Of a DNA stretch of 64,000 nt, positions 1 to 64,000 are shown piece after piece. The stretch is from Hypomesus transpacificus (taxonomy: Eukaryota; Chordata; Actinopteri; Osmeriformes; Osmeridae), in the NCBI RefSeq assembly GCF_021917145.1, contig NC_061082.1, forward strand, positions 12,126,237 to 12,190,236. Reading direction: 5' to 3'. A model generated the notes under the pieces. That model was not told where the DNA came from, made no database searches, and saw only the letters and a list, made by a program, of their open reading frames with translations. Every line of letters starts with the position of its first letter. Position 1 is the stretch's first letter. The position numbers and the translations under genes are program-made.

Positions 1-6091
<6,091 letters not shown>

Positions 6092-9000
6092 ACCACCCTA
6101 GTCACCTCCCATTGCTCTGGCCAGGGGGGCGTGTCCGGCCGTGTAGAAATCAAAATGGCTGTGCGGGCACCATGCTAAGCCTGACTACATCAACCAACCA
6201 AGCAATGAACTACAAATACCCGTCAGACTGAGCCGCCCCCCTTCCCCCCACTCCCAGTCTGTTTTCCTGTGCTGCCCCCCCTCCCCCCCTCACCTTTGAT
6301 GATGTATGTCTGCTGGGAGGGAGGGAGGGAGGGAAGAGGCTGCTTCCTGTACTCATTATTAATGTACAATGTTATGTACACAATACTACAGTACTAGCCT
6401 GCTAATGTTTCTAAAAGGACAATCTGTATAGATGTCCTAGAGCTGAACTCTTTCACCTCCCCCCCCCCCCTCTCCCCCCTTTCCAAATGAGTTATTCCTC
6501 TCCAGTCTACATGAACCCAGCACCTTGGTCATGGGGTTACCCTGGCTCCTCCTATAGTGCATGGCCTGAGTATGGGTAGGATCGCCTAGGGCTAATCCTC
6601 ACCCCTGACCCCCGCATCGACCTCCAGCTCTGCTGACTAGGCATGACGCTCACATACACTCACGCACACACACGGACAGATGCATGATGGTCCTGATAAT
6701 TGTGGAAAGAAGCAGTCTGGTCTCAGCCGAGGATTTGGACTTAGTCAGAACTTTGCCTGGGGTTGTTTTAAACGGTTAGAGCTGAGCTGGTTTTATTCTA
6801 CTCTGGTTTTATTTTCCTATATATATATTTTTTTTTCTTTTCTTTTTTTTTCTGGGCAAATTGTGGATGGATATGTGCCATATCAGTGCACTGGATCTGT
6901 GTGCTTGTATTATATATGCTGTATATACATACAGCGCATACACACATACAAACACAGTTTATATATTGCTTTTCCTTATGTACAAAAGTATATATAGATA
7001 TGTATATTATACTTCCGTGGTTCAGAATTCATAGCCGTGAGCTCACACAGAATATGTGGTGGACCAGTGGCAATATTTGCTGCTGTCTAAAGCCAATGTC
7101 AGAGGAGGTAGTGTGGTTTATCTTTTTTTTAATTTCTGCTCCTGCTGTAGATTTCTCTTTCTTTGTCACTCTCCCCCCCCCCCCCCTCCTCAGTCTCTCT
7201 ATGACCCTTGCAGGATGTCCGCGGTATGTCTTTCCTCTGAATAGGTCTCTTGTCTCTTTTCTGGAGATTTTCCAGTAGTTCTTAATTTCCCAACCAATCA
7301 GCACTGGATCTCTCCCGATTGCTGACACCATGTTTACCATTGCTCTCTCCTCAAGTCTGCCAAGACCAACTTTAAGAAAAGAATCACCATGTTAAAATAT
7401 GAAAAACACCACATCAGAATATGTATATACAGACTAAATGCTCCTCACCAAATTCTGACTTTGTATGTTGTTTTTTGGGGTTTTTGTTTGTGTATCTGTT
7501 TATTTTTCACGTTGTGTTAAAGGTATGTATATATACAGACCCATGTACTGTTTATGAGCAAAAACAAAGATGGGGTTGGAGAGGGTGGGTGGGGTACATG
7601 AAAGAAAAAAAGAAAAAGAAAAAAAAAGGTGCAAAACTGACCATGTTTAGTATTGGATATTGTAGATGATGATGATGATTACAAGCTTTATCTAGCCATC
7701 TAGTTCAATCTTACCTGTACAGGAAAGTAGACGACAACTGTATTATTGTAACAATAACTAGTCATGTATAGTGTATCTATAGTTTGGAGTGCCTTTGCTT
7801 TCATACACCTTCACCTTGTTCCCTCCCACCCCATGGCCCCCCACCTCCCAACCATCACTTTATTGTGCGTGACTCCCTCTTTGGTGCTGTAGGAAGTCCT
7901 GCCCCCCCAGACACACACAATCAATCATCCACCCATATTGTTATGAATGACTTGTTTCCACCTTTCCCATCTTTATATGTCAACATTTTTATTGCAAATA
8001 TAATGTCAATGTAACATCGTTTTTCTTAAAAGTTATATGGACATGGACCTGATTTTAAGAGAAGTCTGAAGAGAATGTGTTTCATTTTAGTAGTTTTTAA
8101 TCTTGGCTTACACACACCAGAGTCTCAGGTCGGAAGAGGGGGCACACGGGGTGTTACTCGTTGCTGGGGTCAAATGCATGCATCAAACACTTGGAAATAT
8201 TCAAGATGCATTTGATATGTCCCAAAGTTTGCACTTTTGGGACTGATGGTTTGGCCTAATTGTACTTGTGCAGACTAAATCAAATGCACCCTTTTTGATC
8301 CAGCTCGGATATTAAGCAGTAAATGGTCACATGCAGGTTAGATAGACTCCATTCAGGGCCCTAGTTGTGAAGGTCATGTCTGGTTCTTCTCTGGGTTTGT
8401 TCTGGTGGTGCCAGAACCAGTCTGTGATGTTGTGATGAAGCCATCCTCAGAATCAGTCATTCACTTTGTCTCTCTTCCTGTCTCATTCTCTCTTCTGTTG
8501 CCTGTCACCTCACTACCCCTCCCCCCCCCCCACACACACACCCATCTGCGATGGGAGGGTTGGTTAGTAGCACCTAAAGGGGTGTCGGTCTCATAGCTTT
8601 TCTTGTCCTGCTTGCTGTAATTTTTGGCATCCATGAACATGTTGCTTTCTTTATCTCTCTCCAACACCACCACTAAGCCTGTAACCACTGGGCTACTCCC
8701 CCTCCCCCCTCTTCAACTCCAGTTCAGGAGTAAACCATGAAGAAAAAAATACACCACAAAGGTCACCAAAAAAGACAAGCCAGGATAGTGGGCTACATAT
8801 TGTATTACAGCGCACACACTCTTGTTGCAGAAAAATATGCTATCTGGGTTTAAAGAGTAAAAAAAAAAAATAATACAAAAACAACCTGTATAACAATACT
8901 ACTACTTGAATGCCTCTGTTTGTGACTGACATTTTTATTTCATTTGAGATGTTTTCTTTGTTTTTCCTTTTTGTTTTGATCTCTGAAGGTATGCTAAATG

Positions 9001-9095
9001 TGCGCCTGTGTAAATATTCCCCCTGCCCTGCGTGCTCTGAGGAATAGTTCCCTGGTACTGTAATTTGCATTAAATAAAGAGTAGGATAGCCTGGA
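6092..9095 (+). other. gsk3b: gsk3b 3' untranslated region
   Basis: A long AT-rich stretch after the stop, containing poly-C and poly-T tracts and several TGTATATA-type motifs. It runs to an AATAAA at 9073-9078. No other coding exon was recognised in these 3 kb, and a long 3' UTR is usual for GSK3B. The true cleavage site was not determined. Confidence 0.65.
9073..9078 (+). terminator. Candidate poly(A) signal of gsk3b
   Basis: Canonical AATAAA about 3 kb after the stop. It is the last strong signal before a SINE at 9319. Confidence 0.5.
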
Positions 9096-9318
9096 AATGA
9101 TACAAAACCCCATCTCTCCTGCTTTTCTTTCTTTGCGACTTGCGTGTGCACATTACACTGGCTCTTTGTAAAGGGGGATCATTAACTAATGGATTACTGG
9201 CTTGTTCTTGTTGAAGCATGGATGTAAAGTAGTAGATGACTGACTACAGCTTGGACTCTAAACACAGATGTCAAGCTGGTTGGATTTGTGACATAATTAT
9301 GATATAGTCTATATATAG

Positions 9319-9508
9319 GGAGTCAGGTGGCTGAGCGGTTAGGGAATCGGGCTAGTAATCTGAAGGTCGCCAGTTCGATTCCCGGCTGAGCCAAATTACG
9401 TTATGTCCTTGGGCAAGGCACTTCACCCTTCTTGCCTCGGGGGAATGTCCCTGTACTTACTGTAAGTCGCTCTGGATAAGAGCGTCTGCTAAATAACTAA
9501 ATGTAAAT
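9319..9508 (+). mobile_element. tRNA-derived SINE (copy 1)
   Basis: The head has a pol III B-box-like AGTTCGATTCCC and a tRNA-like start (GGCTGAGCGGTTAG). The middle is TGTCCTTGGGCAAGGCACTT, and the tail is GCTCTGGATAAGAGCGTCTG followed by TAAATG repeats. Related copies occur at 23091-23288, 28167-28294 and 45206-45410, with tail-only relics at 19650-19690 and 37108-37170. Confidence 0.9.
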
Positions 9509-10175
9509 AGTCTGTACATAAATGTACCATTATGAAGAATAAGGCTGACCTATAGCCCTTTAGAATCATTCTCCAGCTCAATAACAATCTTTTATTACAC
9601 TTACACATTCTACATTTGCCACATTTCTAACCTGGTTTTTACAATGTACAGCAGCAGAAGGGCACCAAACCTCAGACATGAATTCTCCTTCCCCTGACTC
9701 ATTGTTCAAGGTGATACCTGATCTACTTTGATTGGATAGGTGAGAGCCTGTGGATCTCTCAAAAGCTGATACCCATCCAGTCACATCAGGTCAATGAATG
9801 AGTAGGCTGGAATTGTTGAAAAAGAAGAAACACCTCTGTATTTTCCCATACTTCCCATTCTGCTGTCCTTCCTCCCAGGGCAGCCAGGAGCAGCAGTCAA
9901 CGGCCACATCAACGTGGGCCAGGTACATGGGCAGAAGATCAATCTGTTGTGTATGTTTTTATATTGAGGTTGTTTTCTGTGGAGGGAAGCCATGTGAGCA
10001 GAACACGGGAGAACATGCAAACGCCGTGCAGAAGGCCCAAGAGATTGCCTGAGCACCGCAGTGGAATCTCAAACTGAGACCATAAACTGGCAGGTCGAAA
10101 AGTCAATGTCATTGGCTTCAATTGGTTATATGTATTCAGCATTTATTTCCATGAAATCACACATCGAGGTCAATA

Positions 10176-10700
10176 ATGATAATAATCAATGACCAACTTA
10201 TCCTGTGGATGGACTTCCTTACCAACAAATCACAGAGAGTGCTGGTCAGCACCACCTTCTCTGCCACACTTTTCCTGGCTTCCCAAAGGGCTGGCTCTTC
10301 ACTCCTGCTCTTCATCCTCTACACTGATGACTGCCTGTCCAGCCAATCAAATGATCTCTGCTTTCAGGCCCCCTCCCAACACCCCAGCACAGCTCTTCAC
10401 GAGTTTGTGGAGTGGTGAGACAACTCCTGCCGGGAACTGACTGTGGACAAAACCAAGGAGATGGGAGTAGCCTTCTCCAACAAGCAGAGGGAACTGGCTG
10501 TGGACAAAACCAAGGAGATGGGAGTAGCCTTCTCCAACAAGCAGAGGGAACTGGCTGTGGACAAAACCAAGGAGATGGGAGTAGCCTTCTCCAACAAGCA
10601 GAGGGAACTGGCTGTGGACAAAACCAAGGAGATGGGAGTAGCCTTCTCCAACAAGCAGAGGGAACTGGCTGTGGCAGTCATCACCACACGCTGACTGTAA
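10176..10700 (+). pseudogene. LINE reverse-transcriptase relic containing a 57-bp tandem array
   Basis: The translated pieces WMDFLTNKSQRVLVSTTF, LFILYTDDC and CRELTVDKTKEMGVAF are in the order seen in fish non-LTR reverse transcriptases. Frames are broken (for example a TGA in EW*DNSC). The VDKTKEM segment was amplified four times. It lies in the tail-to-tail interval between gsk3b and nr1i2. No intact endonuclease or polymerase domain remains. Confidence 0.75.
10434..10674. repeat. 57-bp tandem repeat, four copies, derived from reverse-transcriptase coding sequence
   Basis: Units start at 10434, 10491, 10548 and 10605, with a partial fifth. They are almost identical, and the period is a multiple of 3, so one frame stays open as 19-residue repeats. 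There are no spacers, so this is not a CRISPR array. Confidence 0.95.
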
Positions 10701-10989
10701 TAGTCTACGTGCCCCTGAAAATTCCACCTCGGGGACAAATAACGTGTTTGAATTGAGTTATACCACATTTAAACCTTAGCTTCTAACCCTGTTCTATCTG
10801 TGTTGTATGACACAGATTTTTCCAACCTTTCTTTTTAAGGATTCTTTTGGCTTCTTAGGCCCATGCATAGTCTTTTTTTTGAATCTTTGCATGATTTAGT
10901 TAAACATGCTATTATTCAGCCTTCTGTTACTGCTTCGCCTATCTGCAGCTTTTAACAATTATCTTCCCCTGAGTAGGCTTCAGAATTAG

Positions 10990-11200
10990 GTAGGTATAAC
11001 TGGGCCTCCCCTTGGATGGCTTGCCACCCATTTGTGTTTTTCTAAGGCTATCGATAATTACGTCTCCTTGTCTGCTCTGCTGACGTGTAGTGTGCCCCAG
11101 GGTTCAATCCGTGGTCATATTTTTTTTTGTTGTCATATTGTTTCTTAATTAGTGTTTTTCTTATTATGTGGATGATACTTCACTTTCATACCGAACAACA
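10990..11200 (+). pseudogene. Second, more decayed LINE reverse-transcriptase relic
   Basis: One frame around 11093 gives VPQGSIRG and another around 11165 gives YYVDDTSL. These are the fingers and catalytic YVDD-type motifs of a non-LTR reverse transcriptase. It is interrupted by poly-T and stops, and belongs to a different family from the neighbouring relic. Confidence 0.6.
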
Positions 11201-11733
11201 TTAGTAATCTCTCTACCTTTCAGCAATCAAGGACTGGATGCCATATGACAATGTACAAAACAGAAGTCCTTATTATAGAACCTGAGCGCATTTCAGATAA
11301 AGTAGAGCAGCATGTCGGTCCTTTTGAAGCAAATGTTTAGTGAGCCTCAAGAAACCGTGAACAACTACACGTGAACTTTGAGGTGAGGTGGACAGAAAGT
11401 GGTCCAATCCTGTTTCTTCTTCAACTGAGAAACATAAACACAAAATAAAAATGTGTATTATGCTTTCAAGACCTGGCAAAAATCTCAGGTTATTGTCTAA
11501 TCCCATTTTGTATGATGATTTTTTGCAAAGCACTGTTCACAACCCTGAGCGACTCTGGTAGTAATATACTACATCACAGCAACATCACAACAAATCACTG
11601 GTAATTTGAAACCACATTAGGGTGGATGTATGTGTAAATTATGCCTGGATGAGGCTGTATGTTAAGAGGTTCGGATTAGGCTTCTGTGAGGATGGTTAGG
11701 TGTCCTCGATGATGCCCGTGTGAGACGGGGTCC

Positions 11734-14700
11734 TTAGAGGTCCTTGCTGACCACCTCGAGGATGAGAGGGGACACATCTGGCTGGATGTCCTGGATCTGG
11801 AGCACCTGCTTGGTGTACTCCTCATTCATAGTCCTCATCTCTGTCAGACAGGCCATCACCTTGGGATACAACAGACTGGATTCCAACACACACACACACA
11901 TACACACACACACAATATTTAAATATTGATTGTAAGTCGACTCACTAGTGATCTATAAATGTGACTCCATGACTCAAGTCTACAGTTCTCTTTAATTCTC
12001 ATGTAGGGGGCCCACCCCTTTAAGTTTTGAGTGACAGACTCACTGTTTGTCCGGCCCCTTTCTCTTTGAGTCAATGTGAGTCTTCAGTGTAAAGGCAAGT
12101 CTTTCCTGGAGCGAATCGATAACATCACGGTTTGTCACGCCCACACGATCTGCCAATCACAACGAAGCTTTTCCACACAGTGTTGAAGCATTTAGAAAAC
12201 TGCAGCTGATTCAAAGCTACAGTCATCATTACTGTCTGCAATGAACTTTGACCCTGGAGCGCTTCCAACCTTTAGTTGTGTGTGTATGAGTGAGGGTATG
12301 AGTGTGGGGAAAGGGCTCTTCCCTTCAGCCATTGGTTGACTTTCTGCATTCTTTCTATCTTTTTATTTTCACTCTTTCCTTCCCCCCTGATCTACCCTCC
12401 CTTCAGAGAAGTCCATTTGTTCTCCTCGTCCTTCTCATTCTCTCTGCCCGACCGTGTTTTACCTGGAGAGAAGAGGGCGATGGCCTTCATGAGGACATAC
12501 TCCACTTCCTGCAGCCCCAGGTTCTTCAGTGTGTAGTGGAAGCGCATGAGAGGGTCCAGCAGGTGGCGTTGGAAACCAGCTACAGAGGGGCGGAAGGAGA
12601 GAGACATTGAGAAGGATTGAAAACCGAAGCGATGAGGTGGGAGGTAAATGCATGTGTGGGGGGAGGGGGAGACAGTAGACTGTTGGAGTAAGAGAATGAC
12701 TCATTTGATGATGCAAAAACTGTACAATTCTACAATTGTGTGGCTGTGGCTTCTCTGTCCTGATAACACCAAAAAGTTCTGTTCTTGACACCTACAGATT
12801 ACCCAGATAAGCATTGGAACCTGTAAGCTGTCAGACCAAGTTGTCACTAGAGTTCTCCATGACACACAGAGAACAATGGAACATACAATTCTCATTTGTA
12901 TTCTTACTTTCTCTTTTATACATATGCTACTAAGTCAAATAGAACCTGGCACAGTGTATTACTGACTATAGAACAGGCTGCATATGCTTCTAATGGAGAA
13001 CAGAGGCCAGTACAGTAAACTGTGTTCAGCCACAATCTGGACCGGAGAAGCTTTCCTACTTTAAGTTACTTACTGAAAATCATATAAACCTTTTGTAGAT
13101 ATTCTGATCAACCAACAGACTTAATTCTTTAAAATCCAAATTAATTCTTAGCAGGCCGGCTGGCAGGCATACAACGAGACAGTGGCAGTACACAACGTCT
13201 CTATTTTCAAAACACAGGACTGGTTAAACCACATTGTGACAGGCACACACAGTGGACAGGAAACCATTTCAGATACATGCACACACAAACACATTCAGAA
13301 AAAAGGTAGGTAAACCTCCATTGATTTTCTAAAGAATTGTTTCAGTTTGAACACCAGGGCACACTTTAAATCTATAATAGATGTCATGGCAGATACAGTG
13401 GCCTAATTTGAATTGAAAACATGGAAATGACTCGTCTTTCTCTGCTTCACTGATTTACTCCCCCACCCCCAGGTAGGCCCTTGATACCTAATTACCTTGC
13501 CTTTCATCTCCCAGCTACACCACCGCTCCCTGAGCTCCTCAATTCCCTCCCTCTTTCCTCCCACATGTCCTTCACATTTTCTCTTCCTCTTTCTTGGGTT
13601 TTCTTCTCTGCCCTCTCCCCTCTTCCACCTCCCACTCTTTCCCTTTCCCTGCCCTTCTCCCACCTCTCCTTTCTTTCCTCTCTTGCACACTTTTCTTGTC
13701 ATAAGAAAGGTAACCCCCTCCACCAAACCTATTATTAGTGCATGTTGCCTGTCACGAGAAGCTCACCCAGGAAATCAGATATGTGGTAACTGATGTAAAC
13801 AACACAATCACCCCTGGACATGTGACTTGTCCACCTCACAGTCAGACATCATGAAACTATCCGTTCTATCGCAATCTGCAGTATGAAAGGGCTAGAATTA
13901 CATAAGTCATTCCGTATTCAACAGACAATTGTGCCGTTACATCTGCACCGTGTAGCTGCTTTCTCTATGGACACATTAAGTCTATAGAGAAAGTACATTA
14001 GATAGATAAATACTTTATTAATCCCGTGGGGAAATTCTGGTATCTCTCACAGCTCTCATACCAACAACAACCACAGACAATATGTACAGACAACACGATA
14101 CAATACAAACAGACAACACAACACGGCCATTTACAGAGTAGATAAGATGCAGTGCAAAACGTAGAACGTAGGGTGCTGAGCTGCCCGCTACGGAGGCTGC
14201 TGGACTGTCTTGCCAGGACATATTGTTATACTTTGTGCATTAACGATAAAGTAAAAAAATGTATCTCGATTCATCAAGTCACAGCATTGGGGCTCTATGC
14301 TGGATGTCTGCTATACATGATTTAAATGTGATCACATCTCATCTTTTGTGGGTAGGCTGTATGAGCATGTGTGTGTGTGTGTGTGTAAGAGTATGCATGT
14401 GTTTTTGCGCGTATCACCTCTGACAGCGTCATCCATGCAGTAGGTGAGTGGCCCACACTCCCACATACCAGTCCTGGAGTTGAACAGCATGTTGAACCGG
14501 ATCTGACTCATCTCAAACGTAGCTCCTTTCAACAGAGAGATCTGGTCCTCAATCGCCAAAGCCCTACCATACACACACACAGTGTTAACACAGGGCCATG
14601 ACAGGGACGGGATTAGGAATCGCGCCTGCACACACAAACCTGAAGGACGGGAGTCCTTTAGCAAAGCTGATGATGTTTTGGATCATGTAGGTCGTGAGGT

Positions 14701-17359
14701 CGGCCACGTGAGGCAGTGTGCTAAACACAGTGGTCTTCTCTGCTCCAACCCCTGCCCCCTTATCCTCCCCGTCAATCAGCGTGAAAGGGGATGACAAAAA
14801 GGAAGAGGTTGGGGAAGAGGAGGAGGTTAGGGAAGAGGAGGAGGTTAGGGAGGGGGAGGAGCTCTTGGAGGCTGATTCTTCTTCACTCCTGCAGTAGCCT
14901 GTCTGACGAGTGACTGCCTGGCTTGCGGACTGGTTGTATGGGAACATGGGGTTGAGGTTTCTGTCAATGGGCTGAAATGAACACAGAGAGACATATACCT
15001 TTATTTGGCTGTAGGTAGGAAGTTGACGCACAAACACACACACACGTTGATGCACACCTACTCTAAACCCGTTGAAGCAGGAGAAGGTGATGTCGAAGGT
15101 GTTGTGATGGGCTGTGACCAGTTCCTGTATGATGGCTTCCTGTTGGGGTGTGAGAAGGACAGGAGCCCTGCCCAGCCTCTTCCTTTTGATGCCCCTCCTC
15201 CTCTTCTCCACCGCCTCATCAGACATAATCACTACGGCAACAAAGACAAGAACCAGATCACCTCGGAAACGTTATGACACGATTACACGATCAATGACTT
15301 GGAATACCACTGGGCGTGTGTGTATTTCTCAGGACCCACTCACATTCTTTGAGCATGCCTATGGCCTGGCACTTGCGGAGTCTGCAGGCTTGGCACTGCC
15401 TGCGGTTGTTCTTGGTGATGACACACTTTTTCTGGAGGGGGCAGCGCAATGGCATGATGCGCTTCATACTTCGCCTGAGAAACACGTTATAGACACATCA
15501 CACACATGGACGGGGGCAGGCGAAGGTTATGAAAGCCCATCTTTTCCTGCGGCTACGAAAGGAAATTTGAGCAGGCGATACTACTTTTTAACTTGTTTCA
15601 ACAGGTTGTGTTCGTTGTGCTTGGTTATATGAGGTGTTGAGTTGAGGCGGTTGTGTATGTGGATGTTGGATATTGGCCACCTCGACTATGCACCTATCAC
15701 TTACACCCCTGACTCATCAACTAATCCACTGTAACACTAAGGCTAGTCAATAGCCATCAATAGATACAACCTCACTGTACTAGCCACTTATGCACCATAC
15801 TTTTGCTTGGTAGACCTCAAGCTTCGTCTTACTCACAACACTCCTACAGTCTCTAGCTGAATCCTATCTGTTGTTGAATCCTGGCTGAATAACCTGGATC
15901 CCTCTACAACCTCAAAACAAGAAGGTCCTTGGTCCCCAAGTTCTTCCCATGCTCACAAGGGTTGCCTCAGCAAAGAACCCTCTCAATAAATGCCTACAGA
16001 GTAAAACTCTCTCCTGCTCATGTCCCTGGCCAGGAATGAGGTGAGCACTTGGACTTGACCTAGCCTGACGTTGTCATACTCATAATTCTAGTCAGAATAT
16101 GAGTCTGAAAACTCTCCGTTGGGCTGTGACTACGGGGCGTGTTTCAACCGAACTGGTAAAGCAAATGCCTCTTCGCTCAATTGGATAGACCTACAACCAA
16201 TCAGAGCAACGTAATATGTTGTTTGTTGAAAACGAATTCAACCCAAGCGCTCTTTCGTGGCGTTGTTGATTACGTTACTGTTGATCATCTGTCCATCATC
16301 GTATAAAGCCCGCCCTGGCAATTTCATTGGTACGCCCAATTCAACCCAAGCGCTCTTTCGTGGCGTTGTTGATTACGTTACTGTTGATCATCTGTCCATC
16401 ATCGTATAAAGCCCGCCCTGGCAATTTCATTGGTACGCCCAGATTCTGGTTTTCTGTAGTTGTTCCCCAATACGAGACCCTCCAGACCCAACTTCCCGAC
16501 CAAATTTTTTTGTGGGCGGGGAGAAGTTGGGCTGGCAGCCAGGCTAGATTTGACCCCCAGTCGCCTTGGAGGCCGTTCTATATGGCTGATCACTCCTCCT
16601 GGCTGCACTCGGAGGAAGACATTCCCATTTTTGGGGGATTGGTATAGCTCCAAAAAAAAACCTAGGACTCATCCACCACACATTTGTGTGGTGGATGAAC
16701 TTTATTTAAAGTTCAAACTTTATTCAAAGTTCAAACTTTATTCAAAGTTCAAACTTTATTTATATAGCGCATTTCATACCAGAAGGATCCACCATGCGCT
16801 TCACACAAAGTCTTCTGCCTGTGTCACTCTCACTGATTGGGGAAAAAACACATTCAGTTGGTGTGGCTTATGAACTTGTACCATCTCTTTCTGTACTTGT
16901 GTAAACAATTGTATATATTATGTGTTCCTCTTCATGTTCAATGTCCCTACTGTTCCATGTTCCTCTCACCATACACAGGTTCTTCTTATCACCACCACAA
17001 TCGCCAGTGATGTTTGTGCCTTGTTTTCTCTGTACTCTGAAGTCCGAAAGAGATCGTAAGCAGTGACCCAGACCATGCAGTATGGTGGATGAAGTATGAG
17101 AAACAGGGAGAAAATATGTCTGTGGGGGAGGGGGGGGGGCAGCATGCATACATGCAAGGGTGTTTCAAACTCACCTAAAGAAACCTTTGCAGCCTTCACA
17201 GGTCATGGCATTAAAGTGGTAGCCGGTGGCCTGGTCACCACACACCTGGCAGATCTTAGACTCTTCTTCTTCTTCTTCTTCTTCCTCTTCCTCTTCCTCC
17301 TCCTCCTCCTCTGCTGTGCTTTGACAGGGGGTCTGCTCACTAAAGTTGCCCTTACTCAT
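11734..17359 (-). CDS. nr1i2: Nuclear receptor NR1I2 (pregnane X receptor)
   Basis: Ligand-activated transcription factor for xenobiotic and steroid response; partners with RXR. Coding exons, 5' to 3': 17359-17175, 15474-15344, 15231-15062, 14971-14640, 14563-14418, 12579-12463, 12149-12044, 11875-11734. Phases agree throughout and give 442 aa, close to mammalian PXR. The zinc fingers are visible ([14 protein letters not shown]-box [17 protein letters not shown]). The hinge reads [18 protein letters not shown]. The ligand-binding domain ends [11 protein letters not shown] (AF-2 helix). Oddities: 17 consecutive Glu at residues 17-33 and a Ser/Thr-rich insert at about 190-222. VDR (NR1I1) and CAR are the alternatives, but the position next to gsk3b and cfap91 matches NR1I2. 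The ATG at 17357-17359 lies just inside its exon; 5' non-coding exons were not located. Confidence 0.92.
12580..14417 (-). other. nr1i2 intron
   Basis: An intron of about 1.8 kb between the coding exons ending at 14418 and starting at 12579. It holds pyrimidine-rich sequence (13540-13690) and a retroelement tail at 13995-14025. No coding segment was recognised. Confidence 0.75.
13990..14190 (-). mobile_element. Retroelement 3'-end relic
   Basis: Contains AATACTTTATTAATCCCGTG followed by GGGGAAATTC, a motif widespread in fish genomes at the ends of non-LTR elements (from general knowledge). The family was not assigned. Confidence 0.45.
16060..16547. mobile_element. Non-autonomous DNA element with CTAGCCTG ends and an internal 103-bp duplication
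   Basis: The ends are inverted copies of CTAGCCTG (16060 and 16547). Inside are two adjacent, essentially identical 103-bp units (16235-16337 and 16338-16440). It sits in the nr1i2 intron between 17175 and 15474. No transposase is present. Confidence 0.55.
16690..16810. repeat. Short tandem repeat and MITE end
   Basis: Three copies of about 19 bp (AAAGTTCAAACTTTATT) are followed by TTTATATAGCGCATTTCATA and a short inverted end. A diverged relative is at 28780-28850. Confidence 0.6.
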
Positions 17360-18138
17360 CCTGACCTGAGGAAACAAACCAGCATACACCACACCCTCCT
17401 GTTAGGGGCAGATACAAAGACAACTATTTCCTCTTTCTGTATGTGTGAGTAGAATAGAAACACAGGAACAAAACAGCCAGTGAGTCAAACACTTCTGGTC
17501 ATCTCATAAAGATCTTCAACCCACATCTCATTACCAGTTCAGATAACAATCATCCACCACAAAAATTAAATGTGCACATTTTCCTACGATTTCCTCTCCT
17601 GTCCTCAGACTAATTTAAACCACCAAAGAGCATCCTCATACAATCATGGCTTATTCCTCCTTGTGATGAGAGATTATTCCATCCGCCAGATGACAAGTAA
17701 GGGAAAGAAAGCTGTGTAAATATTGAACAAAAAATAACCATGGTGACCAGATAAGGCGTTTGGATGAGACAGAGAAGGAGAGGAAGAGCCTTACTGGTAT
17801 AACCAGACGTCACTATGAATCTCAGAGCAAACAACTAGTACAAGAAATCACCAAGCATCTAATTTGACAAACTCAATAAAGATCTGTTGATCTCTGCTTA
17901 GTGTCTAAAGACTGGCTGACCTGCTTCTATGGACAGCTGAGAAGAGGAATTAGTTACTCAATCAGTCACTTATCTGTCTTATCATTGGTGAAGCTCCTGA
18001 AGCTCTAACAAATATATACCAGTAAACCTACAAGCTACACACCAGCCTTTAATGTAGTTAATATTATAAACTCCCACCTCACTGGAGCACACAACCAATC
18101 ACAGAGCAGCATACACACAAACTGTTACTGTCAGCAAA

Positions 18139-18239
18139 CTGGAGGATGGTGGAACAATGGATGGAGGGTAGGAGGAAGAAAAAACGGGAACTGTTTGAAA
18201 GGGTTTGATTGTAGTACAGAGAGGAGGGAAAGAAAAATG
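18139..18239. repeat. Diverged copy of the last cfap91 intron segment
   Basis: About 100 bp matches 21638-21740 at nearly 90% by eye, in the same orientation. The matching segment includes AAACGGGAACTGTTTGAAAG here versus AAAGGGCACAGTTTGAAAGG there. It lies outside cfap91, on the nr1i2 side. Confidence 0.75.
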
Positions 18240-19969
18240 TATTTTGATAATTGAATGGATCATTTTACATGTAATGGCTCACACAATGAAATAATGTTTG
18301 TGAAATAATGAAATTGTGAAAAGTATGAAATTCAACTAAACTCACCAGTTTTTTTCAGCAAGCCATGTACATGTAGTTATTGTGCCATAACAGGCAATTT
18401 GCTTGAATTAATAATTGAAATCTGGTGTGAACAAGAAACTAGGGCCTACTTGTTGAGAGATTTGAACTCATTGTTTGAAAAAAAAAAATCCCCTTTAGAG
18501 AATTGAGTCAAAGCGAGAAAAACAAACTATTTGAATAGTGACAAATATTAGTTGTTTTTAAATGACATGTCTGTCTTAAGCATTATTCTTATTGCTTGGG
18601 ACACAGGAATAAGTTGTAAAGTAATAACGTTTAGAACACTGTTGCATATCCTTTGCATGCAATGGCTGACTGAAGTGTGTAAGTCAGACATCACTCTTGA
18701 CTATGTTCTCCGGCAATGCTCTGCCAAGCCTGTTCTGCAGCCATCTTCAGGCTCCTGCTGTTTCAGCGTCAAAACCTCTCCAGTTTTCTCCTCAGCATTT
18801 AAAACGGCATGATACAAGTTATAGTCTCATCTGTCCACAAACCCCTTACCTTAACTCTGCTTGCTGTTAAGAACTTCTTGGCAAACTAACCTGTCCGTCC
18901 TGTTTTATGGGTTAAGCTGTGATTTGCATCTTGCACTCTAGTAGCTTCTGAATTTATGTTCATTAAGTCTTCTGACGACAGTACATAGTCATTGACACAT
19001 CCACACCTTCTGAAGAGTGTAAAATGGAAATTGTGTTTCTTGCTCATGCAATTAATTCAGAAGCCAGAGAAAGACCGTCTCCAAGATGTGGGTGGAATAT
19101 TTGCCAGTGATGGATCTCTGAACTTGCACCAGGTTCTAACTGGTGTAAATGTGGCATATAAGTGGCTCAGAATCAGAATGAGTTTTAATCGCCTAGTAGT
19201 TATACAACAAGGAATTTACTTTGGTGAGCAGGTGCAATCTTTAAAAAGCGTGTGCAGGCCTTAAATATAGTGGGTTACACTACAATAGGCACAACAACAG
19301 TTCAAAATGTGGAGTTGTGTGAGGCTAAATGAAAGCGTTTACCAATAATCCATATGGATGTCCGCAGTATATAGCCTATGTCTAATCGAACTGCAATAGG
19401 TTTACCAGTGGTAGCCTAGGCCAATCGTCAATTGCTACGTTTGTTATCCGATTTCAAGGTCGGAAATTCTGTTGTAGCCTAATATTATTATTTTAACAAA
19501 AAAATCTGATATATTTCAAAATAATATTCAGAGATATTCTGAGGCTTATAAAAGGCGTTTAAAAGCATATCACATTTTGAGTGGCCTACCGTCAGAATTA
19601 GGCTATAGGCTTAGGCTACTGCCACCCCAAGTTATTTTTCATTTTTTTTATGCATTTAGCAGACACTTTTATCCAAAGCGATTTCGAAGAGAGAGCTTTA
19701 CAGAAGTGCATAGGTCACTGATCATAACAACGAGATAGCCCCAAACATTGCGGGTAGCCAAAACATGAAGCATACACTGTGAAAAAGGAGTCTCAAAGGG
19801 AAGAACCATAAGCCCTGTAGTGAAACAAGTTACAATTAAACAACATGAACCTCAATCTTCCCATGGAAAAATATTATTTGTACATTACAGAACATTTCAA
19901 TAAATAATATTAATGTTACTGTTTAATTTAAACTACAATATTCTAGCTTAATCATTTACCATAGGGAGT

Positions 19970-20077
19970 ACTGTACCCCCCTACTCTGGGTTTGATTCGC
20001 CTCCAGGAGGCCACCCAACAACTTCCTTCTGCCACCCCATTGCCACCCCAAATGAAAATCTCTAGAACCGCCCCTGG
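19970..20077 (-). mobile_element. Truncated hAT-type element end
   Basis: Read on the minus strand it starts CAGGGGCGGTTCTAGAGATT, the same family of end as the complete 116-bp element at 34343-34458. The other terminus was not found. Confidence 0.5.
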
Positions 20078-21312
20078 CTATAGGCTATGAGTTAATCAGC
20101 GTTTTACACCGTAAGAACAAATTGTCTGTACAAAACACGCGACGGGAGGGTTCTAATCCTATAATTTAGTGCCTGCTATCCGATATGCCGCAATCAGTAA
20201 ATCGCGGTGGGGCAAAGTACAGGCCCTACAGTAGTTTACCAAAACCACACACGTAGGTTATGCGTAAACGTATAGCCTACTAAAATAACAAAATGTCATA
20301 ATAGTATGACAAGTGCTTAATCCGCTGATTTTCGGCTTTAACAAAGACTCAAATTGCAGGCATATACAGGCCAGTGCTGTTGACTGAAGGTGAACAAAGG
20401 GCAATACAATGTCAGACTAGTGTAGCCTATGTGGGTTTGCGATTTGTTAGAGCTATAGCTCTATATATACCTATAGTATACCAACCCATCATCAGACATC
20501 TTTAGGCTACTACAACCTGCATTCAGCGAAAGCAGCAGTTCCAAAAGTCTGGGAGATTCATAAACTTCGCTGAAAATGATCTTTAATCTATCTCTGTGTT
20601 CTTTGATAGTTTTATAAATGAACACAATTCTACCGCAAATATGCCTACTTTGGTAAAGCTACCTACAACAACACTCAAGAACATAAACAGCGCGCCCACG
20701 TGGTGGTAGAGAAGCGAATCGACGACGAATAAATAATTGGTTACCAAATATTTTAAGTCAAAGTACAGGACACCTTAACATTGTTTCTTAACACGGAAAC
20801 CTATATTCTACCTGCCACTTTGGCCAATTACTCTTAACGGTAGTTTAAAGATTGGCTACTACAGCCTGGCTAGTTGAACTGCTTTGACAATGTAGAATCT
20901 CAAGTAACAAATACGCACTTACAATTATTACATTGCCGTTCGCAGGTCCTCGATGAGTTTCCCGAATTACGTAACTAAATAGGCTACAATTGACTAAATG
21001 TTGGAAGCTGCCCAAAATGTTAAACCTATTTTCCCATTATATTTGATCGCACAATTCTCTCTGTCTAACGCGCCCATATCACTTCCTGGTGACGGTTCCC
21101 CGACAGTTTTCAGAAAGTGGAGGAATGTTTTTAAGTGATGTTTATCTGTCAGCAGGGATGTGTCATTTAATGTGCATTCATAGTTTGCCCTCTCCACGTT
21201 AATATGGGGTCTGAGAAGATTACATACCAATTGCCTTACGCTAACACACCGTTGTCTTAACGTGCTAAATTATTAACATCCAACACTTAAACAAAAAGCC
21301 CACAGAATACAT

Positions 21313-21318
21313 TTTATT
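21313..21318 (-). terminator. Candidate poly(A) signal of cfap91
   Basis: TTTATT on the + strand (AATAAA on the - strand), 100 bp after the cfap91 stop codon. Confidence 0.6.
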
Positions 21319-21417
21319 CTCAATTGAATCCCATTTGCTACATCAACCCTTTAACTTCAAGGGGAGACCCAGCTCCTCCCAAACTTCGAGCAGGAGCTCT
21401 CAGTAGGATCTTCCCTC

Positions 21418-27185
<5,768 letters not shown>

Positions 27186-27285
27186 TTTCTAGCTAATTTA
27201 ATCAGGTTAGTTTTGTGTCTTTCAAATGCAACAATTTCATGGCAGCTCTAGCTCATTCTGTCTTCTGTGGTGTAACACTTCCCGT

Positions 27286-27299
27286 GTAACCATGGAGAT
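27286..27299 (-). promoter_or_regulatory. Candidate RFX X-box upstream of cfap91
   Basis: GTAACCATGGAGAT matches the RFX consensus GTTNCCATGGNAAC at 11 of 14 positions, with an intact CCATGG centre. It lies about 100 bp upstream of the cfap91 start codon. X-boxes commonly drive ciliary genes, which fits cfap91. Confidence 0.45.
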
Positions 27300-28166
27300 A
27301 GTAAACTACCTCTGAAGCTGCTTTTCTCGCTGTTGGTTATCACAGAGGTGGTCTCATTGCGGTCAGATGAGACGTTGATTAAAAGAGGCTTTAATTTACA
27401 ATCCAATCTCACATTGTACAAAACTCATGTTCAGACAATTGTTCAACAATTAATTCATTAATTCTAAATTGTATTTATTTGAGCGCAAATACAGTAGTAG
27501 CCGACTGTTTTTCGAGCGTAATGTATTTTTTTGTTGTTTCTTTTTTGAGCAACTATAAATGTTAGTTTTAGGGACATGTCCCTATCGTCCCTATTAAATT
27601 AACCAATAAGTAATTGTAGCTTGTAAGTCATATGGCACTTTCAAAGTTAGGCAGGGGGTGCATTTTGTGAAAGGCCCAATACAACCCTTCCCTGAAATGC
27701 ACCCCCCTGTAATTGTTGTTCTGTATATCCCAGCATCAAATGATTCTTACTGTAGGCCTATATTGGAGGGACTAGTATGAGTTACCAGAGTAAGTTTCAT
27801 GCATGTGGCACTTTCTTAGTCAAAATTAGCAGGGGGCACATTTCCTGGCAAGGACCAACACATGCTACATTTATTTAGTGCATGTTACGGCACCTCATGA
27901 CACACTTAAAGCGCATTACATTTTGCCTCTCATTCACCCATTATCACACCCTCACATACAGGGTGACCAGAAGCAGGCCCCTGAAAAGGAAGACATTTTG
28001 GTCCAAAAAGGAGGACAAAGGGTCAAAAAGGAGGACAATCCCAAAATGTTGTTGACCGGGGGGGATGGGGGCCATCAGTATGAAATTAAGACAATGACAT
28101 TAGTCATTTTAGTAAAACTTGTCTAAACTGCAGTCTAGATAAACTCCTGTAAGAGTGGTGATCAGG

Positions 28167-28294
28167 GGAGTCATTTGGCTGAGTGGTTAGCGAATCGGCC
28201 TAGTAATCAGAAGGTTGCTGGTTCGATTCCAGAATGTGCCAAATGACGTTGTGTCCTTGGGAAAGGCACTTCACCCTACTTGTCTTGGGGGAAT
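28167..28294 (+). mobile_element. 3'-truncated tRNA-derived SINE (copy 3)
   Basis: Head and middle match the other copies up to GGGGGAATG, then the sequence switches to a cfap91-like fragment instead of the usual CCCTGTACTT tail. Confidence 0.85.
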
Positions 28295-28352
28295 GACTTG
28301 CTGGGAGAAGGGGATCAGGGGGTTGGGAAAGAGAATGCTTGTGAGAGAGTGA
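28293..28352 (-). pseudogene. Relic of a cfap91 exon and its upstream intron
   Basis: On the minus strand the segment contains a polypyrimidine tract, an acceptor-like junction and the start of the PLIPFSQQV exon. It matches 25274-25332 at about 51 of 59 positions by eye. It lies upstream of cfap91 in the same orientation and abuts the truncated SINE. Confidence 0.75.
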
Positions 28353-31153
28353 GTCTGCCTCTCCATCTGCTCTACATGCCACCCCACTACCATAACCTTC
28401 GTTGGATTACTCTGCTTTTGACCAGCCCGCCTTTTCCAGTGTCATACTCTTGGGTCGAATAGTCAGCCCTAAATACCAACCACTAAATATATTGTGCCTG
28501 ACCTGACCACATACCCTGTTTTACATTTATAGTTTTTAAAATATGATTCAGCTTGTCTTGGTTTATTATGGTTGTATGTACATTACTATACCTGTATATA
28601 TGTGTGTTTGTGTGTGAGGGGATGCTCCTGGGAAATGTTTACAATCACACATCCCACGAACACACAGTAAGCAATCGCACACACACACACACACAACTCA
28701 CGTGCACAGATACCTGCACTCTGTAACCAGGATGGCGCCATATTATTTATTAGGCTGATTGTACTGAATCAAAGCAAATTAAATATAACTTTATTTATAT
28801 ATCGCAGTTCATACCAGAAGGCAACAATGACTCTTTGACACAAATTTTACAGAGGATTTTTCTGGTTGGAATGTTTTTTAAGAGCGAGCCAATGACAAAA
28901 AGGCAATTGGACAGTTGCGTGTCTGTCTTATGATCTGGGATGTGCCGATGACTCTTGACAACTGTGTACTATAAAATGTTGTGCTGTCTGTAAGTTCTTT
29001 TGAGTTCGTTGGGCATCAGCTTCAGAATTGCTGGTGTCCTACTAGATTATTCAGTTCCTGTCTAATGTACTAGACGGAGCTGTTTAGCTAAGGGATGTTC
29101 TTGGAGGTTCATTGGCCATCAGCTTGAGGAGCGCTGGTGTCTGCTGGATTCTTTGGAGCTATAATGCACACACATTTGTTACAGGGAAACTTTCACAATC
29201 ATATTTCTCTTGTGCATTCCATCAACACACACTAGCTCACACTCACTTCACACACAAGCACACATACACACTTCACCTCACTCATGAGCATGCATACAGT
29301 AGGGTTTGATTGTCCACTCTGCAGAGCAGTGAAGTTCGATACATAAAAGGTTAACTATTGATACCTCATAGTTTAAATACCTGAACGTTTCATTTCCTAC
29401 TTCCTAACAAAAGGATACAATAAAATAAATGGTTTCTGTGATCTGTGTTCTGATCATTTCTGAGTTCTGATCATCTTTGATAACTATAGTCTCCAAAAGA
29501 AGGCATTGACCCACGTGCAATCTATTGAGTAGCCGAACAAAAGCACACTTTTTAGAGTGAAGGGAATGTGAGATGAGAAACTAAGAAAACACAAACTGAA
29601 AACTATATTTGTGTTAATCAGATACGTGTCCAGGGCTCTCAAGCGTTATACGTTTTGAATGTCGACTTTTAAGGGTTTTGTTTTGAGAAGAACACCAGTT
29701 ATTCACACAAACAACTGACATTCTTCTCCTCTTCAGACAAAATGTTCAGTTGTCTCCCCTCCTTTTAGTTGCGATATTAAGACGAAAGCCTTCGAGTGGT
29801 TTGTGTGCGCATCTGGAGGCACAACACGGGCCTGTGGCAGGGGTTGTTTGATTGAGACGAAGGATGCAGTTCTGGGAACAGAGCTGACAGGAAATGTAAA
29901 ATGGGTGGAGAGGTTTATCGGTGGCTCACAGACATAAACACACACTTTTGAGATCACATAGAGAAAAACGTTGTTCCCTTTTGAATGCTGACAACTCATG
30001 CTCAGCTGATCTGCTGCTGCCTGCTGCCCTAGCAAATGTTGGCTAATATTAACCTCTAAACCACAGACGGAGGAACATAAGCTCTGTCACTGCAACAGCT
30101 AATGGATTTTTCTTGTTTTGTTGTGCCGCCTATTCAAATAGAGATGTTGTATGTGTTGATGAGTCCATCAACAAGTGTGTGGGGGGGGGTTACCCAATCA
30201 TTGGGTATATGAATGTACAGGATGAGTCACAAAAACCACTGCCTTTTCAATCCCTACCTCCATCTAGCTGTTCTCTCACAGGAAGGTGAGATGGATGGGA
30301 CCTCATGTGTGACAATCCTGCTATTACACAGACAAAAACTGCTGATATTAACTCTGTATGCTCAAACCACATCCTGCATGACAGAAAATTGTACTCTACA
30401 TAAAAAATTATCTCTTGTGCTGAATTTGCGGTTTGGTACATTAGTCTTATAAGATGGTAAACTGGTGATAAGCTAAGCCAGCAGTGTTGCAGAAGTAAAC
30501 CACTATGAGTCTGATAAGAGCCGTAAGAGGTCTGCTTTACTGTGAGTTAGATACAAATGCTATGCCACCTTTTAATTTGCGTATTTATCTGTACTAAGTT
30601 GGACTAACTGCTATCAATCAGATCCACAATCAAATACGGTCTGGCCACTTGAAGGCCAGATAGGCAAAATACAGATGTTGACCTTATCTGTATTTTATGT
30701 CTGCATTCTACCCAATGCACTTTGTAAATATTATTGTGCCACAGCTTCATAACTGTCTCGGATGTAGTCATGTGACGAGACAGAAGGGAAACTGCCGTCA
30801 GAGCTGACAACGTCACCCTGTGTGGGAGGGGGATGGGGGTTGAAAAAGGAGAATAGTAGGGAAGAGCAAGAAGGTCACAATAAGAGTCCAAAGATTTTAG
30901 AGAACACATGAAGAAGGAAAGAAAAGTTTAGGAAGATCAAAGGGACTGGCGGGAAAAGGCTGCTAAATTCGATCACTCCAGATGTTTTAACAAATGGAGA
31001 ATGAAAGAATAGTCAAGGGCTTCAGGGCTATGGTTTCTAGAGTTTAGGGAAGGTGTGAGGCCTTCAGGTTTACATTGATGATTCCAGGCTACAGGATTGA
31101 AAGTTCAGGATTTTTTGTTTAGTTTGTAGGAATGTTCCGGATCTACTGAAAAG

Positions 31154-34100
31154 ATGAGGAACAAGTGGATACTAGGAGCTGTGCTGTATTTCCTGGCCGT
31201 GACCGAAACATGGAGTCTTGTGGAAGGTCTGTTAACCTAAAAAAGTATTTATTTAACTGCTTTCATAGTGTACAGATGACTGTATAGTCTGTTAGTTTGA
31301 GGTCAATTCAAGGTTCCACACATTCAGATGGATAACAAATATCTCAGATACAAGTGCCCAAGTTTGTTTTACGACAATCATGTTTGTGTCAAGTCAAGTA
31401 TTCTTTCTATCTCCTTAGGTCAGGAATGTATTTCTTGCAGTCCCCACACACCACTTTGTGACATTCTGTTCTTATATGATACATGGTTTATGTTATTTTT
31501 CACATTCTGTGCCATTCTGAAGATCTGACTAATCTTGCAGAGTTCAGTTCGGAAGGAGGGGCAGAGACTGACCTAAATTCAGTTTAGAATTTGAATTCTC
31601 AGATGTTTCTTTACTCTTTCCTTTGTGGAAATGATCATTTCACAAAGATCTACGAAAGCAATATAGGAGTGCTTTCCTATTTGGGGGGATTCAAAGAGTT
31701 GAGAGTTTTAATGTGTGGGTCCTGTGGGTTTCCCAGTCGACCACAGGGGTTTGTTACTGTTGTTGAGCTTAAACAAGCAAGAATAGAAATGAAAGAAGGA
31801 AAGTCTGTAACCCTGACATTTCCTCTTTAGTGGGTAGAATGATATAACTCAACCTTCCATGAGATACTACACACAGTTTACCATAACCGGACAAAAATCT
31901 GCTGAAGGAAGCAAGAGCAAAAAATATAACAAATGTTTTGTGATCAATGGAACTGCTTTTCTTTGTGTGGTGTTTGACGTTATTCTCTCCTTGCTACATA
32001 AAGATATACAGTATAAGATGTAAAAAACTACAAACATGACAACAATGATACAATGTTGGGTTTATTTACATCAGGGGTGTCGAACTCCGGTCCTCGAGGG
32101 CCGCTGTCCTGCATGTTTTAGATGTTTCCCTGCTCCAACACACCTGATTCAATTAAAAGGGTTGTTATAACGACCATTCATTCGAATCAGGTGAGCTGGA
32201 TCAGGGAAACATCTAAAACATGCAGGACAGCGGCCCTCGAGGACCGGAGCTCGACACCCCTGATTTACATGATGCAAAAACACCACACAAAAGTGATAAC
32301 ATCGTAATTAACTTCACAGTTAAATACTGAATTTCACATGAAACTAAGTATCGTACAAATCTATGTTCTTTGTAAACATCCAGTTTTACACTTCTTTTCA
32401 CAAAGTCTTTTTGACCCTAATTTAACTTCAATGTTATTTCCAGAAATAGACCAAATACCAAATGAACAGCTACAGTGAATGTTCACCTAACCCCCTCTGT
32501 AACCAGCACTTTGATGATTTTCAGTTTGTCATTTTAAGATAAGAACTAGGATAGGGCTGATTTAATCAACCTTCAAACTACATGAATCTCCAGTAAGACG
32601 ATTAGAAAATAATCCAACTGAATGTTGATAACGTTATGCAGCTAACTTGCACCCCCCCCCCCTTTCACTGTCCCTCAGGAAACAACCCCAATAGCGCTAA
32701 CTATCGCTCCACCACTTCCTCCACCTCCAACATGCAAGGAGTGTCCAAACTCCATGGTAAATATCTCTACTATTATTATTAGTATTCCAACCCTTGTTTT
32801 TGTGGTAAAATGTGGCCTATATGGATGGAATGTACAGGATTAGAGCGTAGTGTTTGGTAATTTCTAAATTGCTACAACTACTATTTTGTAAACTACTGCT
32901 GTCCTGACAAATAAAGCTACTGCTCACAACGACCTACCAACAGGATGTGCGCATGTGCAGTGCCTTTTGGAGCATTTTGGTGCCTTTTGGAGCATTTTGG
33001 AATCTGTGTGTGTGTATCTGCGTATTAAAATGGGTTTAGTTTTCCATGACTATCTAGAGTCCCGGGCACTGTAAGGTGTAACTGTACTGTGTAAAGTTCA
33101 TATTTTGCAGGTGTGCTCTTTCTAAACCAATGGAGTGCAGTGTCGCGATTGACGTTGTTTGGATAAGCAGTTCAACATAAAAAATAGTTTGCCACCAGTT
33201 TGGTTGACTGAGCTGCACTAAGCTCCCGTGAGCCGAAACAATATGTGCACTGTGCATTATCTACAGTTCAAGAAATCTGTATTTGTGTGTTTCACTGGCA
33301 TCTTAATCATCGACTGCATCATGGGCACTATGCGCTAGTGCCCATAATTTTTAACTACACAGCATTTTCATGGTGGAAAGAATGGTCTCTTGCAGGTAAA
33401 TTAAATTTTATTTATAATACATAAAATGTTGTCACTACAATTTGCTAGAAAAAACTAATCTTTTTTTCAGTTGTTCAGCATAGCTTTTTTTTTGCAAACT
33501 AGCTGTTTGGGTGCATGACAATAACTTTTTTTCATGGTTTTCTTCCCTTTTTCAAATGTTCTTGAAAACAAGAATTCTGTTTCAGTCTTACTATGTTGGT
33601 GTACTGTGAAATCAATTATGATGGATGTTGTTATTAATAAATGTTGTATTGGACAGTATTACAGAAAATGCTGTTCCACCATTATGTTGTATTTCTTAAT
33701 TCTGTAATGTTGCCTGGTTGTTTAATCATAAACATTTTCATTTCAGATCAGCTGACCTGCAGTCTATATAATAAAATCTACTGATGATGGCCAAAACTCG
33801 AACACCTGCGAGTATGGTAAAACCCTGTACAACACAACCAATGTTGACCTTGGTTGACAACAGAGTTTTTTTTATAGCTATGGAGTTCTTATTTTAAAAT
33901 TAGACTACCTATTTAGAAATAATTCATATGTCTGGTGTATGATACCATTAGTGTTTACTTTAACTGGAGTTGTGCCTTATTTTCATATACCTTCTGGATC
34001 AATTTTTGATGTGAAGACTGATCCTGTATCTATGCACGCTGCCAGACTACACATTGCCTGCGAGCTCATTCTGAATGCTTCTAGATATGGAAGATAATAT

Positions 34101-37100
34101 CGACTTAAGTATTCAAGTCCACTGTTATATGTAATGTGTCTTGCATGAAATTGACAATATGATCGGAATTTCTGTCTAAATGGTTGATTATATAAAATAT
34201 TTTGAACCGCACTCTGTTCTTTCTTCTATTGAGAAATGTGTGACCACTAGTATTCTCCTCTGGTGATTGCAACATTTGACGTCTGGGCAGATCACAATCT
34301 ATTATCATCTATCAGTACATCATTTATTTGATATTTCCTACCCAGTGGTGGTTCTAGACACTTTTTTTTTCAGTCAGCTCAGGGGGGACACAGGGGGGGC
34401 CAGGGACATTTTTACAGGGGCCCTGGCCCCTGTAGACCCCCGTGTAGAACCGCCCCTGTTCCTACCTGACATAATGAGCTACCCTACTCTTAACAACATA
34501 TAGAGGTGGTAGTCCATTCCCTACCTGACAGAATGAACTACTCTACTCTTCACAACATTTATAGACGTAGTCATCCATTTCGATAGATATTTTCCTACCT
34601 GACATAATGAGCTACTCTGCTCTTAACCACATGTTTATTTGTGATCTGACAGAATTAAGTTATATACTTTCCCCACAGTAGGTAAGGTCATTATGTGTCA
34701 GAAGAAAGGCTTTGAACCGGTTCAAGGAACAAAAATGAAACCAAAAACGTTTATTTGTGATAATGGTAACCAGTAAAAAAAATGTTTTTGTTCTTTTATT
34801 TTGTACAACAAATAAAAACATGTTCTGCTGGATAGGCCACGATGTATAGAGAAGTTCTTTGAAATAGATAGCCAGCACAGAAAAGCCTAAATGTTTTCCC
34901 AAGTTTAGCCTACAAGTGTTGCTTTGTGGGTCACACCCAGTTCTGTCATTGACCACAATTGCGAATCAGTCAAATGACCGGGAACCCACAGTAAATTTAG
35001 GCCAAAGACAGATTGGAACAGCACTCCTAGTCTGTGATACAATGCGGTTTTGTAATGTTTTGTGACATCGATAGAGGGTACAACTGTACCCTCTCTAGTG
35101 CCCTTTTCGGTTCTTGGGTCACTTTGTTGTTTGTCCATGGTTTTTATCTACACTGTAGCTGAGTACTTGTACCTACATGGCAAACTCAGCACTCTCTTGC
35201 TAAATCACATGAGAAGCCTAGAAATGTATTTATGTGTGTATCTCTCAGTGTTTGTACTCACAAAAATGAAATTCTGTATTTTTCAGTCTACAGAAGTGAA
35301 CATTTCCGGGTAGGGAGTAATATAACTTTGCAGTGCAGCAACAAGACATGGAATGAAATGATCTACACCATCTGGAAGATACCCACCCATGAAAAACTGT
35401 GTCAAATATCATCCACTGAAGATGGCCAAAACATGAACACCTGCAACGATGGCAAAGCCCTGTGCAATACAACCAATGGAGAGTCCTATCTGTGCATCCC
35501 AGAGTTCTCTGAGAGAGATGAAGGCTCCTACTTTTGTGAAACAGTTCATAAGGGAGGGAGCTATGCTGCAAAGATTGATGTGTTGGTAACAGGTAAGACA
35601 TTATTCACAACCACTGGTACCTACTACCTACAATTCTCAAAACAATGCAGGGAATCCACGTTATGGATTTTTTCAAACTGCTTTTCATTGTCAATACCAA
35701 TAAGACAACAAATATATATATTTTTTCAAATAATCTTTGGTATTTTTATAAGTAGTAACTCTGCTCCCAAATTTCCACCCCATGGTAGTGCTATGACTCA
35801 TCGATTTTTCTTTTAACATGTATTGCAGATGCTATTACAAAGTACATACTTTTGCATGCAGTATGCTAACAATTGGGACATACTACTTCACCATAACATT
35901 GTTCCTTGTACCTTGAAACTTGAACTACATCCGTCACAGTTTCAAAATGTAAACATTGTTGAAAAAATGGTTGGTGCTAAATGTTTTACTGCGGACCTGA
36001 CCTTACTATTGAGACCCAGAGAAAGTTAACACTGCATGGCTTTACCTATCCATGTGCAGCAGTTGGATGTTGTGAGCACGACAACAGCATGCTGCGCTTG
36101 TAAAATCAACGAAAGTTAAATTGGCTTCATAACTTAGCTTCATATCAGCTACAACTAAATTTCCCATTATCTGCCAATAACTTGTCTATCCAAAATGTAT
36201 TGTGCATCCCTACAGAAATGTACTAGACTTAACAGTAACATACTGAGATGGTGTGACAAGTGTCAGATTCATCTTCTTGATTTCTTTCTGTGCAGCTCCT
36301 CCAATCGTTTCTGCCTGGATAGAGAAAGAGGGCAGCAGGTATACGGCTGTCTGTGAGGCTGTCAGAGGCAAACCTGCTGCTTCCATCACCTGGAGGACCA
36401 CATGGAACTCCTCCTCAGCTTTGATCACAACTAACTTCACGGATGGATTGCATTCTGTGCGCAGTCGCTTGGTACTACCTGAGGGCGTTGCCATGACAAA
36501 CCTTAGCTGTGTTGTCAGTCATCCTTCCTGGACAGATGAGCAGACACATGATCCGAATATCGCAACAAAAGATTATTTTTCTGGTATGAGTTGACTGTCA
36601 GTTAAACTGTAAAACTATTAGGCCACTAAATCACTTTTTTTGAAAGGGGTTCAGATAGTAATTGTGTTGCCTTGTTCTTGTATGGTGTGTTGTGTGCAGT
36701 TGGGAGGGATTGTGTAATCACCCACCCTAAATATATATCAGCATCATGAATAAGTATCAGGTCTACTTCATGTATTTATGTCGCCCTCTCAGATTCCCCC
36801 AAATCTCAGATCATCGTCATCTCTGTGGTAACCATCAGTATAGTCATGGCAGTTTTTGGCAGCATATACTTCACTCTGAGGAACCTTCACACAATCAGGT
36901 AGGATTGATGCAATCATTCATTTAAAAGTCGCATGTAGTTATATGGTTCTGAAGTCAGTTTTGTGTCATGCCGCATGCTCTTATGAGTTTTCCCTTTGGT
37001 ACTTGTTTAGTTTTTCACAATGTCTGCTTCATGTTTTGGCTGCTTGCAGTGTTTGGGACCACCTCGTTGTTATGATCAGTTACCTATGCTCTTTTGTGAA

Positions 37101-37553
37101 ACTCTCTCTTGGAAGTCGCTTTGGATAAAAGCGTCTGCTAAACGCATAAATGTAAATGTAATGTAAATGTCCATTTGGATTTCAAGGAATTGCTTTGTGT
37201 CCAACACCACACCGGTGGAGTCAAAATGTTCACCGGTATGTAGAGAACCCTGCAGTTGCACACTTTGAAATGATCCCTATATATGACCTATCACAACTTC
37301 TTACATGATAGGGTTATGACAATGTATGAACACCATTGGTACTGATGGGGGTTATGGACATATACTGTAACGCTGTTGGTAATGATGGAATGATGGAGTT
37401 AAGACAGTGAATTCAGAATATTGTCATTGGGAAAATGTGACAGAGGGTGTCTGTATTTTTCAGGTTGATGAGGTGGAAGAAGTTGAGCCATACGCTAGCT
37501 ATGTGCAGCGTGTAAACACCATCTACAACTCTTCTGACGACTTCTTTAAATAA
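31154..37553 (+). CDS. cd200r1: CD200 receptor 1-like inhibitory immunoglobulin receptor
   Basis: Type I membrane receptor that dampens myeloid activation on binding CD200 (family knowledge). Coding exons: 31154-31226, 32679-32756, 35287-35592, 36296-36583, 36793-36898, 37187-37235, 37464-37553; phases fit, 329 aa. Order: signal peptide (about 1-22), Ser/Thr/Asn-rich linker, V-type Ig domain with extra cysteines typical of CD200R (KLCQIS, NTCND, ALCNTT, YLCIPE), C-type Ig domain (YTAVCEAVRGKPAASITW, matching CD200R AVCKAVAGKPAAQISW), a membrane segment (IIVISVVTISIVMAVFGSIY) and a short tail. The tail EPYASYVQRVNTIYNSS aligns with mammalian QPYASYTEKNNPLY. The last two tyrosines are retained but the NPxY proline is lost. 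Convergent with the ligand gene 5 kb away. Confidence 0.87.
31227..32678 (+). other. cd200r1 intron 1
   Basis: Contains the fold-back element at 32072-32262. An open stretch at 31591-31830 ends in KQARIEMKEGKSVTLTFPL, which is reminiscent of the first strand of an Ig V domain but has no matching cysteine half. It could be a dead exon, with low certainty. Confidence 0.6.
32072..32262. mobile_element. Fold-back hAT-type MITE with perfect 8-bp target-site duplication
   Basis: 191 bp with about 80-bp inverted arms. The left end is CAGGGGTGTCGAACTCCGGT and the right end is its complement with few differences. It is flanked on both sides by ATTTACAT (32064-32071 and 32263-32270). The 8-bp duplication and CAGGGG ends indicate a hAT-type transposase in trans. 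Confidence 0.9.
33765..33842 (+). pseudogene. Relic of a duplicated cd200r1 V-domain exon
   Basis: ACTGATGATGGCCAAAACTC through CACAACCAATG closely matches 35417-35477 of the functional V exon (DGQN-NTC-GK-L-NTTN). The duplicate has no continuous frame on either side and lacks the flanking cysteine strands, so it is not a usable exon. Confidence 0.8.
34343..34458. mobile_element. 116-bp hAT MITE with perfect 8-bp target-site duplication
   Basis: The ends are CAGTGGTGGTTCTAGACA and its complement-like GTGTAGAACCGCCCCTG. It is flanked by TTCCTACC at 34335-34342 and again at 34459-34466. It interrupts the first unit of the tandem array that follows. Confidence 0.88.
34461..34650. repeat. Imperfect tandem repeat of 61-72 bp
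   Basis: CCTACCTGACATAATGAGCT and variants recur at 34461, 34522 and 34594. The flank left of the inserted MITE (34315-34342) belongs to the same array. Confidence 0.75.
35820..35960. repeat. Dispersed repeat shared with cfap91 intron 2
   Basis: TTTTGCATGCAGTATGCTAA and CAATTGGGACATAC match the repeat at about 26455-26600. It lies in the cd200r1 intron between the V and C domain exons. Confidence 0.6.
37108..37170 (+). mobile_element. SINE/LINE tail relic next to a cd200r1 exon
   Basis: TCGCTTTGGATAAAAGCGTC followed by TGCTAAACGC and TAAATG repeats. It ends 16 bp before the acceptor of the 49-bp cytoplasmic exon (37187). Confidence 0.75.
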
Positions 37554-38545
37554 AACACACATACATACACACACATGCTTAACCATACACTCCCCTTAGA
37601 TTTTGGAAGCTTATGAAACTATAATTGAATATAAAAAAAAAACAAGGAGAGCATCATAGACTTGCTGATAAATGTATTTTGATCAGAGTGGAAAAGTAGT
37701 TTACAGCCTGAGAACTGAGAAAGTGAGCCCAACTGTTCTGTTCCTCCTGAGAACCCTGGACTCGAGTGTGTGAAACTACCGGTGCTATGCTGAGGGTGTG
37801 TGGGATGTTTTCAGACAAATGTACGTGTCTGGTGCTAAAATATTCTAACACTCATTTTTGACTGATGACTGAGACCTTGTAATGATCAAGATATTCCTTC
37901 ACAACCGGAAGTGCACAGATGTTGAATTCACGTTATCTGTAAACATTAACACGCATACAGTATTTAACATACTATGTATACTATACAAATAAATGTTATA
38001 AATATAACAGATTAGGTCAAAATTGTGTGTCTACACCAAAAAGCAGGATTGATAACAATCATATACCTGTGAAACATAACATTTGCCAAACACAGTCACC
38101 AACAATGATATGCTAGCTAGCAATTGTATGGTCCACAACAGAATAACTAACTATTTTGCATTAGGCTTAACGGATAGGTAACTGAAAGCATACACAATTA
38201 TGCTTACCTCCAAAATTACCAGCCCAGCCTGTTTGGCAATGTTGTGGATGATGTAACATGGGCACCCATGGATGTAAATTTTACTAATTTTGGATGGGAT
38301 GTATCAAACTGTATATATCTTTCCTTGATTGGTATATGTGTGTTTTATCACCCAGTATTTTTACATTTTTAAATTCACATGGAAAAAGCTACTTCTTTTA
38401 AATTGCTGCCAGCTTCCCAATCAGCCATTTCCCCCCCTGCTTTCAAGGCTGCAATTCTCTTGTCTCTCAGCAGATGTCGCAGGGGTTCCTTTGCACAAGT
38501 TTGCATCAACTCCTGTGAATAGTTTACATGTATATTTAATAGCAT

Positions 38546-38602
38546 GGCAAATTAATTCAATCGATAACAAGGCAAATTAATTCAATCGATAACAAGGCAA
38601 AT
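38546..38602. repeat. 25-bp tandem repeat, 2.3 copies
   Basis: GGCAAATTAATTCAATCGAT plus AACAA, repeated perfectly. Confidence 0.95.
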
Positions 38603-41538
38603 ATGTAACATGACCTACTTTACCATGACTATTATAAATGGAAAAGAGAGAAAAAATAAGAGAGCCAGGAGAAACGGAAGAAAAAGAAGGAGCTGAGTGT
38701 CAGTTTCCTTAATATTTACAGTGCCCAGTATCATTCCCCCTACCTGCTTTAGTGAATACTATGCAGTCAGTATGTTTAATGATTACAGTTTAATAGATAT
38801 TTAGACATAAGACAATAGAGGGCAGGTACAGATGGTTACAAAACTGAACTATACAATACAACAATAAGACACCATAATACACAAATTCATAACATAATTA
38901 AAATGTCTCAAGTTTAGCCATAGGCAAAACCTTCCTTTGGCACGTCTGTAGGCTTTAGCCCCACCACCAACTGTAAGTGACGTGGAGGCTGTGGGGAAAC
39001 CGTCAGACCAGCAAAAGGGCAGTCGATCTTATGGTTCAAGACGCTTCTAAATAATAACAATGGCACTTACAGTTGACTTGGGCAGATCTAGTAGGACAGA
39101 AATACAATTTGAGAGATTATGAAGCTCAGCTGGAGATGAACAATGCATCCTGGATTGGTTCGTTGAGGGAGGGTTGTGTCGCTGAATTGGCTTTTAACCA
39201 ACCAACCTGGAGGCCTCAACAGAGATACATGCTGACCTCTAGTGGAGAAATAGTATTCTGTCAATGTTCATTCCCTCTTGTAGTTTTTTTCTCCAACTGA
39301 CAGTGCTCGGAGGTCAGCCTCAGACCTACTTGCTACAACCTACTTGCAGGTGTCATAGAGGCCCTGTTTGTGCTGGAGACTGGGACGTTGTGCTAAGCTA
39401 ACTCTTATCAAAACTCTTTCAAGGAAGACCTCTATTTAATTGGAGATTTGAAATGTAGCCTCCAACAAGTGGAGTCTGTTCACCTATGTGGATGTGCTGA
39501 AGCTTTCTCTTGGCTTTGTCGGAAATCACAGTTACTGTGTTTGTAATTAGTGGCAAAACCGTCATAAAAAAACAAAGCCAACCAAAAAAACAAGGACACA
39601 CACATTCATGTTTCTTCTTGAGGAAATACTATGTAGTTATAGAGAATAATATATAATAACAGTAACAATATTTCAACAAAAGCTTCATTTAATTGGAATT
39701 CAGAGATGTAAATGTAATCCCTCAAAATGGCTCTTTCTTTTCCTGTAATTACCACACAGGGCACACACTCAGCGCCTACACCCATAGCTGGCCTCACTGC
39801 ATTATCTCTGAAACCCGGTGCACACTGGTATCTGTGTGTGTTGTCCTTAGAAGACAAAGCCCTTCAGAGGACATGCACAAGGAGAGAGTCAGGAGTGAAA
39901 GCTGGGATGAGGAGGCAGTATATGAGGCATGACTGCTTCCAGACTGAGGTCACTCAGTGACCATGTGACCTTATCCCCCTTGAATTCCATCCCCATCACT
40001 ATGATATCCCTGATGAAAAAAAGCAGTAGTACACTTTACTGTGCACTGCTGAAGTTTGGACAATGGAGTGATCTGATTTGCTCAGAAGTAAACATTACTA
40101 GCTTTATTTTGGTACCATAATCCACTCAACATGTCAAGCCTACACACACACGCTCAGCTCACAATCAAACAAAGAGCTGTGTGTGTACGTGTGTGTGCCG
40201 GAGGGGGGGGGGGGAGAGGGGGCATTTATATACTTGAACTCAAAGATCAACGGGGACATTTGCAACTGTGTGTGTGTTTGTGTGTGAGAGACACCTTGAG
40301 AGAGCGCGATATAGAGGTAGATTGAAGGGAGAGTGTGTTTGATCTCCCAAACAATTCCTCTAGCCCCGACAAAGGATTACACACCATTTGAACAAAGTGC
40401 AAATGTGCATTATTTCTTCACCAAAGCCAGATGATGGGAGAGGAATTTTACTTTGACACAGCCAATTCAGTCGGATCAACCTTGATGCAGTCCTCAAGCA
40501 AGATCACACGCTCAAAACAAAAACAATTTGAGGTCAATGGTTTTTTTCTGTCTCAAGCAGAATAGTTTTTAAATATCGTAAAGAATTGTAAGCTTTCTCA
40601 GTCATTTATTGATATTTATCAAGCAACAGCATTTATCTTCATATGGGGGCTTTAACCATGGGTATCAATGAGCTATTCAGTGTGTCAGCACGCTTAGGAA
40701 AACAGGACACACATGGAAACCACGGTCCCTCCACACACATATTGAATGCTTTAGACACATCAAAAATGACATTGACAGGGAAATACACAGTTTCTCATAC
40801 TAATAAACATGAGCTTGTGGTGTGTGTATACCACACATCTACAAATAGATATTACACCATGCACATGAAGCATGAGTCAAACGTGAAAAATGAATGGATA
40901 ATATACTAAAAAACATAAAATTGTATAGTAACTGTCTAGACACTCGCAGACACACACAACTAAGCGTTTACAATTGGCAACTAGCTGGCCAGACACATTT
41001 ATAATCCATTCCACCCTTGGCGCCTGTAGGACGTGACCATAGCGTCAGTTTCAGAGAATCTGATCAAACCATCTGACCATGGAATCTAACCAAATTCTCA
41101 TGCACACACTCAGTTATTAGCTCCCCTCGAAACACAAATGATATCTAGTGTATGATATTGCAAGATATTTACACCGGACAAAAACTGTAACCCCAAAACT
41201 CCTCAGTTAAAAAATAATTCTAACCAGGGTATAAAAATTAAAAGGTGTATTGAAATATTAAAGTCTACAAGTATCATTATGGACTAGCTGGGGATTGAGA
41301 GTAATTCTGTCATTTAGGAGTAGAGGTAAACGGAGGGTATCATTGATGTTTGGGTCTGTCAAGCGCTCCAGTGATGTTGGTCTTGATTGTAGTGTAGTGT
41401 GCTGTATATGTCTTCTGATGTGATGTCATCCTCTCCCTTTCCTGTCTTTTTCCCCACAGTTGATAAAGCTGAAGTTGATTGGTTCGTGTAATCCCCCTCT
41501 CTACCTATTTCAAACGTTGTCTCAAATGACAACTCAGT

Positions 41539-41542
41539 CTGA

Positions 41543-41622
<80 letters not shown>

Positions 41623-41632
41623 AAGGGAGGAA
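41539..41632. repeat. (GA)n microsatellite
   Basis: About 90 bp of GA dinucleotides with few interruptions. Confidence 0.95.
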
Positions 41633-42773
41633 AATCCCAACATTCAGAGACCAGGTTAGATTGAGGTCAGAGCTAATTTACTGGGTAATTCAGTGGTCCA
41701 GAAAACCATAGAATGCATCAAGTTCAGGCATTTTAATCAGGTTTCCACCCAAAATCTAAAATGGTCTGCCAAACTGCATGAAACAACGCCAGAGAACGAA
41801 TAGCCCTGATACTGTGCTCTGGGAGGTGTAAGGGTCAAAACACAGCCGTTCAGAATTAGAATGAAATGCATAAGTTAAAGTTATGCTTTTTAATAGTTAT
41901 TTCTGTGTCTGTCCATCCATACATTACATGTATCTGTCTGTATGGCTGTGACACTGGTTCAGCTAGCTAAACCATTAAGCCATTGTCTTCACGCTATAGG
42001 TATTACCTTCCCCTACACATGCATGCAGACACACACATGCAAGCTGAAGCAGCATCCTATTCTCTTGGCCCTCCTTAGGATGGATCTCCATCTATAAATG
42101 AGTTTATAGCACAAAAAGCAGGGAAACAATATCAGCTTTGTATAACAAGAGTCCTAAAGAAGCACTGACGCAATCCAGCTGTAGAAAATTATGGCCTTGA
42201 CAACCAATTACGTTCTCAGAATAGCCAGGTCAGCAAGGTAAAATTAATCACATACTATGTTTCTCCTGTCCTCCTCTGAACAAGGGAGAGTGTAAAAAGT
42301 ATGTATACAATTTCTGAAGGATGTTAAAGGCAGGTAGTTTTACAAAACTAGCTATTTTGGCTTGAGTTTGAAAGTACCCAAGCCAAAACAACACACCCCC
42401 TCCCTTCAAAGCCACTCCCCCAAAACCAATGAACGCTGTCCCTGACTACTGCAATGAGTGCACAGACAGGTAGGAGACAGGCAAGTAGCTCCTCCATTCA
42501 TTGCATTTGGTCCGAATGCAATGATAGGTTGTGTTTGTTACAGTCCGGCTATGTACACAGACATTGGATTTATTTTATTTTACTGTCAGAGCATTTGATT
42601 TATTGATTACTATCAGAATGTGACGTTTATTTCAGCAATAATGACAAAAGTGTTTCTCAAAACATTACCTACCCTGCCTTTAAGCTCATGTGTTTCTATG
42701 TTTTCTGTAGACATGCATGTGTCGGTCAGCACATCAGATAGCCAGTCAGTTAGTCAGCCGGTCAGTCAGCCAG

Positions 42774-45700
42774 TCACTCACCCTCTTTGCGTAGGAAACA
42801 CTTCCAGAGGCAGAAGCAGAGGCTCATAACCAGCAGAGCTGCAACTGTTGTAACTGAGATAAGGATAGTGAGAGCTGTCCCAACTAGAGAGAGAGAAAGA
42901 GAACAAATAGTTTAGGCACTTGTTGTTCTTGGATGTAATTTATTTAGCCTAAGAATTATAAGCTGCTTCAACATAGAGTACCTTGTTTTAACCATGTGTA
43001 ATTCATTGTAATTTATCAGAAGTTTAGAACATTTCGGATTTGCTGTGAAACAATCTCTCTCACTGTGTGCATGTGTGTATGTGTGCGTGTGTCCACAATA
43101 GGCCTCTGTATGAGAATTGTTGTAGTCTTGGCTAGTCTCAAACCAAGACTACAGCATGTATCAATCTATTGTGATCTAAGTGTTATAAAGTTTAGGCTTT
43201 TTACTGGCTGCATCGGACTACTTATTCCAGAAACAGGTCAGTTTAAGACAATCTGAGGCCGAGGCCAGTTGAGATATGGTTCCTCCCAAACTCTTCCCTT
43301 ATGTGTGTGAGCGTGTGTGTGAAACCCCTAGCTTGAACTCACTCTTGGTATTCATAGATACAGCGATAGGAGACTCTAAGCCCTTATGATGGACCAGGCA
43401 TTTGATGGAGACGTCCTTCAGGAGCCCTGTTCGGACGGTGAGAGTGCTGATGACCAGGGTTGTCCCGTCCCCTTGGGCCAGTTGGGAGGTCACAGGCGGC
43501 CCGATGGTGCGGTTGTCTCTCTCCACGTTCCATACAATCTCTGCAGGAGGGCGGGATTGGGAGGTGCAGTTGGCCTCGATCACCCCTGGAGACACTGTCT
43601 TGTAGCTCACATGGGGCTTGGGCAGCACTGGGGAACCACACACACACACACACAGTTAAACATTATATACAGCACAGATATATACACACTCTGCACTAAA
43701 TCTCACTTACAGTGTAACTGAATAGTTGAAACAACAGTCTTTGCACTGTGGATATCTAAGGCAGGATTATGCCATGGCTCCACTTTGTCTCAAGATTCTA
43801 GTTCTTGTAGCTACAACCCGGTGTGAAGGCATACACCACAAGGCCTCAGTCTGAGGAATGTTGCTTCTTGCATAGTTGGGATCCATATGCAAAGCCTTGC
43901 CTCTGTTTTCAATTCTCTGTCCTCAGAGCAGGGGGAGGAATGTTGTTCAATGGAATTGAGAATATTTGAGTTGGCTAGCAGAAAGAGGGCAGATCTGTCC
44001 AAAAATCTGCTCTGTATCCCACTATCTACAATCTTCAGCTCTTTTTTGTAGAGAACTGTCCTCTATAAACGTCTGATCTCCTGTTCCAGAGAACCATCAG
44101 TACCTTAGTGAACCTCCACCGTCAAGCCATCTGGTTTAGAACTATGGCAGATGAAGGAGCACTTTTGACAACTGAGGACAGATGAACTACTGTACTACTG
44201 CCTGACACACCCACGCTCTCTAAGCCCCATGGTTCCTCTCCAGGCCGAGGCCTGAAAAAGGGAGGATAAGGATGAGAATATAATATAATCTGTTTGGCTA
44301 GAGGAACAGCTTACCCTTCAGACCAACACAGTGTTGTGGTGGGAATCCAGCATTGATACAGGAAAGAGGGGGGGAGGTGACTGAGAGCAAGAAACAAGTA
44401 AGAGGGAAGAGAGAGGGAGTCCGCGTGCCGAGCAAGAGAGAGCGAGAGAGAGCGAGAGACAGAGAGAGGGAGAAAGAGAGACGCAGTCGAAGAGAGAGAG
44501 AGAGAGCAAAGAGGGAAGCACTGTCTACGGCCAACAGTGACACAGTCAGCCTGGTGCCATTCTCTCCCTCAACCCTTCGCTCACCCCACCATTCCATCTC
44601 TTTCTCCCTGCTCACCAATGAGCCCTTTCTCTTGCAGAACTGTCAGCCTGAGTTTCATGTTCTAGTTAATTACACATAACACCAGCAAACACATCACACC
44701 CAAACCCATGCCACCAAACACAGACATGCTGCTGTCCTCTTTTTAAATATCAAATATCAGATATATACTCCAACTATTCCAGTCCTAGCCATGATCCGGT
44801 CATAGCTCTACTAAATTGCTGTCCTGCTCCTCCTCCTCCCAGCTCCTCAGAGAAGACTGCAGGTGTCTCCCCTCAGGCCCCAGCCATATCTGTCAGCTTC
44901 AGAACAAGGAGATCCCAGACACATTTTCTTCCTCCTCCTCTTTTCTGTCCCAGAGCAGCCTGTGCATGGGACCCCAGGCCCCAGCCCAGCCATGACATAC
45001 AGTCACTCAGGGAGCATGATACACTCGAGCGCTGCACTGCCATCAATTACACTGATCCTGGATCCCCAGGTGCTGCACTTGAATCTGACTATCTTTTGCA
45101 TTACTGCAATGTGTTTGCAATTTTGTAACTATTTGAGCTATATAATAATGTACTATATTTTGTCACCATGTTTATGTACTGTGTTACTTTTATGCCATGC
45201 ATATTACAATTACATTTACATTTAGTCGTACATTTAGCAGACGCTCTTATCCAGAGCGACTTACAGTAAGTACAGGGACATTCCCCCCCGAGGCAAGTAG
45301 GGTGAAGTGCCTTGCCCAAGGAAACAACGTCATTTGGCACGGCGGGGAATCGATCGAACAACCTTCTGATTACTAGCCCGACTCCCTCACCGCTCAGCCA
45401 TCTGTCTCCCACGATGTTCCTATCTCTCCGTCCTTACACCAATTTTGGGTTAGGGTTAGCCACAGCCCTGCTTTCGTTGCCAATGCTATTTGTTGTCTTA
45501 TGACAATACGTCCAACTGAATAGAATGTGCATGTTGGACAATCATAATGACGCCTTTTAGCGCACGGCCAATCTGATACCAGATCAGGACCGCCTCCAAC
45601 CCCCTGCCCCCACGGCTTCAATAAGGCCAAATATGCAGACAAACAAACTATCTTCTCTAAGCCATGAAGGGAAACATCCCACTGCTGTTACCTGATCCTA

Positions 45701-47859
45701 CATGAGTATTGCAAGTACTATAGACAGGAATAACACTGCAGCTACATAGGCCTGTGAGAGTCATTATCCAGCATGGAGCCAGTGGACACACCCTCAGACT
45801 GGCTCTTAACTCGGCGCAGAAGGGAAACAGACGCCATTCACTGTTTAGTTATACAGCCCTTTTCCACGCTATAACATTTTTAGAGGTGAAGGAAGGAGGA
45901 TAGTTGTTTACATACTAAAAAAACTGAACCCCAATGGCCAAAAACCATTACTAGACCACTCACAGTCATTATATTCATCCTCAATATGTTCATCGTCATT
46001 ACCACTATCATTATCTTCATCATCAATGAATAATGTTCACCATCATCATCATCATCATCATCATCACAACCACTAATACCATCATCTCCATTATCATAAT
46101 CATCCCCCCACCCATAGTTACCATAGACAGAGAGGCAGGAAGTTGCGGTCTTAGTACCCTCAGGGTAGGTGTGGTACTGGCAGGTATAGCAGCCCTCGTC
46201 CTGGGTGCTGACAGGCTGGAGGGTGAGCTGGCTGTTGGACAGGGAGGCGCTGAGCCAGACCCTGCCCTGGAAGGGGGGCTCGATCATTGGGTCGCTGCGC
46301 TTGGCGTAGGAGGCTATTTCACCTGAGTCCCCTTGCTCGACTGTCCTCTTCCACAGAACTTGCTGGACCTTTTCAGGCAGGCCATAGGAGCAAGAAAGCG
46401 ACGCCTGTTTGCCACTCACTGCTGTCTTGTTACCCTCAGATGTGAGACGAGCTGGGGGAAAAGAGAAAGACAGGGGAAGAGAGTGAGGGGGAGAAAGGGA
46501 GAGGGAGGAATCTGAACGTTGGTACAAGGTGGGAACAGAACACGGAGATACACACAGATTAGCTGACATTAGCTCAAGTGTCTGAAACAGCTGCTTTCGC
46601 TTTACTGAACAATCCCTCTCTCCAACCTCAGTGGCTACACTGGGATCCATTCCTCTGCATTCCTTTTCTTTCCATAACCCCAAGATCCGAGCTCTAGGCG
46701 ACTGTTCTCTCTCGCACACACGTGTACACACACACAGACACACGTGCTAACTCAAAGGTGGGAACAAAGTGTGGCACCAAAGAGAAAGACGAATGGCATC
46801 GGAGCAAATGATTTAGGACCATCAGCGAATCTAATTATAGATCTAATGTGAACACACTGGTCTAACTCGGCCTTGTCCTCTCTCTTTCTTTGGCCCTCTA
46901 TATTACCTCCATCATTATCTACAGCATCGCCTCCATCAATAGCTGTCACCACAAGTACCATCTATCACCACCACAACTGCCTATCTCCGGCGTCATTATC
47001 TACAGTGTCACCCCCATCACCGCCCATCAATCAGCCGACACCGCCCTACCCCGCTTTGCTCCTGTCGATTGTGTCTTCATTGTGTAAAGAGAACCCTTGA
47101 CCCCCCAGCCCCGGGCCAGACTGTATGTTCTCACAGGTGACGGTGAGGCAGGTGCGTCCCTCCTCGGATCCGACTGGATGCAGGTCAAAGATGCATGTGT
47201 AGCAGCCCTCATCCCTGAAGCCCACCCTGCGGATGGTGATGGCGGAGGAGTCCTTGGTGGAGCGGGCCAGCTGCACGTGCTGCTGCCCGCTCACGCTGTC
47301 AACCTGGCCCGGCTGATGGGAGAGCAGTGTTTGGTTCTTAACATCCAGCCAGCGGACCTGCCTCACAGCATCACCCCGGACCCCGGACACACTGCAGGTC
47401 AGGGTGAAGGGCTGCTCGACTGGTGCCTCCAACTGGGGTGGAGCTACCACCCTACCTGAGATATACAGAACAAAGATCAAATAAAACGTTATTAAACCCA
47501 AAGAAAATTATTGTGCCAGAAATTGCTGGAAGGTTACAACATTGCTCAGTAATAACAACAATGCGTAAGTATAATAAATTAAGTAATAATAAAAAAAGGT
47601 ATATATATAAAACGTATATATATATAATAAATATAAAGTGTATAACGTGGTAAATGCTAAGGAAGTAAAGGATGAAGGTAATACTGCACAATACGTATCT
47701 CCAACGGTCTCTATTATTCACGCTTTTCATTTCTTTGGTTCAACACAGGTTTCACTTTTTGTATTGCGGACACGTACCCTGCAGTCTGGCCACCAGTAAT
47801 AAGGACATACACAGCTGCAGGCATCTCTTCAAGTCGGCCTCACACATCATCGTCTCCAT
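42774..47859 (-). CDS. cd200: CD200 (OX-2)-like membrane glycoprotein with two V-type Ig domains
   Basis: Ligand of the CD200 receptor (family knowledge). Coding exons, 5' to 3': 47859-47778 (signal peptide), 47455-47135 (V1), 46451-46122 (V2), 43627-43343 (C-type), 42883-42774 (membrane). All domain exons are phase 1, so V1-V2-C splices in frame: 375 aa. V1 has LTCSVSG and [14 protein letters not shown]2 has LSCSYGLP and [14 protein letters not shown] domain: [26 protein letters not shown] and IKCLVHHKG, aligning with mammalian CD200 domain 2. Membrane segment [20 protein letters not shown], then a short basic tail. The in-frame TGA is at 42776-42774, but GGTGAGTG at 42782-42775 is a good donor, so the last residues are uncertain. 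Mammalian CD200 has only one V domain. Start choice is between ATGs at 47859 and 47850. Confidence 0.82.
43628..46121 (-). other. cd200 intron with SINE and GA tract
   Basis: About 2.5 kb between the V2 and C-domain exons. It contains a purine-rich tract (44400-44515), a SINE (45206-45410) and (ATC/ATG)n near 46035-46070. No exon was recognised. Confidence 0.7.
45206..45410 (-). mobile_element. tRNA-derived SINE (copy 4), in cd200 intron
   Basis: Reverse-oriented: TTTAGCAGACGCTCTTATCC tail, GGAATCGATCGAACAACC middle, and a tRNA-like head ending CACCGCTCAGCCATCTGTCT. Confidence 0.9.
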
Positions 47860-49102
47860 CAGAGAGGGCAGGTGTGGGGATGGGGTGAAAGGTCACACTA
47901 GTCAGACCGGTCAAAAACAGTAACTCACACAACAATAAACAATTAAAAACAGAGCTCAACTTACAGCAGAGGAAAGACAAGGATTGATGTGTAGCTGGAA
48001 CATGATACCAGCCATATATCTTTGATTAAAAAAACTTACAGTGTGAACGGTGGTGTAGACTGTCTTCAGGTTGTTTATCAGGCCAGCTTCATCTTACACA
48101 CGCGTATGTCTGTCTGTCACTCTCCTAGTGCAGATGATGAGAGACCACAATCAAAGATCTACCCCAACAATGAGATAATATAGTTAGTCTACCACACACC
48201 ACCTTACCGTTTCCTATGAATCTACTGAGAACACTTTATTTTCACATTAGCTCTCTTTCATTTTTAAGATTATAGAATGAATTCAGCGAAAATCGTTTAC
48301 TTTATCCCTCGACTTCACATCCAAAGCTTGCTTTCAATGTTAAACCATCTCTATAATTCAGTAATATAGGCTGGATCCTCGAACTATTCGGGTTTTTTAC
48401 ACGAAAACTTTTTTTTCTGAAAAATAAAACATATATCTTACTCGAAAACTTCAGGATGATGCGTGCTCTCTCGGTGAGTGTAGTGTTATATGGATTTGCA
48501 GTCTACAGTCTACTCACGGTCCGGTCCGGTCTACTTGTGATCTGTACTTAGTGAACGATTCGTTCATTTTGACCGAATCTTTAAAAATGACTCAGAGAGT
48601 GATTCGTTCATTTTCTCTCGGCAGCACATCGTGACATCATTTAGCAAGGCTCAATATATGAAAACAGATTCGTTCACCACTCGACTCGGGTCGGTCTTTC
48701 TTACATTTTTCACGGGACTTGCATGGGCTCGGTATAGCAACATAAACGATTCGTTCACAACTGGGGAGCGTTTCTTTTGACTAAGTTTTTTCCCTTTTCA
48801 GAAATTCCTCTCCAGCACAGTAGGTGGCGGTGCATGCACCTCGAATTTGGTTATGATCCACCAGTCAAACTCAAAGAAGAAAAAGAACATGACGTAGATG
48901 AATTATACTAGTCGAAAGTTGACAGCTCAGCAGCAGAATGAGAATCGGCTTCTTAAAATGATATTTTCAGCTAAATATCACCTATTTAACGTTTATACTG
49001 AATTTACCATTTGATCATGAACTGACATTCAATTTTAAAACTTGGAACAGAAGTCACCTGCTTGAATATAGACTAGGTGGTGGTTTATGATCAGACAACA
49101 GA
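47860..49102. promoter_or_regulatory. Shared upstream region of divergent cd200 and gpr89
   Basis: 1.24 kb separates the two start codons. It contains four ATTCGTTCA motifs (48540-48760), one within the perfect palindrome TGAACGATTCGTTCA, and a GTAGGTGGCGGTG-containing repeat at 48818-48845. No TATA box can be assigned with confidence. Confidence 0.5.
48540..48765. repeat. Clustered GATTCGTTCA motifs, partly palindromic
   Basis: Copies lie near 48553 (TGAACGATTCGTTCA), 48600 (GTGATTCGTTCATT), 48668 (AGATTCGTTCACC) and 48747 (AACGATTCGTTCAC). They may be pieces of a DNA element or of a short satellite. Confidence 0.7.
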
Positions 49103-52100
49103 ATGTCGTTTGTCGTGGACTCAGTGATCATGTTCACCTCTCAGGTAGCTAGCTACACAGCTAGTCACTTAGGTCTCAACACACTTGTACATGTTTATTA
49201 TTTGGAAATAAGTTAGCATCTTAAGGAGACGTGCGTGATTTAGGGTGCTGTAAGAAAAAAAAGGCTATTTAAAAGATTTTGCTCGTATACTGTAGCTAGA
49301 GCCAGCTAGCCAATAACTGATTGTCCTCTCTTGTTGTTGACAGGTGTTGTTCTTTGGCTTTGGGTGGCTTTTCTTCATGCGACAGCTGTTCAAGGATTAT
49401 GAGGTGCGGGTTAGCAAAACTAATTAAATTCCTGTAGCTAAGTCTTTGTTGTAGCACTAAGTGTTTTATATGGATAGATCTGCATGATCCGCCTAATCAC
49501 TTCCTGCCCTTTTGCGGATCTTGTTTTGATCCCAGGTGCGCCAGTATGTTGTCCAAGTTGTCTTCTCGATCACATTCGCTTTCTCCTGCACAATGTTCGA
49601 GCTCATCATCTTTGAAATACTGGGTGCCTTGTGCAGTAGGTAAGAAGTGGCTTCTTCTTGATTAACGTCTTCATTCACACTGACTTTATGTTACCCTCAG
49701 TGAAGTGTGTCTGCTGATAATGCAGAATATGGCATTGCATTGTGCCCAATGACTACAGTACACAATGCTCAACCAATGCAAAATGTATCCTCTTTATGCT
49801 GTTACTGACCATTTCTGTAACCCCCAGTTCCAGGTATTTCCACTGGAAGTTGAATTTATATGTAATCCTCCTTGTGCTGATCTTCGTAGTGCCTTTTTAC
49901 ATTGGCTACTTTGTCGTCAGCAACATACGCCTGTGTGAGTGGACTTGTTACTTACTTAATACTTATTAAGACTAAATCAGTTCCTTTTAATTATAATTAG
50001 CCACTTATAACAAACTCGCCAGGCTATTGAATTATGACAGCCCATCTAGCCTTCTACAAATTAAACTTGATTACTAGCCTGTGTTTTATACATTTAAGTT
50101 GTTGATCTAGATACATGGCTTTGAATACTGCACATAGTACCATAATATAGTACTTTCATGTGCTTTTGAATTCAGATGGGAGTTGTACATACTCTATTGT
50201 TAACTTTTTGGTCTATTCTCTTTTCATAACTTGACTTTGTTGTGAATGTTGCAGTGCAGAGACAGAAGCTGCTTTTTGCTTGTGTGGTCTGGTTCACCTT
50301 CATGTACTTCTTCTGGAAGTTGGGGGATCCTTTCCCCATCCTCAGCCCCAAACATGGTGAGTGGAGTGACACCAATGCATCTGTTCTTCTCCAGCCTCTT
50401 CCTTGTAACCTCAGCTGTCTGAACCACAGGAACGTGGCAAATTAAATTAGTAAGCAGACTTCTGGGTTGTAAAAATGTGGATGGCTTCCTGTTATTGCTG
50501 ACTATTATATCAACAACCACAGAAAAGGCAAGATGCTGCATCACAGACATGTGCAGAACTACATGAATGCCTTTTTAAATCCTGGACTTTTTCTGTCGGG
50601 CTACATTGTTTTCCTCCAGGCATCCTGTCCATCGAGCAGCTGATTAGTCGTGTCGGAGTCATTGGGGTCACCCTCATGGCACTGCTGTCTGGCTTTGGTG
50701 CCGTCAACTGCCCTTACACCTACATGTCCTACTTCCTCAGGTGAACCCCCCTCAGAACTACAATTCCCACAATGCTCATACAAGTCCTTCCTCCAAGTGA
50801 CACCACAAATTATTGCTACACTACCATGCCTCACTTTAAAGCTTAGTTTTACATGCTAAAATCTACTACATAGGTCTGTCCCATAAATAATTACAATAAA
50901 TGATATGACAATGACAATATAAAAGCATAATAAAGCAAGCACACCCTTTCAAAGTGCAATGAACCAAACGAACACACAACAGACATCAACAAACAAAATA
51001 GACAACCAAAATTCTATCTCTGTGAAGACAACAGGCAATATGGAGGTCTACAAAACCACATACATCGTACAATAAGCCGATAATGTAATATTGTGACAAG
51101 TACACTATTCCCTTTGGGGAGCCCTATCTACACTACATGAGACCCTGCTTGCACTGATGTATACAGTCTAGAGGGTGAAGCCATAAGCATGTTCCAGATT
51201 GTCAGTTGTGGTAAGATGTAGTGATGTCTGGACTGTGCTCCCCCTGAAGGAATGTGACCGACAGTGACATTCTGGCGCTGGAGAGGAGACTGCTGCAGAC
51301 TATGGACATGATTGTCAGCAAAAAGAAACGGTGAGACACTGGAGAAACGGCCTGAGATAGAGTACTCTTTTATTATGTGTGTGTGTGTGTATGCTCAAGT
51401 GTGCGTGAAAAATAAAGAATAATAATGTTTTTTTTGTGTATAGCATTGCCATGACACGGAGGCAGATGTACCAGCGAGGGGAGGACCAGAACAAACAGAC
51501 AGGATTCTGGGGCATGATCAAGAGTGTCACCTCGTCACCATCAGGCAGTGAGAGTATCCTTTACACGTGTGAGATGTATCGTGCGTGAGTGTATCGCCTG
51601 TGAGTGTATTGCCTGTGAGTGTATCGCCTGTGAGTGTATCGCCTGTGAGTGTATCGCCTGTGAGTGTATCGCCTGTGAGTGTATTGCCTGTGAGTGTATC
51701 GCCTGTGAGTGTATCGCCTGTGAGTGTATCGCCTGTGAGTGTATCGCCTGTGAGTGTATCATGTGTGGGTGTATCGCCTGTGAGTGTATCGCCCGTGAGT
51801 GTATCGCCCGTGAGTGTATCGCCTGTGAGTGTATCGCCTGTGAGTGTATCGCCTGTGAGTGTATCGCCTGTGAGTGTATCGCCTGTGAGTGTATCGCCTG
51901 TGAGTGTATCGCCTGTGAGTGTATCGCCTGTGAGTGTATCGCCTGTGAGTGTATCGCCCGTGAGTGTATCATGTGTGGGTGTATCGTGTATGTGTTCCTT
52001 GACCTTCCAGACTTGTCTCTGATCCAGCAGGAGGTAGATGCTCTGGAGGAGCTGAGTAGACAGCTCTTCCTAGAGACAGTGGACCTGCAGTCCACCAAGG

Positions 52101-53683
52101 TAACACAAACACACACACACACACACACACACACTACAGGTATAGAATTAGATGCCTCCCATCAGGAGCCCATGTTTGAGCTGTCTTTCTCCATCTCTCC
52201 TCCTTTACAGGAGCGTATAGAATACTCCAAGACCTTCCAGGGAAAGTACTTTAACTTCCTGGGATACTTCTTTTCCATCTACTGCGTTTGGAAGATATTC
52301 ATGGTGAGACTGGCACCACATGTAGGCAAAGTGTCTGTGGTACAGAGTCTGTAGACATCAAGACATTCACTCAGGTCTGACAGGATTACTAGCTACGTCT
52401 GTACTGCCTACTGAACCTACTTTCATACTTTCGTCCATCGTGGAACATGGAAACAGTCCAGTTCAAATCTATAGTGTTTAAATGTATGTATAGTATCAGA
52501 TTTATTGACCCCAATCAGAACCACCTCAGGGTTTGTCTAGACAGTCACAGTGCCCACTCTCTGTCCCTCACAGGCCACCATCAACATTGTGTTTGACCGC
52601 GTGGGGAAGACGGATCCTGTGACCAGAGGAATCGAGATCACGGTCAACTACCTGGGCATCCAGTTTGATGTGAGCTCACACACTCATAGCCGTGCAGTGA
52701 GGATGTTATGCTCTGGTTTAATGCGTGCACATGTGTGACAACCGGCGAGTGTTATAAAAAGGGAATCCTTATCAGGGTATCGAAGTCTCTGCAGTAAAAC
52801 CTCACCCAATCAGTGTTCAATCTCCTGACATGGTTAATGATTTGATAGACCTCTTACATCTCAGACATTCAGCTCTCTCTTAAATTGTTTATTTTGAATC
52901 TTTTATGAGCCTAAGTACGGTAATGCTATCCCTTGTTGTTTTTGTGTGTCTCTGTCTCTGTCTCTTGTTTTTGTGTGTTTTGTTAACTCTGTATGCAAAC
53001 TCCTCTTATCTACTTAAGGTAAAGTTTTGGTCCCAGCATATCTCCTTCATTCTTGTTGGCATCATCATCGTCACTTCCATCAGAGGCCTCCTCATCACCC
53101 TCACCAAGGTACCACATGCCCTCGTAGCTCTGCTTGCTTCCTACCCACGTGTCACTTCCTTCCTAGTTTACAGTGCTTGGTCAGTGTACATTGTAGGAAA
53201 ATACTAAAAATACTGTCTTCACCGTGGCTAAGATGTGCCCTCCAAGTACTTAGCAGAGCTCTCTTTTTTCCTCTTTCTATAGTTCTTCTATGCCATATCC
53301 AGCAGCAAGTCCTCCAATGTCATAGTGTTGGTCCTGGCCCAGATCATGGTGAGAATGCATGTGCTCTACGCTCACATTTATTGAACGACACGCATGAATG
53401 CAGCAGGTGAAAAGCAGAGCAGGTTTGTTGTTGTGATTAATCCTCCCCGTTGTTCCCACCTTCTTCTATGTGATAGGGGATGTACTTTGTGTCGTCTGTG
53501 CTCCTCATGCGTATGAGCATGCCCCTGGAGTACCGCTCCATCGTCACGGAGGTCCTGGGAGAGCTCCAGTTCAACTTCTACCACCGCTGGTTCGACGTCA
53601 TCTTCCTTGTCAGTGCCCTCTCGAGCATCCTCTTCCTCTACCTGGCCCACAAGCAGGCCCCCGAGAAGCACATGACCCTCTGA
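49103..53683 (+). CDS. gpr89: Golgi pH regulator GPR89
   Basis: Multi-pass Golgi membrane protein needed for luminal acidification (family knowledge). Coding exons: 49103-49144, 49344-49403, 49536-49639, 49828-49934, 50255-50356, 50620-50740, 51250-51330, 51444-51553, 52011-52099, 52211-52303, 52574-52669, 53019-53108, 53283-53348, 53477-53683. The sum is 455 aa, the same as human GPR89. Starts [20 protein letters not shown]. The central cytoplasmic loop holds [19 protein letters not shown], followed by [20 protein letters not shown] and [19 protein letters not shown]. Ends [15 protein letters not shown]. Hydrophobic membrane segments flank the loop on both sides. Intron 8 is U12-type and carries a minisatellite. 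AATAAA at 54188-54193. No frame damage. One copy is present; human has two recent copies. Confidence 0.97.
51554..52010 (+). other. U12-type (minor spliceosome) intron of gpr89
   Basis: The 5' splice site GTATCCTTT (51554-51562) matches the minor-class consensus exactly. TTCCTTGAC (51995-52003) matches the U12 branch-site consensus TTCCTTRAY just before the AG at 52009-52010. The branch A lies 8 nt from the intron end, which is on the short side for this class. Confidence 0.85.
51575..51992. repeat. 15-bp minisatellite, about 26 copies, in gpr89 intron 8
   Basis: The consensus unit TGTGAGTGTATCGCC repeats with an exact 15-bp period. Variant units include ATT for ATC, CGTGAG, and two ATGTGTGGG units. 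The multiple-of-3 period keeps several frames open (Cys-Glu-Cys-Ile-Ala type), but these are not genes. Confidence 0.97.
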
Positions 53684-54187
53684 CTCCCCGGCTCCTGACT
53701 GCAAATGTGTGACTTTTCACCCGGGAGATGATAGGTCCAGAACTGGGAGAGGAGAGGAGGCGAAACAGAGGAGAGAGAATGTATCGTGGCCTGTACTTCC
53801 TGAATCAGGAAACCTAGGGATTAGTCAGGTGAACGGCTTTCGGGTAGAGGTGGAACGCCCTCCTTGAAGAACAGGGTTGGAATAGACTGTGGAGTAGGAA
53901 GGCCTGGAATGACTCTACGGTGAAACCATTTGATATCGCAACGTAACTATTTGCAAGCACTTGAAGGTTCAGAGGATCAATAAGTGTGTCATTGGGCTGT
54001 TATCCTGTTGGCCAGAGATCTGGTCTCCTTGCATTGGTATGTCAAAGCTGATCACAGCCCCCCAGGATCAAATGTACACACACACACACACACACGCACG
54101 TACGTTTACTATATTACGGCTGCTATATGTGTCAGTGTGTGCCTATGCCACTAAAACAGTACTGTCACACTGGTGGGATGGTTACTC

Positions 54188-54193
54188 AATAAA
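54188..54193 (+). terminator. Poly(A) signal of gpr89
   Basis: AATAAA 505 bp after the stop codon, followed by a TGT-rich downstream element. Confidence 0.7.
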
Positions 54194-54329
54194 CTTGTGT
54201 GGTCATTCTTGAGTTGTGTTGTAATGTGCTGTGTAAGATGCATCGTTAGGAGGCACAAGGTATCAGGAACACAGATAATGGAGTAATGATTGATATAATA
54301 AAGTACACATTTTGCTAAGATACATTTAC

Positions 54330-54335
54330 TTTAAT
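54330..54335 (-). terminator. Possible poly(A) signal of pdzk1
   Basis: TTTAAT on + (ATTAAA on -), 433 bp beyond the pdzk1 stop. If used, the two convergent transcripts end about 140 bp apart. Confidence 0.35.
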
Positions 54336-54767
54336 TTGAGTTGAGGTATAAATGAGTTGGAGGAGAGTGGGCTCCATGTCAGCTCCATGAAGTAAGTCAA
54401 TCTTGAAATTACGTGACAATAATTTGGGTGCTGTTTCATCTGTAAAACCGCATGTGAGCATTACTGATTACATTGGTCACTGGTTTAGACACTGATCAAC
54501 ATGATCTATGCATACATTATGCTTCCATATGCATCAATAAAATAGACGTGCATTTGGCAGTGAGCGAGATCAGTCAGGATCCTTTGCATCTTCACCCTCT
54601 TCTGTATCTGTGGGTGGACTGATGTCGTGTCAGCAGATACAGTAGAGCGTATCAAAAGTAAAGTGGAGTGCTAAGTAGAGATTGTATATCCGCATTGGTG
54701 TGACGTGCTGCGTGCTTTGATGATTGGAGGATCAGGTCAGGAAGCAGATCATCGTTGGTGGTACTCC

Positions 54768-57700
54768 TCAGAGTCTCTCATCAATGCTGTCATCGGAGGA
54801 GGATGATGACACTGACACAGTCTGAGAAAGGGGAAAGTAAGAGCACCGTGGTCAAAGCGGCAACTTGTAAACGGCACTGTAAACAAGCTCTACAAACATT
54901 AGAGAGGCATCAGAAGAATCTCTGGCGCATCTCCCTCTCACCCTTTCACGTGTCTGCACCGGCGGAGTGTCAGGTCGAGCCGCCTTCGTCTCCTCCTCTT
55001 CTCGGACCTTCTGGGTGTCGGGGCTGGGGGAGGGAGGAGTAGCAGGCGCGGCTGGAGACGGTGAGGAGACCGGGGGGGGCGTGGAGGCCGGAGCAGGGGG
55101 CTGGGAAGAGATGGCCAGGTCCCGGGCTTTCAGCTGGTCGTAGGTTTTCTTGTCAGCCACCAGGAGCTCAAGGACGCTGCCACTCGTCCTGATCAGTTTC
55201 ACCACCTCCTCGTGGTCGCTCCTCTCCACGTTCACGCCGTTGACCTCGATCACCATGTCTTCATCCTCTAGACCCGCCCTATCGGCTGTTCCGCCAGGCA
55301 CCACCTGACACACAGCAACCAATGAGCTAGGGAAAGTACATGCCTCCTTCATTACTGCCTTGTATCTTACAGCAGGACTGATAGATTGATTATTCACTTT
55401 CCCACACGAGTATGCTAGTATCTACTGTGTCTGTTGCTGTTATGAGTAACCTGAGAAAGTTGGGTTGGGTCTCATTCATCACTTCTCACATTGCATCTCT
55501 GTCTTTGTCTCTGTCTCTGTCTCTCTCCTCTGTGTGTGTGTGTCCCAAGTCTGTCATACCTCTTTTATGTACTGTCCACCGACTCCCTGGATCCCATTGA
55601 GGTGGAAACCGTATCCAGCTGAGGTCTTCTCCATCCTGCACAGTTTAGGCTTCACCTCCGCCTTCTCTACCACTGCTGGGATCACAACGGCAGGGGCAGG
55701 GGAAGGTGCTCTGGCTGGGGTGGGGATGGGCATAGTGAGTGCGTCTGGGTAGCTGGGTGGTAGGAGGGACTCCCTCGACTCTTCCCAGAAGAGGAGAGGG
55801 GACAGGCCCCCCTGTGGAGAACGGTGTCATATCAGTCCCGGATGTGCACAAACATCCAACTTGCTAGCATGCTGAGAATGTATTTCGCAGTTAACTATGA
55901 CTTACACCAATTGTATTTCAGTCAGCTCACTCACCAGCTTGTACATTCTGTCCGTTTCAGCATCTACCACTAGGAGGCAGCTCTTGTTTCCGCATTTCTT
56001 AATCATCTCCACCACCTGCTCATGGCTGCAACTGTCCACTTGTTGTCCCTCCACAGCAACCAGCCTGTCCATCTCTTTAAGTCCAGCCCTCTCTGCTGGA
56101 CTTTCTTTATCTATGGCCTTGATGTAATGGCCTGAATAACAAACAGGGGACATGAAACAATATGGTTTTCTATCTGTTGTTGAAATATTGACATAATACA
56201 CACATGCACTCTCACACACACATTCATACACACCTTTCATTTTTGGCTCCACTGTAAGGAAGTATCCGTAGCCCTCAGGTCCTTTGGTCAAGTCAGCAAT
56301 ACGAGGTTTCAGAGGGAGGTGCTTGATAGTGGCTAGTCCTGCCCCTATCGCAATGCGTTTGTTCTTGTAGTACCTTTTCATCAATCAACAAATCAAGCAG
56401 ATCAATCCATTTCACCTGTTGTATGAAGATAACAAATAAGCAAGCTGTTACTGTACCTGTCAGTGTCTTCGTCTACCAATAGGAACAGAATGCTGCTGCC
56501 GGCTGTCTTGATCTTCTTCACCATGGCTTCATGAGTGGCGCTCTCTAAGTTTTCCCCATTGATCTCCACAATACGGTCTCTGACCATGACTCCCGCCTTC
56601 TCGGCCACGCCCCCTGGTGTGACGTCTGTCATAAAAATGCCTGGCTCAGCTAGAAGCAGAGAGGGAGATGAAGTAGAATGGTAGAGGTAAGGCTCCAGAC
56701 AGACTCAGCATCTCAAATGGCATACTATACCTTATATAGTATATCTGTCAAAGATCTAGTACATTCCCAATGCCAGAAAATGCCAGGATGACACACTACA
56801 TCTGGTTACATGCCACAGTATGCAAGCCAGGCTTTTCTGGTTTCTCAATGGTACTTTCGATGGTACTCAATGGTACTTTCAATGGGACTCAATGGTACTC
56901 TCACTGGTAGACCGTTACAAATCTGTCTGCACTAGTTTAAAGCACAATAATAATACCCAAACAGATCACATTTCATGGATACTGCCTGCATCAATACACA
57001 CCAAGTAAGCTGAGTTGTAAAATCCACTAAAACGAAAAGGTTCAAATATGGGGTTTGAGACGTAAGTTCTTCATTGACGTTTTCATGCCCGTACATGTTG
57101 GAACTAAGGCAGAAATAGCATTGGCATAGACAATGGGTTTAGTCCCTGCTTGATCGAGTGATCTGATTTGATTGTGTGCAATCTCTTATCTGCCATGCTC
57201 AGTCCAACTTCAGAGATAACTGGAAAGATGTCTCGGTATCTGTGATCATGTGATTTGTGACCTCTTGTTTTCAGGGAACTATAAAGTCAGCCCCCATCCT
57301 CTCTCCTCCCTGTCTCCTTTTCTCCCCTCCCCCTTACTTTTGGCTGAGAGCAGAGAGAAGCCGTAGCCCACGGAGGTCTTCACCAGGTAGCAGAGTTTGG
57401 GCTTGGGTGTCTGCCCTGCCACCCCGTTCATGGCAGGCTGGCTCTGGTTCTGGTTCTGAGCGGGTCGGGGTTGAGGGTCTGACAGGTCCACCCCATCTGC
57501 CTTAGCCTTCTGATAGGAGTCGGCGTCTAGAACATGGAAAGTGACTGACGTTCCACTCTCTTTCACCATGTCCACCACCTGGCCCCCCAAAACACACACA
57601 CACACACAAACATGGAAGCCAGATTTGGTTAGGACAGAGCGTGGAGGCTGTAATGGAAAAAAGCAAAGGACTACAAGGGTTACATTTCCACATGAGACTA

Positions 57701-57941
57701 GACCTTATCAGGACCCCTCCCTGGCGATAATCACCTGGGAATGTGTCATCGTGTCCACATAGGTTCCATTGACCCGGAGGACGCGGTCTCCGTCTTTTAG
57801 CCCCGACAGCTCAGCGGGCCCACCCATCTCCAGGCTCCGGATCAGGTGGCCATCCTCGCCTTGCTCCACCCTCAAGAAGAAGCCGAAGCTTTGTCCTGGA
57901 GGCTTGGTGAGAGCGATAACCTTGGGCTTGTACCCAGCCAT
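54768..57941 (-). CDS. pdzk1: PDZ domain-containing scaffold PDZK1 (NHERF3)
   Basis: Cytoplasmic scaffold that anchors apical transporters and scavenger receptor SR-B1 by their C-termini (family knowledge). Coding exons, 5' to 3': 57941-57735, 57578-57338, 56649-56457, 56373-56234, 56131-55935, 55811-55560, 55304-54942, 54821-54768; phases fit, 548 aa. Four PDZ domains with carboxylate-binding loops: PDZ1 about 9-88 (QSFGFFLRV), PDZ2 about 129-213 (VGYGFSLLS), PDZ3 about 236-322 (EGYGYFLTV), PDZ4 about 380-460 (AGYGFHLNG). Linkers are Gln/Asn-rich between PDZ1 and PDZ2 and Pro/Ala-rich before and after PDZ4. The tail [13 protein letters not shown] is acidic and Ser-rich, of casein-kinase-2 type. 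Convergent with gpr89, as these genes are neighbours in human 1q21. Confidence 0.93.
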
Positions 57942-60900
57942 GTCCTGACCAACAAAGGGGAGGGTCAGAGACTGAGACTTACCGGCATGGAAAAGAACAC
58001 ACTATCTTTTTCTTCCCCACATGGACATATACTCTAGTACAGAACACCCTACCTCTTTTTCCCTCCCTCGCACACAGACAGGAACACACACATCTTATCC
58101 ATAGATGCCCATGCTGTATAACCAGACGGAGCTCATCGTGTAATTGTGTTCAAGGCTGGTATCATCACACTGATATGTGGCTGGCCTAACATCTGGCTTA
58201 TTGACCATATAAACCTCAGATACTAGTGGAGAGTTGAAGATAAACACAGATCACAAATCAGTGATACACTGTAAATGGGCTTGGTCAGCCAAAGACCTGA
58301 CACTGTTTGACTTGGAAAAACAAATGTTTCTGCAGCCGATTATACAGTAGGTGAATTAATCAATCCTGAAACGCTCTCTCTCAGTGTCTCTTCTCCTTCC
58401 GACATTCCCAGATGGGATGATTTGTGAGACATGTTTAGTGAGCAAAGCAAAGTGCTGATGGCCAGGAACACACAAACACTCTTGGCAGACAGCGGTCCTG
58501 TCGAAGTTTAATGGTTAACGCCTACAGGGCCAGCTGAAGGTGCGAAGGCTTCTTCAAGAGGATTGTCTGAACTTTGACCCTCCAATAAAGAATGTCAGCA
58601 TGACAATCTTTATAGTACTCCTCTATCAACAGAGACACAAGGGCATGGCAAGTGCCCAGTGTGATGCAGTGAAATAAATAACCAGTAATGAAAAATTGGA
58701 CCACAAATCAATGTATCTTTCTCTCCATGTTTTTAAGAAAAAAGACTGTGTTGACAATTTGTTCACTAATTCAAAGTCGACATCGTGAATTGTCTTGGAC
58801 TCTGCTCTGTGTCTAATGTGTCCAGTGTCCTAGATTACAACATTGTCCCTATAGTCTTGTACGGAGTAGACATCACAACCATTGTGCTATTCTGGGCTTC
58901 ACTTTTCTCAACTGTTTATTCCTTTTATATATGTTCTATGTATCACCAATCTCAGATATTTCTCCCTTTGCTAGTTCTATGATACTATTGACTTGATATA
59001 GCCAAAAAACGGCCATGTAAAGCAAAAAAAGGAGTCTACAGTAGATTTTGTCCTAGCCTGTGAACAAACCCTACACTCGTGGATAAGTTCACCATTTAAG
59101 GTAGCCATCAAATTACCAATAACAGAATGGGCCATCTAGTGTATCTTAAACTTGATGCATACATGATGGTACACAGACGTAAATACAAAATGCTACATGT
59201 TACACGCAAAGGCCTTTGTTATATTGTTTTGCAGGAAAAGTAACAGAAGTTCACTCACCTGCTCCTTTTGTCTCTGTCTTAGTCCCAAAGGAGGAGGTCA
59301 CTTGTTCCACATACACATAAGTACACAGATTATCTTCTTCCTCCCTCCCACTTATCTCTCCATGCTCATACTTTTCCTCCCTCTCCATCTCCCACCGTCA
59401 CCTCCCCTCTCTTTCTCTTCCACACTTCTCTCACCTTCTCTCTCTGCAGGACTTTGACGGACCAAAGGTGAACCTAAAGGCTGAGTTATTTAACTGTGTC
59501 TCGTGGCAGTGAGGGTGTATGTTCAGAGTGGCAATGATCAACACCAGGTTTTCCTTATAAAAGAAATCTCTGACCTGTCATTCTTGTGTCCATAGGTATA
59601 CTACGGTTTGGTCTGCACTTCTTCTACAAATCCCAAAATACTGTTAATATCTCCATAGTGTGACAACATATCACAAAGATCTTTGGCACTAACTGACAAT
59701 GCAATTAACCTGCCAAAGGCAAAATAATATACACAGCAGTTTTTTCTTTACACGTCCCTTAAAATATTTAGCATACATGATCATGTTCTCACACGTCATT
59801 GTATGGCAAGGTTTTGCAGCTTTGCTGTTTAGCCCCCAATAATGAGAAAATGCAGGAACACAGAAGGTGGCTTCGCTCCTTGGCCCCCAAATATACAGTA
59901 CCAGTTGAACACATTTTCCCATGTGTCCAAACTTTTGACTGGTACTGTACACACACACACACACATAAAGATACACACACACATACACACCCACACACAC
60001 ACACACACACACACATACAAACACACACATATACACACATACACACACAGATACACATACACACACACATTTGGACACATTTTCCTATTTCACGTGTCCA
60101 AACTTTTGACTGGTACTGTAGCTGCAAGAAGCGGTGAGGGGGCCAAGCAGTCTTGCAGGTCAAAGCACACAAAACATTTAGGGACATCCTCAGAGTAGAG
60201 TTCCGGGTACATGTACCAAGTTTTGTGTGAATGCGTCAAACGTTTGCTGAGATGCCAGCCATGGCACGCAGACACCATTCAGTTCTTAGAACCTTGTTTT
60301 CACATAATGTTATGCTGTTGTTGCCAACATGTAATCAAACTAAAACCAACCCCTGCATTCAGTTTAGATGTTGAATGTTTCTCTTCAAGCCACACACTGA
60401 CACCTCCATGCTAACTATTGGTAAGATGATGCCCATTTCAATGTCTCACAATAGCATACACGATCAATCTCAGAAAGTGCACCTGCCAAAGGACTATGTG
60501 AATAACATTTTACTTCATGTTTGGATGTGAGCTCCATATATGGCCCACTTCAGTACACCTACTCAGCTAACATTACGAGGTTTTGTCTTCTTGGTCTGTA
60601 CTTGAGAACTATTAGCTATGTGTGTGTTAGAGTATTTACTTTAGACTTTGTTTGAGTGAGTGTACGTTTCCGAGAGAGTGTTTGTATGAATGTGTGTGTT
60701 GTGTGTATTGTTAGTGACCTGTGTTTACCAGGTCGGAGACGAGCTGTCTGATGAGAACCGATATGTCTGTGCTAAGCATTCATTCAACTAAGGGTGAAAT
60801 CTCAAGGCGACCTGGTGTCTATATTTTTTTACACAAACATACACACGCACACACACACACATGAGTGAGGCGCAGGTGTGTGTCCTCTGGGTAAACAGTT

Positions 60901-61370
60901 CCGAGACAGACAGGTATCCTATACCGAAGTCTCTCTTGGTAAGTCCTCACCTATGTCCTTGAGCTGTGTTTCGACTGTGTGATAAAGCAGAACTGGAGCG
61001 TTGGGGGAGGGAATATGTGTGTTAGAGAGACCGAGAGAAATAAGGAGATGGAATGTGTGTGAAGTCGAGTTTTGGAGCTGGCAAGACAGAGAGGCACAGG
61101 GGCAGCTTCAGACATAAATAAAATGTATAGGGTGTGTACATTTGTGTGGGTGTATGTGTTTGTTGTGTTGTGAAATAAAGAGATAGAGATGGACTAACCA
61201 TGCATTCACTTAACGTGTATGCGCAAGAGACGGATAGATTGAGAAAGAATAGAGGAAGTGACCCCCTACTGTTTACCAGTGAATCTCGATCAAAAAAGTA
61301 TTAAGGCTGTGGATGACATTGCCTGTGTGCGTACTAAGGCATAACTGTTTTAAATAGAATTGCTTTTTTT
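57942..61370. other. Upstream of pdzk1: no gene recognised
   Basis: Contains CA/TG repeats (59951-60070), Tc1-like ends (59894-59949 and 60070-60120) and AT-rich DNA. The pdzk1 promoter and 5' non-coding exon should lie in the first part but could not be placed. Confidence 0.6.
59894..60120. mobile_element. Tc1/mariner-like terminal-repeat relic split by (CA)n
   Basis: TACAGTACCAGT (59894-59905) is the inverse of ACTGGTACTGTA (59938-59949). A second GTGTCCAAACTTTTGACTGG end lies at about 60094-60113. This sequence is typical of Tc1-like element ends in fish. No transposase remains. Confidence 0.7.
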
Positions 61371-62028
61371 TGTGGTGGGCCGTTATCGGCGTTAACGTGC
61401 TGCGTTAACGTGAGATTCTTATTGGGCTATAAATATATCGCCATTAATCTATTCTCAAACTTTGATATGTGGCTAGCGTGGCACAAGCGTGGCTTGTGTA
61501 TGAAATTACCACATCAAATGTGACGTGTTAACATGGATGCAGCTATGAAGCCGCCGGGTTTGCTTCAGGGGAAATGTATTTTTATGAAGCTTTCCAATGG
61601 AAACGTCGACAAGACTAAGGTTGTTTGCAGCTTGTGCGATGCGGAATTAGTTTACTGTAGGAGTTCGTCCAGTCTCAAATACCACCTAAACGCAAAGCAT
61701 CCCTTAGCTAATGCAGTCATGTAGAAGATGCCGGGCCAAGTACTGATGTAGCGCAGGGGAAAAGTCGTCGTCAAACTACTATATTTGAGTGCAACCGAGG
61801 GAAGCCCGTCAGCACAGCTCTATCAGCCAAACTACTGTAACCTTCTCGCTCACCTGGCTTGAGAAACCCGTTCTCAAAGACTTACTTTTAGTCATTATTT
61901 GGGTAGCACACATATTCTGAATGCCTTTGGCAGAATTCAAATGAGCCATTTTAATCTAGATGAATCTAGATTAATTTCAAGATTACAGTGAGAATCTAGA
62001 TTTCAAAAATTAATCTATGGCCACCACA
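61371..62028 (+). mobile_element. Internally deleted hAT-type transposon with a BED-finger fragment
   Basis: The ends TGTGGTGG (61371) and CCACCACA (62028) are inverted repeats. The left interior GCCGTTATCGGCGTTAACGT is characteristic of a common fish hAT family. Coding at 61533-61724 gives CSLCDAELVYCRSSSSLKYHLNAKH, here abbreviated as C-x2-C and H-x4-H of a BED zinc finger. The catalytic transposase region is missing. Confidence 0.75.
61533..61724 (+). pseudogene. BED zinc-finger fragment of a hAT transposase
   Basis: 63 codons starting MDAAMKPPGLLQG. Zinc ligands are seen in VVCSLCDAE and YHLNAKH. It ends at a stop shortly after the finger. Domesticated ZBED genes look similar, but the terminal inverted repeats and the lack of a downstream domain argue for a transposon relic. 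Confidence 0.7.
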
Positions 62029-64000
62029 ATTTTTTTTTTTCATTTGAACTTAACTTTGTTCTGATGTGTTCATGAAGGCCTTGTTTAAGAAAATTGACCT
62101 TTGATACCAGATATCCCAGGGGGGGAAGCCACCTCCCTGAAATGAGTCATACAGGTTGGAATGTCTGTGATGTGCTCATGTGGCGCAATAGTCTTGTAGA
62201 AAATCGGCCTTTGGTGTTGTAAAATAACTTTAAATAAACCTTTTGAGTCATTTTGCATTGAATTGGTCTAGCTTTTATATAGCATCACAGTTTCTGAGAT
62301 GAAAATATACTATTTTACTTCAATAATCAATGGCACAATTTACCCCAATGTATTCTCTCTAAAGGCACAACTTACCCTGCACCAGGGGCAAGTTGTGCCA
62401 CGAGACCACTTTTTTTCAGAAAGCTATATTTCTTAAATACTATGTTTCAGATCCAAAGTGATTGTTCCCAGGGATGCACCACATCCTGAAGTATATGTTT
62501 AAAAAATTGTCGGAAGCATTAGTGTCATGGCCTCGCTTTACAGTAAAATCACTTTAAGTAAAAACTGGCACAACTCACCCCACTCTCCCCTACATATCCA
62601 TTTAACAACACTAAAAACATTGCAAGAAGGTGAGGCATAAAAAAACCATAGGCCTACGCTTCTGTCTGTGTGACTATGTGACAAAGCGGGTTTGGCTGTT
62701 CAGGTCACTGCCAGTACAGCCCTACAAAAAGAGGGCATGCATTTACTCTCACTTGGCCCATGCCTTGACCAGTGGCTTGTTTTGGTAATTTGCTAGAAGG
62801 CAGGCTACCGCAAAAAGCTAGTTACTTTAATAATACTGCCAGCAATGGTTAGAGGGATAGCTGTGTCGAAAAGTTTGTTTTCTTTGATGCTCCAATTATT
62901 GCTCGCTCTCTGTGTATCCTTAGTGCAATGTCCTGAGTCACCAGCATTTCATCGTGAGACAGGTGTAATTTTTTTGGTCAGAAATGAAACTTGCTACAAT
63001 AAAGGCAGGCAACTGTAGATTATCAAGTCCTTGCTCCTTGTTCTCATTCAGCTCAGGTAAATCAGCGATTTGCTGATGTTCCTTTTTGTGCTTGTCCCCT
63101 GTTCGTATCCTCGAGCACGTTTCCAGGAAACTTTTCTTGACATGAGCAAATAAATGGGGTGCTAGTTTTGCCATTTCGGATTGTTTTCAAACGTCGCAAA
63201 AATCTGACAAATTATTCTTTGAAAAAGCTAGTAGTATGAGCAAGGTTCGAGAATCAAACCACAATTATTGGGGGAGATGTTGAGTTACAGTCATAGAATA
63301 AAAACGACTGGAGGAGTCGGGTAGCAAATCGGAAATGCAACACCACCTAGGCCTACATCCACCGGAGCCGTTGCCTCAAGCCGACGGGCGATAGGTGTGG
63401 GTCTGTGTGCTATTTATGATTGCTTGAACAACCTTAAAAACAATCTAAAATTGTCACTGTTCTTTAGCCTGTTTCGCCAATCTCGTAGGCCTATCTTCGT
63501 GTAAGTTACGTAAGAGAACTGGGTTCCTACTCACCACCAGGGGGCGCCGCCGTAACATTTTAATCGACCCGTCATTCATAACTTTCTTTCCCAAGAATAG
63601 CTTCGTTTGGCATTCCCCCTACCTTCTAGATCTATGGCCAATACTATTACCCCCCCCCCCCTCATTTTTCTCTTATATACCCCCGCCGCTTTGCTCTCCA
63701 CGCTCAGATAGTCCTTTCTGCAAGGGGTCCCCTATCCCACCCTTCCTGACGGCCGCAGGGTTTCCCTGAAGTAGCCTGCCCGGGTGTGATCTTGGACTGG
63801 ACCAAGCGAACCAAGGCATTCCCAAAACAAACAAACGTAAATCCAATTTTAAAAGGGTGCACTGGGTTAGATAGACGAAATCGGGAGTTTTTAGATGTGG
63901 CTGGAGAACTTGTGATGGACTACAGCTGTTTGGTGGCAGTCGTTGCTGACTTCATCACAGTGCAGCCTCGACCAGAATCTAGAATGCACCTTTTGGACCG
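62029..64000. other. Intergenic DNA with decayed repeats
   Basis: Repeated TGGCACAACTCACCCCACTC / GGCAAGTTGTGCCA-type segments at 62330-62595 suggest a decayed DNA element. A strong CTCF-type motif lies at 63534-63547. No coding region is supported. Confidence 0.5.
63534..63547 (+). promoter_or_regulatory. Candidate CTCF binding site
   Basis: CCACCAGGGGGCGC matches the vertebrate CTCF core consensus at every position. It sits in a GC-rich pocket with no gene seen around it. Confidence 0.6.

Follow-up and report, generated by a model that had tools for sequence, protein, structure and literature searches.

Intron 8 of a fish gpr89 raises the question of how an intron bearing the signals of the minor spliceosome came to consist largely of a short tandem repeat, and of whether that repeat, most units of which contain a major-class donor motif, matters to the gene. 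We addressed this in a window of 64,000 nucleotides (C23:12126237-12190236), the whole stretch of DNA that was analysed, with genome searches covering the 437-Mb assembly. The coding model of the gene comprises 14 exons (49103-53683) and 13 GT-AG introns, with an open reading frame of 1368 nt. Translation of the joined exons gives an intact protein of 455 residues with Pfam matches to GPHR_N (1.6e-28) and ABA_GPCR (3.3e-42), which we take to be GPR89 from its fit to the vertebrate protein (Golgi pH regulator). The first-pass annotation had assigned positions 51554-52010 to a gpr89 intron, and in the 14-exon, Pfam-supported model they are exactly intron 8 (457 nt, phase 1; the remaining introns measure 111-509 nt). 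All six protein matches in the genome-wide search fall on the gene's own locus, so gpr89 appears to be single copy, and no second copy that might serve as an internal ortholog was found in the genome. On the minus strand at 54852-57704, several open frames look PDZ-like by eye, suggesting a pdzk1-like neighbour of gpr89. In the literature covered, GPR89 was not found alongside the minor spliceosome or U12, and the sole match for GPR89A with intron retention concerned adhesion GPCR transcripts.

Minor-class introns follow the consensus RTATCCTTT at the donor and TTCCTTRAY at the branch site. Both signals of intron 8 had been called textbook at first pass, with U12 scoring proposed as the check. 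Scored in this way each signal matches at all nine positions (Table 1), above the other 12 gpr89 introns, whose donors match at 2-5 of 9 positions and whose closest branch-like sites reach 5-7 of 9. The donor consensus agrees with the motifs given in PMC10853781, where validated GT-AG U12 introns are described as having an upstream exon end without AG and as favouring A as the first base after the intron. Both rules fit here, since exon 8 ends in GA rather than AG and the first base of exon 9 is A. The same genome contains a U11 snRNA gene (C4:4403924-4404061, 118.7 bits). These data confirm that intron 8 carries U12-type signals, alone among the 13 introns of gpr89, and from these signals we infer that it is removed by the minor spliceosome.

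The description as textbook holds for the two motifs but not for their placement. Only 8 nt separate the branch A from the 3' splice site, against an optimum of 11-13 nt for U12-type introns in PMC3584512. Within 51995-52010 this spacing is short for a U12-type intron, and splicing of intron 8 may for this reason be slow or in part alternative. The intron thus resembles other U12-type GT-AG introns in its donor, branch site, exon-end bases and first 3' exon base, and differs from them in its branch spacing and in having a body that is 92% tandem repeat.

Table 1. Positions of the splice signals and repeat features at intron 8 of gpr89, in window coordinates.
Feature	Position	Strand	Remark
Exon 8	51444-51553	+	Ends GGC AGT GAG A, phase 1
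U2-donor-like GTGAGA, last 6 nt of exon 8	51548-51553	+	Score 4.3 on the U2 matrix
U12-type 5' splice site GTATCCTTT	51554-51562	+	9/9 to RTATCCTTT
Edge unit of 16 nt, TGTGAGATGTATCGTG	51568-51583	+	GTGAGA and GTATC in common with the junction
27 fifteen-mers with consensus TGTGAGTGTATCGCC	51584-51988	+	18 identical, 25 with GTGAGT
Putative duplicated block, first copy	51584-51778	+	Self-identity at a distance of 14 units (210 nt)
Putative duplicated block, second copy	51794-51988	+	Self-identity peak at 14 units
U12-type branch site TTCCTTGAC	51995-52003	+	9/9 to TTCCTTRAY; branch A at 52002
3' splice site AG	52009-52010	+	Exon 9 begins with A
Exon 9	52011-52099	+	14-exon gene model

Tandem Repeats Finder placed the array at 51568-51986, with a period of 15, 27.9 copies and 93% matches. 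Counting unit by unit gave the 16-nt edge unit and 27 fifteen-mers, so that an earlier estimate of about 26 copies was slightly low. The fifteen-mers occur in seven forms, of which the consensus is by far the commonest (18 units), and carry GTGAGT in all but two cases, where the motif is GTGGGT. Allowing three mismatches or fewer, the unit had 29 matches in the window where 1.46 would be expected, and 26 of these matches lie inside the array. A minisatellite is defined by many head-to-tail copies of a unit of about 10-100 bp, and this array, at 15 bp by 27.9 copies, is one.

When the 27 units were compared with one another, shifts of 1-13 units gave an identity of 92-94%, a shift of 14 gave 96.9% and a shift of 15 gave 95.6%. 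Because self-identity peaks at a shift of 14, we propose that a block of 14 units was duplicated within the array. The most diverged units sit at both ends, and one similar pair lies in the interior (51749-51778), which the duplication of the 14-unit block would explain.

Searches of the genome with five units found the array at the gpr89 locus only, in a search that skips common words. Tandem arrays as such are common in the genome as sampled: 244 kb contained 72 non-overlapping arrays (period 7-100, at least 2.5 copies), 12 of them with at least 10 copies, the gpr89 array being counted in both figures. Six of the other 11 sampled minisatellites with at least 10 copies fall within one 10-kb stretch (L012, C2:1000001-1010000). 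Elsewhere in the window, 10432-10674 holds 4.3 copies of a 57-bp unit at 99% identity, one frame of which reads ELAVDKTKEMGVAFSNKQR per unit; the frame follows a FILYTDDC stretch, with a stop between them, and this stretch looks to us like a fragment of a LINE reverse transcriptase.

The array occupies 419 of the 457 nt of intron 8 (92%), leaving 38 nt without it. Across species, the lengths of minor and major introns go together according to PMC10639083. We scanned the genome for U12-like introns of exact consensus (GTATCCTT...TTCCTTRAC...AG) in three ranges of total length, using the backward pattern as a control; such a scan takes in only sequences without any deviation from GTATCCTT or TTCCTTRAC. 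There were no matches of 32-71 nt genome-wide, one of 63-101 nt (98 nt) and seven more of 93-131 nt (96-123 nt), and the backward pattern gave none in any range. At least one open frame crosses the joined flanks in six of the eight matches and none does in the other two (L031 and L032); some of the eight are chance matches, and an open frame in the others can arise by luck. The shortest with an open joining frame is a 98-nt U12-type match at C14:13109949-13110046 on the minus strand (L028), whose flanking exons read as a proteasome alpha subunit. No exact-consensus match in the genome is below 96 nt, although shorter U12 introns of other sequence may exist. Given that the array-free 38 nt are shorter than all eight exact-consensus matches, the array seems to supply the body of intron 8.

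In unit length, copy number, homogeneous interior, diverged end units and block duplication, the gpr89 array is like ordinary intronic minisatellites; what sets it apart is that it fills nearly a whole minor intron. In the literature covered, the papers in which minisatellites and the U12-type occur together concerned growth-hormone introns. The anatomy is real and is composed of two known kinds of element, a minor intron and an intronic minisatellite. Our preferred reading, to which we give a probability of roughly 0.78, is that intron 8 belongs to the minor class of GT-AG introns, that a 15-bp minisatellite has come to occupy its body, and that the array is tolerated filler.

Where the array came from is less clear. 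The first-pass annotation had proposed that it grew from the exon-intron junction, on the strength of a likeness of junction to unit at about 10 of 15 positions. That figure is correct on recomputation, and in a better register, starting at 51544 (GGCAGTGAGAGTATC against GCCTGTGAGTGTATC), the agreement rises to 12 of 15, a level met by 2.8e-4 of 161,683 genomic 15-mers. Sites as unit-like as the junction occur at 17 positions in the window (11 separate places), and the junction is alone among them in lying on the plus strand of gpr89, the array itself set aside. The upstream 50-nt flank also aligns to the array better than expected (P = 0.017 against 29,879 genomic windows; P = 0.002 against 5,000 mononucleotide shuffles), and both GTGAGA and GTATC are common to junction and edge unit (P = 0.004 of 40,000). 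All of this favours a duplication of GGCAGTGAGAGTATC, with every unit a decayed copy of a composite U2-like and U12 donor. The registers and flanks were, however, picked after the fact, and the junction match is separated from the edge unit by non-repeat sequence, 6 nt long in the earlier register and 9 nt in the best one. The units, moreover, lack the CCTT that defines a U12 donor. Scored against the junction, the two nearest of the 28 units reach 9.5, a further 22 stand at 9.0, two at 8.5 and two at 7.0, and there is therefore little gradient toward the junction. The 3' flank shows no resemblance to the array (P = 0.93, or P = 0.66 with the start two bases earlier).

The flanks of other arrays provide a comparison. 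Among 139 flanks of the 71 other arrays in the sampled genome (three at sequence ends having been dropped from the control, which counts the gpr89 array among its 72), 22 reached P <= 0.02. Flank resemblance is thus common around arrays in the sample, partly from simple sequence, as some arrays in the control resemble simple repeats and tend to have simple flanks as well. So the likeness of junction to unit stands (12 of 15, flank P 0.017), but an origin from the junction is not established by it when 22 of 139 control flanks do equally well, and we regard such an origin as possible but doubtful. We lean slightly towards the alternative that the array arose from TG-rich sequence just downstream of the donor, the GTGAG and GTATC shared with the junction being coincidental. 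Both edges of the array are TG-rich, intron 7 holds a short TG run and intron 9 an AC run, and the common resemblance of other arrays to their flanks is of a piece with this. About 0.016 chance matches at 12 of 15 would be expected within 30 nt on either side, which is not negligible after the fact, though the nominal P values for the junction likeness (2.8e-4, 0.017, 0.002 and 0.004) count against coincidence.

The known systems closest to this arrangement also differ from it. In the human CBS gene a 31-bp VNTR lies at an intron presumably of the U2 type, whereas gpr89 intron 8 is U12-type. The VNTR is numbered c.1444_1467+7(16_21) in PMC2630376 and is placed at exon 13-intron 13 in PMC1395315. 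It is like the gpr89 array in being a tandem repeat at a donor junction whose units carry junction sequence, or in gpr89 junction-like sequence, but it spans the junction (24 nt of exon and 7 nt of intron by its numbering), while the gpr89 array is wholly intronic and its junction origin doubtful. It is the nearest precedent for the junction-seeding idea. The nearest precedent involving the minor spliceosome is the USSE, described in PMC3584512 as a U11 snRNP-binding splicing enhancer of tandem U12 donors. Both the USSE and the gpr89 array are donor-related tandem repeats tied to the minor spliceosome, yet the USSE holds true U12-type donors and the gpr89 units read GTATCGCCT, which is U2-like and without CCTT.

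The units themselves match RTATCCTTT at 5-7 of 9 positions, and with CCTT missing their sequence rules them out as U12 donors or as a USSE. The energy of the U11 duplex alone would not separate units from donor, because the main unit pairs with the U11 5' end at -6.1 kcal/mol and the real donor at -5.2; the pairing of the main unit is a short GCC-centred helix in a register other than that of the donor.

We then considered the units as major-class donors, scored on a human U2 matrix. The claim that the array holds decoy U2 donors stands as to strength, with a correction in number: intron 8 contains 25 copies of GTGAGT rather than about 26. The unit (CCT/GTGAGT) scores a fair 6.5, within the range of 4.3-9.9 spanned by the 12 real U2 donors of gpr89, and the U12 donor of intron 8 scores -0.9. 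Sites scoring at least as high as the unit number 21 in intron 8, against 0.9 expected per 457 nt. The duplex of a decoy with U1 is predicted at -7.4 kcal/mol (-4.4 to -10.3 for the 12 real donors), and the real donor of intron 4 (TGT/GTGAGT) is identical to the decoy in its six intron bases. By these scores the array units are plausible U2 donors, matching the weaker real donors of gpr89 in strength. The part of the junction that resembles the GTGAGT of the units is the GTGAGA at the end of exon 8. This motif (51548-51553) directly abuts the U12 donor, and splicing from it would take out two codons without shifting the frame.

If the decoys were functional, U1 snRNP would bind the array and divert or slow splicing, and gpr89 output would depend on array length. 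The matrix score and U1 duplex within real-donor ranges favour this, as does the actual use of TGT/GTGAGT by intron 4. Along the array the coding frame meets TGA repeatedly, with the first in-frame stop at 51586, and all 25 decoys shift the reading frame; intron retention or decoy use would therefore truncate or shift the protein. Weighing against a functional role, the exon side of the decoys is CT and not AG, and the GUGA of the units is predicted to be paired (unpaired probability 0.05-0.08), though the next GU is free (0.92 and 0.88). We consider this reading unlikely. The fuller account, in which a composite U2-like and U12 junction was copied into the minor intron that it borders and then multiplied about 28-fold, leaving some 25 decoy major-class donors, with splicing and gpr89 output dependent on array length, appears quite improbable.

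Folding predictions might suggest yet another role for the array. The predicted fold of intron 8 is one rod that closes right beside the donor and branch site, leaving both mostly free at its base, and the intron folds at z = -1.96 relative to 100 dinucleotide shuffles. Only 0.4% of 2,000 shuffled edges form an edge-to-edge duplex at least as good as the real one. These values would favour an array that folds so as to join donor and branch site and hide the decoys, and that has been kept for doing so. Set against this, of 200 arrays assembled from units whose mononucleotides had been shuffled, 84.5% equalled or exceeded a perfect array of the real unit in predicted stability. Since most shuffled-unit arrays do so, a rod is what tandem repetition gives; on this ground we discarded the RNA rod as a selected feature, and a model in which it was selected seems to us very improbable.

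Taken together, these results suggest how a minor-class intron with a minisatellite body formed and how it is spliced. Slippage or unequal exchange would have lengthened the array, in one instance by duplicating a block of 14 units, with selection presumably keeping the splice signals at both ends of the intron. Between them the array would be tolerated filler that also gives the intron the length it needs. Splicing very probably proceeds through joint recognition of donor and branch site by U11/U12, with the internal GTGAGT decoys mostly bypassed. Messages that retain the intron or use a decoy would contain a stop or be shifted in frame, and errors would therefore lower gpr89 mRNA rather than yield a useful new protein. 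We infer neutrality of the array and nonsense-mediated decay of mis-spliced messages, as we do minor-spliceosome use and block duplication as the cause of the 14-unit repeat. The repeat is probably harmless filler, but 25 U2 decoys of fair strength in such proximity to the donor might have some effect. If the decoys act, the locus would offer a natural experiment on how the minor spliceosome passes over fair major-class donors beside its own site; if they are silent, it would show that little of a minor intron other than its ends must be kept.
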